Shown: positions 1 to 52,557 of the stretch, piece after piece
Numbering within the stretch: position 1 is the first letter of the stretch
How the letters are laid out: every line of letters starts with the position of its first letter
Assembly (NCBI GenBank): GCA_015231605.1
Contig: JADGBG010000008.1
Coordinates: 1 to 52,557 of the forward strand
Reading direction: 5' to 3'
DNA from: Alphaproteobacteria bacterium
Lineage (GTDB): Bacteria > Pseudomonadota > Alphaproteobacteria > Rhodospirillales > Magnetovibrionaceae
Length of the DNA: 52,557 nucleotides
Position numbers and translations under genes: made by a program
The notes under the pieces: generated by a model
The model's database searches: none
What the model saw: only the letters and a program-made list of their open reading frames with translations
What the model was told of the DNA's origin: nothing

Positions 1-25
1 TGTTATCTTCTAATTGCACCAAAAA

Positions 26-1150
26 TTACGACGCGGGTGCAGATTGAGTTGCAGGAGCGTCGTAAGCCAAAGCAGTCGCCTTCAATCGATTAGCGTGGAT
101 AAAAATATCATCCAAGCCCTCAATGGGGATACGGTCTTCGTTCTTTTCGTCATCGAATATACCTAAATATTTCACGGCCCTATTGAAATGAAGGCGGCAA
201 ATGGGCTTTCGGTTGTTGTCGTCCAGCAAAATGGCGCAGTAGCTCTTGGCATCCCGCATCACCACGCGATCTACTTTGACAACCTCCCTGACGATTGCAC
301 GAACAATCTGATAACCCTCCAGTTCTTCTTGTGTCGTTACGACATCTTCTATTTCATTGCCAACAGCGGTTCCCTTGGCAACTGAAGTTTCCGACTGATT
401 AACGTCGGGAACAGTATTGGGAAGGGCCGTTTTAGCCGTATCATCAATGGCAGATGAAAGCCTCTTATTAACCAGTTCCCGCACAGTGTCTTTCATCGCC
501 TTTTCCACCAAAGGGCGAAACTTTCCCAACACCTTTTCGGTTAACTTTCCATCGTAGACCCGATTGATCAACAGCCGAACCGTATCGTCAGATGGCGTCT
601 CGATCTCCTTTGCTATTTCACGCATAAAATGAGAGCCATATTTCAGATCGCTCGCCGTTTCCAGGATAGACATTACATCGAAGTTCTTACTGGAAAATTT
701 TTTCAATTCTTCAACCTGAGCGGGCCGATAGTCGAGCATATTAAATTCAAAAAACGGCTTTGCATCCATTTTATTTTGCTGCTCAAGATCCGTAAAAAAC
801 CAATACATTACTCCATTGGTTAAAATACTAAATCGTGACTCTGTAACCGTGAAATAGCGAAACAACTGCGAGATGTGGTCAGTAGATAAATGGCTCTTAC
901 ATGGCTTGCACTCGATAAGCATAATCACTTTGCCGTCAAGTTTGATGGCATAATCGACCTTTTCCCCTTTCTTTACTCCGACGTCCGCCGTGAACTCTGG
1001 AACCACCATTTGAGGGTCGAATACGTCATACCCCAACGCTCGTAACAAGGGCATGATTAGAGCGTTTTTGGTCGCTTCCTCGGTTTCAATGGCATCCTTC
1101 TGCTTAGCAGCCCGCTTGGCAATTTCTGCTATCTCTTCGTCAAAATCCAT
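26..1150 (-). CDS. HsdR_N-type restriction-endonuclease-like protein (COG4748-like)
   Basis: This 374-residue protein has an N-terminal domain like that of type I restriction R subunits. A PD-(D/E)xK arrangement is visible: Glu25 in the first helix, Asp67 in VDYAI, and Glu80-Cys-Lys82 in LIECKPCK, followed by a conserved QLFRYF helix. This half (about 20–160) is expected to be a nuclease fold. Residues 160–245 look helical, and the last 90 residues form a second domain (YQIVRAIVREVV onward) typical of COG4748 proteins. There is no helicase, and no HsdM or HsdS is nearby, so it is not a complete restriction system. The ATG at 1150 is preceded by a GGGGG stretch and is preferred over an ATG 18 bases upstream. 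Base composition is more AT-rich than the neighbours, suggesting transfer. Family assignment is good; function is unknown. Confidence 0.8.
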   Translation of the reverse strand: MDFDEEIAEIAKRAAKQKDAIETEEATKNALIMPLLRALGYDVFDPQMVVPEFTADVGVKKGEKVDYAIKLDGKVIMLIECKPCKSHLSTDHISQLFRYFTVTESRFSILTNGVMYWFFTDLEQQNKMDAKPFFEFNMLDYRPAQVEELKKFSSKNFDVMSILETASDLKYGSHFMREIAKEIETPSDDTVRLLINRVYDGKLTEKVLGKFRPLVEKAMKDTVRELVNKRLSSAIDDTAKTALPNTVPDVNQSETSVAKGTAVGNEIEDVVTTQEELEGYQIVRAIVREVVKVDRVVMRDAKSYCAILLDDNNRKPICRLHFNRAVKYLGIFDDEKNEDRIPIEGLDDIFIHANRLKATALAYDAPATQSAPAS

Positions 1151-1168
1151 CACCGCACCCCCAACCAT

Positions 1169-1662
1169 GACGACGTTACATTGATTTTATTCACTCATTG
1201 ATCCGATCATATACTAAACCTACGGCAATACAATAACCGACATTCCCCAGCAGCAGTTCTCATTATGGCCGAGTGTGTGAGGGTTTTGGGTGAATGGGCG
1301 GGATTGGGCTTGGGTGTTCGGTCAGGCTGTGTGTGGGGGCGGGACTCCGGAGACGATGGTTCGCATGAGCGCGGCCCACGACGTGAAGACGTGGTAGGCG
1401 GTGATTGACCAGATGTGGGCGAAGAGCCGGCTTCGGAAAAAAACGGGGACATAGTATGCATTTCATGAACATCTCGCTCGCATAAGCGGGGACACGATCC
1501 GATGTTTCCTTTGGAAAATCGGTCCTGTCCCCGTTATGCGTTTTCTGTCCCCGTTATGCGTTTTGCAGCGGCTTTTGCTCTGGCGCGAATTGCGCTTTCG
1601 CTTTCTTCGGTTTGGGCTATCATCCGGGCCGGTTTCGGTTTGGATGACGAAAGCGGCATTTC
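1169..1662. other. gene-poor gap with REP-like repeats
   Basis: No convincing gene was found between the nuclease-like gene and the glycosyltransferase. Bases 1442–1564 carry several GGGGACA/TGTCCCC boxes in both orientations, described separately. Around 1345–1440 a minus-strand frame reads like a short stretch of real protein (LFAHIWSITAYHVFTSWAAL), but it has no start or stop context and I do not recognise it. It may be a decayed gene. Confidence 0.5.
1442..1564. repeat. REP-like GGGGACAG repeat cluster with 20-bp tandem duplication
   Basis: The 20-mer CTGTCCCCGTTATGCGTTTT occurs twice in perfect tandem at 1525–1544 and 1545–1564. Inverted, slightly diverged copies lie upstream: AACGGGGACAT at 1442–1452 and GCATAAGCGGGGACA at 1480–1494. 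The box pattern resembles REP/RAYT-associated palindromes or MITE ends in proteobacteria. No RAYT transposase is present in the window, so the mobile nature is inferred. Confidence 0.6.
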
Positions 1663-3132
1663 ATGGGGCGTTTTTTGGCCTGGGTTCGCGTCGATGGTTT
1701 GCTGGCGCTGGGCGTTTTCCTCATCGCGCTGGCGGTGCGGCTGCGCGGGTTGGGCGAGCAGCCGCTGTGGTATGACGAGATCATCACGCTGAACCGTGTC
1801 GCGCTGCCCTTCGGGGAGATGGTCGCCGACGCGTTGCTTAACATGCACATGCCGAGCTATTACGCCCTGGTGCGGTTGTTCGTTGACGCCGGGAGCGATG
1901 CCGCCGGGTTGCGGTTGCCGTCCGCCGTGCTGTCGAGTTTGGCGGCCGGGGTGCTCGCCGTCATCGGGCGGCGGGTCGGCGGGTCGGTGTGGACGGGGCT
2001 GGCGGCGGGCCTGCTGTTCGCCCTGTCGCCGTTCCAGGTTCTCTACGGGCAGGAGGCGCGGGCCTACGGCCTGTTGCTGTTCGGGGTCGTTCTGGGCCTC
2101 GCGGGCCTGACCCGGTTGGCCGCGTCCTCCGCGCCGGGGAGCGAGCGATGCGCCTGGGGCCTGTGGGCGGCGGGAACATTGATCGCGCTTTACGCCATGA
2201 CCCTGGGCCTGCCCTGGCTGGCGGTGTCCGCCGCCGTCGTTCTGGCCCTGATCTTCACCCGCCCGAAGCCGGAACGCTGCGGGCTGTGGGTCCGCTCCGG
2301 CGCGGCGTTCGGCGTCGTTCTGGTCCTTTGGCTGCCGTGGCTTGCGTTCCTTACCGAAACGGCCGGACGCATCAACTGGATTCCCCCCGCCACCGTTCAG
2401 TCGACCGTCGAGGCGTTGGACGCTGTGTTCCTGTTCGGGCTGGTCGATCCGGTGGGCTTCGCCCCCGTGGCCCTGGGCGCGCCGGGTCTGGGATATTCGG
2501 TCTTGCTGGCCGCCGCGATCGGGGCCTGGCGGTTGCGGCGCAACAAGATCGCGCTTTTCGCCCTGCTTGCCGCGACCCTCGTTCTGCCGCTGGTGCTGAC
2601 GGCGGCGTCGTTGGCGCGCCCGACGTTCATCCCGCGCTATCTGATCTGGTCCGCGCCGCCGTTTTTCGTGTTGGCCGCCGCCGCGCTGGGCGGATTGCCC
2701 CGCACCGGCCAGGCGCTGGCCGTCGCGGCGCTGGCCGGGCTCGGCCTGTTCAATCTGGAACCCTACTACCGCGCCGAGTTGAAGCCGGACTGGCCGGGCG
2801 CGCTGCGCGCCGCGTGGGCCGAGGCGGAAGCGGGCGACGCCCTCTACCTCGAAACCGACATGGAGCACTTCTGCGCCAAGGTCTTCGAAACCGCCGCAGG
2901 CAGGGAGGACGCTTCGCCCAAACGCATCGGATCGCCCGACGCCGTCGCCGCTTGGCTGGATGGCGGCGGCGCGGTGTGGGTCATCGACGGCTTCCCCGCC
3001 TTCCGCGCGCCCAACGAGAGTCCGAATCTGGCGGTGCGCATCGGGCTCGCCGACCGGGTGACCCTCACCCACGCGTTCGGGCGCGACGTGACGCTGATCC
3101 GCCTCGCCCCATCAACCGGGCGCAAAGATTAA
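1663..3132 (+). CDS. ArnT/PMT-like membrane glycosyltransferase (GT39/GT83 type)
   Basis: A 489-residue polytopic membrane protein, expected to transfer a sugar from a polyprenyl-phosphate donor on the periplasmic face. The first helix (about 8–25) is followed by the family's acidic loop motif LWYDEIITL (about 37–45), with the Asp-Glu pair expected to be catalytic, then HMPSYYALV and SPFQVLYGQEARAYGL, both typical of the GT-C fold. Roughly ten further hydrophobic segments run to residue about 370, ending in a soluble tail of about 110 residues. The acceptor cannot be deduced. The gene stands alone between the repeat gap and the ArsR gene. The ATG has only a weak ribosome site. Confidence 0.8.
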   Translation: MGRFLAWVRVDGLLALGVFLIALAVRLRGLGEQPLWYDEIITLNRVALPFGEMVADALLNMHMPSYYALVRLFVDAGSDAAGLRLPSAVLSSLAAGVLAVIGRRVGGSVWTGLAAGLLFALSPFQVLYGQEARAYGLLLFGVVLGLAGLTRLAASSAPGSERCAWGLWAAGTLIALYAMTLGLPWLAVSAAVVLALIFTRPKPERCGLWVRSGAAFGVVLVLWLPWLAFLTETAGRINWIPPATVQSTVEALDAVFLFGLVDPVGFAPVALGAPGLGYSVLLAAAIGAWRLRRNKIALFALLAATLVLPLVLTAASLARPTFIPRYLIWSAPPFFVLAAAALGGLPRTGQALAVAALAGLGLFNLEPYYRAELKPDWPGALRAAWAEAEAGDALYLETDMEHFCAKVFETAAGREDASPKRIGSPDAVAAWLDGGGAVWVIDGFPAFRAPNESPNLAVRIGLADRVTLTHAFGRDVTLIRLAPSTGRKD

Positions 3133-3135
3133 CAC

Positions 3136-3163
3136 GAAATTCTAATAAAGAAATTTCTAATAA
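3136..3163. promoter_or_regulatory. candidate operator of the ArsR gene (direct repeats plus palindrome)
   Basis: Two near-identical blocks stand in tandem: GAAATTCTAATAA at 3136–3148 and GAAATTTCTAATAA at 3150–3163. The second contains the perfect 10-bp palindrome AGAAATTTCT (3149–3158). The element lies about 60 bp upstream of the ArsR-family start in otherwise GC-rich DNA. ArsR proteins commonly bind AT-rich dyads in their own promoter, so autoregulation is a reasonable inference. Confidence 0.45.
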
Positions 3164-3225
3164 CGTTTTCATGATGTTGTTATTGGTTTAGGATCCGTTC
3201 TCATCGTGAAACCTGGAGATCCGTG

Positions 3226-3585
3226 GTGAATGCAATGGGGGACAACAACTTTCAAACGGTGGAGAAGAACGCACGGGAAGCCTCCGTTCTCCTCAAATCC
3301 ATGAGCAATGAAACGCGGCTGCTGATCCTGTGCATCCTGGCCAAGGGTGAAATGGCCGCGGGCGACATCGAACACGCCCTGAACATGAGCCAGTCGTCCG
3401 TTTCCCAACACTTGAAACGCCTGTACGACGACGGCCTGGTGACGCGGCGCAAGCAGGCTCAGAACGTTTTATATTCCCTCGACGGCGAACGGGCCGCCGT
3501 GATCATCACGGCCCTGCACCAAATCTTTTGCGGCGCGGCGAAACCGGACAGCCGTTTCCCCGCCGAAGCGGCCATGGCCTATTAA
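3226..3585 (+). CDS. ArsR-family regulator with BigR/SqrR/YgaV-type cysteine pair
   Basis: A 119-residue winged-helix repressor. The core runs from MSNETRLLILCIL to NVLYSL, with recognition helix SQSSVSQHLKRLYDDGLV. The metal-binding ELCVCDL motif of classic ArsR proteins is absent. The protein has exactly two cysteines, Cys36 (LLILC) and Cys102 (HQIFC), 66 residues apart. In SqrR and BigR the cysteines of the intramolecular sulfur bridge sit at equivalent helices with the same spacing, so it is probably a persulfide or polysulfide sensor. GTG codons at 3223 and 3226 and an ATG at 3235 are all possible starts; GGAG at 3215–3218 best fits 3226. No sulfur gene is adjacent, although a sulfur operon lies 40 kb away. 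Confidence 0.8.
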   Translation: MNAMGDNNFQTVEKNAREASVLLKSMSNETRLLILCILAKGEMAAGDIEHALNMSQSSVSQHLKRLYDDGLVTRRKQAQNVLYSLDGERAAVIITALHQIFCGAAKPDSRFPAEAAMAY

Positions 3586-3616
3586 AGGCCGCGTCGCCTC
3601 AACGCCCCGGCCCGCG

Positions 3617-3656
3617 CCCTGTCCCCGGCCTATACGGTTGCCAAGCGGGGACAGGG
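3617..3656. repeat. REP-like palindrome (GGGGACAGGG arms)
   Basis: Perfect 11-bp arms, CCCTGTCCCCG at 3617–3627 and CGGGGACAGGG at 3646–3656, are separated by an 18-base loop. The arms share the GGGGACAG core of the cluster at 1442–1564, so these are probably members of one dispersed family. There is no T-tract, so it is not a standard terminator, although it follows the ArsR gene closely. Confidence 0.6.
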
Positions 3657-3660
3657 TATT

Positions 3661-3732
3661 CCTTGCTGGGACCGATTAGATCTTACCGGCCCTGCCCTTT
3701 CAAAAAAATCGCGGATGGCCGGCCAAGTGTCG
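3661..3732 (-). pseudogene. decayed fragment matching the 3' end of ygiQ
   Basis: Bases 3661–3683 match 22 of 23 bases of the ygiQ coding strand at 7846–7868 (shared core CTTGCTGGGACCGAT). Similarity resumes at TCGCGGAT and GGCCGGCCA near 3710–3727 against 7894–7907. On the minus strand the fragment reads WPAIRDFF and, after a one-base slip at a run of seven A, DLIGPSK. The intact gene has [22 protein letters not shown]. It therefore looks like a frameshifted remnant of a duplicated or foreign ygiQ C-terminus, directly abutting the REP-like palindrome. Confidence 0.6.
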
Positions 3733-3800
3733 CAAACAACTTCCAAAACCCTCAGCGACACCCCTATAAAGGGTAATCCGCACCTATTTTCACCTCCCGA

Positions 3801-3867
3801 AGACAATCATTAAGCCACCACCCACGGAGCACGGTGGAAAAGCCATTGACACACTAAATGATTGTCT
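3801..3867. promoter_or_regulatory. spaced inverted repeat overlapping kinase promoter
   Basis: AGACAATCATT (3801–3811) and its exact reverse complement AATGATTGTCT (3857–3867) form a perfect 11-bp inverted repeat, extending to 13 of 14 bases. The arm centres are 56 bp apart. The right arm lies between the predicted -35 and -10 boxes, so a protein bound to both arms could block or loop the promoter. Confidence 0.45.
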
Positions 3868-3874
3868 ATTTTAT
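3846..3874 (+). promoter_or_regulatory. probable sigma70-type promoter of the kinase/receiver operon
   Basis: A consensus -35 box TTGACA (3846–3851) is followed, 17 bases later, by an AT-rich -10 candidate TTTTAT (3869–3874). It would give a leader of about 120 bases before the ATG at 4000. The -10 box is poor; the assignment rests on the -35 box, spacing and position. Confidence 0.4.
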
Positions 3875-3999
3875 GTTTTACAACCTATTTTGCGGTTGCG
3901 ATGAAACTTGAACACACGAGACAAAATCTTCGGCGCCACCCATCCATATTCAGACGGGTTGCCTAAGCCAGGACGAATATTTCGGAGAGGGGGGAGAAA

Positions 4000-6045
4000 A
4001 TGAGCGTTCACCATAATGTCAAGGAAAGCCGCTGGAACGGTCCCGTCAGGGATTTGTGCGATTTTCTGCGCGCTCAAGACAAATATCATGAAATCCTTCA
4101 GGACATCGACAACAGAGTCATGCGCAGCCACAACCTCGGGGTGGACGGGGTAGATGAGGTCATGCCCATCGTCCATGACGCGGGTAAGGCTCTCGCCCAC
4201 ATGATCGGCGCCTCAGGGGGTGCGTTTTACCTTCGCAACGGGCAAGCACATTACCAAATATCCAGTCATTTCGGCGGCACCCATTCGTGCTGGCGCGAGA
4301 CCATCAATCTGGACAGTTTGCAGTGGCCGGAAAAAGCATCGCAGGATTATTTAACCAACGACACAGGAAAAGGACACGCCTTTGACCTGACAGCTCCGGG
4401 CGCCCCTCATATCGAGCTCCTTGAAAACAATGATGAAGACGTCCTATTGGGGTTTATCGTCCAGGAAACCACGCACCACCCCACCCAGGAAGACTTGCTT
4501 GGGTGTTTCGCCTTTTCAAAACCCTCCGTGCCTCACCCTGAAATGGATGCCTTCTCGCCGGATGACATCACCAGCGTCTCGACGATTTGCATGCAAATGT
4601 CCAATGCCGTCCGCCTTCTGGTAGGGGAGACCAGGGAAAAAATCACCAACGACATTCTAAAGGATGTCATGGATGCGGACATGGAGCCGTTGGGTGGGCT
4701 GATCGCCATTCTCAACCATATACCAAAGCTATGGCCAATGTTCGATGGACTGCACTTTGAATCCCCTAACGATATCGGCGTCCAACTCCTGGTGTGGGAT
4801 CCCAGGGACAACGGTGCCGAGCACTATTTTACAACCAACCAAGACTCTTTGCTCACCATGATTGCGGTGTCATCCAATTTTCCGGATTTGATTCACTCGG
4901 GCACACAGGTTCTGGTCGAAAAATCGATCAGCGGCCTCTTGGTCGAGAACCCATCCTGGACGGAGTTCTTCTGCGACCCAACCGACCCGCAGTTCAGCCT
5001 TCGCTACAGAAACTATGCGTGGCCCGACAGCGATATCCGCCACGAACTCGTTTTGCCCGTTGAGATGCCGACAATCGCCTTTAAGGCCCCCCCTGAACTG
5101 CGCCCGCGTGCGATACTTAATTTTGAAACGTCCGAGCCGGGCGCCTTCAAGGCTTTTCACATCGAGCATATGCAGAGATTGCTGAGGCCCGGTCAATTTT
5201 TACAGCGCATGATCGAAACGCTGTACATCCTTTGGCTCCGAAATCGACAGGGCCTTGAGGCGGCCTATCAAGCGCTGCGCGAGTATTCCCGCCACCAGAT
5301 CACCTGGGCCGAGCATGGCCTCAGAAACACCACCCAAGACATCCATCAACTCATGGGGCTGATCCAAAGAAAAGGCCAAGCTGGTGACACTCCCGGCATT
5401 TTGAAAGAATTGGAAGAGCTGCGTGAGGTTTTGGAAACCCAGAATAAATTCGTCCGAGAGTATGGGGCGCTGTTCATAAACGCGTATACCAATTCCCCTC
5501 GCCCGTTACGCCCTCTTGTCGAGGAAGCGCTTCTCCTGATCAACGCGGAACGAATAATCGATGATGCATGGCGGATCAAGGCTGCGAAGACGGAGGTTCG
5601 AATCATCGACACATCAATCGGTGACCCTCTGGAACTCAATGTTTCGACCGTCCTTGCCCAACATTTTTACAATATCATCCAGAACGCCTGTCAATCCATC
5701 ATACGCAAGCGCAATCATGGCCATATCGAAGAACAAGGACTGATCACCATATCGATCAGCAATCGAAAAACGGATCCGCAAAATAGGTCCAACCAGACAT
5801 GCACGGTTGCCTTCACAGACAACGGCGAGGGCAGCTCCGATGAAATCCTGGATGAAATCAGCCGCTGCATGCGCCCCGTGACCGGGCGCCAGGACGGTTC
5901 CGGGTATGGCCTGTTCTCTTTGTGCCAGTACGTCAAATCCCTGCGGGGTCGCTTCCGGTTTGGATCGACCCAGGGCGAAAACTTCAAAGTCGAACTGACG
6001 TTTCGCTTGATTCCCAAATTCAATAATCTGGAGCAGGAAGCCTGA
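4000..6045 (+). CDS. soluble GAF-GAF sensor histidine kinase, atypical dimerisation domain
   Basis: A 681-residue cytoplasmic sensor kinase with no membrane segment. Two GAF-like regions can be outlined at about 45–210 and 215–400. A helical region follows (about 415–490) with WAEHGLRN, where His439 is the likely phospho-acceptor (the order H-x-L-R-N resembles an H-box), though it does not match a standard HisKA. The C-terminal ATPase is clear: N-box NIIQNACQS (Asn562), D-box FTDNGEG (Asp607) and G-box GSGYGLF (633–639). A strong GGGGGGAG ribosome site precedes the ATG. It is first in an operon with two receiver genes, the next starting one base after its stop. The signal sensed is unknown. 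Codon use is less GC-rich than in the housekeeping regions. Confidence 0.85.
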   Translation: MSVHHNVKESRWNGPVRDLCDFLRAQDKYHEILQDIDNRVMRSHNLGVDGVDEVMPIVHDAGKALAHMIGASGGAFYLRNGQAHYQISSHFGGTHSCWRETINLDSLQWPEKASQDYLTNDTGKGHAFDLTAPGAPHIELLENNDEDVLLGFIVQETTHHPTQEDLLGCFAFSKPSVPHPEMDAFSPDDITSVSTICMQMSNAVRLLVGETREKITNDILKDVMDADMEPLGGLIAILNHIPKLWPMFDGLHFESPNDIGVQLLVWDPRDNGAEHYFTTNQDSLLTMIAVSSNFPDLIHSGTQVLVEKSISGLLVENPSWTEFFCDPTDPQFSLRYRNYAWPDSDIRHELVLPVEMPTIAFKAPPELRPRAILNFETSEPGAFKAFHIEHMQRLLRPGQFLQRMIETLYILWLRNRQGLEAAYQALREYSRHQITWAEHGLRNTTQDIHQLMGLIQRKGQAGDTPGILKELEELREVLETQNKFVREYGALFINAYTNSPRPLRPLVEEALLLINAERIIDDAWRIKAAKTEVRIIDTSIGDPLELNVSTVLAQHFYNIIQNACQSIIRKRNHGHIEEQGLITISISNRKTDPQNRSNQTCTVAFTDNGEGSSDEILDEISRCMRPVTGRQDGSGYGLFSLCQYVKSLRGRFRFGSTQGENFKVELTFRLIPKFNNLEQEA

Positions 6046-6046
6046 C

Positions 6047-6937
6047 ATGCCGAAAAAGCGCCTTCTCATTGTCGAAGACGACAAGAAAAAAATTCGCCGT
6101 ACGCGTGAATACCTTGAGCATGAAGGGGTTCATATGGACGTCCATGAGGCTCATACGCTTGAGGAAGCCATCGACGCCATACGACGATCGTCCTTTCATG
6201 TCGCCCTGGTTGACATCAATCTGCACAACATGGTCGAACCGAACATGCCCGGCATGCCGCCTCCCAATCAAGACGGGGCTATCGTGGTGCAAACCATCAA
6301 AAGCCTGGGAGAAGGCACGCGGTGTATCGTCGTCAGCGGCCAAGGGAGTCCGCGCTTCGTCCGCGATTGTTTCGTCGAATTCGGAGCCGACGACTATTTT
6401 CAAAAAGGGGAAGCGTCGGAAACCGAATTGGCGCAATGGATTGGCATGCACGCATCCAGGGCCAAGCTCGACCTTTTCAACGGACACGGATCTTTCACCC
6501 CGTCCATTGCGGGCAATGTCGGCAACGATTCATCGATCTGGCTTGGAAATTGCCTATCCAGTTTCCAATGCGTTAATGGCGCCAAGGGGATGGAGGACTT
6601 CCTCAGCAGCTTACTCACACCCTTCGCACCGCTATTGGCGCCGGTTCGTATGTTCAAAACACTGAACGAACCGACCGTGGACAAATACAACGTCCGCTTT
6701 TACATCCCGCGCGGAAACCGGCGGCCAATTGATGCCGGACCGGCCGAGGCCATCGGTCACTTTTGGAGCCGCTCGCATGGCACGGCGATCAAGGTCGCGT
6801 TCGGCGGCAAGAACCATTTCCCCGCGGACAAATATCCAAACGCACTGCATACGGCCACGAAGGCCGGCATGAGCGGAGCCGTAACTTTGGATGAAACGGA
6901 TATCGATGTCTTCTACCCCGAGCATTCTCCTCGTTGA
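6047..6937 (+). CDS. response regulator with unrecognised C-terminal domain
   Basis: A 296-residue protein with an N-terminal receiver (1–135): acidic pocket Glu10-Asp11-Asp12, phospho-acceptor Asp56 in LVDINL, Ser97 in VVSGQG and Lys120 in YFQKGE. The loop after Asp56 carries a Pro/Met-rich insertion of about 15 residues. The C-terminal 150 residues match no DNA-binding or enzymatic output domain that I recognise. They contain WLGNCLSSFQCVNGAKGMEDF and a mixed segment ending in DIDVFYPEH. The gene starts one base after the kinase stop and overlaps the next receiver gene, so the three are almost certainly co-expressed. The domain may be a new output or partner-binding module. Confidence 0.75.
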   Translation: MPKKRLLIVEDDKKKIRRTREYLEHEGVHMDVHEAHTLEEAIDAIRRSSFHVALVDINLHNMVEPNMPGMPPPNQDGAIVVQTIKSLGEGTRCIVVSGQGSPRFVRDCFVEFGADDYFQKGEASETELAQWIGMHASRAKLDLFNGHGSFTPSIAGNVGNDSSIWLGNCLSSFQCVNGAKGMEDFLSSLLTPFAPLLAPVRMFKTLNEPTVDKYNVRFYIPRGNRRPIDAGPAEAIGHFWSRSHGTAIKVAFGGKNHFPADKYPNALHTATKAGMSGAVTLDETDIDVFYPEHSPR

Positions 6938-7628
6938 CGACAATGAAGTTGAGGCTTCTGCGATCCGCGAATCAATTTTGTCCCAATTGGGGGAGAAGCC
7001 CTTGATTTATGAGGCCCGGACGTACCAGGGTGCTGTCGAGTTCTTGGAACAGCACCATGATGCGGGAGATCCGATCGCTCTGGTCGTCACGGACTATTGG
7101 CTGGCCGAACTCACCAACTGCGAAGGCCTTGATCTCATACAGTACGTACATGGGTCACCCAAGCACAGCGAGTTCACCAGGTGCCTGCTCTACTCCGCGA
7201 TGAAACAGAACATGAATGCCACGCGACGCATCCATGCTTTAAGGGATGTTCTTCTTTGGGGCAGTATCGAGCACGGTGTTCGAGATAGAGATGATTTCTT
7301 GCCCACCAGCCCGGCGCGGCATGACATCATAAAGGACATCAACGACTATCTGAGAACATGCTCGCAAACCCATAAGACGTCCCCTGTACCCACGGCTAAA
7401 TTCAGACTCAAAAAAACATTGATTTTGGTCCTAGTTGCTATCGGGGTCGGAATCGGATTTCAATTCGCCGTTTCTGGTAGAGAGATAAGCGCTCCGCTGC
7501 ATGCGGCCTTTTACTCATTTCTCTGTGTGTTCGTCTTTATAGGGCTCCTCCAAACATGGATAGGAGGCGGTTTCGTCACCAAAGTCCTACAATTGACGGG
7601 AAATATCGGCACCACGTTTTTCAAATAG
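6906..7628 (+). CDS. membrane-anchored receiver-domain protein
   Basis: A 240-residue protein. Residues 5–150 are a receiver domain with Asp11-Asp12, phospho-acceptor Asp63 in VVTDYW and Ser97 in LLYSAMK. The conserved lysine expected after strand 5 is missing; that region reads ALRDVLLWGS. Two hydrophobic helices follow at about 171–189 and 201–221, with a short C-terminal tail. A receiver fixed to the membrane by its own C-terminal helices, paired with a soluble kinase, is unusual. The start overlaps the upstream receiver gene by 32 bases; an alternative in-frame ATG lies at 6891. No DNA-binding domain is present. It may be a phosphate sink or a membrane scaffold. Confidence 0.7.
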   Translation: MSSTPSILLVDDNEVEASAIRESILSQLGEKPLIYEARTYQGAVEFLEQHHDAGDPIALVVTDYWLAELTNCEGLDLIQYVHGSPKHSEFTRCLLYSAMKQNMNATRRIHALRDVLLWGSIEHGVRDRDDFLPTSPARHDIIKDINDYLRTCSQTHKTSPVPTAKFRLKKTLILVLVAIGVGIGFQFAVSGREISAPLHAAFYSFLCVFVFIGLLQTWIGGGFVTKVLQLTGNIGTTFFK

Positions 7629-7679
7629 ATCACGACCCAAGGCCGCCTAAATGGCGCGCACCCATGCCGTTCCAAAGAC

Positions 7680-9761
7680 TCAGTGGCCGGGCTTGCGGGC
7701 CTTGCCTTTAGCGAGCTTTGACTTGGTCCGCCGCCCTTGCCCCGCGTGCTGAGTGCGGAAGGTTTGTTCGCCGTGCTTGCGCCCGCTCCGCTCGCCTTCG
7801 CCGCCGCCGGCGCCCCGGGGCTGCCACGCCGGAACGAGGTGTTTCTTGCTGGGACCGATCAGATCTTCGCGCCCCAGGCGTTTCAGCGCGTCGCGGATCA
7901 TCGGCCAGTTGTTGGCGTCGTGGTAGCGCAAAAAGGCTTTGTGAAGCCGGCGCTGCTTCAACCCCTTGGCCGTCGCCACCACCTCCCCGCCGCCCCGATG
8001 CACGGGCTTCAGCGGATTGCGTTCGGAATAGTACATCGCCGTGGCGATCGACATGGGCGACGGCAGGAAGGTCTGCACCTGGTCGGCGCGCAGCCCATGC
8101 GCCTTCAGCCACACCGCCAGGTTCATCATGTCCTCGTCCGAGGTGCCGGGATGCGCGGCGATGAAGTACGGGATCAGGTAGTATTCCTTCCCGGCTTTTT
8201 TCGCCGCCTGGTCGAACATCTGCTTGAAGCGGTCGTAGGTGGCGATGCCGGGCTTCATCATTTTCGACAGCGGTCCCGGCTCGGTGTGCTCCGGCGCGAT
8301 CTTGAGATAGCCGCCGACGTGGTGCGTCACCAGTTCCTTCACATACGCTGGGCTTTTCACCGCGAGATCGTAGCGCAGGCCCGAGCCGATGGTGATCCGT
8401 TTGACGCCCGGCACGGCGCGGGCCTTGCGGTAAAGCTGAATGAGCGGGCCATGGTCGGTGCCCAAGTTGGTGCAGATGGACGGATAGACGCAGGACAACC
8501 GGCGGCACACGGCCTGGATCTTGTCGTCCTTGCATGCCAGACGGTACATGTTGGCGGTGGGGCCGCCGAGATCCGTGATGTGGCCGGTGAACCCCTCGGT
8601 CTTGTCGCGGATGTCCTCCAGCTCGCGCAGGATTGAGGCTTCTGATCGGTTCTGGATGACCCGGCCTTCGTGCTCGGTGATGGAACAGAACGTGCACCCG
8701 CCGAAACAACCGCGCATGATGTTGACGGAAAACTTGATCATCTCCCACGCCGGGATGCGCGCGCCCGCGTACGCCGGATGCGGCGCGCGAGCGAACGGCA
8801 GGCCGTAGACCCCGTCCATTTCCGGGGTGGAGAGCGGCAGTGGCGGCGGATTGATCCACACCTCGCGCTCGCCGTGGCGTTGGATCACCGGCCTGGCGTT
8901 GGACGCGTTGCTTTCCGCGTGCAGAACCCGCGACGCATGGGCGTAGAGCAACGGTTCCGCCGCGACCTGCTCAAAGGACGGCACGCGCACCACCGTGGCG
9001 TGCGGGTCGGTGGGGCCGTGGACATGCTCGACGTCCGGATCGGTCATGTCGATTTCGGCGAAGCCTTCGGGCACGCCATCGACCATCACCGCCGTGCCGC
9101 GAACGGCCTTCATGTTCTGAACGGATTCCCGCGCGCCCAGCCGATGGGCGATTTCGACGATGGCGCGTTCGGCGTTGCCGTAGACCAGGATGTCGGCCTT
9201 GCTGTCCATCAGCACCGAACGGCGCACCTTGTCGGACCAATAGTCGTAGTGTGCGACGCGCCTCAGAGACGCCTCGATCCCGCCGATCACCACGGGAATA
9301 TCCTTGAATGCCTCGCGGCAGCGCTGGGCGTAGACCAACACCGCGCGGTCGGGGCGCTTGCCGCCTTCATCATTGGGGGTGTAGCTGTCGTTGGAGCGAA
9401 TCTTGCGATCGGCGGTGTAGCGGTTGACCATGCTATCCATGTTGCCCGCCGTCACGCCCCAGAACAGGTTGGGCGGCCCCAACGCCTTGAAGGCGTCCGC
9501 GCTCGACCAGTCGGGCTGGCTGAGGATGCCGACGCGAAACCCCTGTTCTTCCAACAAACGCCCGACGATCGCCATGCCGAAGCTGGGATGATCGATATAG
9601 GCGTCGCCGGTGACCAGGATCACGTCGCACGAATCCCACCCCAGCCGGTCCATCTCGGCGCGGCTCATCGGCAGGAACGGCGCAACGCCGAACCGCTTCG
9701 CCCAATACGGACGGCGGGAGAACAGGTCGTTGGACGGATCGCGTTTGGAAGACTTGGCCAT
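7680..9761 (-). CDS. ygiQ: YgiQ family (UPF0313) radical SAM protein
   Basis: A 693-residue protein of the YgiQ family. The N-terminal half begins [19 protein letters not shown], characteristic of the family, and includes the cobalamin-binding-like YIDHPSFG region. The radical-SAM cluster motif CxxxCxxC is at Cys352, Cys356 and Cys359 ([10 protein letters not shown]). A basic low-complexity tail ([10 protein letters not shown] and [11 protein letters not shown]) ends the protein. The substrate is unknown in the family. The ATG at 9761 is chosen because the longer reading from 9812 would overlap the divergent flavoprotein gene and adds no conserved sequence. A broken copy of the C-terminal coding region is found near 3.7 kb. 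Confidence 0.9.
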
Positions 9762-9798
9762 GGCGCGCGGACTGTAGCAGGATCGGCGCGATTGCGCT

Positions 9799-11043
9799 AT
9801 GAATCCCCACATGCGCGAAACGCCCCGTCACGTTGAATGCGCCGTCGTCGGCGGCGGGCCCGCCGGATTGATGGCGGCGGAGGCTTTGCGCGCGCGCGGC
9901 GTATCGGTTCACGTGTTCGACGCCATGCCGTCGCTCGGCCGCAAGTTCCTGATGGCGGGAAAAAGCGGCCTCAACCTCACCCATTCCGAACCGACCGAGG
10001 ACTTTCTCGGCCGTTACGGCGAGGCCCGGCCCTGGTTGGAAGACGCGGTGCGCGCGTTCGACGCCGACGCCGTGCGCAATTGGGCACGGGACTTGGGGGT
10101 GGAGACCTTCACCGGCACGTCCGGGCGCGTGTTCCCCCACGACTTCAAGGCCGCGCCGCTCTTGCGTGCGTGGCTCAGGCGGCTGCGCGCGGCGGGGGTC
10201 GTCATCCATGCGCGGCATAAATGGCGGGGCTGGGGCGGAGAAGGCGCGTTGGCCTTTGACGCCCCGGCGGGACCAGCCGCAGTCCGCGCGGCCGCCACGG
10301 TCCTGGCGCTGGGCGGCGCCAGCTGGCCCGGTCTGGGGTCCGACGGGGCGTGGGTGGAGACCTTGCGTCAAGCAGGCGGCGCGGTGGTGGACCTGCGCCC
10401 GGCCAACTGCGGCTTCGACGTGGCGTGGAGCAACCATGTGCGCGAAACCCTCGCCGGTCAGCCGCTGAAATCCGTGCGTCTGTCATTTGGTGGAAACACG
10501 GCGGCGGGCGACGTGACCATCACCGAGACCGGCATCGAAAGCGGCCCGGTCTACGCGCTCTCGGCGGCGTTGCGCGACGCTTGCGGACGGGATGGACATG
10601 CGGTGCTGACGATCGACCTCGCCCCCGACCGGGACGAAGCCGCCCTGGCCGCCGCCCTGGCCCGCCCGCGCGGCAAGAAATCGTGGGCCACGCACCTGAA
10701 ACGCGCCGCCAACATTGCGGGCGCGAAGGCGGCGGTGCTGCGCGAAAACACGGACAAAACCGTGTTCGACGATCCCGCCCGCCTGGCCCATGTCATCAAG
10801 GGGTTGGAGCTTCGCGTCGAGCGTCCCCGCCCGCTGGCGGAAGCCATCAGCAGCGCCGGCGGCGTGCGCCGGGACGCCCTTGACGCGCACTGGATGCTAA
10901 AGGCCCGCCCGGGCGTGTTCTGCGCGGGCGAAATGCTGGATTGGGAAGCGCCCACCGGCGGCTACCTCTTGACCGCGTGCTTCGCGCTCGGCCGCGCCGC
11001 CGGAAACGCGGCGGCGGACTGGCTGGACCCTCAAACGAGATAG
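9799..11043 (+). CDS. HI0933/TIGR03862-like FAD-dependent oxidoreductase
   Basis: A 414-residue flavoprotein of the HI0933/BaiN-like family, probably the TIGR03862 subgroup. The dinucleotide-binding motif [15 protein letters not shown] starts the protein, followed by [16 protein letters not shown], the family signature. The C-terminal FAD-contact segment is [20 protein letters not shown]. The physiological substrate is unknown; some relatives reduce double bonds. It diverges from ygiQ with only 37 bases between the starts. Its 3' end overlaps the convergent HD-GYP gene by 13 bases. Confidence 0.85.
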
Positions 11044-14000
11044 GGCTGGATGTCGACCTCGTCGATCTGCTCGGGGAGCAAGAATTTCTCCGCATAGGTC
11101 CGGTACACCCCGCTTTCGAGGAACAGCGCGAACAGGTCCGGATCGATGTGCTGATCCTTGCGCATGAAGCCCATGATCTTGATCGCCTCGCTCAGCGTCT
11201 TGGCCTTCTTGTAGGGACGGTCGGCGGCGGTCAGCGCCTCGAAAATGTCGGCGACCGCCATGATGCGGGCCGGAACCGACATCTCGTCGCGCGACAGCAA
11301 GCGGGGATAGCCGGTGCCCTTCATGGTTTCGTGATGCGCGCCCGCGTATTCGGGGATTTTGGCCAGGTGTTCTGGGAACGGCATGTTTTCCAGCATGACC
11401 ACGGTCTGAATGACGTGCTCGTTGATCTTGAAGCGTTCCTCCTCGCTCAAGGTGCCGCGCCGGATGCCGAGGTTGTACACCTCTCCGAAATTGTAGAGAT
11501 GCTCGGGAACCGCCAGCTTGAAGCCGTACGGGTTGTCGGCGGAAAAGATCTTCTGCTGGTCGACGCGCGGCAAGATGTGCTGCGGCTTGTCGGCGAGCAG
11601 CCGTTCCTCCGCCGGAGCCGAAACCGGGGGCACATCCACGAGGCGCAGTTCCTCCATCTGCGACAGGCCCAGACGGTCGTCGAAATGGCGAGTCCAGGTG
11701 CGTTCGGAGATTTGCGCCAGACGCTCCAGGCTTTCGTCGGCCATGAACTCGCCGCCGACGTTGCAGGTCGCGATGAAGGCGAAGTCGTCCGTCAGGCGCG
11801 CGATCTCGGCGTCCAGTTCGCGGCGGAGCGCCTCGGTCTCCCCGCCATCCAGACGGCCTTGCAGATAGGCGATCTCGGCGTCGCGACGCAGCACCTCGAA
11901 GCGCATGCGGACCTCGTGGATGCGGTTGTATATGGTTTCCAGCTTGGTGGCCTTGTCGACCACGTATTCCGGCGTGGTCACCTTGCCACAATCGTGCAGC
12001 AGCGCTCCCAGGTGCAGCTCGCGCCATTTGTCCTTGCCGTCCAGACGGAAATCGGCGAATGGGCCGCTTTCGGCGTCGTGGGCCGCCTGGGCCAGCATCG
12101 TGGTCAGTTCGGGCACCCGTTGGCAATGGCCGCCGGTGTAGGGCGACTTGGCGTCAATCGCGTTCGCCAGGATCTCGACGATGGAATCGATCAGCACCGC
12201 TTGCGCCAGCACCAGGTTCTTGTTGTCGATGGCGACCGCCGCCTGCGCCGCCACCCCCTCGACGAACCCCTGCACCTCCTTGGAGAAGGGAACAATCGCG
12301 CCGTTCTCGTCGCGGGCGTTGATCAACTGCAACGCCCCGACCACCTTGGCCCCGCGGGGGTTGAGCGGCACCGTCAGCACCGACTGGGTGCGATAGCCAT
12401 TTCCTTCATCGAACTTGCGGGTGCCGGTGAAGTCGAAGTCTCGGCTGTTGTAGACATCTTCGATGTTCACGGTTTTTTCCGTCAGAACCGCGTGGCTGAC
12501 GACGTTGGCATGGTTTTCCCGGCCGTCCTCGGCGCCGAACAACCGCACCGCCGGCAGGTTCGGCGTGCCCGCCGCTCCACCGAACGCCATGCCCAAGGTA
12601 TCGTTGTGCACCAACTGGAAGGCCAGGGTGTCGTCCTTGGTGCGGATGTACAAGGTGCCACCGTCGGCGTTGGCCATCTTCTTGGCGCCTTGTAGGATCA
12701 TGTCCAGCAGCTTTTCTTCGTCCTTTTCCGCCACCAGCGCCAAGCCGTACTCGACCAGCTTTTCCAGCTGATCCTGTTTGTGGAGAATTTCCGCGCGGTA
12801 GTCTTTCACCGATCCAGCCATTCGCACGAACGCCCCCGACAGGTGCGACAACTCGACGATGCGGGTCGAAACTTCCCGCACATTGTCAAGGTCCATGGCC
12901 TGAATCTTGCGGGTTTCATCGACGAGCGCCTGGATCGGCTGGGCGATTTTGCCGCTGATGACCCAGATGACCGGCACGAAAACGGAAATGCTCAAAAGAG
13001 CCGAAAGCAAGGCGTACATGCCAAGCGTGCGCAGCTCACGCTTGACCTCGGCCTCGGGAACGATCATGGCGAAATATTCACCCGCTCCCTTCCCGGACCG
13101 TTGGACACGGGACACGCCCAGCAACATCTCGCCCGCGGGGGTGTTCACCGAACGGATCGTGGGTTCGTCTGACGCATCCCTGGCGAACGCCATGTCGAAC
13201 CACGCAAAAAGCTCGGAAACCTGGGCCAGGGCAAGTTTTTGCCCCCCTTTGCCGTCATCGACGGATTTGAGCATCCGGCCTTCGTCGGGAAAGGCCGTTA
13301 TGATGCCCTTGTCGTTGAAGAGGAACGCGGTGCTGTTGTCCGTCACCTTTTGTCCACCCAGGAAGCGCGACAGGGTGTTCATGGTGATGTCCACCCCCAG
13401 AACGGTCCGGGTGGCCGGGTCAATGGCCTTGGCGAAAGTGATGCCCGGTTGCTTGATGGACGAATAGACGTAAGGGTCGGTCTTGATGATCCCGCCGTCC
13501 GTCATGGCCTGTCCATACCAGGGCCGTTTGCGCGGATCATAATCGCTGGTTTCCTCGTCCCGACGCACCAGCCGAAATGCGGAATCAAAGTATTGCCATA
13601 CGCGCAGCCCCTGCGACCGCGTCGTCGCGTCAATGGTGACCACGGCCCATTGGACCCCAGCGGGCAACTGCTTCAGCGCCGCAAAGGACGGATAGGCCGA
13701 GACGTTGATCACCTCGAAAAAGTCGCCGTCGCCGTTGCCGGTATAGAGGGCGTAAAGTTCTGGATTGGCCGACAGCGCCTTGACGAACAGGGGCAGCGCC
13801 GGGTGTTCGGTCCCGAGCATCGGTGCGACGCGCAGAGTTGTTGACTGTTCGAGCAGACCGATCATATCGTCCACCCGCGTACTGCCGAAAAGGACGCGGG
13901 TGGAGACCTTGGCGCTGATTTCCCGCATCAAGCGGTGGGAAGCGGTGTCCGCCAGTCTGCCGCCGAAGAACACCCCCTCGCCCAACAGCAGCAAGGCCAT

Positions 14001-14063
14001 CAGGCCCGTCAAGACGACAAACACCGAAATGAGGGTGATCTTGATCCGTATACTGCCCAACAT
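11031..14063 (-). CDS. Cache-HAMP-GAF-HD-GYP phosphodiesterase
   Basis: A protein of about 1010 residues, expected to be an inner-membrane sensor that hydrolyses cyclic-di-GMP. A first membrane helix (about 8–28) precedes a periplasmic Cache-type region with YDPRKRPWYGQA, typical of dCache_1. A second helix (about 345–368) leads into a HAMP-like stretch, a GAF domain (about 430–600, ending VAIDNKNLVLAQ) and the catalytic C-terminus. Catalytic signatures are HCQRVPELT, LLHDCGKVTTPEY, and GAHHETMKGTGYP with its GYP tripeptide. About 190 residues separate the HD and GYP parts, longer than in minimal HD-GYP proteins. The ATG at 14063 with GGGGG upstream is preferred over a GTG at 14108. The 3' end overlaps the convergent flavoprotein gene. 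Confidence 0.85.
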   Translation of the reverse strand: MLGSIRIKITLISVFVVLTGLMALLLLGEGVFFGGRLADTASHRLMREISAKVSTRVLFGSTRVDDMIGLLEQSTTLRVAPMLGTEHPALPLFVKALSANPELYALYTGNGDGDFFEVINVSAYPSFAALKQLPAGVQWAVVTIDATTRSQGLRVWQYFDSAFRLVRRDEETSDYDPRKRPWYGQAMTDGGIIKTDPYVYSSIKQPGITFAKAIDPATRTVLGVDITMNTLSRFLGGQKVTDNSTAFLFNDKGIITAFPDEGRMLKSVDDGKGGQKLALAQVSELFAWFDMAFARDASDEPTIRSVNTPAGEMLLGVSRVQRSGKGAGEYFAMIVPEAEVKRELRTLGMYALLSALLSISVFVPVIWVISGKIAQPIQALVDETRKIQAMDLDNVREVSTRIVELSHLSGAFVRMAGSVKDYRAEILHKQDQLEKLVEYGLALVAEKDEEKLLDMILQGAKKMANADGGTLYIRTKDDTLAFQLVHNDTLGMAFGGAAGTPNLPAVRLFGAEDGRENHANVVSHAVLTEKTVNIEDVYNSRDFDFTGTRKFDEGNGYRTQSVLTVPLNPRGAKVVGALQLINARDENGAIVPFSKEVQGFVEGVAAQAAVAIDNKNLVLAQAVLIDSIVEILANAIDAKSPYTGGHCQRVPELTTMLAQAAHDAESGPFADFRLDGKDKWRELHLGALLHDCGKVTTPEYVVDKATKLETIYNRIHEVRMRFEVLRRDAEIAYLQGRLDGGETEALRRELDAEIARLTDDFAFIATCNVGGEFMADESLERLAQISERTWTRHFDDRLGLSQMEELRLVDVPPVSAPAEERLLADKPQHILPRVDQQKIFSADNPYGFKLAVPEHLYNFGEVYNLGIRRGTLSEEERFKINEHVIQTVVMLENMPFPEHLAKIPEYAGAHHETMKGTGYPRLLSRDEMSVPARIMAVADIFEALTAADRPYKKAKTLSEAIKIMGFMRKDQHIDPDLFALFLESGVYRTYAEKFLLPEQIDEVDIQPYLV

Positions 14064-14190
14064 CGCCCGCACCCCCACGTTTGCGCATGACCTAACCGTG
14101 TCCAGCACAAGGACTTACACGCGTCGGTGGGCGAATTGTAGCGTGGAACGGTCGGCTTGAAAAACGGAAAGAGAGGCTTCACGCAGGGCG

Positions 14191-14664
14191 TCAGCTGTCG
14201 CGGCGGTTGGCTCCGGGCAGGCGGAAGAATTCGACGCCTTCCTCCTCGAGCTCGCGGGCTTCCTCGTCGCTGGCTTGGCCGCGGATGCCGCGTTCCTCCG
14301 CTTCGCCGTAATGGATCTTGCGCGCTTCCTCGGCAAAGTCCTTGCCGACGTCCTCGAGATTGTCTTCGGCGTATTGGCGGATCTTGCCCACCGCGTCCAG
14401 GATCTGCTGCGCCACTTCCTGGGCGCGCTGGTCTGTCATGTGGTGGATATCCGTGGGTTGCTCGTCGGAGGGGGCAGGCGCATCCGCCTTGGCGGCTCGT
14501 CCGGACGCGATGAAGGGGGCCATGGGCGCCCTGGAAACGCGGGTCGAGCCACAATAAGGGCATTCCACGTCGCCGTTCGCCACCTGCTCGTCATAGGTGG
14601 CGGAATCGCGGAACCAAGCCTCGAAACCGTGATCGTCGGCACAACGCAGCTGATAATGAATCAT
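14191..14664 (-). CDS. DUF1178 family protein
   Basis: A 157-residue protein opening MIHYQLRCADDHGFEAWF, the DUF1178 hallmark. A zinc-ribbon-like VECPYCGS follows with Cys8 as a further possible ligand. The middle is a low-complexity linker and the end is acidic helical sequence (ADEEARELEEEG type). The function is unknown. In many alphaproteobacteria this family sits close to grxC and the nitrilase gene, as it does here. Confidence 0.85.
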   Translation of the reverse strand: MIHYQLRCADDHGFEAWFRDSATYDEQVANGDVECPYCGSTRVSRAPMAPFIASGRAAKADAPAPSDEQPTDIHHMTDQRAQEVAQQILDAVGKIRQYAEDNLEDVGKDFAEEARKIHYGEAEERGIRGQASDEEARELEEEGVEFFRLPGANRRDS

Positions 14665-14761
14665 CGGGTAAAACCCATTCCCCTATCGTCAGGCAAGCAC
14701 TATCGTAAAGCAGACGCACGCCCCCGCAAAGGCCCATATTTTAAAGTCCAAGGGTTAAGAA

Positions 14762-15364
14762 ATGTCCAAAGCCGACTGTCCCAAGCATCTTGCCGTCACC
14801 GACCCGTCGCCGTGGGTGGCGCGGTGGGCGCCCCTGATTCGGCCGAACGGCTCGGTTTTGGACGTGGCGGCCGGGGGCGGGCGGCACGGCAGATTTCTCA
14901 TGGCGCGGGGCCATGCCGTCACCTTCGTCGACCGATCCTTCGAACCGCTGGCGGACCTTGCCGGCCGGCCGGGGGCCGAGGTGATCGAGGCCGATCTGGA
15001 AACCGGCGCGCCATGGCCGTTCAAGGGAAGGCCTTTCGCCGCCGTGGTGGTGGTGAACTACCTGCACCGCCCGCTGTTCGAGGATCTGATCCTGAGCCTG
15101 GAGCCCGGCGGAGTTCTGATCTACGAAACCTTCGCGCGCGGCAACGAGGACTTCGCCCGCCCGCGCAATCCCGACCATCTGCTGAAGGCCGGGGAACTGC
15201 TCCATGCCGTGACGGACCGATTGCAGATCGTGGCCTACGAGCACGGCTTGGTCGGAAGCGGGGACATTCCCGGCGTCAAGCAGCGGCTGTGCGCGGTGAA
15301 CGATCTGGGGACTTCAAACCGCGAAGACGGCGAACCGCCGGTTCACGGAATCTCGCGGGTGTGA
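14762..15364 (+). CDS. class I SAM-dependent methyltransferase (TehB-like)
   Basis: A 200-residue protein with motif I VLDVAAGGGRHGRFL (about 36–50), a motif II aspartate in VTFVDRSFE, and the post-motif VVVVNYLHRPLFEDL. C-terminal residues match small TehB-like/methyltransferase-25 proteins. The substrate is unknown. Its end overlaps the 3' end of the convergent amidase gene by 22 bases. Confidence 0.75.
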   Translation: MSKADCPKHLAVTDPSPWVARWAPLIRPNGSVLDVAAGGGRHGRFLMARGHAVTFVDRSFEPLADLAGRPGAEVIEADLETGAPWPFKGRPFAAVVVVNYLHRPLFEDLILSLEPGGVLIYETFARGNEDFARPRNPDHLLKAGELLHAVTDRLQIVAYEHGLVGSGDIPGVKQRLCAVNDLGTSNREDGEPPVHGISRV

Positions 15365-16155
15365 CGCAACGACGGGATCTGGGCGCGGACTTCCTGGACG
15401 CGGGCGGGATCGATGTCGGCGACGATCACCCCCGGCCCGTCGCCCCCGTCCGCCAGGACGTCACCCCACGGATCGACGATCAGCGAATGGCCGTATGTTC
15501 GCCGTCCGGCGAAATGCACGCCGGTCTGCGCCGGCGCGAACACGTAACAGCCGTTTTCGATGGCGCGGGCGCGCAGCAGAACGTGCCAGTGCGCGCGCCC
15601 CGTGGGCACCGTGAACGCCGACGGAACCGCCAGCATCCCCGCGCCGCTCTGGGCCAGTGCGCGATAGAGATACGGAAAGCGCACATCGTAACACGTGCTG
15701 AGCCCCAGCCCGCCCCACGGCGTGTTCGCCACCACCAGGGCGTCGCCTGGCGTGAAGGTTTCCGATTCCCGGTAGCTCTCGCCCCCCGGCAAGTCCACGT
15801 CGAACATGTGGATCTTGTCGTAGGTGGCGCGGATCGCGCCATCCGGCGAGAACACGAACGCGCGGTTGGCCACCCGTTCGCCCGACCAGATCGCCAGCGT
15901 GCCGCCATGCAGCCACACGCCCAACTCCTTCGCCAGGGCGGCGAAGGCCGGGATGGCGGGGTGATCGGTCTGCGGCCGGGCCATGGCGCGGATGTTGTCC
16001 GGCCCGAACGTCATCATGGCGACGTTTTCCGGAAACAGGATCAGCTTGGCCCCCATGCCCGCGGCCCGGCGCGCGCCCTCGGCGGCGGCCTTGATGTTGG
16101 CCGCCATGTCGTTGCTGGCGTTGAGCTGAACGCAGGCGGCCTTGAACGCGGTCAT
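15343..16155 (-). CDS. carbon-nitrogen hydrolase, Nit1/NitFhit-like amidase
   Basis: A 270-residue nitrilase-superfamily enzyme with the catalytic triad in place: Glu43 (LILFPENV), Lys114 (TYDKIHMFDVDLP) and Cys155 (GLSTCYDVRFP). The IHMFDVDLPGG segment is typical of the Nit branch that hydrolyses deaminated glutathione, a repair amidase role. That substrate is inferred from the branch. The gene is immediately downstream of grxC on the same strand with a 16-base gap, consistent with a glutathione-related pair. Confidence 0.85.
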   Translation of the reverse strand: MTAFKAACVQLNASNDMAANIKAAAEGARRAAGMGAKLILFPENVAMMTFGPDNIRAMARPQTDHPAIPAFAALAKELGVWLHGGTLAIWSGERVANRAFVFSPDGAIRATYDKIHMFDVDLPGGESYRESETFTPGDALVVANTPWGGLGLSTCYDVRFPYLYRALAQSGAGMLAVPSAFTVPTGRAHWHVLLRARAIENGCYVFAPAQTGVHFAGRRTYGHSLIVDPWGDVLADGGDGPGVIVADIDPARVQEVRAQIPSLRHTREIP

Positions 16156-16171
16156 GGGGTTCCGTCCTCCC

Positions 16172-16429
16172 TCAGCTCAGGCCCAGCAACTGGTCCAATT
16201 CGCCATCGAAATCGAGTTCGTAAAGATCGTCGCAGCCGCCGATCGGCTCGCCGTCGATGAAGATCTGCGGCACCGTGTGCCCGCCCGAACGCTGTTCCAT
16301 TTCCTTACGTTTTTCCCGGTTGCCCATGACATTGACGTCTTCGTACTTGACGCCTTTCTTGTCCAGCAGCGCCTTGGCGCGGACGCAATAGGGGCAAACC
16401 GGGGTGCTGTAGATCTCCACCTTGGCCAC
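16172..16429 (-). CDS. grxC: glutaredoxin 3
   Basis: An 85-residue dithiol glutaredoxin. The active site CPYC is at Cys12–Cys15, the TVPQIF cis-proline segment follows at about 55, and GGCDDLYEL provides the glutathione-binding end. The length is exactly that expected for GrxC. It reduces disulfides and glutathione mixed disulfides in the cytoplasm. It is probably co-transcribed with the downstream amidase gene and perhaps with comF upstream (64-base gap). Confidence 0.95.
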   Translation of the reverse strand: MAKVEIYSTPVCPYCVRAKALLDKKGVKYEDVNVMGNREKRKEMEQRSGGHTVPQIFIDGEPIGGCDDLYELDFDGELDQLLGLS

Positions 16430-16493
16430 GGACCGTCTCCATCCTCGGGTTGCATGTCGTTGCGCCTCTTATATCGCGTGTTGGGGGTTGATT

Positions 16494-17222
16494 TCAAACG
16501 AAACCCCGCACAACCCGCGCCAAAACCAGCACGTCCACGGACGCCGCGCCGCCGCGCAACAGCACCTTGGCGCAGGCCCGCGCCGTGGCGCCGGTGGTGT
16601 AGACGTCGTCCACCAAAAGCACCCGTTTGCCCCGGATCCGCGCGCCCCGGCGGGGATGGACGCGAAACGCGCCCTGGACGTTCCGGGCCCGCGCCTTGAC
16701 GCCCAGATGCCCCTGGCTCGGCGTGCGCCGCGCGCGCACCAGGGCGTCCGGCAGGACCGCCACGCCGCAAGACCGCCCGAGCGCCCGGGCCAGCAGCGCG
16801 GCCTGATTGTAGCGGCGCGAGAACAGCCGCGTCCAATGCAAGGGCACCGGCACGACCAAGTCCGCCTCCGCCACCAAGGCGCGTCCGGCCTGCGTCATCC
16901 ACTTGGAAAACAGCTTGGCCAGCTCGGTACGGTCGGCATGCTTGAACCCCAGCACCAGATCCTTGGACGCGTCGTCGTAAAGCAGCGCGCCCCTGGCCCG
17001 CCCGAACGGGGGGCGTTCGCGCGCGCACGCCCCGCACAACGCCCGGTCCGGAACCTCGTGGTCGAAGGGATGGCCACAGGCGTCGCACACCGGTGGACCG
17101 ATGAACGTCAGCCGCGTCCAACAGTCGGGGCACAGCGCATGCGGCTCGCCCACCACCCGGCCGCAACCGAAGCACGTCGGCGGCAACACCAAATCCAGAA
17201 TCCGGCCCGCTTGGCGCAGCAT
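16494..17222 (-). CDS. comF: ComF family phosphoribosyltransferase-like protein
   Basis: A 242-residue ComF/GntX-family protein. The N-terminal zinc finger is CFGCGRVVGEPHALCPDCW, and a second CGACARERP segment follows. The phosphoribosyltransferase signature VLLVDDVYTTGATA lies near residue 195. ComF in transformable bacteria takes part in DNA uptake; in most alphaproteobacteria its role is unproven. The ATG at 17222 is preceded by GGAGGGAG and begins MLRQAGRILDLVLPP, typical of the family; longer in-frame extensions are not conserved-looking. Confidence 0.88.
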   Translation of the reverse strand: MLRQAGRILDLVLPPTCFGCGRVVGEPHALCPDCWTRLTFIGPPVCDACGHPFDHEVPDRALCGACARERPPFGRARGALLYDDASKDLVLGFKHADRTELAKLFSKWMTQAGRALVAEADLVVPVPLHWTRLFSRRYNQAALLARALGRSCGVAVLPDALVRARRTPSQGHLGVKARARNVQGAFRVHPRRGARIRGKRVLLVDDVYTTGATARACAKVLLRGGAASVDVLVLARVVRGFV

Positions 17223-17285
17223 GCTCCCTCCCTTCCGGCCACTTGCGGACTTTAACACCCGTCCGCCCTGTGTCATATAGGGGCC

Positions 17286-18182
17286 ATGGTCACGCCCGAA
17301 CACATGTCTCTTTTCGAACGTCCCCACGTGCGCGCGCACCGCGAACGCGCCGCGCCCAAGCTGGACGCGCACGACTTCCTGTTCCGGGAAGTCGCCGACC
17401 GCCTGACCGAACGCCTCGACGACGTGAAACGGGACTTTCCCGTGGCGCTCGACATCGGCTGCCATGGCGGCGAGGTGGCGCGCACGCTGGGCGAACGCGG
17501 CAGGATCCAAACCCTGTTCCAGTGCGACCCCTCCCCGGCCATGGCGAAGCGCGCGGGCGGCGTCGTGTTCGCGGCGGACGAGGAGTTCCTGCCCGTGAAG
17601 CCGGGCGCCGTCGATTTGGTGTTGTCGAGCCTCAGCCTCCATTGGGCCAACGACCTGCCTGGCGCGCTGGTGCAAATCCGCCGGACCTTGAAGCCCGACG
17701 GCTTGTTCCTAGGCGCGATGCTGGGCGAAGGCACCTTGCAGGAGCTGCGCACCGCCTTGATGGCCGCCGAAATGGAGATCGAGATGATCATGACGCCGCG
17801 CGTCTCTCCCTTCGCCACCGTGCAGGACGTGGGCGCGCTTTTGCAGCGCGCGGGTTTCGCCATGCCGGTGGTGGACACTGAATCCATCACGGTCAGCTAC
17901 CCCGACATGTTCAAGCTGATGCACGACCTGCGCGGCATGGGCGAGAACGGCGCGGTCAGCGGGCGGCGCAAGAACTTCACCCGCCGCGACACCCTGATGC
18001 GCGCCGCCGAAATCTACACGGAGCGTTTCGCGGGCAAGGACGACTGCGGCGAGGGACGCATCCCCGCCACCTTCGACATCGTCTACATGACCGCCTGGGC
18101 CCCGCACCCCGACCAACAACAACCCGCCAAGCCCGGCACGGCCTCCGTCAACCTGATCGACCTTCTGAACAAAAACGATTGA
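17286..18182 (+). CDS. NDUFAF5/BioC-like methyltransferase-domain protein
   Basis: A 298-residue protein beginning with the family signature LFERPHVRAHRERAA. The SAM-fold motif is ALDIGCHGGEVARTL (about 55–69), with DLVLSSLSLHWANDLPGAL as post-motif. This matches bacterial homologues of the mitochondrial complex I assembly factor NDUFAF5, which are common in alphaproteobacteria. NDUFAF5 hydroxylates an arginine of a complex I subunit; whether the bacterial protein does so is not established. BioC is the alternative, but no biotin gene is near. Confidence 0.78.
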   Translation: MVTPEHMSLFERPHVRAHRERAAPKLDAHDFLFREVADRLTERLDDVKRDFPVALDIGCHGGEVARTLGERGRIQTLFQCDPSPAMAKRAGGVVFAADEEFLPVKPGAVDLVLSSLSLHWANDLPGALVQIRRTLKPDGLFLGAMLGEGTLQELRTALMAAEMEIEMIMTPRVSPFATVQDVGALLQRAGFAMPVVDTESITVSYPDMFKLMHDLRGMGENGAVSGRRKNFTRRDTLMRAAEIYTERFAGKDDCGEGRIPATFDIVYMTAWAPHPDQQQPAKPGTASVNLIDLLNKND

Positions 18183-18186
18183 TGCG

Positions 18187-18900
18187 ATGAAATTCGAAAC
18201 CCCGCTGATCACCGGAAAGCTCATCAAGCGCTACAAGCGCTTCCTCACCGACGTGGAACTGGACGACGGCACGGTGGTGGTCGCGCACTGCGCCAATTCC
18301 GGATCGATGCTGTCGGTGAACGAACCGGGGGCACGGGTGTGGTTGAGCCCCGCCGCCAACCCCGACCGCAAGCTCAAATACACATGGGAGCTGATCGAAA
18401 TCGGCGGTTCGGCCATGGTCGGCATCAACACCCAGCACCCCAACCGCATCGTCGCCGAAGCCATCGAGGCCGGGAAAGTCGCAGAACTCACCGGCTATTC
18501 CAGCATTCGGCGCGAGGTGAAGTACGGCAAGAATTCGCGAATCGACATCTTCCTGGAAGACGCCGCCAGGCCCGCCTGCTACGTCGAGGTCAAGAACACC
18601 ACCATGCGCCGCGACCTTTCCCCCGGCGCGCCCGCCGAATTTCCCGACGCGGTGACGTCGCGTGGCGCCAAGCACTTGGAGGAACTGGCCGACATGGTGG
18701 CCCAGGGCCATCGCGCGGTGATGTTCTACCTGATCCAGCGCGACGACGCCGACAGCTTCACCCTCGCCGCCGACATTGACCCGACCTATGCCGAAGGCCT
18801 CAAGGCGGCCATGAAGGCGGGCGTCGAGGTGGTGGCGTATGGCTGCCGGGTGACGCCGGACGAAATCGAAATCACGGCTCCCGCCGCCATCAGGCTTTGA
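18187..18900 (+). CDS. sfsA: SfsA family DNA-binding/nuclease protein
   Basis: A 237-residue SfsA protein. Landmarks are KRYKRFLTDVELDDG near the N-terminus (OB-like DNA-binding part), HCANSGSMLSV, and the nuclease-like core with SRIDIFLED and CYVEVKNTTM (Asp and Glu-x-Lys of a PD-(D/E)xK site), followed by PDAVTSRGAKHLEEL. The length is normal. SfsA was named for maltose metabolism in E. coli and has been proposed to act as a nuclease. The start lies four bases after the previous stop, so the two are co-transcribed. Confidence 0.93.
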   Translation: MKFETPLITGKLIKRYKRFLTDVELDDGTVVVAHCANSGSMLSVNEPGARVWLSPAANPDRKLKYTWELIEIGGSAMVGINTQHPNRIVAEAIEAGKVAELTGYSSIRREVKYGKNSRIDIFLEDAARPACYVEVKNTTMRRDLSPGAPAEFPDAVTSRGAKHLEELADMVAQGHRAVMFYLIQRDDADSFTLAADIDPTYAEGLKAAMKAGVEVVAYGCRVTPDEIEITAPAAIRL

Positions 18901-18952
18901 TTTCCCGGCCCGGGTGTCCTAAATCTATACCGAACCACGAACGAAGAGCACC

Positions 18953-19744
18953 ATGAGCGACAGCCGATCCATCAAGATCCACGGCCCCGGAGACTTCGAG
19001 GGCATGCGCAAGTCCGGCCAACTGGCCGCGCGCACGCTCGACATGATCGCGCCGCACGTGAAGCCGGGCGTCACCACCGAAGAGATCAACCGGCTGTGCC
19101 ACGACTTCATCGTTTCCCACGGCGCGCAGCCCGCGCCGCTGAACTACCGGGGCTTTCCCAAGTCGATCTGCACCTCCGTGAACCATGTGGTCTGCCACGG
19201 CATCCCCGGCGACAAGACGCTGCAGAACGGCGACATCGTCAATATCGACGTCACCACCATCCTGGACGGTTGGTTCGGCGACACGTCGCGCATGTTCTAC
19301 GTGGGCGACGTGCCGGTGAAGGCCCGGCGTCTGGTCGACATCACCCACGAGGCCCTGTGGCGCGGCATCCGCGCGGTGAAGCCCGGCGCGACCACCGGCG
19401 ACATCGGTCACGCCATCCAAACCTACGCCGAGGCGGAACGCTGTTCCGTGGTCCGGGACTTCTGCGGCCACGGCCTGGGCCGCGTGTTTCACGACGCGCC
19501 CAACATCATGCACTTCGGCCGCCCGTCCACGGGTCCCAAACTACAGGCGGGCATGTTCTTCACCATCGAACCGATGATCAACCTGGGCAAACTGGACGTG
19601 AAGATCCTGGCCGACGGCTGGACGGCGGTGACCAAGGATCGCTCGCTTTCGGCGCAGTTCGAACATTCCATCGCGGTGACCGAAGACGGATACGAGGTCT
19701 TCACCCTGTCGCCGGAAGGACTGGACAAGCCCCCCTTCGCTTAG
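18953..19744 (+). CDS. map: type I methionine aminopeptidase
   Basis: A 263-residue methionyl aminopeptidase that removes the initiator methionine from nascent proteins. The metal-binding residues are all visible: the two Asp in NIDVTTILDGWFGDTSRMF, His in FCGHGLGRVFH, Glu in FTIEPMI and Glu in AQFEHSIAVTEDG. The substrate histidine lies in VNHVVCHGIP. The length is typical for type Ia enzymes. It is followed by radC after 40 bases. Confidence 0.95.
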   Translation: MSDSRSIKIHGPGDFEGMRKSGQLAARTLDMIAPHVKPGVTTEEINRLCHDFIVSHGAQPAPLNYRGFPKSICTSVNHVVCHGIPGDKTLQNGDIVNIDVTTILDGWFGDTSRMFYVGDVPVKARRLVDITHEALWRGIRAVKPGATTGDIGHAIQTYAEAERCSVVRDFCGHGLGRVFHDAPNIMHFGRPSTGPKLQAGMFFTIEPMINLGKLDVKILADGWTAVTKDRSLSAQFEHSIAVTEDGYEVFTLSPEGLDKPPFA

Positions 19745-19784
19745 GCACTCTATCCCCACATCGCACCCAGGGTTGTGGGGGACC

Positions 19785-20486
19785 ATGCCGGACACGCCGA
19801 CATCCGAAACCGCCAAGCCGCATTACGCGGGCCACCGCGCGCGGCTGCGCGAACGGTTCCTCAAGTCCAAGGGCGCGGACCTCGCGGATTACGAACTGAT
19901 CGAACTGTTGCTGTTCGCCGCCATGCCGCGCCGCGACGTCAAGCCCGTGGCCAAGGCCCTGCTGGCCCGGTTCGGATCGTTCGCGGGGGTGATGAACGCC
20001 GACCCGGCGGAGCTGCAAAAGGTGGGCGGCGTCGGCGAGACCGCGGCCGTGAGCCTGATGGCGGTGCGCCAGGCGGCGGAACGCCTACTCCAAGACGACG
20101 TGATGAATCAGCCAGTGCTGGGCAACTGGCAGAGCCTGATGGACTACCTGCGCGTCGCCATGGGCCGCAACAAGACCGAACAGTTCCGGGTGCTTTTTTT
20201 GAATCGTAAAAATGTGTTGATCGTCGACGAGCTGCAACAGGAAGGCACCGTCGACCACACCCCGGTCTATCCGCGCGAAGTCATCAAGCGCGCCCTGGAC
20301 CTGGGCGCCAGCGCGCTGATCCTCGCCCACAACCACCCGTCGGGCGATCCCAAGCCCAGCCAGGCCGATATCGAGATGACCCGCGAATTGCAGGCCGCCG
20401 GGGAAAAGCTCGGGATTCAGCTCCACGACCACGTGGTCGTCAGCCGCTCCGGCACCACCAGCTTCAAGACGCTGGGGCTGCTTTAA
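19785..20486 (+). CDS. radC: RadC family JAB-domain protein
   Basis: A 233-residue RadC protein. An N-terminal helix-hairpin-helix-like region (about 20–110, with FGSFAGVMNADPAELQKVGG) precedes a JAB metalloprotease-like domain whose signature AHNHPSGDPKPSQAD includes the His-x-His and Asp metal ligands. Despite the name, a role in DNA repair is doubtful in studied species. The ATG at 19785 with GGGGGA just upstream is preferred over a TTG at 19773. Confidence 0.93.
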   Translation: MPDTPTSETAKPHYAGHRARLRERFLKSKGADLADYELIELLLFAAMPRRDVKPVAKALLARFGSFAGVMNADPAELQKVGGVGETAAVSLMAVRQAAERLLQDDVMNQPVLGNWQSLMDYLRVAMGRNKTEQFRVLFLNRKNVLIVDELQQEGTVDHTPVYPREVIKRALDLGASALILAHNHPSGDPKPSQADIEMTRELQAAGEKLGIQLHDHVVVSRSGTTSFKTLGLL

Positions 20487-20575
20487 AGAATTTTGGTTGC
20501 CCTCGCCGGGCGCCGCTTCCGGCGGCTTGGCCGCTCGCTCAATGCTCGCTAAAGCGGCGCACCTCAGATTCCGAT

Positions 20576-22009
20576 CTAAGCGGCCGTGCCGCCGACGGTG
20601 ATGTTTTCCAGCCGCATGGTGGGCTGTCCGACGCCCACGGGGACGCCCTGGCCGTCCTTGCCGCACATGCCGACGCCGGTGTCCAGCTTCATGTCGTCGC
20701 CGATCATGGTGACGCGCTTCAAGTCCTCGGGCCCGCTGCCGATCAGGGTCGCGCCCTTGACCGGCGCGCCGATCTTGCCGTTTTCGATGATATAGGCCTC
20801 GGTGCAGCTGAATACGTACTTGCCGGACGTGATGTCCACCTGCCCGCCGCCGAAGTTGACGGCGTAAATGCCTTTCTTGACCGATTCGATGATTTCGCGC
20901 GGGTCCTTGTCGCCGCCCAGCATGAAGGTGTTGGTCATGCGCGGCAACGGCGTGTGGGCATAGCTTTGCCGCCGCCCGTTGCCGGTGGACGCCGCGCCCA
21001 TCAGGCGCGCGTTCATGCGGTCCTGCATGTAGCCTTTCAGGATGCCGTCCTCGATCAGCACGGTGCGCGACGTGGGCGTGCCCTCGTCGTCGATGGTGAG
21101 CGAGCCGCGCCGCCCTTCCATGGTTCCGTCGTCCACCACGGTGACGCCGGGGGCGGCCACGCGCTGTCCCAGAAGTCCCGCGAAGGCCGACGTCTTCTTG
21201 CGGTTGAAGTCTCCTTCCAGGCCGTGGCCCACCGCTTCGTGCAGCAACACGCCGGGCCAGCCCGGACCGAGCACCACCGTGGCCTCGCCCGCCGGGGCGG
21301 GCACGCTTTCCAGGTTCACCAGCGCCTGGCGCAGCGCCTCGTCGGCGATGTTTCGCCAGTTTTCGGGGCTCACCCAGGCGTCGTAAAGGGCGCGGCCGCC
21401 CGAACCGAAGGACCCGCTTTCCATGCGGTCCCCCTGCCCCGCCACCACGGCCACGTTGATGCGCACCAGCGGCCGGATGTCGGCCGCCGAACCACCGCCC
21501 GGACGCAGGATTTCCACCGCCTGCCAGTTGCCCGCCAGGGACGCGGTCACCTGCTTGACGCGCGGGTCTTGGCCGCGCACGTAGGCGTCGATGTCGGCCA
21601 ACAGTTTGACCTTGGCGTCGAAGGCCATGGCGCCGAGCGGGTTTTCATCGCCATAGAGTTTCGCGTTGGTGCCCTGGGGCGGTTCGGCCAGCGTGCCACC
21701 GTGGCCGCGCGCCACCGCCTTGACCGTTTCCCCGGCGCGGCGGATGGCGTCTTCGGATACCTCGCTGGCGTGCGCGTAGCCCGCCGTCTCGCCCGACACC
21801 GCGCGCAGCCCGAAGCCCTGGGCGGTGTCGAAGTTGGCGGATTTCAGCTGCCCGTCGTCGAACATCAGGCTTTCGGATTGGCGGTATTCCAGAAACAGTT
21901 CGCCGTCGTCCGCGCCGCCCAGCGCGTCCTCCACCAACCCGGTGACGCGCCCCCGGTCCATGCCGGTGCGCTCGAAGAACAGTTTGCCGGTGGCGGCGGA
22001 ATGGGACAT
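20576..22009 (-). CDS. tldD: metalloprotease TldD
   Basis: A 477-residue TldD subunit. The zinc motif is HEAVGHGLEGD (His-Glu-x3-His) in the centre, and the C-terminal half has GVTVVDDGTMEGRRGS and EAYIIENGKIGAPVKG, diagnostic of TldD. TldD forms a heterodimer with PmbA/TldE that degrades unfolded peptides and matures microcins. The partner gene pmbA lies 2.3 kb away on the other strand. The length and all landmarks are intact. Confidence 0.95.
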   Translation of the reverse strand: MSHSAATGKLFFERTGMDRGRVTGLVEDALGGADDGELFLEYRQSESLMFDDGQLKSANFDTAQGFGLRAVSGETAGYAHASEVSEDAIRRAGETVKAVARGHGGTLAEPPQGTNAKLYGDENPLGAMAFDAKVKLLADIDAYVRGQDPRVKQVTASLAGNWQAVEILRPGGGSAADIRPLVRINVAVVAGQGDRMESGSFGSGGRALYDAWVSPENWRNIADEALRQALVNLESVPAPAGEATVVLGPGWPGVLLHEAVGHGLEGDFNRKKTSAFAGLLGQRVAAPGVTVVDDGTMEGRRGSLTIDDEGTPTSRTVLIEDGILKGYMQDRMNARLMGAASTGNGRRQSYAHTPLPRMTNTFMLGGDKDPREIIESVKKGIYAVNFGGGQVDITSGKYVFSCTEAYIIENGKIGAPVKGATLIGSGPEDLKRVTMIGDDMKLDTGVGMCGKDGQGVPVGVGQPTMRLENITVGGTAA

Positions 22010-22178
22010 GCGGATTCTCCAATCAATCAGGGCTTAAGTCATGCCAGACGGGCCGCCCCCTGGCAAGACCGCCCCCTGCATATGGGTGCCGGGATTGTAC
22101 GGCGCAAGTTTGCGGTTTTTTCATCCGCCCGCTTCCGCTAGCATCCCGCAAACCGCAATCGTGGGAAGGAAACGAAAG

Positions 22179-23069
22179 ATGTTGCGCACTCTGACCATGG
22201 CCGCCCTTATGGCGTTGAGCGTCTCCACCGCCCAGGCCGAGGACGTGTTTCTCAAAACGACCATGGGGCTGACGCTTGGCGCGAACCTTGAGCTGGCCGA
22301 CGGCAAAAGCGTGGCCGACGGCGTCGTGCTGCTGACCCACGGCACGCTGGCGCACAACAAGATGGAGATCATCGTCGCCTTGCAGGAAACGCTGAAGGAA
22401 CGCGGCATCAGCACCCTCGCGCCCACGCTCGGTCTCGACGTGAACAAGCGCCAAGGCATGTACGACTGCACGGTTCCCACCACCCACAAGCATTCCGACG
22501 CCATGGACGAAATCGGCCTGTGGCTGGATTGGCTGAAAGGCCAGGGCGCGCGGCAGGTGGTGCTGGCCGGCCATTCGCGCGGCGGCAACCAGACCGCCTG
22601 GTTCGCGGCGCGCGAAAACGACCCGGCCGTCAGCCGCGTCGTGCTGATCGCCCCCGCCACCTGGAATGCCGACGACGCGGCCAAGGGATTCGCGAAAACC
22701 CACAAGCAGGATCTCAAGGGCGTGCTCACCCGCGCCGAACGGATGATCGAAGTGCAGCACGCCAACGACCTGATGAAGGGCGTGGGCGTTCTGTACTGCC
22801 CCGGCGCGGACGTCACCGCCGCCAGCTTCGTCAGCTACTACCGCTTCGACGACCGCCGCCACACGCCGTACCTGATCCCGATGATCGAAAAGCCCGTGCT
22901 GGTGATCGCGGGCAGCGAGGATACGGTGGTTACGGGCCTGATCGATGCCGTCAAGCCCCTGGCCGACGCGGGCAAGGCGCAGCTTGTGGTGATCGACGGC
23001 GCCGACCATTTCTTCAAGGACCTGTACGCCGAGGACGTCGCCGACGCCATCGCCGAATTCCTGCAGTGA
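22179..23069 (+). CDS. exported alpha/beta hydrolase
   Basis: A 296-residue protein with a signal peptide (MLRTLTMAALMALSVSTAQA, cleavage after residue 20). The hydrolase fold shows LLTHGTLAHNK (oxyanion region), nucleophile elbow GHSRGG, acid in AGSEDTVV and catalytic His in DGADHFF. An esterase or lipase-like activity in the periplasm is likely; the substrate is unknown. The ATG at 22179 with GGAAGGA upstream gives the signal peptide; longer extensions would not. metZ follows after 10 bases, an operon arrangement whose logic is unclear. Confidence 0.85.
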   Translation: MLRTLTMAALMALSVSTAQAEDVFLKTTMGLTLGANLELADGKSVADGVVLLTHGTLAHNKMEIIVALQETLKERGISTLAPTLGLDVNKRQGMYDCTVPTTHKHSDAMDEIGLWLDWLKGQGARQVVLAGHSRGGNQTAWFAARENDPAVSRVVLIAPATWNADDAAKGFAKTHKQDLKGVLTRAERMIEVQHANDLMKGVGVLYCPGADVTAASFVSYYRFDDRRHTPYLIPMIEKPVLVIAGSEDTVVTGLIDAVKPLADAGKAQLVVIDGADHFFKDLYAEDVADAIAEFLQ

Positions 23070-23079
23070 GCAACCGACC

Positions 23080-24273
23080 ATGAGCAAAACATCCTCACCC
23101 GCCGATTGGCAGGCCGCGACCAAGCTGGTGCGCGGCGGCTTGGAACGCACGCCGTACGGTGAAATCTGCGAGGCCCTGTTCCTCACCCAGGCCTATGCCT
23201 ACGACAGCGCCGAACAGGCCGAGCGCAGCTTCACCGGCGAAGAAGATCATTACGTCTATTCCCGCTACGGCAATCCCACCGTGACCATGTTCGAAAACCG
23301 CCTAGCGTTGCTGGAAGGTGCGGAGCACTGCATCGGTCTGGCCAGCGGCATGGCGGCGGCGTTTTGCGCGCTGGCCTGCCAAGTGAAGGCCGGCGACCGG
23401 GTGGTGGCCGCCACCGCGCTGTTCGGCGCGTGCTACCACATCATCGCCAACATTCTGCCGAACTGGGGCGTCACGGTGGAATTCGTCGACGGCACGGACC
23501 TGGGCGCGTGGGAACGCGCGCTGTCCACCCCCGCCAAGGCGGTGTTTCTGGAAACGCCGTCCAACCCGACGCTCGACATCATCGACATCCGCGCGGTCGC
23601 GGATCTCGCCCACAAGGCGGGGGCGAAGCTGGTGGTGGACAACGTGTTCGCCACGCCGCTTTTGCAAAAGCCGTTGGCATTGGGCGCGGACATCGTGACG
23701 TACTCAGCGACCAAGCATATCGACGGCCAGGGCCGCACGCTCGGCGGCGCGGTGCTCAGCAATGACGCGCACTTCATGGAAAAACAGCTGACGCCGTTCT
23801 ACCGCAACACCGGCCCCAGCCTCAGCCCGTTCAACGCCTGGATCCTGCTGAAGGGCATGGAGACGCTGGAGCTGCGCGTCCTGCGCCAATGCGACAACGC
23901 GCTGGACATCGCGCGTTTTCTGGAAGGCCGGGGCGAGGTGTCGCGGGTCATGTATCCGGGGTTGGACAGCCACCCGCAAAAAGATCTGGCCATGGCGCAG
24001 ATGTCCGGGCGCGGCGGCACCGTGGTGTCGTTCGAGGTCAAGGGCGGGCGCGAGGCCGCGTTCAAGACGATCAACGCGCTCGGGATCATCGACATCGCCA
24101 ACAATCTGGGCGACGTCAAAAGCCTCATCACCCATCCCGCCACCACCACGCACCAGCGACTCAAGCCCGAGGAACGCGCCGCCATGGGCATATCGGACAG
24201 CCTCGTGCGCCTGTCGGTGGGGATCGAGGATGTGCGCGACCTGACCGCCGACCTCGCCCAAGCCTTGGCCTGA
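23080..24273 (+). CDS. metZ: O-succinylhomoserine sulfhydrylase
   Basis: A 397-residue PLP enzyme of the Cys/Met metabolism family, making homocysteine from O-succinylhomoserine and sulfide in methionine synthesis. Visible features are YSRYGNPTVTMFE, HCIGLASGMAA (PLP phosphate binding), VVDNVFATPLLQKPL with the PLP aspartate, and the lysine in SATKHIDGQGRTLGG. Features at THQRLKPEERAAMGI and LVRLSVGIED close the fold. The GGLERTPYGE opening fits MetZ better than MetB or MetY. No SAM riboswitch could be placed upstream because the gap to the hydrolase is only 10 bases. Confidence 0.92.
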   Translation: MSKTSSPADWQAATKLVRGGLERTPYGEICEALFLTQAYAYDSAEQAERSFTGEEDHYVYSRYGNPTVTMFENRLALLEGAEHCIGLASGMAAAFCALACQVKAGDRVVAATALFGACYHIIANILPNWGVTVEFVDGTDLGAWERALSTPAKAVFLETPSNPTLDIIDIRAVADLAHKAGAKLVVDNVFATPLLQKPLALGADIVTYSATKHIDGQGRTLGGAVLSNDAHFMEKQLTPFYRNTGPSLSPFNAWILLKGMETLELRVLRQCDNALDIARFLEGRGEVSRVMYPGLDSHPQKDLAMAQMSGRGGTVVSFEVKGGREAAFKTINALGIIDIANNLGDVKSLITHPATTTHQRLKPEERAAMGISDSLVRLSVGIEDVRDLTADLAQALA

Positions 24274-24325
24274 GCGCATTCCTTCCCTACATTCCGGGGA
24301 GGGCCATTTTGATATCGGGGACGTG

Positions 24326-25672
24326 ATGACGGATTCCATCGAAGCCAAACTCGACCTTTTGCAGGACCTGATCCGGCGCGCCCAAAAGCGCGGCGCGGAC
24401 GCGGCGGACGCCGTGTTCGTCGAGGGCACGTCCCAGTCCCTGTCCTGGCGCCTGGGCGCGGTCGAGCAGTTGGAACGCTCCGAAGGGCAGGATCTGGGTC
24501 TGCGGGTTTTCGTCGGCCGCTCGCAAGCCATCGTGTCGTCGTCCGACACCGGACGCGACGCCCTGGACGAACTGGTGGAACGCGCCGTCGCCATGGCGAA
24601 AATCGTGCCGGCGGATCCCTATGCGGGCATCGCGGATCCGGGTCAACTGGCCACGGAATTCCTCGATTTCGACATGTTCGATCCGTCAGAGCCCAGCGCC
24701 GAGGAACTGAAGGACATGGCGCGGCGCGCCGAACAGGCCGGCATGGCGGTGACCGGCGTCACCAATTCCGAAGGCGCCGGGGCGGGCTTCGCCCACACCC
24801 GCGTCGCCATGGCGGCGTCCAACGGCTTCGCCAGGTCCTACGCCCGATCCAGCCACAGCCTCAGCGCGTCGATGCTGGCGGGCGAAGGCACGGGGATGGA
24901 ACGCGATTACGACTACACCGGCGCGGTGTGGGCGGGCGACCTGCGCACGCCCGAGGACATCGGCCAAAGCGCGGGCGAAAAGGCGGTCAAACGCCTGAAT
25001 CCGAAAAAGGCCAAGACCCAGCAGGTTCCGGTGATTTACGATCCGCGCGCGGCGCGCTCGTTGCTCAGTCACCTGTCCGGGGCCATCAACGGCTCGTCCA
25101 TCGCGCGCGGGACTTCGTTCCTCAAGGACATGCTGGGCAAGGACGTGTTCGCCCCCGGCGTCACCGTGGTGGACGACCCGCACCGCATGCGGGGGCTGCG
25201 TTCCGCGCCGTTCGATGACGAAGGCCTGCCGACGGCGAGGCGCGACGTCGTCGATTCCGGGCGGCTCACGACGTGGCTGATGGACCTGCGCTCGGCCCGC
25301 CAGTTGGGCCTTGCCTCGACCGGCCACGCGTCGCGCGGCGTGTCCAGCCCGCCGTCGCCGTCGGCGACGAATTTCTATTTCGCCCCCGGCGCTCTGACGC
25401 CCAAGCAGCTGATGGCGGACATCAAGGCCGGGTTCTACGTGACCGAACTGATCGGCATGGGCGTCAATTCCGTCACCGGCGATTATTCGCGGGGCGCCAG
25501 CGGTTTCTGGATCGAAGATGGCGAAATCGCGCACGCGGTGTCCGAAGTCACCGTGGCGGGCAACCTGAAGGACATGTTCAAGGCGCTCACCCCGGCCGAC
25601 GATCTGGTGTTTCGCTATGGCGTCGACGCCCCCACCGTGCGAATCGACGGCATGACGCTGGCGGGAAGCTGA
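24326..25672 (+). CDS. pmbA: metalloprotease-partner PmbA (TldE)
   Basis: A 448-residue PmbA/TldE protein, the partner of TldD. Family segments include AVEQLERSEGQDLGLRVFVG, GVTVVDDPHRMRGLRSAPFDDEG and FWIEDGEIAHAVSEVTVAGN. The HExxxH zinc motif of TldD is absent, as expected for this subunit. The ATG at 24326 is preferred over the GTG three bases upstream; GGGG at 24317–24320 gives normal spacing. It lies 94 bases before msbA. Confidence 0.93.
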   Translation: MTDSIEAKLDLLQDLIRRAQKRGADAADAVFVEGTSQSLSWRLGAVEQLERSEGQDLGLRVFVGRSQAIVSSSDTGRDALDELVERAVAMAKIVPADPYAGIADPGQLATEFLDFDMFDPSEPSAEELKDMARRAEQAGMAVTGVTNSEGAGAGFAHTRVAMAASNGFARSYARSSHSLSASMLAGEGTGMERDYDYTGAVWAGDLRTPEDIGQSAGEKAVKRLNPKKAKTQQVPVIYDPRAARSLLSHLSGAINGSSIARGTSFLKDMLGKDVFAPGVTVVDDPHRMRGLRSAPFDDEGLPTARRDVVDSGRLTTWLMDLRSARQLGLASTGHASRGVSSPPSPSATNFYFAPGALTPKQLMADIKAGFYVTELIGMGVNSVTGDYSRGASGFWIEDGEIAHAVSEVTVAGNLKDMFKALTPADDLVFRYGVDAPTVRIDGMTLAGS

Positions 25673-25766
25673 TCCCCTTTTTCTTTCTTCCACTTTGGCA
25701 GGCGTGCTATGGTCCGGGGCCCGTTTCGGGGATTCTCCCCAGTTGAACTTTGAGTGACCGACACCC

Positions 25767-27557
25767 GTGCAACATATCCCGACGCATAAACTGATGGGCC
25801 GCCTGTGGCGCGAATGCATCCGCCAGTACAAATGGTGGTTCATGCTGGCGGTCATGTTCATGGCGCTGATGGCGACGGCGACGGCGCTCAGCGCCTGGCT
25901 GATGAAGCCCGTGGTGAACGACATCTTCATCAACCGTGACCGCACCATGTTATGGTGGATCGGCGCGGCGGTTCTGGCCACCTTCGCGGTCAAGGGGCTG
26001 TCGAACTACGCCCAGGCGACCATCATGGCGCGGGTCAGCCTGCGCGTGGTGGCGGACATGCAAAACCGCCTGTACCAGCACATGATGGGGTTGCATCTGG
26101 GCTTTTTTCATGAAAATCCCACGGGAACCCTGGTGTCGCGCTATCTCAACGACGTCGGTTCGATGCGCAACGCCGTGACCCACGCCATCACCGTGTTCGG
26201 CAAGGACCTGCTGTCCCTGATCGGCCTTGTGACGGTGATGTTCATCCAGGACTGGGAACTGGCGTTCGTGTCGTTTTTCGTGTTTCCCATCGCGGTCCTG
26301 CCCATCGTCAAGATCGGGCGGCGCATGCGCAAGGTCACCGTCAACACCCAGGTCGAATTGGGCCAGTTCACCACCCTTCTGGAACAAACCTTCCAGGGCG
26401 TGCGCGTGGTGAAGTCGTATGGCATGGAAGCCTATGAACAGGGCCGTGTCGCCGTGCTGGTGGATAAACTGTTCCAGCTGTATTTCAAGGGCGCGCGCAC
26501 CCGGGCGCTGTCCAGCCCCATCATGGAAACGCTGGGCGGCGTGGCCGTCACCACGGTGATCATCTACGGCGGCTACCGCGTGATCGAGGAAGCGACCGAC
26601 GCGGGTTCGTTCTTTTCCTTCATCACCGCGCTGTTGCTGGCCTACGAACCGATGAAGCGGTTGGCCAACCTCAACGCCACCGTCCAGGAAGGCATGGCCG
26701 GGGCGCAACGCACCTTCGAGGCGCTCGACCACATCAACCTCGTCACCGAAAAGAACGGCGCGCCCGAACTGAACGCAACCCGCGGGGAAATCCGTTTCGA
26801 CAACGTGTCGTTCCGCTATGCCCGTCCCGGCCATAGCGCCGACAAGGTCGAAAACGCACTCAACGCCATTTCCTTCACCGTTCCGGCGGGCAAGACCGTG
26901 GCCTTGGTCGGCGCGTCGGGCGCGGGCAAGTCCACCATCATGAATCTGGTGCCCAGGTTCTACGACGTCACCGGCGGGCGCGTCCTGATCGACGGCCAGG
27001 ACGTGCGCGACGTGACGTTCAAAAGCCTGCGCGGCGCGCTGGCGCTGGTCAGCCAGGAAGTCACGTTGTTCGACGACACGGTGCGCGCCAACATCGCCTA
27101 CGGCCGCCCGGGCGCGAGCGATGAAGACATCGTCGAAGCCGCTCGCAACGCCGCCGCCGACGCCTTCATCCGCCAACTGCCCGACGGCTACGACACCATG
27201 GTGGGCGAACAGGGCGTGCGCCTTTCGGGCGGACAGCGCCAGCGTCTCGCCATCGCGCGGGCCATGCTCAAGAATGCGCCGATCCTGCTTCTGGACGAAG
27301 CGACCTCTGCGCTGGACACGGAATCGGAACGCCAGATCCAGGCGGCGCTCGACGGTCTGATGCAGGACCGCACCACCTTGGTGATCGCGCACCGGCTGTC
27401 CACCGTGGTGGACGCGGACCTGATCTGCGTGCTTGACCAGGGGCGGCTCATGGAACAGGGCACGCACGCGGAACTGATGGACAAGAACGGCCTCTACGCC
27501 AAGCTCTACCAGTTGCAGTTCAGCCTCGAAGGCGACGGCCCGGACGGGGACGCCTAG
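25767..27557 (+). CDS. msbA: MsbA-type lipid A/glycerophospholipid ABC exporter
   Basis: A 596-residue half-transporter. Five to six helices fill residues 20–320. The ATPase has Walker A GASGAGKST (about 385), signature LSGGQRQRL, Walker B ILLLDEAT and the H-loop in LVIAHRLST. MsbA homodimers flip lipid A-core across the inner membrane. The context (DUF374, waaA, lpxK and an acyltransferase downstream) supports this role over a drug exporter. The start is GTG at 25767; an internal ATG at 25794 is possible. Confidence 0.9.
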   Translation: MQHIPTHKLMGRLWRECIRQYKWWFMLAVMFMALMATATALSAWLMKPVVNDIFINRDRTMLWWIGAAVLATFAVKGLSNYAQATIMARVSLRVVADMQNRLYQHMMGLHLGFFHENPTGTLVSRYLNDVGSMRNAVTHAITVFGKDLLSLIGLVTVMFIQDWELAFVSFFVFPIAVLPIVKIGRRMRKVTVNTQVELGQFTTLLEQTFQGVRVVKSYGMEAYEQGRVAVLVDKLFQLYFKGARTRALSSPIMETLGGVAVTTVIIYGGYRVIEEATDAGSFFSFITALLLAYEPMKRLANLNATVQEGMAGAQRTFEALDHINLVTEKNGAPELNATRGEIRFDNVSFRYARPGHSADKVENALNAISFTVPAGKTVALVGASGAGKSTIMNLVPRFYDVTGGRVLIDGQDVRDVTFKSLRGALALVSQEVTLFDDTVRANIAYGRPGASDEDIVEAARNAAADAFIRQLPDGYDTMVGEQGVRLSGGQRQRLAIARAMLKNAPILLLDEATSALDTESERQIQAALDGLMQDRTTLVIAHRLSTVVDADLICVLDQGRLMEQGTHAELMDKNGLYAKLYQLQFSLEGDGPDGDA

Positions 27558-27578
27558 TCTGGCGCGGGGGAACGGGGC

Positions 27579-28301
27579 GTGAAGCTGCACAAACGCATTT
27601 TCAACCAGGCCTGGGCGCAGAGCCTCGTGTCGCTGCTGATCGCGCTGTATTTGCGCGTCGTGCGGCTGACCGGGCGATGGGAAACGCGCGGCGAGGACGA
27701 TGTCCAGCGTCTCATGGACGCGGGCCAGCCGCTGATCTTCTGCTTCTGGCACGGGCGGTTGATTTCCAACATCTTCTGTTGGCGCAACGAAGCGGTGCTG
27801 CACATTCTGTCCACCCCGCACCGGGACGGACAGATCGCGGCCCGCTCCTACAACCGCTTCGGCATCCAGACCATCTGGGGCTCGACCAAGAAGGGCGGGA
27901 CCGGGGCGGTGCGCGAAATTCTCAAGGTGCTCAAGGACGGCGGCGTCATCGGCATCACCCCCGATGGCCCCAAGGGCCCGCGCCAACGCATGCAGAAAAG
28001 CGCCATCGACATGGCGCGCATGACCGGCGCGATGCTGGTGCCGGTGTCCAACGCCACCACCCGGTGCAAGTGGCTGGGCACCTGGGATCGCATGGTTTTG
28101 CCGCTGCCGTTCGGGCGCGGCGTGTTCGCCTTCGGCGAGGCGATGGAGATCCCCCGCAAGGCCAGCGACGAGGAGTTCGAGCGCATCCGGGCCGCGTTCG
28201 AAGACCGCCTCAACGCGCTCACCCGCCAGCTCGACGCCGAATGCGGCCAGACGACGCCGGACCCGGCCCCCCTTGCCGAAGGCCGGGAGGACGGCGCATG
28301 A
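27579..28301 (+). CDS. DUF374 lysophospholipid acyltransferase family protein
   Basis: A 240-residue protein with FWHGRLISNIFCW near residue 58, where the histidine fits the acyltransferase H-box, and GSTKKGGTGAVREIL plus GITPDGPKGPRQRM, the diagnostic DUF374 blocks. It probably acylates a lipid A or lipid intermediate on the cytoplasmic face; the exact substrate is not established. It starts 22 bases after msbA and its stop overlaps the waaA start (ATGA). Confidence 0.88.
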   Translation: MKLHKRIFNQAWAQSLVSLLIALYLRVVRLTGRWETRGEDDVQRLMDAGQPLIFCFWHGRLISNIFCWRNEAVLHILSTPHRDGQIAARSYNRFGIQTIWGSTKKGGTGAVREILKVLKDGGVIGITPDGPKGPRQRMQKSAIDMARMTGAMLVPVSNATTRCKWLGTWDRMVLPLPFGRGVFAFGEAMEIPRKASDEEFERIRAAFEDRLNALTRQLDAECGQTTPDPAPLAEGREDGA

Positions 28302-29605
28302 AGCTGGCGTTGTACCGCGTGCTGACCGATCTGGGCGGGCCGCTGATCCGGCTGTACCTCGAGCGCCGCCTCAAACGCGGCAAGGAAGACCGCGCCCGTT
28401 TCCGCGAACGTCTGGGGTTCTCCGCCCATCCGCGGCCCGCCGCCAAGCGGGTGGCGTGGGTCCATGCCGCCAGCGTGGGCGAGTCGCTTTCGGTTTTGCC
28501 GGTGGTGGATCGCGTGCTGACCGAACGTCCGGATTGGTTCGTTCTGGTCACCACCGGGACCGTGACTTCGGCCCGGCTGATGGCGGAACGCCTGCCCGGC
28601 CAGGACACCGGCCGCAGCGCCCATCAGTACGTGCCGGTTGATCGCACCGTCTACGTGCGCCGCTTCCTGGATCACTGGCGGCCCGACCTGGCGCTGTGGG
28701 TGGAAAGCGAATTCTGGCCCAACCTGGTGATCGAAACCCATGCGCGCGGCGTGCCTATGGTGGTTCTCAACGGACGCATGTCGGAGCGTTCCTACCGCGG
28801 GTGGCTGAAACACCGGGCCGTCATCGCGCGGCTTTTGGGCGCGTTTCAATTGGTCCTGGCGCGCGGCGACACCGACGCCGCGCGGTTTTGCGACCTGGGC
28901 GCGGAAAGCGTCGAGGTTCCCGGAAACCTGAAATTCGCGCAGCCCCCGCTCCCCGCCAACGAACAGGCGTTGGCGCGCCTGGTGGCGAGCATGGGCGCCC
29001 GGCCGCGCTGGCTGGCGGCGTCCACCCATGCGGGGGAGGAAGAAATCTGCGCCCGGGTCCACCTGTCGCTGCGCAAGGACGTTCCGGGTCTTCTCACCGT
29101 GATCGTGCCGAGACACCCCGAACGCGGCCCCGCCATCGCCTGCGCCCTTCATGACCAGGGGCTGAACGTGGCGCTGCGCTCGGCGGACGCCCCGCTCACC
29201 CCCGACACCGATATTTACGTCGCCGACACCCTCGGAGAATTGGGGTTATTTTACCGCTTGTGTGATATTGTTTTCATGGGTAAGACCCTGGCGGGCGGTG
29301 GAGGCCAGAATCCGATCGAAGCGGCGATTTTGTCTTCGGCCCTGTTGTTCGGGCCAGACATGAGCAACTTCGAGGACATTGCCGACGCGCTCAGCGCGTG
29401 CGGCGGAGCCCTGTGGGTGAAGGATGCCGAAAGCCTGGCCGAAGCGGTCGCGGGCCTGCTCGCAGACGGCGAAGCGCGGGAACGCGCGGTCCGCGCGGCG
29501 CACGACCTGGCGAAGTCCGAAACCGGGGTCTTGAACCGGATGATGGGGGCGCTGGGCCCTTATTTCGAGTTTACCGAGGCGAAAAACAACCATGCACGCA
29601 CCTGA
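28298..29605 (+). CDS. waaA: 3-deoxy-D-manno-octulosonic acid (Kdo) transferase
   Basis: A 435-residue Kdo transferase, adding Kdo from CMP-Kdo to lipid IVA. An N-terminal membrane-associating helix (about 1–20) leads to WVHAASVGES, with the conserved Glu that acts as base in the family, then ALWVESEFWPNL, VVLNGRMSERSY and, in the C-terminal domain, MGKTLAGGGGQNPIEAA. The length is usual. The start overlaps the DUF374 stop and the end overlaps lpxK by 14 bases, indicating tight translational coupling. Confidence 0.93.
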   Translation: MKLALYRVLTDLGGPLIRLYLERRLKRGKEDRARFRERLGFSAHPRPAAKRVAWVHAASVGESLSVLPVVDRVLTERPDWFVLVTTGTVTSARLMAERLPGQDTGRSAHQYVPVDRTVYVRRFLDHWRPDLALWVESEFWPNLVIETHARGVPMVVLNGRMSERSYRGWLKHRAVIARLLGAFQLVLARGDTDAARFCDLGAESVEVPGNLKFAQPPLPANEQALARLVASMGARPRWLAASTHAGEEEICARVHLSLRKDVPGLLTVIVPRHPERGPAIACALHDQGLNVALRSADAPLTPDTDIYVADTLGELGLFYRLCDIVFMGKTLAGGGGQNPIEAAILSSALLFGPDMSNFEDIADALSACGGALWVKDAESLAEAVAGLLADGEARERAVRAAHDLAKSETGVLNRMMGALGPYFEFTEAKNNHART

Positions 29606-30593
29606 TTTCTGGGATCGCAAATCCAACGGTTTCTGGCCCAATGTCTTGCGTCCGTTGGGATGCGTGGTGGCGGGCATGGCCGCGATGAAGCGCCGTTCCG
29701 CCATGCCGTGGGCATCCCCGTTGCCGGTCATTTGCGTCGGCAACCTGGTGGCCGGCGGCGCGGGCAAGACGCCGGTCGCGATCGACTTGGCCGAACGCAT
29801 GGAAAGGCGCGGCGTCAAGGCTCACGTGTTGACGCGCGGCTATGGCGGACACGAATTCGGGCCCTTGCGGGTGGACGTGGAAAACCACATCGCCTCCGAG
29901 GTTGGGGACGAACCGCTGCTGTTGGCGAAAAGCGCCCCCACCTGGGTGGCGCGCGACCGCCGCCAAGGCATCGAGGCCGCCATGGCCGAAGGCGCCCAGG
30001 CGATCATCCTCGACGACGGCTTCCAGAATTTCACCGTGACCAAGGACCTGTCCCTGCTGGTCGTCGACGGCGGATACGGTTTCGGCAATGCCCGCGTCAT
30101 GCCGGCGGGGCCGTTGCGCGAACCCGTGGAAACGGGCCTGGCGCGCGCCGACGCCGTGATCTTGATGGGCCGCGACGAAGCCGACGTGTGGGGCCGGATC
30201 AAGCGCGCGGGCTTCAAGGATCTGCCGATCATCCGCGCCGACGTGCGGGCCGTGGGCAAACTGGATGACCTCAAGGGCCGCGACGTATTCGCTTTCGCCG
30301 GCATCGGGCGGCCGGAAAAATTCTTCGCGACCCTGAAGGGGCTCGGATGCCGGCTGGCGGGGACCCGCGCGTTCGACGACCACCACCCCTTCACCAAGGA
30401 AGAAATCCATTCGGTCCTGAAGGCCGCCAAGGGCGCCCTGGTCGTCACCACCGCCAAGGATTTCGTCCGCATCCCCCCACAGTTCCGCCATGACGTGCGG
30501 GTGGTGGACATCACGCTCAAATGGAAAGATGACGCGGACGCCGAAGCCTTGTTGGACAAGGCCCTGGCCGCACGCGGCGATACGGATGGCTGA
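29592..30593 (+). CDS. lpxK: tetraacyldisaccharide 4'-kinase
   Basis: A 333-residue LpxK, phosphorylating the 4' position of the lipid A precursor on the inner face of the inner membrane. The P-loop is GNLVAGGAGKTP (about 52–63). Other landmarks are VLTRGYGG, IILDDGFQN with the catalytic acidic pair, and the C-terminal DDHHPFT. It overlaps waaA upstream, and the next acyltransferase gene begins within its last codons (8-base overlap). Confidence 0.94.
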   Translation: MHAPDFWDRKSNGFWPNVLRPLGCVVAGMAAMKRRSAMPWASPLPVICVGNLVAGGAGKTPVAIDLAERMERRGVKAHVLTRGYGGHEFGPLRVDVENHIASEVGDEPLLLAKSAPTWVARDRRQGIEAAMAEGAQAIILDDGFQNFTVTKDLSLLVVDGGYGFGNARVMPAGPLREPVETGLARADAVILMGRDEADVWGRIKRAGFKDLPIIRADVRAVGKLDDLKGRDVFAFAGIGRPEKFFATLKGLGCRLAGTRAFDDHHPFTKEEIHSVLKAAKGALVVTTAKDFVRIPPQFRHDVRVVDITLKWKDDADAEALLDKALAARGDTDG

Positions 30594-31485
30594 TCCGGTT
30601 CGACCCCTCAGCTATCGCACCGTCACGCCGCTGGACATCGTCAGTTGGGCGGCAGCCTATTTCGCTCTCATCGTGTTGCGCCTTTTGCCATTCGGTTGGG
30701 TTTCGGGTCTGGGCGGCGGTTTGGCCCGCGCCATCGGCCCGCGCCTTGGCAAATCGCGGACCGCGCGCGCCAACCTCAAATCCGCCTTCCCCGACAAATC
30801 CGATGCCGAGATCGAGACCTTGGTGCGCCAGACCTGGGACACGCTGGGGCGCACGGTGTTCGAGTTCCCGATCATGCACCGCCTGTTGGACGGCCCGGAC
30901 CGGACGCGTCTGGACATCGAGGGGCGCGAGCACCTGGACGCGGCGCTCGCCACCGGCAAGCCGGTGCTGTTTTTCGGCGCTCACCTGGGCAACTGGGAAG
31001 CGCCTCCGGTCGCCGCCGGCATCTTGGGCTTCTCGGTCAATTCGTTCTATCGCGCGCCCAACAATCCGCTGCTGTTGAAGCTGTTCGCTAAACGCAAGAC
31101 GCCGGGCGAGCTTATCCCCAAGGGCGCGCCCGGGGCCAAGCGGGCGTTCACGCTTCTGAAACAGGGCCAGCATCTCGGCATCCTGGTCGACCAGAAGCTC
31201 AACGACGGCATCCCCGTGCCGTTTTTCGGCCGCGACGCCATGACCGGCACGGCGCTGGCGGAATTCGCGCTGCGCTTCGGCGCGCCGATGGTGCCGATCC
31301 GTTGCGTGCGTCTGCCGGGCGCGCGATTCAGGCTGATCTTTCATCCCCCGCTCCAGGTCGAGACCACGGGCGAACGCAAGGACGACGTGCGCGCCATCAT
31401 GACCGCCGTCAACGCCCTCTTGGAAAGCTGGATCCGCGAAACCCCCGGCCAATGGCTATGGCTGCACCGCCGCTGGCCGGAGTGA
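30586..31485 (+). CDS. LpxL/HtrB-like lipid A lauroyl-type acyltransferase
   Basis: A 299-residue acyltransferase of the LpxL/LpxM family. A single N-terminal membrane helix (about 20–38) precedes FFGAHLGNWEAPPVA, where His-Leu-Gly-Asn-Trp-Glu is the catalytic box, and LVDQKLNDGIPVPFFG further on. The C-terminus ends in WLWLHRRW, the usual family ending. It completes lipid A acylation. LpxL and LpxM cannot be told apart from sequence alone, so no symbol is given. The ATG at 30586 overlaps lpxK. Confidence 0.9.
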   Translation: MADPVRPLSYRTVTPLDIVSWAAAYFALIVLRLLPFGWVSGLGGGLARAIGPRLGKSRTARANLKSAFPDKSDAEIETLVRQTWDTLGRTVFEFPIMHRLLDGPDRTRLDIEGREHLDAALATGKPVLFFGAHLGNWEAPPVAAGILGFSVNSFYRAPNNPLLLKLFAKRKTPGELIPKGAPGAKRAFTLLKQGQHLGILVDQKLNDGIPVPFFGRDAMTGTALAEFALRFGAPMVPIRCVRLPGARFRLIFHPPLQVETTGERKDDVRAIMTAVNALLESWIRETPGQWLWLHRRWPE

Positions 31486-31487
31486 GT

Positions 31488-32687
31488 TCACGACGCGCCG
31501 TCTTCCGCGCCCTGGGCGGTCTTGAGTTCGACCAGACGATCCGACATGACCTGTTCGAGTTCCTGGCGCAGGTCGTCGTGGTGATCAAGAAGGTGCTGAA
31601 AATCCCGCTTGTTGAGGCGCAGCAGGTGACATTCCGTCACCGCCATCACGGTCGCGGTGCGCGGGACATGGGCCAGCAGGGCGATTTCACCAAAGAAGTC
31701 TCCGCCCGCAAGCTTGATGACGCCGCCTGGCGCGACCACTTCGACCTCGCCGGACACGATGAAATACATGTCGTTGGCCGTCTCGCCCTGATGCACGATG
31801 ACATAGCGCGGCGGAACCAGTTTGGGCGTCAGCGCGGTGACGATCTCCGAAATGCTGACCGCGTCGAGGCGGGAAAACAGCGGGACCTTCGCCACCAGCC
31901 CCCACGACACGACGAAGTCGCGCTTTCTGAGCTCGGTCGCGAAGCCGGTCGCCATGATGCCGGTCGGCAGCGTGAACATGCCGATGCCGATGATCATCAC
32001 CACCCCGCCAAACAGCTTGCCCAACGGCGTGTGCGGCGTGACGTCGCCGTAGCCGACGGTGGACAGCGTCGCCATCGCCCACCACATGGCGGCGGGGATG
32101 GATCCGAAGGTTTCCGGCTGGCCTTCGCGTTCCAGCAGATAGACGACGCTGGAGGAGAACACCAGCATGGCCAGGATGACGATGCCCGCCGCCATCAACG
32201 GGCGGCGTTGGGAATAGAGCACGGCGCCGAAGGTTTCCAGGGCGGGGGAATAACGCGTCAGCTTCAACAACCGCAACAGCCGAAGGACGCGCAGGATGCG
32301 TAAGTCAAAGCTCACCCACATCGCCAGATAAAACGGCAAGATGGCCGCCAGGTCGATCAGGGACGGCATCGACACGGCGTAACGCAACCGCACCCGCCAC
32401 GGCGCATCCCCGGCCAAGGGATGGCCTTCCACGCACGTCCATAAACGCAACAGATACTCCACCGTGAACACGGCGACGGACGCGGTTTCGAATGCCTCGA
32501 ACAGGGCGTCATGGCGGACGGCGATGCTGGGCACCGTCTCGACGATGACGGCGGCGACATTGGCGAGGATCAGCGCCACCATCGCTACGTTGAAGATCCG
32601 CCCGCGCCAATCATCCGCGGCCGACGCCTCTACGATCGCGAACACGCGCGCGCGCCAGGACGTCATCTGTGGGACGGCGGATTGCAT
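31488..32687 (-). CDS. MloK1-like cyclic-nucleotide-gated potassium channel
   Basis: A 399-residue six-helix channel. After helices S1–S3, residues 130–145 form an arginine/leucine repeat (RILRVLRLLRLLKLTR) like a reduced S4. The pore carries the potassium filter STVGYGD (about 209–215). The C-terminal cyclic-nucleotide-binding domain (about 275–380) has the phosphate-binding cassette GDFFGEIALLAHVPRTATV. This is the architecture of MloK1 from Mesorhizobium and its Magnetospirillum relative. The ATG at 32687 with GGAG nine bases upstream is preferred over one 51 bases upstream. It is convergent with the lipid A operon, with only two bases between stops. Confidence 0.88.
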   Translation of the reverse strand: MQSAVPQMTSWRARVFAIVEASAADDWRGRIFNVAMVALILANVAAVIVETVPSIAVRHDALFEAFETASVAVFTVEYLLRLWTCVEGHPLAGDAPWRVRLRYAVSMPSLIDLAAILPFYLAMWVSFDLRILRVLRLLRLLKLTRYSPALETFGAVLYSQRRPLMAAGIVILAMLVFSSSVVYLLEREGQPETFGSIPAAMWWAMATLSTVGYGDVTPHTPLGKLFGGVVMIIGIGMFTLPTGIMATGFATELRKRDFVVSWGLVAKVPLFSRLDAVSISEIVTALTPKLVPPRYVIVHQGETANDMYFIVSGEVEVVAPGGVIKLAGGDFFGEIALLAHVPRTATVMAVTECHLLRLNKRDFQHLLDHHDDLRQELEQVMSDRLVELKTAQGAEDGAS

Positions 32688-32781
32688 GGCGTCGGTCTCC
32701 TGCCTTGGGTTTTGTCCAAGCCCTCGAAACCGCACCATGATGCGGGACGTCCCTTGCTTTTTCGCTAACGCGTGGGCCGTT

Positions 32782-33579
32782 TCACATTTCCCCGGCCGCC
32801 AGGCGCGGGTCGAGATGCGTGGACTTCCACGTCATGCCCCAATGCAGGTGCGCGCCGGTGGCGCGGCCGGTTTGGCCCACCGCGCCGATGGTCTGGCCCT
32901 GCTCCACCACCTGTCCCTCGATGACCGAGATGGACGCCATGTGGGCGTAGACGCTGGTCAGCCCCAGGCCATGGTCGATCATCATGGTCTTGCCGGTATA
33001 AAACATATCGTCGTGCACCAGCGCGACCACGCCCGCGGCCGGGGCCCGGATGGGCGTGCCCTCGGGCGCGGCGACATCGACCCCGTTGTGCGGGTTCTTG
33101 GGCGTGCCGTTGAGGATGCGCTGCGATCCGAACACTCCGGACAGGGGGCCCTTCACCGGCCACGCGAACCCGGTGACGAAGCGCGGCTCCGCCGTCATGG
33201 TGGCGCGCACGGTTCCGATCTTGGCGTTGTCGGCCTTGATCCGCGCGACGTCCTCGGGCCTGGGCGTCACCTTGCGGGCCGGCAGGCCGTCGATGCGTTG
33301 GATGTCATAATCCTGCTTGGCGATGTCCAGGGTGCGGCTCTCCGTCCGGCCGTCCGTTTCCGTCACCGTGAGAACGGCCTTGTCCTTCGCGTCGCGGCCG
33401 AATCCGATGACGAACGCGCCGTCGGCGGCCACCGCCACCGCTTCGCCGTCCAGGCTGACGCGCGCGCCGGGCCCGGCATGGCCGATCACCAGTCCGCCCT
33501 GCATGAAGACGCCGGACAGCTCCAAAGCCTGGGCCGGCATGGCCAACACCATCATCATCAAAGCGGCGGCAAATCTCAC
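32782..33579 (-). CDS. M23 (LytM-type) peptidase, exported
   Basis: A 265-residue protein with signal peptide [18 protein letters not shown]. The peptidase domain has [16 protein letters not shown] and HLHWGM, giving the His/Asp and His-x-His zinc ligands, and the G-rich [17 protein letters not shown] lead-in. It is expected to cleave peptidoglycan cross-links in the periplasm. Its start overlaps the xseA stop by four bases, so the two are transcribed together. Confidence 0.9.
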
Positions 33580-34996
33580 AGCAAACTCCCCTGGCGGTCG
33601 TCTTTGTTTGTCGGTTTCGCGGGCCTGGGCTTGGGCGGCGCGGCGCTCCCGGCGATGCGCGCGGCCACGCTGCCGTCCGCCAGCGTCACCGTCACCTCGT
33701 CGCCCGGATGCAATGTCCGGACGGTACCGACGGGCTTGCCCTTGGCGTCGGAAATCAGGGCGAAGCCGCGCTCCAATACGCGCTGGTAGCTGAGCCCCTC
33801 CAACAGGCGCGCAAGTTCCGCCAGCCGCCGCCGCCGGCCATCGTTCAATCGTGCGGCGGCGCGGGCCAAGCTCCTTGCCCGATCATCGAGACGGTCGCGC
33901 GCGTGACGGACGCGCGTGCGTGGCGAAACGAGGCCGCCCGCCACCTCGGCCAAACGGCGGTGACGGCGATGCACGCCGTTCGCCAGACTGCCGTCCAAAC
34001 GCTCGCCCCAATCGTCGAGGCGCTGGCGGCGGTCCTCCACCAGGCGCGACAGGTCGGGCAGCGCGCGGGCGAGGCCGTCGAGCCGCGCGCGCGCCTCGCG
34101 CACCATCCGGGCCTGGGCGCGGACCAGACGCGCGCCGTCTTCCTGGATCTGCGCCAACAGGTCGGCGCGCACCGGAACCGCCATTTCGGCGGCCGCCGTG
34201 GGCGTCGGCGCGCGCACATCGGACGCGAAGTCGATCAAGGTGGTGTCGGTTTCGTGCCCCACCGCGCTGATCAACGGGATGGCGCTCTCCGCCGCCGCGC
34301 GCACCACGATTTCCTCGTTGAAGGCCCAGAGATCCTCCAGCGAGCCGCCGCCGCGCGCGACGATCAGAACGTCCGGACGCGGGATGTCGCCGCCGGGCTT
34401 GAGCCGGTTGAACCCGGCGATGGCGTCCACGATCTGCCGTGGCGCGCCGTCGCCCTGCACCAAAACCGGCCACACCAAAACCCGGCGCGGGAAGCGGTCG
34501 GCCCAGCGGTGCAGGATGTCGCGGGCGACGTCACCACGCCGATGACGTCGGGCAACATGGGCAGGGGACGCTTTTCGGACGCGTCGAACAGCCCCTCGGC
34601 GGCGAGTTTGCGGCGGCGGTCCTCCAACAGCTTCAACAGCGCACCCTCGCCGGCGATTTCCAGCGCCTCGACCACCATCTGGTAGTTGGAGCGGCCCGGA
34701 TACGTGGTGATGCGTCCGGTGGCGATCACCTCCATCCCGTCCTCGGGCCGGATGTCCAAACGGTCGGCCGTGCCGCGCCAGCACACCGCGTCCAGCACCG
34801 CCTGGTCGTCCTTGAGCCGGAAATACAAATGACCCGACGCCGCGCGCTTGAAGCCGCTGATCTCGCCCCGCACGCGAATGAAGGCGAACGAATCCTCCAC
34901 CACGCGCTTAACGTGGCCGGAAATCTCGGAAACCGAGAAAATCGGCGCATTGAGTCCGGTTTCCGTTGATTCTGATGCGGTTAGGTGTTCACTCAT
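33576..34996 (-). pseudogene. xseA: exodeoxyribonuclease VII large subunit, frameshifted
   Basis: The gene encodes XseA, but in two frames. The N-terminal part (from 34996) has the OB domain [20 protein letters not shown] and reads to [11 protein letters not shown]. The family then expects TGAVIRDILHR. Here the frame runs out into unrelated sequence, while [15 protein letters not shown] continues in another frame to the normal C-terminal coiled coil and [10 protein letters not shown]. Between the TCG codon and CGCGAC only 2 of the 18 expected bases remain, a net loss of 16 near 34521–34526. Both halves are otherwise intact. It is either a recent inactivating deletion or a sequencing/assembly error. 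XseA with XseB degrades single-stranded DNA; xseB is not in the window. Confidence 0.85.
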
Positions 34997-35087
34997 GGCT
35001 CACAGTATGTATGATACGGTTGCGCGTGGCAAAAAAAGCCGCGACAACAGGGATAACAAAATTCGGTTCTCTCGGGGAGACGGTACC

Positions 35088-36368
35088 ATGAAGGTTTTGG
35101 TTGTTGGGTCGGGCGGGCGTGAACACGCGCTGTGCTGGGCGATCGCGAAGTCGCCGAAGTGCGAGAAACTCTACGCCGCCCCGGGCAACGCCGGCATCGC
35201 CCAGGTGGCCGAATGCGTGAGCATCAAGGCCGAGGACGTGAACGAATTGGTCAAGTTCGCCAAGGACGAAAAGATCGATTTCGTGGTGGTGGGGCCGGAA
35301 CAGCCCCTGGTGGACGGTCTCGTCGACAAGCTGGCCCAGGCCAAGATCAAGGCCTTCGGCCCGTCGGCCAAGGCCGCCGCGTTGGAAGGCTCCAAGGCCT
35401 TCATGAAGGACCTGTTGGCCACCCACAACATTCCCACCGGCGCCTACGGCGTGTTCGACGAACCCGACGCGGCCAAGGAATACATCCTGCGCCAGGACGG
35501 CCCCGTGGTGGTCAAGGCCGACGGCCTGGCCGCCGGCAAGGGCGTGATCGTGTGCCACAACAAGAACGAAGCCTACGCCGCCATCGACCACATCATGACC
35601 GAACGCGCCTTCGGCTCCGCCGGTGACGAGGTTCTGGTGGAAGAATTGCTGGTCGGCGAGGAAGTCAGTTTCTTCGCCCTGGTCGACGGCAAGACCGCCG
35701 TCGCCATGGCGTCCGCACAGGACCACAAGGCCGTGCACGAAGGCGACACCGGCCCCAACACCGGCGGCATGGGCGCGTACTCGCCGACCCCGTTGATCGA
35801 CGCGAAGATGCAAAAGCGGATCATGGAAACCATCATCCAGCCCACCATTGACGCCATGGCGGCCGAGGGCCGCCCGTTCAAGGGCGTGCTGTTCGCGGGC
35901 CTGATGATCACCAAGGACGGGCCGAAGGTGCTGGAATACAACGTGCGTTTCGGCGATCCCGAGTGCCAGGTGCTGATGGCGCGGTTCAGCTCGGACCCCC
36001 TGGAGGCCCTGCTGGCCTGCGCCGAGGGCCGGTTGGCGGACACCAAGATCACCTGGAAGCGCAACACCGCGCTGGTCGTGGTGATGGCCGCCGACGGCTA
36101 CCCCGGCCATTACGCCAAGGGCACGGAAATCAAGGCCCTGGACAAGGCCGCCGCCGTTGACGGCGCCCTGGTGTTCCACGCCGGGACCAAGGCCAAGGGC
36201 AAGAAGATCCTGGCCAACGGCGGGCGCGTGTTGGGCGTCACCGCGGTCGGCAAGACCGTCAAGGACGCCCAGGCCAAGGCTTACGAGGCCGTGGACCAAA
36301 TCGACTGGCCCGAAGGGTTCTGCCGCCGCGACATCGGTTGGCGCGCGGTGGAGCGGGAACAGAAATAA
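35088..36368 (+). CDS. purD: phosphoribosylamine–glycine ligase (GAR synthetase)
   Basis: A 426-residue ATP-grasp enzyme of purine synthesis. It opens MKVLVVGSGGREHALCW, the diagnostic N-terminus, then AAPGNAG, VVGPEQPLVDGLVD, the ATP-grasp stretch VVKADGLAAGKGVIVC, GPNTGGMGAYSP, and EYNVRFGDPECQ with the metal-binding residues. The length is typical. A GGGGAGA site precedes the ATG at 35088. It is divergent from xseA, with 91 bases between, and has its own terminator. Confidence 0.96.
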   Translation: MKVLVVGSGGREHALCWAIAKSPKCEKLYAAPGNAGIAQVAECVSIKAEDVNELVKFAKDEKIDFVVVGPEQPLVDGLVDKLAQAKIKAFGPSAKAAALEGSKAFMKDLLATHNIPTGAYGVFDEPDAAKEYILRQDGPVVVKADGLAAGKGVIVCHNKNEAYAAIDHIMTERAFGSAGDEVLVEELLVGEEVSFFALVDGKTAVAMASAQDHKAVHEGDTGPNTGGMGAYSPTPLIDAKMQKRIMETIIQPTIDAMAAEGRPFKGVLFAGLMITKDGPKVLEYNVRFGDPECQVLMARFSSDPLEALLACAEGRLADTKITWKRNTALVVVMAADGYPGHYAKGTEIKALDKAAAVDGALVFHAGTKAKGKKILANGGRVLGVTAVGKTVKDAQAKAYEAVDQIDWPEGFCRRDIGWRAVEREQK

Positions 36369-36400
36369 CCCGTTTCCCGGTCCGGCACGGCATTCCAAAG

Positions 36401-36426
36401 CGGCCCGCGTCCTGCGGGCCGTTTTT
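36401..36426 (+). terminator. Rho-independent terminator of purD
   Basis: Stem CGGCCCGC (36401–36408) pairs perfectly with GCGGGCCG (36414–36421) around a 5-base loop, followed by TTTTT. It lies 32 bases after the purD stop. Confidence 0.85.
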
Positions 36427-36532
36427 ATTTATTCAAAAACATTTGCGATCAATTGGTTGAATACGATCACGTTTTTGTTACCATTAACATCTCGTGGAGA
36501 AAGCCATTAGGCGCCGGAAGGATAACATTGAC

Positions 36533-38494
36533 ATGTTGAAGAACGTTCGCATCGGAAAGCAAATCACCCTGATCAGCATTCTGTCCCTCATCGGCTTTCT
36601 CGCCATCGGGGCTTTCTATTACAACGGCGCATCGCACCTGGACGAAATCCAGGTCGAACAAAGCAATGCGGTGGAGGCCGCGATGCTGGCCAGCGAACTT
36701 CAATATGACCTGACCAGCGCCAAAACCCATGAAATCGCGTTTCTCCTCGACCACAAGCTCAAGGACGTGGAGGAACACAAAGCCATCCTGGCCGAGGCCA
36801 CGCCGCAGATCGACACCTTGCGAAATTTCCACGACGAAGAGGAGATGATACAGCTGCTGACGGAGATCAAGGGTGATTTCCAGGCCTACGCCAAGCAGTT
36901 CTACGAGGTCGCCGACGACATCGTCGTCATCGGACTGACCCAACAAGATGGATTGCGGGCCGACATGTTCGCCGCCGCCAATCAAGTGGAGAGCGAACTG
37001 GAAGCCTACAAGGCCGTGGTTCTGGATGAGATACTGGCCGACATGCGCCGCCAGGAAAAGAACTTCATCATCACCTCCGACCCCGCCATCCTGCCGAAGA
37101 TGGACAAGTTGATGGAGGCCTTCGACGCCCAACTGGCCATCAGTACCGCCATTCCCGGCGATATGAAGGCTTCGATCGAAAAAGGCTTCGACGCCTATTT
37201 CGCGGCGTTCAAGAAAATCGCAACGTTGACCCTGGAGGTTCAAGAAGACAAGAAGACCATGAACGCCATGTACGACGAGGTCATTCCCCAGCTCGACACG
37301 TTGATCGCGGACAGTAAGGAAGACCTGGGTATCGCCAATACGGCCATGCACGACACCAGCGATTTCGTTTTCAAAGAGATCATCATCTCCATCGTGGTCA
37401 CCGTCCTGATCGTCTTGGTCCTGGCCGCCGTCATCGGACGCGGCATCTCGGTCCCCATCAATGCCATGACCGGGGCCATGACCACTCTTGCCGACGGCAA
37501 CCTCGAAGTCACCATTCCCGGCCGGGAAAACGGCAACGAAATCGGCGCAATGGCCGAAGCGGTTCAAGTCTTCAAGGACAACGCCATCCGAACCCGGAAA
37601 CTGGAAGCCGAGGCCGAAGAGCAAAAACGCCGGGCGGAAGAGGAAAAACGCGTGCTGATGAACAAGATGGCCGACGATTTCCAGGCCAGCGTCGGCGGCG
37701 TGGTCGAGGCGGTGTCCTCGGCGGCCACGGAAATGCAGTCCGCGGCGCAGTCCATGTCGTCCATCGCCGAGGAAACCAGCGCCCAGGCCACCACCGTCGC
37801 GGCGGCGTCCGAACAGGCCGCCGCCAACGTCCAGACCGTGGCGTCGGCGGCCGAGGAGCTGTCCAGTTCGATCGGCGAGATCACCCGTCAGGTGGCGCGC
37901 TCGTCCACCGTCGCCAAGGGCGCGGTCGACCAAGCGCAACAGACCCACGACACGGTCCAGGGACTGGCCAAGGCCGCCAGCAAGATCGGCGAGGTGGTGG
38001 CGCTCATCACCGACATCGCCGAACAGACCAACCTGTTGGCGTTGAACGCCACCATCGAGGCGGCCCGCGCGGGCGAAGCCGGCAAGGGCTTCGCCGTGGT
38101 GGCGTCGGAGGTGAAGAACCTGGCCAACCAGACGGCCAAGGCCACCGACGAGATCGGCGCGCACATCGGCAACGTCCAGACCCAGACCAAAGAAGCCGTG
38201 GCGGCCATCGAGGGCATCAGCGACACCATCAACGAAATCGACGAGATCGCGTCGGCCATCGCCGCGGCGGTCGAGGAACAGGGCGCGGCGACCGGCGAAA
38301 TCGCGCGCAACGTCGAGGAAGCCGCCCAGGGCACGCAGCAGGTGTCGTCCAACATCCAGGGCGTGACCCAGGCCGCCGACGAAGCCGGTTCCGCGTCGAG
38401 CCAGGTGCTGTCCGCCGCCGGTGAACTCAGCCGCAACTCCGAAACGCTCAAGGCCGAAGTCTCGCGGTTCCTCGACCAGGTTCGAAAGGGCTGA
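36533..38494 (+). CDS. methyl-accepting chemotaxis protein with helical sensor domain
   Basis: A 653-residue chemoreceptor. Helix one (about 12–32) leads to a periplasmic, all-helical ligand domain (about 33–285) resembling the four-helix or helical-bimodular type, with [18 protein letters not shown] near the centre. Helix two (about 287–310) is followed by HAMP, and a signalling hairpin starts near 380. The highly conserved tip [19 protein letters not shown] is present. No C-terminal CheR-tether pentapeptide is seen; the protein ends [13 protein letters not shown] ten bases before the ATG at 36533 sets the start. A 188-bp part of the signalling domain is nearly identical to the receptor gene at 38787. 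Confidence 0.92.
37982..38169 (+). repeat. 188-bp inverted repeat, left copy (chemoreceptor tip)
   Basis: This segment, coding for the signalling tip from KIGEVV to GAHIG, matches the reverse complement of 39112–39299 at 187 of 188 bases by direct reading. The only difference is GAG versus GAA for one glutamate. The flanking signalling-domain sequence is clearly diverged, so the identity is localised. Confidence 0.9.
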
Positions 38495-38621
38495 TTTCAT
38501 CGCAACGCCGGGCGGGCGGGCGACCGCGCGGCCCGTTCGGCGGAATTGATCGGTTGACATTTCCCCGCAATGCGGGAATGTTCGCCCCGGTATTCACACA
38601 CATCAGTTCTAGGAGACGACA

Positions 38622-38717
38622 ATGGACTTTCTGCGTAGCCTCGGCGACGAAAACATCCCCCTGACCTTCATCATCATCGGCGCCGTCATGCTCGGCTGGC
38701 TGTTCTTCGGCGGTTGA
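38622..38717 (+). CDS. 31-residue single-helix membrane peptide
   Basis: An open frame of 32 codons reads MDFLRSLGDENIPLTFIIIG followed by AVMLGWLFFGG. A charged N-terminal amphipathic segment is followed by a hydrophobic helix of about 18 residues. AGGAG at 38611–38615 gives a strong ribosome site with normal spacing, and a classic terminator follows 18 bases after the stop, so it looks like a complete small transcription unit. TTGACA at 38554–38559 is a possible -35 box. I do not recognise the family. It could modulate one of the flanking chemoreceptors or be unrelated. Confidence 0.65.
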   Translation: MDFLRSLGDENIPLTFIIIGAVMLGWLFFGG

Positions 38718-38734
38718 TGCGGCGAACCGAATTG

Positions 38735-38765
38735 AAAAGGCCTCGCGACAGCGCGAGGCCTTTTT
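38735..38765. terminator. bidirectional Rho-independent terminator
   Basis: A 14-bp perfect stem AAAAGGCCTCGCG/CGCGAGGCCTTTT with loop ACAG (38748–38751) is flanked by A-rich sequence on the left and TTTTT on the right. It can stop transcription from the small peptide gene and from the convergent chemoreceptor gene. Confidence 0.88.
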
Positions 38766-38786
38766 CGTTTTGGAGGGCCGAAGGCG

Positions 38787-40898
38787 TCAGCCTTCGCGCA
38801 CCTTGCTGAGGAATCTGGCGACCTCGCCCTTCAGCTTTTCGGAGTGACGCGCCAGCTCGCCGGCGGCGCTGAGCACCTCGCCGGACGCCGATCCGGCCTC
38901 GCCGGCCGCCTGGGTCACGCCCTGAATATTGGACGAAACCTCCGCCGTGCCCGCTGAAGCCTGCTCGACGTTGCGCGCGATTTCGCTGGTGGCCGCGCCC
39001 TGTTCCTCGACCGCCGCGGCGATGGCCGACGCGATCTCGTCAATGTCGCCGATCACCTTGCCGATGGCCTCGATGGCATCGGCGGCGACTTCGGTCTGGC
39101 TTTGCACCTCGCCGATGTGCGCGCCGATTTCGTCGGTGGCCTTGGCCGTCTGGTTGGCCAGGTTCTTCACCTCCGACGCCACCACGGCGAAGCCCTTGCC
39201 GGCTTCGCCCGCGCGGGCCGCCTCGATGGTGGCGTTCAACGCCAACAGGTTGGTCTGTTCGGCGATGTCGGTGATGAGCGCCACCACCTCGCCGATCTTG
39301 CCCGCCGCGGCGACCAGATTTTGCACGGTTTCGTGGGTGTGCCGGGCCTGTTCGACGGCCTTGGAGGCGATTTGCGACGACTGCGCCACCTGCCGGCTGA
39401 TCTCGCTGATCGAGCTGGACAACTCTTCCGCAGCCGAAGCCACGGTCTGCACGTTGGTCGACGCCTCCTCGGCCGCCGCCGCCACGGCGGTGGCGCGATG
39501 GCTGGTATCCTCGGAAATGTGCGTCATGGACTGCGCCGTGGCCTGCATTTCCGTGGCCGCCGACGACACCGCCTCGACCACGCCGCCGACGCTGGCCTGG
39601 AATTCGTCGGCCATGGCGTTCATGGCCTGACGCTTTTCCTTCTCGGCCCGGATCTTGGCGGCTTCCTGCTCGGCTTCCATTTCGCGGGTTTTGATGGCGT
39701 TGTCCTTGAACACCTGGACCGCGTGGGACATGTCGCCGATTTCGTCGGCGCGGCCTTGCGCCGGAACATGGACGGAGGTGTCGCCGTCGGCGAGCTGCGC
39801 CATGGCGCCGGTCATTTCCACCACCGGATTGGCGATGGAGCGCGCGATCAGGAACCCGGCCACGCCCACGCCGGCGATGCCGATCAGGGCCAGAATGACC
39901 ATCAGGGTCTCCAACTCGGCGACCTCGTGGAAGGCCTCGTCCTCATCGATCTTGGAAATCACCGCCCACTTCAGGCCCTGGAATTCCACCGGGGCGTAGC
40001 TGACGATGATCTTCATGCCGTCGATGTCCGTGAAGTGACCACGGCCCGTTTCCCCGGCCAGGGCTTTCTGCACGTAGGGCGCATCGATCTTGAAGCCCAT
40101 GGTGATGCCCATCTGGGGGTTTTCCTCGGCCTGCTTGACGATGGTGGTGCGCAACGACGTTTTCCCATCCTTTTCACCGGCCAGGAAGGTGTCCCCGGTG
40201 TCGCCCATGCCGCCGCGTTCGAATGCGAGGGCCTCCAACGGCGCGGTGGGAATGCGGAACGCCACGAAGCCCAGCACCGTGCCGTCCTCGGGACGCTTGA
40301 TGGGCGCGGCCATGAAGCCGGTCATCTTGTTGTCGTTGGCGACATACGGGGCAAAGTCGTTGATGGTGACGACGCTGTTTTCCTTGAATTTGGCCCACAA
40401 TTCGTGGAGCGGGGAGTCCTTGAGCGGGCTGTGTTCGTCCAGGCCCACGTTGACGCCCAAATCGGGGCCCTTCTGGGCCGTGTACATGACGTGGCCGTGC
40501 GCCTTGCACACCATGTACAGTTCCTCGAAGCCATAGTGCTTGGCGAACTCCTTGATGGGCGCGCCGTAGGTTTCCCATATTTTTTCGTATTCGTCGGTGG
40601 ACACGTCGTACGGCCCGTCGGGCGGGGTGTTCTCGCGGATGTGATATTGCAGCAATTCGTTGTACGCCGCGTACACGAAGTCGCTTTCCCCCAAGGCCGA
40701 AATGTCGGTGCGGATGCGCTCCAACAGGTTTTTGACCTGGGTCTTCTTCAGCTGGGCGACGGCGTCCAGTTTGGACAGCGCCTGTTCCTCAAGCGCGTTC
40801 GACGCGCTGTTGAGCGCCAACAGCCCGACGATGGTGAACGGCAGCAACCCGACCAGCAGGAACGCCACGATCAGTTTGGGTTTGAGACGAAGCGACAC
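38787..40898 (-). CDS. methyl-accepting chemotaxis protein with double Cache domain
   Basis: A 703-residue chemoreceptor. Helix one (about 5–27) precedes a periplasmic region of about 300 residues of double-Cache type ([18 protein letters not shown], then [18 protein letters not shown] and [18 protein letters not shown]). Helix two (about 333–355), HAMP and the signalling hairpin follow, ending [13 protein letters not shown] five bases before the GTG at 40898 makes that the likely start (MSLRLKPKL), not the GTG at 40910. dCache receptors often bind amino acids or organic acids, but the ligand is not predictable here. Confidence 0.92.
39112..39299 (-). repeat. 188-bp inverted repeat, right copy (chemoreceptor tip)
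   Basis: The partner of 37982–38169 in opposite orientation, with one mismatch. The inner ends are about 940 bp apart and enclose both receptor C-termini, the small peptide gene and the terminator. Confidence 0.9.
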
Positions 40899-40946
40899 GA
40901 TCCCCTCCACGAAGAATACAAATGCTTTTAAACAGTTACATCTGCT

Positions 40947-40958
40947 TCTAATATTAGA
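40947..40958. promoter_or_regulatory. 12-bp AT-rich palindrome upstream of the Cache chemoreceptor
   Basis: TCTAATATTAGA is a perfect palindrome 49 bases before the predicted GTG start, inside a short AT-rich intergenic region between the chemoreceptor and tadA. It could be a regulator site or part of the promoter. Confidence 0.3.
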
Positions 40959-41010
40959 TCACAACGATCCCGTTCGCAAACACATACCGTGAAAAAAAGG
41001 GGGGGGAATC

Positions 41011-41469
41011 CTAGCGCCGGCCCTGAAAAAACGCCTTCAACAAGGCCGCTGCCTCGGCTTCGTGGATGCCGCCGTAGACCTCGGGCGCATGATGGCAGGT
41101 GGGCTGGCCGAACAGGGCGGGGCCGTGCTCGACGCCGCCCATCTTGGGGTCGTAGGCGCCGAAATACAGGCGCCGGATGCGCGCGAACGAAATGGCGGCG
41201 GCGCACATGGCGCAGGGCTCCAGGGTGACGTAAAGATCGCACCCCGTGAGGCGCGGCCCGCCCAACTGGGCGGCGGCGGCGCGAATCGCCAGAAGTTCCG
41301 CGTGCGCCGTGGGGTCGCCGTCGGCCTCGGTGCGGTTGGCGGCGCGGGCCAGGACCTCCCCGGTTTCCCCATCGACCACCACGCAACCCACGGGAACCTC
41401 CCCGCGTTCCCCGGCCGCGCGGGCCAGGTCCAGGGCTTGTTCCATATACGTGTCGCGTGCCGCCGTCAT
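41011..41469 (-). CDS. tadA: tRNA-specific adenosine-34 deaminase
   Basis: A 152-residue deaminase converting adenosine 34 to inosine in tRNA-Arg(ACG). The zinc site is complete: His in DPTAHAELLAI with catalytic Glu, and PCxxC in LEPCAMCAAAI. VPVGCVVV and NRTEADGDP complete the family pattern. The length is usual. It is divergent from the amidotransferase gene. Confidence 0.93.
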   Translation of the reverse strand: MTAARDTYMEQALDLARAAGERGEVPVGCVVVDGETGEVLARAANRTEADGDPTAHAELLAIRAAAAQLGGPRLTGCDLYVTLEPCAMCAAAISFARIRRLYFGAYDPKMGGVEHGPALFGQPTCHHAPEVYGGIHEAEAAALLKAFFQGRR

Positions 41470-41546
41470 GGAGCGAGAGTGCGGGTAAGGCCGGGCCGCG
41501 TCAAGACGTCTTGCCGACGGCGCGTCCAGGCCATAGAGTCGGGACC

Positions 41547-42308
41547 ATGGACAAGACGCTCATCACGCCGGTCATCGGCATCACACTCGACAGCGAAACC
41601 GGCGGGCCGGAGGAATACTCCAAATTTCCGTGGTATGCGCTGAGGCAGAATTACGTCGCCGCCGTGGTGCGGGCGGGGGGGCTGCCGTTGTTGCTGCCCC
41701 ACGAGATGGAGCTTCTGGACATCTACGCCGCCGACCTGGACGGGCTGCTGATCACCGGCGGCGCGTTCGACGTGGACCCGGCGCTGTACAGCGGTGGCGA
41801 ACGCCACGACACCGTCACCACTAAGGACCATCGCACCCAGTTCGAAATGGGCCTGCTGAAACGCGCCATGGAGCGCGACATCCCGGTGCTGGGCATTTGC
41901 GGCGGCCAACAGCTCCTGCACGTGGCGCTGGGCGGCCGCCTGATCCAGCACATCCCCGACGAGCTTCCGGAGGCGCTCTCCCACGAACAACCCAATCCGC
42001 GCGACGAGGTGAGCCACGACGTGGAAATCTTCCCCGACACGCTCCTCGCCGACATCGTCGGCGAGACGCATATCCGGGTGAACAGCGCCCACCACCAAGC
42101 CGCACGGGACGAACCCCAGGGGGTGCGCATCAACGCGCGCGCGCCGGACGGCGTGATCGAAGGCATGGAAGCCATCAACATGACCTTCTGCCTTGGCGTG
42201 CAATGGCACCCCGAATTCGAGATTACGCCCGCCGACACCCGGATTTTCGCGGCGTTCGTCGAGGCCGCGCGCGAATACGCCGCCGCCAAAGCGAGGGCGG
42301 ATGACTGA
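41547..42308 (+). CDS. class I glutamine amidotransferase (gamma-glutamyl-GABA hydrolase family)
   Basis: A 253-residue PuuD/peptidase C26-like hydrolase. The nucleophile elbow is LGICGGQQLLHVALGG and the second catalytic part GVQWHPEFE; DGLLITGGAFDVDPALY and RVNSAHHQA also fit. Such enzymes remove the gamma-glutamyl group in putrescine breakdown, but no other puu gene is near, so the substrate is uncertain. The ATG at 41547 is chosen because conserved sequence begins there. The stop overlaps the rluB start by eight bases. Confidence 0.85.
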   Translation: MDKTLITPVIGITLDSETGGPEEYSKFPWYALRQNYVAAVVRAGGLPLLLPHEMELLDIYAADLDGLLITGGAFDVDPALYSGGERHDTVTTKDHRTQFEMGLLKRAMERDIPVLGICGGQQLLHVALGGRLIQHIPDELPEALSHEQPNPRDEVSHDVEIFPDTLLADIVGETHIRVNSAHHQAARDEPQGVRINARAPDGVIEGMEAINMTFCLGVQWHPEFEITPADTRIFAAFVEAAREYAAAKARADD

Positions 42309-43218
42309 CGACGCATCCCCGGCCGACGACAAGGGCGAGCGCATCGCCAAGCTGATGGCGCGCGCGGGCCTGTGTTCGCGCCGCGACGCCGAGCGCTGGA
42401 TCGCCGAGGGCCGCGTCACCGTGGACGGCCGCGTGATCGACGCCCCGGCGGTTCTGATCGCGGATCCGGGCTCGGTGCGCGTCGACGGCCAGCCCCTGCC
42501 CCAGACCCAGGCGGCGCGCCTGTGGCTGTTCCACAAGCCGACCGGCCTGGTCACCACCCACAAGGACGAGCAGGGCCGGTCCACGGTGTTCGACCAACTG
42601 CCGAAATCCCTGCCGCGCGTGATCTCGGTGGGACGGTTGGACCTCAATTCCGAGGGACTGTTGCTGCTCACCAACGATGGCGGGCTGGCGCGTGAGCTGG
42701 AGTTGCCCTCCAACACCTGGATCCGCACCTACCGGGTGCGCGTGTTCGGGCTTGTCAGCGACGCGGCCCTGGCCGCGCTCAAGACCGGGGTCGAAGTCGA
42801 AGGCGTGCGCTACGGCGCCATCGACGCCAAAGTGGAAAAGCGCACCGGGCGCAACGCGTGGCTTCTGGTGTCGCTCACGGAAGGCAAGAACCGCGAAATC
42901 CGCCGGGTGATGGAACACTTGGGACTCAAGGTCAGTCGCCTGATCCGCATCCATTACGGTCCCTTCGATCTGGGCGACCTGGCGCGCGGCGAGGTGCGGG
43001 AAGTGTCCCGCCGCCACCTGCTGGACCAGTTGGGCGGCCAGCTGAAAGCCGCGTCGGGCGGCGAGGAAAACATCAGCAAGCGCGGCTGGGCCAAGGCCAA
43101 ACCCAAGGCGAACGTCAAGACAAAGCCCAAACCCAAGCCCCAGGACAAAACCAGGACGCCCCGCAAGGGCCCGCCCAAGACCCAAGGCCGCGGACCGGGG
43201 CCGAAGAAGACCCGATGA
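42301..43218 (+). CDS. rluB: pseudouridine synthase, RluB/RsuA family
   Basis: A 305-residue synthase acting on 23S rRNA. An S4 RNA-binding domain (ERIAKLMARAGLCSRRDAERW) is followed by the catalytic block GRLDLNSEGLLLLTNDG, with Asp as the nucleophile, and GKNREIRRVMEHLGLKVSRL. The last 45 residues are a Lys/Pro-rich basic tail (AKPKANVKTKPKPKPQDK), as in many alphaproteobacterial members, likely to bind rRNA. It overlaps its neighbours on both sides, including rsmD by four bases. Confidence 0.9.
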   Translation: MTDDASPADDKGERIAKLMARAGLCSRRDAERWIAEGRVTVDGRVIDAPAVLIADPGSVRVDGQPLPQTQAARLWLFHKPTGLVTTHKDEQGRSTVFDQLPKSLPRVISVGRLDLNSEGLLLLTNDGGLARELELPSNTWIRTYRVRVFGLVSDAALAALKTGVEVEGVRYGAIDAKVEKRTGRNAWLLVSLTEGKNREIRRVMEHLGLKVSRLIRIHYGPFDLGDLARGEVREVSRRHLLDQLGGQLKAASGGEENISKRGWAKAKPKANVKTKPKPKPQDKTRTPRKGPPKTQGRGPGPKKTR

Positions 43219-43772
43219 GGATCGTCGGCGGCAAGCACAAGGGGCGGCCCCTCTCCGCCCCCGCCGGGCGCGACACGCGTCCAACCTCCGACCGGGCGCG
43301 CGAAGCCATATTCAACGTCCTGGAGCACGGAACCGGCGGCTCGGGCCTGAGGGGCGCGCGGGTGGCCGACGTCTTCGCCGGAACCGGGGCGTTGGGGTTG
43401 GAGGCCCTGTCGCGCGGCGCCGCGCATTGCATCTTCGTCGAAGCCGCCCGGCCGGCCGTGGCGGCGTTGCGCGACAACCTCCACGACCTGGGCGAGGCGG
43501 AACACGCCACCGTGATGCAGAAAACGGTCGCGGCCCTCGGCGCGCCGCCGGGCGGCCCGGTGGATTACGCCTTTCTCGACGCCCCGTATGAACGAGGACT
43601 GACCGAACAGGCCCTCCATGTCCTGATGGAAAACGGCTGGCTGTGTGCGGGCGCGGTGGTGATGGCCGAAGTCGCCGCCCGCGAAACCCTATCGCCGCCC
43701 GCGCCGCTGGCGGTGCTCAAGGAAAAAACTTATGGCGCGGCCCGGGTGATTTTCCTAGTATTTTCCGGATAA
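43215..43772 (+). CDS. rsmD: 16S rRNA (guanine966-N2)-methyltransferase RsmD
   Basis: A 185-residue enzyme. It opens MRIVGGKHKGRPLSAP, followed by RPTSDRAREAIFNVL and motif I VADVFAGTGALGLEALSRGA, all typical of RsmD. The catalytic motif, usually (N/D)PPY, reads DAPY in FLDAPYERG: the first proline is replaced by alanine. The tail KTYGAARVIFL is normal. The start overlaps the rluB stop. Confidence 0.9.
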   Translation: MRIVGGKHKGRPLSAPAGRDTRPTSDRAREAIFNVLEHGTGGSGLRGARVADVFAGTGALGLEALSRGAAHCIFVEAARPAVAALRDNLHDLGEAEHATVMQKTVAALGAPPGGPVDYAFLDAPYERGLTEQALHVLMENGWLCAGAVVMAEVAARETLSPPAPLAVLKEKTYGAARVIFLVFSG

Positions 43773-43914
43773 TCACCGACGACAACACGACCCTATTGTA
43801 TTAGCACTTCTTCACGTATGCATGGCCCGTAGTTATTACACCATTATTTTGTGGATTTATGCCGCGAAATGGGATTAAGTAACGACACGTTTTTTTGATT
43901 TGGGAGTCCAGTGC

Positions 43915-44313
43915 ATGACGACGCCGCCGCTTTATATTATTTTGAGTTCACTGGATCGCGACAAGATGCAGCTTGCGTCGATGATTGCGTCCGTCGGCGC
44001 GGTGTCCGATCGTGCGGTGCACATTTTTGTATCCATGGGCGCGATCAAGGCGTTCGACAAGACCCTGTCCGGCAACGAACGCTATGGTGACAGCCCGATG
44101 AACGCCGTCTTCTGCGAAAGGAACGCACCCGACCCGATCGAAATGTTCACCCAGGGCAAGATGCTGGGGGACATGACCCTGTGGGCGTGCTCCATGGTCC
44201 TGGATGTCTTGGAATGGGGCGAAGACCGCTTGGTCGAGGGGCTGTTCGACGGACAGATGGGGCTCACCAAGTTCCTGTCCGACGCCGAAAGCGGCCAGCT
44301 TCTGACGTTCTGA
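43915..44313 (+). CDS. DsrE/DsrF-like sulfur-relay protein
   Basis: A 132-residue protein of the DsrE/F superfamily fold. It begins PPLYIILSSLDRDKMQLASM; a central FVSMGAIKAF and LWACSMVLDVLEW follow, with Cys92 in the position of the sulfur-carrying cysteine of DsrE proteins. Cys67 is a second cysteine. In related operons DsrE-like proteins exchange sulfane sulfur with TusA. It is first in a four-gene operon with tusA, an SQR-like gene and a DUF1641 gene. GGGAG at 43902–43906 is the ribosome site. An AT-rich leader of about 140 bases lies upstream. Confidence 0.78.
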   Translation: MTTPPLYIILSSLDRDKMQLASMIASVGAVSDRAVHIFVSMGAIKAFDKTLSGNERYGDSPMNAVFCERNAPDPIEMFTQGKMLGDMTLWACSMVLDVLEWGEDRLVEGLFDGQMGLTKFLSDAESGQLLTF

Positions 44314-44345
44314 CCCCAGCCCCGCACGGGGCCGCAAACCCAACT

Positions 44346-44364
44346 GCCGCCCCTGGCGGGCGGC
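44346..44364 (+). other. intercistronic hairpin between the DsrE-like and TusA genes
   Basis: Stem GCCGCCC/GGGCGGC (7 bp, loop CTGGC) sits 26 bases before the tusA-like ATG. A smaller stem GCCCC/GGGGC lies at 44319–44332. There is no T-tract, so these are not classical terminators; an effect on mRNA processing or gene dosage is an inference. Confidence 0.4.
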
Positions 44365-44389
44365 GCCAACGCCTAAGGAGGCCAACAAC

Positions 44390-44620
44390 ATGAGCGAACG
44401 TAAAGTGATCGACGCCCGGGGATCGTTCTGCCCCGGCCCCCTGATGGAACTGATCGCGGCTTTGAAGCTGATGCAGGTCGGCGACGAGGTCGAAATCCTC
44501 TCCACCGACCAGGGCACCGCCAAGGACGTCCCCGAATGGGCCGCCAAGGTTGGGCACGAGACCGTCGATTCCGGCGAGAAGGACGACCACTGGTTCGTCG
44601 TGGTGCGCAAGGCGAAGTAA
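44390..44620 (+). CDS. TusA-family sulfurtransferase
   Basis: A 76-residue protein of the TusA/SirA/YedF family. The sulfur-binding Cys14 sits in the hallmark CPGP motif of IDARGSFCPGPLMEL. The fold signature continues MQVGDEVEILSTDQGTAKDVPEWA. It carries persulfide sulfur between enzymes. Within this operon it is more likely part of dissimilatory sulfur trafficking than of tRNA thiolation, so the tusA symbol is not assigned. AAGGAGG is the ribosome site. Confidence 0.9.
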   Translation: MSERKVIDARGSFCPGPLMELIAALKLMQVGDEVEILSTDQGTAKDVPEWAAKVGHETVDSGEKDDHWFVVVRKAK

Positions 44621-44641
44621 TCCGCGCGCGTCCCGACCTTG

Positions 44642-44665
44642 GGCTCCAGGGGGGAGCCGACATCA
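44642..44665 (+). other. intercistronic hairpin before the SQR-like gene
   Basis: Stem GGCTCC/GGAGCC (44642–44647 with 44653–44658) is followed by GACATCATTTTT. It resembles a weak terminator or attenuator between the TusA and flavoprotein genes. Its function is unproven. Confidence 0.35.
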
Positions 44666-44687
44666 TTTTTCTGGGAGGTAAACAACC

Positions 44688-45827
44688 ATGTCTAAAAAGG
44701 TTTTGATCGTTGGCGGCGGCCTGGCCGGCACCATCGTGGCGAACGGCTTGTGCCGTCACATCGCCCCGCAAATGCGCAAGGGCGAAATTTCCATCACCAT
44801 GATCGGCACCACCGACACGCACATGTACCAACCGGGTCTCTTGTACGTGCCGTTCGGCAAGATCCGTGAACACGAGCTGTTCCGCCCGCAACGCAAGGTG
44901 CTGGACAAGCGCGTGATCTTCCACATCGACCCGGCCACCAACATCGACGTGGAAAACCAGAAGGTAACCTGCAAATCCGGCGCGGTGCACGAATACGACT
45001 ATCTGGTCATCGCCACCGGTTCGCGCATCATGCCGCAGAACATCCCCGGCATGGAGGAAGGCGGCCACTGGTTCTACGATCTGGACGGCGCGCGCAAGCT
45101 GCGCACCGCATTGGACACGTTCGAGGGCGGCAAGATCGTGGTCAACGTCAACGCCCCCCACAAGTGCCCGGTGGCCCCACTGGAAATCACCTTCATGCTG
45201 AAGGAATACCTCCAGGGCAAGGGGCTGTGGAACAAGACCGAAATCACCTACACCTATCCGATCGGCCGCCTGCACGCGCTGGAACCGGTCGCCGAATGGG
45301 CCAAGCCGGCCATGGACAAGGACGGCATCAAGTACGAAACCTTCTTCAACACCAAGGAAGTCGATCCCGACGCCAAGACCATCTCGTCGGAAGAAGGCGT
45401 CACGCTCAACTACGACCTGCTGGTCACCATCCCGCCGCACAACGGCGCGCCGGTCATTATGGATTCGGGCCTGGGCGACGGCGGCTGGGTTCCAACCAAC
45501 AAGACCAAGCTGCTGCGTGAAGGCTCCACCAACGTGTTCGTGTGTGGCGACACCACCAACATTCCGATTTCCAAGGCCGGTTCCACCGCCCACTTCGAGG
45601 CCGACACCGTCATCGACAACCTGGCGTCCATCCTGACCGAGGGCCGTTGGGCGCGCGATTACGACGGCAAGGTGTTCTGCTTCGTCGAAACCGGCATGAA
45701 CACCGGCACCTACGTGTGGTTCAACTACACCACCCCGCCCAACCCGGGCGCTCCGTCGCAGATGATCCACTGGTTCAAGCTGGCCTACAACCGGCTCTAC
45801 TGGTTGTCCGCGCGCGGCTTGCTGTAA
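44688..45827 (+). CDS. sulfide:quinone oxidoreductase-like flavoprotein
   Basis: A 379-residue two-dinucleotide-fold flavoprotein. FAD binding is at KVLIVGGGLAGTIVANGL, with YDYLVIATGSRI and VFVCGDTTNIPISKAGS as further FAD contacts. Cys160 (PHKCPVAPLE) and Cys331 (VFCFVETG) occupy the places of the redox cysteines of SQR; the third cysteine of type I enzymes has no clear equivalent. A C-terminal amphipathic helix (FKLAYNRLYWLSARGLL) would bind the membrane surface as in SQR. It probably oxidises sulfide or persulfide and reduces quinone, with TusA and DsrE as partners. A non-SQR activity cannot be excluded. Confidence 0.82.
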   Translation: MSKKVLIVGGGLAGTIVANGLCRHIAPQMRKGEISITMIGTTDTHMYQPGLLYVPFGKIREHELFRPQRKVLDKRVIFHIDPATNIDVENQKVTCKSGAVHEYDYLVIATGSRIMPQNIPGMEEGGHWFYDLDGARKLRTALDTFEGGKIVVNVNAPHKCPVAPLEITFMLKEYLQGKGLWNKTEITYTYPIGRLHALEPVAEWAKPAMDKDGIKYETFFNTKEVDPDAKTISSEEGVTLNYDLLVTIPPHNGAPVIMDSGLGDGGWVPTNKTKLLREGSTNVFVCGDTTNIPISKAGSTAHFEADTVIDNLASILTEGRWARDYDGKVFCFVETGMNTGTYVWFNYTTPPNPGAPSQMIHWFKLAYNRLYWLSARGLL

Positions 45828-45840
45828 GGGGGGATGCGCG

Positions 45841-46368
45841 ATGAGCAACACCCAAACCGAAAACGTGCTGCGTCTGGTCGAGGCCGCGTCCGAGGCCATG
45901 ACCGACGGCATGGTGGAACGTCTCGCCTCCACCGGCGGCAACGCCTTGGAAATTCTGGATCGCCTCAACGATCCCGACACCAAGGAAGCGATCCTGGACA
46001 CCCTGGAGCGGTTCAAGGAACTGCACCGCACCGGGGCCGTGGACACCCTGTTCGAACTGCTGATCCTCATGCACGGCGCCCGCGCCGCGCTGACCGACAC
46101 GTTGGTCGAACGCCTGGTGATCTGGGCGGAATCCATGATCAACAACATCGCCAACGAACACCTGGCCGAATTCGCCGGTGAAACCGTCGACGCCATGCAC
46201 GAAGCGGCGGTGGAAACCGCCGGCATGAAGGCCGGCGGCGGCCTGATGTCGACCCTGGCGATGCTGAGCAAGCCGGAAACCCAACAGGCCATCAAGTTCC
46301 TGATGACGTTCGCCTGCAAGATGCAGAAGAACGTGTCGGACGCGAAGATGATCAGCCGTCCGGACTGA
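45841..46368 (+). CDS. DUF1641 family protein
   Basis: A 175-residue, largely helical protein. RLNDPDTKEAILDTLERFKEL and GGGLMSTLAMLSKPETQQAIKFLM are characteristic DUF1641 blocks. No catalytic motif is visible; the only cysteine is near the C-terminus. DUF1641 genes commonly accompany SQR-like and formate dehydrogenase-related genes, suggesting an accessory or scaffold role. It is the last gene of the sulfur operon, 13 bases after the flavoprotein, and a strong terminator follows. Confidence 0.85.
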   Translation: MSNTQTENVLRLVEAASEAMTDGMVERLASTGGNALEILDRLNDPDTKEAILDTLERFKELHRTGAVDTLFELLILMHGARAALTDTLVERLVIWAESMINNIANEHLAEFAGETVDAMHEAAVETAGMKAGGGLMSTLAMLSKPETQQAIKFLMTFACKMQKNVSDAKMISRPD

Positions 46369-46393
46369 GCGGACCGATCCCTCCTCACGGCAA

Positions 46394-46428
46394 AAACGCC
46401 GCGGCAGTCCTGCCGCGGCGTTTCTTTT
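46394..46428. terminator. bidirectional Rho-independent terminator
   Basis: A 13-bp stem AAACGCCGCGGCA/TGCCGCGGCGTTT with loop GTCC (46407–46410) is followed by CTTTT and preceded by A residues. It separates the sulfur operon from the convergent histidine kinase gene. Confidence 0.88.
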
Positions 46429-46436
46429 CGCCGACG

Positions 46437-47948
46437 TCAACGTGCTGCGGGCAGTTCGACCCAGAACACGCTGCCGACGCCGGGCCTGCTGGAAAATCCG
46501 ATGCGCCCCCCCATGGCCTCGACAAGCTGCTTGGTGACGGTGAGGCCCACGCCCGCGCCGCTGACCTCGCTGGTTTCCTTGCCCAGACGGTCGAAGGGCT
46601 CGAACACCTTGTCTTTCATCGCTTCGGGTATGCCGGGGCCGGTGTCGGTGATGTCGATGCGGACCATGCCGCTTTCGTCGGACCGGGTCGACACCTTCAC
46701 CCATCCGCCTTGCGTGTTGTATTTGACCGCGTTGGACATCAGGTTCAGCAAAACCTGTTTCATGCGCATGCGGTCGGCGCGCACCGCCCCGGAATGGCCG
46801 AGCCCGGTTTCGATCTTGATCGCGCGCTCCTCGGCTTGCGGCGTGACGAGGGCGACGCATTCCTCGACCGTGGGCGTCACCGGCACGTCGCCGATGTTGA
46901 TGTTGAGCCGCCCGGTTTCGATCCGCGCCAAATCGAGAACCTGTTCTACAAGCTCCAAAAGATGCTGGCCGCCGCCGATGATCTGCTCCACGCACCGGGC
47001 CTGCGTGTTGGTCAAGGGCTCCTTGGCGTTCATTCCCATCAACTGGGCGAAGCCGAGAATGGCGTTCAAGGGGGTGCGCAGTTCATGGCTCATGGAGGAC
47101 AGGAATTCCGACTTCGCCCGGCTCGCCTGCTCCGCTTCGTGGGTGCGCAGCCGGACCCGGTCTTCCAGTTCCCGGTTGAGGGTTTCCAGTTCGCTCTTGG
47201 CGTCGGCAAGCCGTTCGATCATGGCGTTGTAAACGGTGGCGAGACGCGCCAGTTCATGCGCGCCGCCGTCGCCGAAATCGGCGCGATGCCCGTTCAGATT
47301 GGCGAAGTCGGCGCGTTCCATCTGGCGCGTGAAGGCGTTGAGCCGACTGACGAGAAACCGCTTGAACGCCCACATGAACAAAAACCACAGCAACACCGTC
47401 TTGACTGCGGCGGCGATCACCATGATCAGAAAGCTCAGCTTCACCTTGTCGAAAACGATGGACCCGCTGGAATAAAAATGGATGCTGGCGACCTCGCGGC
47501 CTTCGTACAGGACGGGGAAATGGTGGGAGAACAATCCAAGCCAGCCGTCCCGGCCCGCGCCATCCCCGGACGCGTCCTCCGCGTCGTCAGGAATTCGCCC
47601 CCGCATGTAGGCGGTTTCACCGTTGGATTCGACGACACGCACGCCGACGATGTCGCTCAACTGAATGATGCCGTCCAGGATGGCTTCCATCTGTTCGGTG
47701 TCGACGTTCCACAACGCGCCCGCCAGACTGGGCGAAAAAATGGACTGGTAGGTGACGAGATTGCCGCGCACCTCCCCCTTGGCCATCCCATATTCGTTGG
47801 CCATCTGCATCCCGGTGATGACAATGGTGGCCGTCAGATAGATGGAGAAGACGATCTTGAGCAATTGGTAGGCGATGGAACGCCGAAGTCCGCCGGGAAT
47901 GTCTCTGCGTTCCTGTGCCATCGGGGTATCCGCTGTTTCTTTGCTCAT
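46437..47948 (-). CDS. membrane sensor histidine kinase
   Basis: A 503-residue kinase. Helix one (about 31–50), a periplasmic loop of about 115 residues, and helix two (about 171–195) precede a HAMP-like linker and coiled coil (about 200–275). HisKA has His288 in SSMSHELRTPLNAIL; the ATPase has NLMSNAVKYN, DTGPGIPEAM and GAGVGLTVTKQL. No receiver or response regulator gene is adjacent. It diverges from a periplasmic binding-protein gene with only 59 bases between starts, suggesting that the binding protein delivers the signal to the periplasmic loop. Confidence 0.9.
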   Translation of the reverse strand: MSKETADTPMAQERRDIPGGLRRSIAYQLLKIVFSIYLTATIVITGMQMANEYGMAKGEVRGNLVTYQSIFSPSLAGALWNVDTEQMEAILDGIIQLSDIVGVRVVESNGETAYMRGRIPDDAEDASGDGAGRDGWLGLFSHHFPVLYEGREVASIHFYSSGSIVFDKVKLSFLIMVIAAAVKTVLLWFLFMWAFKRFLVSRLNAFTRQMERADFANLNGHRADFGDGGAHELARLATVYNAMIERLADAKSELETLNRELEDRVRLRTHEAEQASRAKSEFLSSMSHELRTPLNAILGFAQLMGMNAKEPLTNTQARCVEQIIGGGQHLLELVEQVLDLARIETGRLNINIGDVPVTPTVEECVALVTPQAEERAIKIETGLGHSGAVRADRMRMKQVLLNLMSNAVKYNTQGGWVKVSTRSDESGMVRIDITDTGPGIPEAMKDKVFEPFDRLGKETSEVSGAGVGLTVTKQLVEAMGGRIGFSSRPGVGSVFWVELPAAR

Positions 47949-48007
47949 GCCTGCCGTGCCGTTGTATCATGAAAGGTGTGATGTTGAAATGTTGGAGGGA
48001 GGCCGTT

Positions 48008-48889
48008 TTGAAAGCGCGATTGTTGAAGCTGATCGTCGCGGTTCTGGTGCTGGCGGCGACCGCGCCGTCGGTGTGGGCGGAAGAGCCGCTGACGGCCGTG
48101 TTCCCCATGGGCAAGGGCCGCGAACAGGAACAATCCTATCCCTATCAGCTGCTGCGTCTGGTGCTGGAGAAAAGCGGCAAGCCGTTCACGTTGAAACTGT
48201 CCAGCGTCGAAATGCCCGAGGAGCGCGCCCGCCGGGTCCTCATGGAGAACGGCGGCGACGTCACCGTTATGTGGTCCGGTACCGCCAAGGCGTTCGAGGA
48301 AGACCTGCTGCCCGTGCGCATTCCGACCACCGGCGGGTTGTTGGGGTACCGGTTGTTCCTTGTCAACCAGAAGGACCTGCGCAAATTCGCCGCCGTGCGC
48401 TCCCTCAACGATCTGCGCCGCTACACCGCGGGTCAAGGAACCAACTGGTCGGACGTCTCGATTCTCGAGGCCTCGGGCCTCAAGGTCCATGCCGCCAAGT
48501 ACCATCTTTTGTTCAATTTGCTGGACAAGCAGCGCATCGACTATTTCCCGCGCGGGGCGAACGAGATTTTCGAGGAATTCGAACGTTTCCGTCCGAAGAA
48601 CCCGGATCTGGCGGTGGAACCGAATCTGGTGCTGGTCTATCCGTTCGCGTCGTTCTTCTTCGTATCCAAATCGAACCCGGCGCTGCACGACGCCATTCAC
48701 CAAGGTTTCGTCAACGCACACGCAGATGGGTCGTTCCTGGAATTTTTCCGCAGCCATCCGTCGACCGCCACGGTTCTGGCGCAGGCTCGACTGGATCAGC
48801 GGCTGCGCATCGACATCGGCAACCCGTTGATGACCGAGGAAACCCTCGCCATCCCGTCGCAATACTGGTTCGACCCATCGTGGCAGTAG
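48008..48889 (+). CDS. periplasmic substrate-binding protein (SBP-3-like)
   Basis: A 293-residue protein with signal peptide MKARLLKLIVAVLVLAATAPSVWA. It has the two-lobe pattern of small-molecule binding proteins (PYQLLRLVLEKSGKPFTLKL, then GDVTVMWSG, SLNDLRRYTAGQGTNWSD and FVSKSNPALHDAIHQGF). No permease or ATPase gene is nearby, so a sensing role with the divergent kinase is more likely than transport. The start is TTG at 48008 with a very strong GGAGGGAGG five bases upstream; an ATG at 47981 would add nine residues before the signal peptide. Confidence 0.8.
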   Translation: MKARLLKLIVAVLVLAATAPSVWAEEPLTAVFPMGKGREQEQSYPYQLLRLVLEKSGKPFTLKLSSVEMPEERARRVLMENGGDVTVMWSGTAKAFEEDLLPVRIPTTGGLLGYRLFLVNQKDLRKFAAVRSLNDLRRYTAGQGTNWSDVSILEASGLKVHAAKYHLLFNLLDKQRIDYFPRGANEIFEEFERFRPKNPDLAVEPNLVLVYPFASFFFVSKSNPALHDAIHQGFVNAHADGSFLEFFRSHPSTATVLAQARLDQRLRIDIGNPLMTEETLAIPSQYWFDPSWQ

Positions 48890-49011
48890 GGAACGGCATA
48901 AACGAAAGATCAAATCGATCCCGTTTCCCCCTAGGTTCAATATCCCGAGCCCGTGTCAGGGGGTATCAAACACAGAGGGGCAAATGAACCCAAAGATTCG
49001 GTGGGGTCGAC

Positions 49012-50298
49012 ATGAGTGCGTTCGAACTGTTCTTGTACATCGCACTGGCGATTTTGGCCCAAATCGGGATTTTCGCCGCCATCGCCTTTTTCCGCCACTG
49101 GACGGCATACGTGGCGTTGCGCGGCCGGCTGAGCGAATTGGGCGAAGTCGACCTCTCCTCGACCGTCTCTCCGGCCAAAGCCGGCACGGACGCCCCGGTG
49201 TGGTCGGGTTTTCGGGATTTCCGGGTCACCCGCAAGGTGTTCGAGGATGATGGCCGCGCCGTGTGTTCGTTTTATATCAAACCCGTCGACGATTCCCCGC
49301 TGCCCGCGTTCAAGCCCGGACAATTCCTGACGTTCCGTCTCGACGTCGTCGATCCCGTGACCGGCAAGCCCGCGCCGGTCATTCGCTGTTATTCCCTTTC
49401 CACCGGTCCGGGGTTGGACCATTATCGCATTTCCGTGAAACGCGCGACCGCCCCTGCCGACGTTCCGGGCGCGCCCCCGGGCCTGTCCTCCAACCATTTG
49501 CATGACAATGTCCGCGAGGGCGACATCCTAGCCGTGCGCGCGCCCAGCGGCCATTTCCACCTTGAGCCGGGAAACGCACCGATCGTGTTGATCGCCGGCG
49601 GCATTGGCGTCACGCCCATCTTGAGCATTCTGGAGGCGACGCTGGCCCGGGGGGAAACACGCGCGGTCTGGGTCTTTTATGGCGTGCGCAATGGTTCCGA
49701 CCACGCGATGAAGGACCACATGCAGAATTTGGCCGGGGCCCACTCCAATGTTCATCTGCACGTCTGTTACAGCCGTCCCCGGCCTGGGGAACGCCTTGGA
49801 AACGACTATCATCACCACGGCCACGTCGACATCGCGCTGCTGCGTATGACCCTGCCGCTCGCGCCTTATCAGTTTTACGTTTGCGGCCCCAGGGGCATGA
49901 TGGAGAGCCTGATCCCCGCCCTTGGCGAATGGGGAGTGGCGGAGAGCGCCATCCATTACGAGGCCTTTGGCCCCGCGTCCCTTCCCCAGGTGGGGGCGGC
50001 GCGTCGCCCGCCAGCCCCCCCCACGGCGGAACCGTCAGCCACGACGCTGAACGTCACCTTCGCCCTGTCGGAAAAGACCCTGACATGGGACGGGCGCGAT
50101 TCTTCGCTGTTGGAGTTTGCGGAAGCCAACGGAATCCGTGTCGACAGTGGTTGCCGGGCCGGGGCATGCGGCGCCTGCGAAACCGAGATCGAGGATGGCG
50201 AAGTGGTCTACGACAACCCACCCGACCATCACCCGCAATCGGGACGTTGTCTGCTGTGCATGTCGCGTCCGGCGCGCGACCTCACGTTGCGGGCATGA
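49012..50298 (+). CDS. membrane-anchored ferredoxin-NAD(P)H flavin reductase
   Basis: A 428-residue protein with an N-terminal membrane helix (about 5–27). The FAD domain has RCYSLS (125–130) and DHYRISVKR; the NAD(P) domain has LIAGGIGVTPILSI (193–206) and YVCGPRGMME. A Pro-rich linker (325–343) leads to a C-terminal plant-type [2Fe-2S] domain with Cys381, Cys386, Cys389 and Cys413 (CRAGACGAC, then CLLC). The order FNR-then-ferredoxin resembles Hcr and vanillate-demethylase-like reductases; the N-terminal anchor resembles NqrF. It is likely to pass electrons from NAD(P)H to the diheme cytochrome b encoded 11 bases downstream. No Nqr or hybrid-cluster gene is present. Confidence 0.88.
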   Translation: MSAFELFLYIALAILAQIGIFAAIAFFRHWTAYVALRGRLSELGEVDLSSTVSPAKAGTDAPVWSGFRDFRVTRKVFEDDGRAVCSFYIKPVDDSPLPAFKPGQFLTFRLDVVDPVTGKPAPVIRCYSLSTGPGLDHYRISVKRATAPADVPGAPPGLSSNHLHDNVREGDILAVRAPSGHFHLEPGNAPIVLIAGGIGVTPILSILEATLARGETRAVWVFYGVRNGSDHAMKDHMQNLAGAHSNVHLHVCYSRPRPGERLGNDYHHHGHVDIALLRMTLPLAPYQFYVCGPRGMMESLIPALGEWGVAESAIHYEAFGPASLPQVGAARRPPAPPTAEPSATTLNVTFALSEKTLTWDGRDSSLLEFAEANGIRVDSGCRAGACGACETEIEDGEVVYDNPPDHHPQSGRCLLCMSRPARDLTLRA

Positions 50299-50309
50299 GG
50301 AGACCCCCC

Positions 50310-50888
50310 ATGCAGATTTCCCTGTTCCGAAGCGAGGTGTTTCCCTTCCTGCTGCTGTTCCTGGCGCTGATCTTTACAACGCTGATCGCGGACCTGGCCC
50401 TACACCTTTTCGATCTCGCCTGGATCGGGCGTTACGCCGGCATCCCCGGGACCTTACTGATACTGTTGTCCCTCATCTATTCGCTGCGAAAGCGCAAGGT
50501 GATCACATCCGGCAATCCGCGCCGCTACCTTCAGATGCACGAGACTTTCACCTGGCTGGGCGCGTTGATGGTGATGATCCACGCGGGCATCCACTTCAAC
50601 GCCGTGCTGCCGTGGCTGGCTCTGATCGCCATGCTGGTCAATGTCGCCAGCGGGCTGGTCGGCCGGTTCCTGCTGGCCCGTTCGCGCCAGAAGCTGATCG
50701 AGCGCGAGAAGAAGTTCCAGCTCCATGGCCTGTCCAAAACCGAAACCGAGCGGGAATTGTTCTGGGACGCCGTGACCTTCGACCTCATGGCGAAGTGGCG
50801 CGCGGTTCACTTTCCCATTTCCCTGGCTTTCGCCGTCCTCGGCCTCGGCCACATCGTCGGCGTATTCCTGTTCTGGGGGTGGAAGTGA
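50310..50888 (+). CDS. four-helix diheme cytochrome b-like membrane protein
   Basis: A 192-residue integral membrane protein with helices at about 10–32, 43–60, 79–115 and 166–188. Helix three carries His77 and His91, and helix four His167 and His181. Each pair is 14 residues apart, the spacing that lets two stacked b hemes be held across a membrane. His95 is an additional candidate. A charged cytoplasmic-looking loop (about 122–160, RSRQKLIEREKKF) separates helices three and four. It probably relays electrons between the upstream flavin/Fe-S reductase and the downstream cytochrome c. Its stop overlaps the cytochrome c start by one base. Confidence 0.75.
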   Translation: MQISLFRSEVFPFLLLFLALIFTTLIADLALHLFDLAWIGRYAGIPGTLLILLSLIYSLRKRKVITSGNPRRYLQMHETFTWLGALMVMIHAGIHFNAVLPWLALIAMLVNVASGLVGRFLLARSRQKLIEREKKFQLHGLSKTETERELFWDAVTFDLMAKWRAVHFPISLAFAVLGLGHIVGVFLFWGWK

Positions 50889-51670
50889 TGAAGGGCTTGG
50901 CCAAATGGGTCGTGATCCTGAACCTCGCCGCGCTGGCGGTGCTGGCGTTCGTCTATCCGCACCTGATGGTCAGCCCCGGCAAGCTGGCCGATGGCCACCG
51001 GGAGCTGACGCGGGACTGCTTCGCCTGCCACGCGCCCATGCTGGGTCCGTCGTCATCGCGCTGCACGGGCTGTCACGCCGTCAAGGACATCGGCATCCTC
51101 ACCACCAAAGGCGCGCCCATCACGGACAAAAAGACCAAGGTGGCCTTCCATCAAGGCCTGACGAAATCCGCCTGCGTCGAGTGCCACACGGAACACCTCG
51201 GCATCGGCGTGCGGCATGTGAAGCCGCGTTTCTCCCATCAATTGCTGGACGCGACGACACAGCGCGACTGCGTCGGCTGCCACGCCAAGCCGGGGGACGA
51301 CCTGCACAAAAGCGTGAACGCCAATTGCGGCGCATGCCACGGCACCGGCGGGTGGAAGCCCGCGACCTTCGACCACAACAAGTTCTTCGTGTTCGACGAC
51401 CACCACGGCCGCTGCACCACCTGTCACCGCACGGCCGATTTCAAGCAGTACACCTGCTATTTCTGCCACGAGCACACGCCTGCCAAGGTCCGCGCGGAAC
51501 ACCTGGAAGAAGGCATCCAGGATTTTGAAAAATGCGTCGATTGCCACCGTAGCGCCGACGAGGACGAGGCCAAGCGGGCCTGGCGGTCTTTGCGTTCAGG
51601 CACGCCATACCTGTTTGCACCGCAGCCGGAATTCCGGCGCGAAAAGAAACGGCGCGACGATGACGACTAG
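50888..51670 (+). CDS. membrane-anchored octaheme c-type cytochrome
   Basis: A 260-residue protein with an N-terminal hydrophobic anchor or signal (about 6–24). It has eight CxxCH heme motifs starting at residues 44, 59, 96, 128, 147, 176, 190 and 216. Many extra histidines (for example FSHQLL, FDHNKFFVFDDHH, CHEHTP) can serve as second axial ligands, indicating bis-His low-spin hemes as in cytochrome c3/c7-like wires. A basic/acidic tail (RREKKRRDDDD) ends the protein. No enzyme active-site motif of known octaheme reductases is recognised. It is the last gene of the redox operon and probably the periplasmic electron carrier. Confidence 0.88.
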   Translation: MKGLAKWVVILNLAALAVLAFVYPHLMVSPGKLADGHRELTRDCFACHAPMLGPSSSRCTGCHAVKDIGILTTKGAPITDKKTKVAFHQGLTKSACVECHTEHLGIGVRHVKPRFSHQLLDATTQRDCVGCHAKPGDDLHKSVNANCGACHGTGGWKPATFDHNKFFVFDDHHGRCTTCHRTADFKQYTCYFCHEHTPAKVRAEHLEEGIQDFEKCVDCHRSADEDEAKRAWRSLRSGTPYLFAPQPEFRREKKRRDDDD

Positions 51671-51672
51671 GC

Positions 51673-52497
51673 TCAGCGGATTTCCGATAGCAGCCGGGGG
51701 TCGGTGACCAGCTTGCGCACGCCGTGGGCGTGGTCCTCGTTGAACGCGTTGCCCTTGCAGAACACGCCGACGGAATTGATGTTCACCTTGGCGCAGTTGG
51801 GCCGCACGCTCCAGGTCACCTGGAACGGTGAACACTTCTGATCGCTGTAGGACGGGCCGGTGGTGGAGCCCAGGAATTCGACCGGCCTGCCCGTGCCGCC
51901 CGCAAGCGCGTCCGGCTGATGCACGCCGTTTTCCACCCGGCCATTGTAGGACAGGGTGTTGAAGTCCAGCGCCGCCGGATCGTTGACCAGCGTGAACACC
52001 TGCGCCTCCACGCGCAGCTGTGGGTTCTTGCAGGTGTCCGACAGGCACGAGCTCAGCGTCGGCCCCGGCTTGACGTCACAGGTGGAATAGACCCAGTGCA
52101 CTTCGATGGTGTCTCCGGGAACCAGATCGCCGTGTTCGCCTTTGCAGATCGTGCCGAGCGTGGGCGACAATTCGGCGGTGCTCAGTGTCTTGCTCATTTC
52201 GCACTGGTAGCCGCTGTCGTAGCCATGGCCGTCGCCATCGCCCGCGTACAGCATGAAACCCGAGCCCTTGTGTTCGGCGTTCTCATGAAAGTGAATGTTG
52301 CAGAGATTCATCTCCGTGGACGGCGGGGCGATGGTGAACGTCCGGGGATTTTCGCCCTGGTAGAAATCGATGTCGCGCGGAGTTTGGGGACCGAAGCCGG
52401 TGCAGACTTCACCGCTGGCCGGGGCGGCATGGTCGGCGGCGAAGGCGGGCGCGGCACAGGCCACGCCGAGGGCGAGAGCGCTGACGAAGGCTTTCAT
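51673..52497 (-). CDS. delta-class carbonic anhydrase-like protein, exported
   Basis: A 274-residue protein with signal peptide MKAFVSALALGVACAAPAFA. The core segment LCNIHFHENAEHKGSGF (His-x-His plus downstream His) fits the zinc site described for delta-class carbonic anhydrases, and GYQCEMS, HWVYSTCDV and SVGVFCKGNAF supply conserved-looking cysteines that probably form disulfides. It would interconvert CO2 and bicarbonate in the periplasm. The ATG at 52497 is chosen for the signal peptide; an ATG at 52527 is also possible. It is convergent with the cytochrome operon (two bases between stops). Confidence 0.72.
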   Translation of the reverse strand: MKAFVSALALGVACAAPAFAADHAAPASGEVCTGFGPQTPRDIDFYQGENPRTFTIAPPSTEMNLCNIHFHENAEHKGSGFMLYAGDGDGHGYDSGYQCEMSKTLSTAELSPTLGTICKGEHGDLVPGDTIEVHWVYSTCDVKPGPTLSSCLSDTCKNPQLRVEAQVFTLVNDPAALDFNTLSYNGRVENGVHQPDALAGGTGRPVEFLGSTTGPSYSDQKCSPFQVTWSVRPNCAKVNINSVGVFCKGNAFNEDHAHGVRKLVTDPRLLSEIR

Positions 52498-52557
52498 GAT
52501 GCATCGTAAGCGTCCGGTCATGGCCACTTGTTCAGAGTGGATGCAGGAATTCGCTTG

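Follow-up and report, generated by a model that had tools for sequence, protein, structure and literature searches.

In the NOX/FRE and MsrPQ-Fre systems, electrons from a flavin reductase cross the membrane by way of two b hemes carried on helices 3 and 5. DsrMKJ-type and Rnf-multiheme modules join a cytoplasmic redox subunit, a membrane part, and a periplasmic multiheme cytochrome c, the same general plan as that proposed for the locus described here. In iron oxidisers, PCC3 and PCC4 are putative porin-cytochrome conduits (PMC5566968). In that paper, a quinone link is hypothesised for their membrane proteins by He et al., no significant overall homology between the PCC3 and PCC4 membrane proteins is reported, and a likeness of helices 3 and 5 to NOX/ferric reductase is also drawn.

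Organization of the locus and its redox partners

The window (the whole stretch of 52,557 nucleotides that was analysed) carries a trio of genes on the plus strand, to which all coordinates below refer. They encode a membrane-anchored FAD/NAD(P)H reductase with a C-terminal plant-type [2Fe-2S] domain (49012..50298, 428 aa), a five-helix membrane protein that is predicted to be a diheme cytochrome b (50310..50888, 192 aa), and an octaheme c-type cytochrome with an N-terminal membrane anchor (50888..51670, 260 aa). The first two genes are separated by 11 bases (50299-50309), and the last two share one base (50888). This layout had been described in the initial annotation and is confirmed from the sequence, as are the anchored FNR-type reductase and the eight CxxCH motifs of the third gene.

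The reductase (P0001) matches the Pfam profiles NAD_binding_1 (PF00175, 1.7e-20) and Fer2 (PF00111, 9.2e-12), both over cut-off. With its cofactor motifs, these matches place it among the FNR-type reductases with a [2Fe-2S] domain. The FAD_binding_6 match lies below its cut-off, and the best NCBIfam match, NO-inducible flavohemoprotein (1.5e-71), covers the reductase part only and is also below cut-off. The four predicted cluster ligands, C381, C386, C389, and C416 (50152..50259), are spaced C-x4-C-x2-C-x26-C. These cysteines and the RCYSLS, GxGxTP, and CGP motifs are kept in at least 97% of 72 sequences, namely the window's protein and 71 of its 74 adjacent relatives, three partial ones being left out. 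A hydrophobic anchor is recognised in the sequence at about residues 6-27 (49027..49092). It is followed by basic residues, and by the positive-inside rule the catalytic part is therefore predicted to be cytoplasmic.

The eight CxxCH motifs of the octaheme cytochrome compare with a mean of 0.07 and a maximum of 2 in 20,000 residue shuffles. The protein scores 44.3 bits against PF02085 (cut-off 22.9) and also matches PF14537 and PF14522; it is a class III multiheme cytochrome c by profile. All eight motifs are present in 80/80 cytochrome sequences, and nine further histidines are found in 79-80 of the 80. The protein thus has nine invariant or nearly invariant spare histidines for its eight hemes, which suggests that it only carries electrons. 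These histidines suffice for both sides of every heme, so that no open catalytic site is predicted. Residues 128-163 (51269..51376) form a diheme unit that is present once in the window, twice in 14 of 15 ten-heme sequences, and in five recognised copies in a 17-heme relative. The cytochromes grow by tandem diheme units, from 8 to 17 hemes.

The five-helix membrane protein

The 192-aa protein (P0002) has five membrane helices in two AlphaFold models of moderate confidence (mean pLDDT 73 and 74) and in its hydropathy profile. The initial annotation had assigned four helices, a reading rejected on the strength of the models and hydropathy. It had also noted two histidine pairs at 14-residue spacing; both are present (H77/H91 and H167/H181), on helices 3 and 5 instead of 3 and 4. 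Helix 3 carries the predicted heme ligands H77 and H91, as H-x13-H, with H95 four residues later (50538..50582). Helix 4 carries SGxxG at residues 114-118 (50649..50663), and helix 5 contains W163-x3-H167-x13-H181 (50796..50852). The five histidines, SGxxG, and W163 are invariant in the 82 sequences of the family alignment (A2). When the 192-aa sequence is shuffled 20,000 times, at least two H-x13-H pairs arise in 243 cases; taken alone, the two pairs are weak evidence, though they are kept in 82/82 aligned relatives. Six Lys and Arg residues lie in loop 2 and ten in loop 4, while the other four segments have at most one apiece. This distribution predicts that H77/H167 are on the inside of the membrane and H91/H181 on the outside.

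No Pfam or NCBIfam family matches the 192-aa protein over cut-off. The Pfam search brought up no homology to a non-heme family, in keeping with the diheme reading of the initial annotation. A solved relative of this protein or of the octaheme was not found by sequence searches of the PDB, and Foldseek with the membrane-protein model gave no match at E<=0.001. Alignment of this moderate-confidence model by VIA-align is non-discriminating, as it returns helical bundles of many kinds, including b561, Dcytb, NOX, STEAP1, and b6f. NOX5, SpNOX, and STEAP1 are among many such bundles at Z 7.9-8.7.

Membership in the Ferric_reduct/NOX family is unsupported by sequence. PF01794 (Ferric_reduct) has no match in the 192-aa protein at E <= 1, and hhalign gives 0.9% probability against a Ferric_reduct set of seven rather similar proteins, a weak contrast. 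In the distant relative L027, PF01794 gives a match of 0.032, which is below its cut-off. The prokaryotic cytochrome b561 profile (PF01292) has no match in the 192-aa protein or in the distant relatives L021 and L022; its matches in L023 (4.4e-5), L027 (5.3e-4), and L026 (0.036) are all under cut-off.

The 192-aa protein is, by profile comparison, homologous to the membrane proteins of inferred PCC3/PCC4-like clusters. The probability from hhalign is 98.4% against five PCC3-like sequences (A5) and 97.0% against six PCC4-like sequences (A6), both sets having been assigned from motifs, length, and neighbours and consisting of proteins other than those named in PMC5566968. A tree parts the trio, PCC3-like, and PCC4-like branches with 99-100% support. 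PCC3 and PCC4 carry WX3HX13H twice. In the trio family, at least one such motif is found in 82/82 aligned sequences and two in only 13/82, the tryptophan before the first pair being usually absent (Y73 stands in its place in helix 3 of the window). The 192-aa family is therefore set apart as a separate, homologous branch, and not counted as PCC3 or PCC4.

Distribution and gene neighborhood

The trio is a genuine, recurring, and conserved module. The initial annotation had proposed adjacency of the three genes across genomes as a check. Among the best 80 of 524 relatives, which make up the named loci, a multiheme cytochrome lies directly downstream of the membrane protein in 80/80 and a reductase relative directly upstream in 74/80. 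These counts are non-independent trials that include near relatives, even two from one isolate (L033 and L035), and the gene maps were drawn by longest-ORF picking, which can err in GC-rich DNA. Both partners are adjacent in 10/10 close orthologs from whole genomes. A divergent branch shows the same order of reductase, cytochrome b, and multiheme c at four loci (L146-L148, L156), and a fifth (L145) stops before the third gene.

Nine genomes in which the reductase is non-adjacent were sampled. Five of them have a nearly full-length relative, 42-50% identical, on another contig. The remaining four (G335, G389, G396, and G406) show weak or no reductase matches and no clear ortholog, so that the flavoprotein is not universal and another donor must work there. 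The trio is patchy in its distribution: of the 289 genomes in the class sample, only 3 have a close full-length copy. The 192-aa protein has no match in 72,556 plasmid records, and spread on plasmids was rejected as a candidate. Many carriers bear the names of sulfur or iron oxidisers, and autotrophic physiology of these kinds is common among the carriers.

SHP and/or its diheme cytochrome DHC lie within about 8 kb of the trio, on either side and either strand, in 24/80 loci (13/32 of those with full flanks); the 24 are non-independent, ten of them being one betaproteobacterial arrangement. This co-location makes an SHP/DHC-type chain the best candidate sink. The genome from which the window comes has SHP/DHC on a separate contig. 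Of 19 genomes that encode a close trio protein, 12 also have SHP, as do 66 of the 378 that lack one, but this co-occurrence is confounded by relatedness (one family makes up six of the 12) and carries no weight. PMC2909971 describes how electrons reach SHP by way of DHC; its section 12 makes no mention of the trio.

CDF metal exporter relatives are found near 18/80 trios, and ferric-reductase ORFs near 12. A protein resembling RND metal-efflux components, named by sequence only, adjoins the L146 relative. Pfam recognises no porin among ten representatives of the recurrent neighbours. The window's histidine kinase has relatives in 32 of 88 trio loci (the 80 named and eight from whole genomes, of which four coincide with named ones), as expected for so common a family. 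The window's SQR, DUF1641 protein, unassigned periplasmic protein, and delta carbonic anhydrase have no relative in the 88 loci at E 1e-5.

Proposed electron path and relation to known systems

The trio is probably an inner-membrane NAD(P)H:periplasmic-cytochrome oxidoreductase, with the path NAD(P)H > FAD > [2Fe-2S] > heme b > heme b > multiheme c > periplasmic acceptor. The gene order, conservation, motifs, PCC3/PCC4-like homology of the membrane protein, and SHP/DHC co-location are results of the analysis; the bound hemes and flavin, the membrane topology, the direction of flow, the coenzyme used, and the acceptor are inferred. The anchored flavoprotein would take hydride from cytoplasmic NAD(P)H, and its FAD would split the electron pair, passing single electrons via the [2Fe-2S] cluster to the predicted cytoplasm-side heme b (H77/H167). 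The electrons would then cross to the predicted periplasm-side heme b (H91/H181) and enter the anchored octaheme wire, with all-histidine ligation, which may be extended by tandem copies of the diheme unit. The wire would deliver them to periplasmic acceptors, in many species likely DHC and the oxygen-binding heme protein SHP, or alternatively to iron or other metal chemistry.

The initial annotation had proposed that NAD(P)H-derived electrons cross the membrane to a periplasmic multiheme wire without quinone-reductase subunits. The anatomy expected for this recurs across the relatives, with two qualifications: the reductase is not universal, and a quinone link has been hypothesised for the kin (PMC5566968). 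That link also underlies a rather unlikely alternative, in which the diheme b would trade electrons with quinone and the reductase would be auxiliary or regulatory. In that case quinol would feed the multiheme c or, when iron or sulfur is oxidised, periplasmic electrons would enter the quinone pool. The homology to the inferred look-alikes of the PCC3/PCC4 proteins, the four of nine sampled genomes that have no clear reductase ortholog, and the oxidiser names of many carriers are consistent with it. A quinol route would need no reductase, however, and the reductase adjoins the membrane protein in 74/80 relatives and in the same order in the divergent branch.

A role as a metal or oxyanion reductase, periplasmic or at the surface, or as a redox-stress system, is more doubtful still. 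Here NAD(P)H would supply the electrons with which the multiheme c itself reduces metals such as Fe(III). The CDF exporters and the RND-like protein would fit such a role, as would the SHP operon of A. vinosum, which includes an exporter annotated FieF and rises strongly on pyrite (PMC11267869). Unannotated 8-heme cytochromes of this species also figure in PMC11267869. On the other hand, conserved histidines that suffice for both sides of all eight hemes leave no open catalytic site predicted, and Pfam finds no porin among the ten neighbour representatives. Reverse use, in which electrons from a low-potential periplasmic donor would be driven inward to make NAD(P)H, would suit the many carriers named as autotrophic sulfur or iron oxidisers, yet it is highly improbable. 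Electrons driven inward would leave the positive side of the membrane for the negative one, against the membrane potential, and no energy-coupling subunit is found among the three genes.

If the NAD(P)H:cytochrome reading is correct, the trio would give bacteria a compact means of sending electrons from NAD(P)H directly to heme networks in the periplasm with no passage through quinone, and would be a possible second electron source for the SHP/DHC pathway. It would also bring PCC3 and PCC4, for whose membrane proteins no significant overall homology is reported (PMC5566968), together in one superfamily. Relatives with 8 to 17 hemes form a natural series in which the effect of wire length on electron flow could be studied, and the three genes are compact enough for transfer into a laboratory host. 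A broader proposal, which we offer tentatively, is a widespread quinone-free conduit, powered by NAD(P)H and energising the periplasm, whose five-helix diheme membrane protein belongs to a single superfamily. The branches of that superfamily would differ in their cytoplasmic partner (FNR/[2Fe-2S]; a fused FAD-cNMP-[4Fe-4S] protein; none) and their periplasmic wire, and the branch described here would set wire length by diheme copying.

No published name or description of the reductase/cytochrome b/octaheme trio was found in the open-access PMC literature. The initial annotation had known no named system with this exact trio, which agrees with that search, although kin exist in the inferred PCC3/PCC4-like clusters. 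Compared to NOX/FRE and MsrPQ-Fre, the trio has split genes, an extra [2Fe-2S] cluster, and a multiheme c as the first acceptor, in place of O2 or Fe(III). The DsrMKJ-type and Rnf-multiheme modules differ from it in their protein families and in having more subunits. The SHP operon (SHP, DHC, and a cytochrome b) is often in the trio's neighborhood, together with related two-component and PepSY genes and a CDF exporter. In both, a membrane cytochrome b would pass electrons to periplasmic c hemes, but that of the SHP operon is thought to be quinol-fed (PMC2909971), unlike the feed proposed for the trio. Like PCC3 and PCC4, the trio has a multiheme cytochrome gene next to that of a five-helix inner membrane protein in which helices 3 and 5 each carry an H-x13-H pair and helix 4 the SGXXG motif. 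It differs from them in the length of this protein (192 aa, compared to about 300), in the FNR/[2Fe-2S] reductase as the cytoplasmic-side partner, and in its surroundings, where no porin (by Pfam on the ten neighbour representatives) or giant MHC is recognised.

The three genes and the proposed electron route

The trio consists of three head-to-tail genes on the forward strand of the window, a contig of a 3.18-Mb genome. The first (49012-50298) encodes an anchored reductase, whose NAD-binding and [2Fe-2S] domains score above the Pfam cut-offs and whose FAD domain falls slightly below. The second (50310-50888) encodes a 192-residue membrane protein, for which no Pfam or NCBIfam family scores above cut-off. 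The product of the third gene (50888-51670) carries eight CxxCH motifs and matches class III cytochrome profiles of Pfam; shuffling its residues 20,000 times gave a mean of 0.07 CxxCH motifs and a maximum of 2.

Five helices are found in the membrane protein by hydropathy and in two AlphaFold models (inputs of 11 and 82 sequences; mean pLDDT of 73 and 74). Helix 3 bears H77-x13-H91, helix 4 SGxxG, and helix 5 W163-x3-H167-x13-H181. H77, H91, H95, H167 and H181 are invariant across 82 aligned sequences, and H32 is changed in one. Lys and Arg residues are concentrated in loop 2 (6) and loop 4 (10); the four remaining segments have 0-1 each. By the positive-inside rule, this distribution would place H77 and H167 at the cytoplasmic face and H91 and H181 at the periplasmic face.

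Electrons would probably pass from NAD(P)H to FAD, the [2Fe-2S] cluster, an inner heme b, an outer heme b, the octaheme cytochrome c and finally a periplasmic acceptor; we infer the cofactors, topology, direction and acceptor of this route. On established bioenergetic principles, outward electron flow would run with the membrane potential, so energy coupling is not needed, and a quinone site would not be required.

The trio is convergent with a gene for a delta carbonic anhydrase (51673-52527, reverse strand; PF10563, 5.5e-80). Diatoms are the best-known source of this class, so a copy in a bacterium, here with what looks like a signal peptide, is of interest. A sulfide:quinone oxidoreductase-like protein (NCBIfam type III, 7.8e-102, below cut-off) and then a DUF1641-like protein (weak match) are encoded at 44688-46368 on the forward strand, and the organism may oxidise sulfide. 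Between these genes and the trio lies a divergent pair (46437-48889) with overlapping predicted starts, a histidine kinase on the reverse strand and a protein with a signal-like N-terminus on the forward strand (47915-48889). The latter has no Pfam or NCBIfam match above cut-off and no relative near other trios.

Conservation of the trio and the quinone alternative

The membrane protein is found in 9 of 41 near genomes (its own included), 13 of 289 in the class sample and 28 of 397 in the phylum sample (19 of them close, above 200 bits). The class-sample matches comprise three that are close and full length (its own, G051 and G160), a 64-residue piece (G287) and nine distant ones. Outside the window, the near-genome and class samples yielded ten close orthologs (loci L002-L009, L018, L019), and each of them is flanked by a reductase upstream and a multiheme cytochrome downstream. 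Scanning 84,980 species' genomes gave 524 confirmed relatives. The best 80 of these are from alpha-, beta- and gammaproteobacteria and Magnetococcales, with many carriers named as sulfur or iron oxidisers (Thiobacillus, Sedimenticola, Thiodiazotropha, Thiocystis, Allochromatium, Gallionellaceae, Parabeggiatoa). At these best 80 loci, a multiheme cytochrome gene always adjoins that of the membrane protein, with at least eight CxxCH motifs in 79 (the L060 gene is cut by a contig end). A reductase relative adjoins in 74 (partial matches only at L033, L035 and L036), the others being L040, L049, L051, L068, L081 and L092, whose gene begins 143 bases from a contig end.

The reductase search covered 14 genomes, and nine sampled whole genomes lack an adjacent reductase (loci L114, L118, L121-L127). 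Five of the nine (G341, G347, G359, G385, G413) hold a near-full-length relative on another contig, with 42-50% identity, and the matches are weak or absent in G335, G389, G396 and G406. Because of these last four genomes, and of the quinone model published for PCC3 and PCC4, the proposed porin-cytochrome conduits of iron oxidisers, a quinone-linked conduit is kept alive as an alternative to the NAD(P)H route.

Beside L115 (G417:C82:32372-32686), a 115-residue frame matches only residues 1-48 and 377-428 of the window's reductase. The reductase there appears reduced to its anchor and part of the [2Fe-2S] domain, which may reflect a natural mini-form, decay or an assembly error. At L157 (10247-10681, reverse strand), a predicted small rhodanese-like lipoprotein is encoded immediately upstream of a cytochrome b/octaheme pair that lacks a reductase.

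The heme wire and its neighbourhood

In an alignment of the octaheme cytochrome with 79 relatives, all eight CxxCH motifs are kept in 80 of 80 sequences, and nine further His residues in 79-80, which would be enough for two ligands on every heme. Eight hemes are present in 66 sequences and ten in 12, with single sequences having 12 and 15; within the same family and order (the window, L002-L009) the heme number is 8, 10, 10, 10, 15, 17, 11, 8 and 16. The wire grows by tandem repeats of a unit, C-x2-CH...P..H...C-x2-CH...W.PA.F.H. Among 90 rows (a few being the same gene), the window's cytochrome has one copy, as do 60 of the 69 octaheme rows (of the rest, eight depart from the pattern and one matches it twice), and 14 of 15 ten-heme rows have two copies. 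The 17-heme cytochrome (L006, 1977-3530, forward strand) has at least five diheme repeats, three of them nearly identical, and this expansion looks recent. Repeats also take the place of the heme region found at the C-terminus of octaheme proteins.

Within about 8 kb of the trio at the best 80 of the 524 loci, relatives of DHC, a diheme cytochrome c, are present in 23 and of SHP, an oxygen-binding heme protein (DUF1924), in 21; at least one of the two is present in 24, and among the 32 loci whose flanks are complete, 13 have one or both. Histidine kinases and response regulators (23 each) are less specific matches than these. A CDF metal exporter is found at 18 loci and a PepSY protein at 14. 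One betaproteobacterial arrangement, with SHP/DHC upstream and a ferric-reductase gene between, is common to 10 of the 24 loci; a ferric-reductase gene of this kind is found at 12 loci. SHP/DHC are downstream on the same strand at L088, L095 and L096; at L031, L032, L045, L050, L068 and L077 they lie on the other strand, either upstream or downstream. In the window's genome they are on another contig. According to excerpts of PMC2909971, SHP binds oxygen, its reduction is thought to run through DHC, and a quinol-fed cytochrome b is the proposed electron source. The SHP operon of A. vinosum, which includes an exporter annotated as FieF, shows a strong increase on pyrite (excerpts of PMC11267869). 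Slit_1321-1324 (genes for a cytochrome b, a hypothetical extracellular, a monoheme and a diheme protein) are reported to be iron-induced (excerpts of PMC10734462), and we infer that they are an SHP operon.

Comparison with PCC3 and PCC4

Distant homologs of the membrane protein (217-315 residues) make up three more branches, each of them supported at 99-100% in a tree of 43 rows where long branches meet and the order among branches is not fixed. Branch 1 (L146, L147, L148, L156) repeats the reductase-cytochrome b-multiheme order, with reductases of 644-703 residues; at L145 the contig stops before any third gene. In branch 2 (L149, L150, L153-L155), the cytochrome b homolog adjoins 21-24-heme and further cytochromes, an arrangement like PCC3. 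The further cytochromes show 27, 8, 13, 7 and 19 CxxCH motifs, the last four being cut by contig ends. In branch 3, the homolog lies between a ten-heme cytochrome and an 800-814-residue protein with two [4Fe-4S]-type Cys motifs (L151, 10201-12645; L152, 9686-12088; both reverse strand), an arrangement like PCC4. The N-terminal start of these proteins is predicted to resemble FAD-dependent reductases. The visible part of the corresponding protein upstream at L027 matches cNMP-binding and ferredoxin families, and cNMP-gated electron input is possible for this type.

Profile comparison of the 192-residue protein gives 98.1% with branch 1, 98.4% with PCC3-like branch 2 and 97.0% with PCC4-like branch 3, compared to 0.9% with seven Ferric_reduct proteins, which are rather alike. 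Among five distant members scanned, matches to prokaryotic cytochrome b561 are weak and below cut-off at L023 (4.4e-5), L027 (5.3e-4) and L026 (0.036), L027 also matches Ferric_reduct below cut-off at 0.032, and L021 and L022 match neither. He and colleagues (excerpts of PMC5566968) described the same anatomy, and proposed two b hemes, for the PCC3 and PCC4 inner membrane proteins and reported no significant overall homology between them. The profile of the 192-residue protein now bridges the two groups, assuming that the branch labels are right.

The gene order, conservation, motifs and homology are shown by the analysis. Neither the trio nor its NAD(P)H input, expandable wire or SHP/DHC link was found in the literature searched, including excerpts of PMC2909971, PMC5566968, PMC10734462 and PMC11267869. 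The parts are of known kinds, and relatives of the membrane protein have been published.
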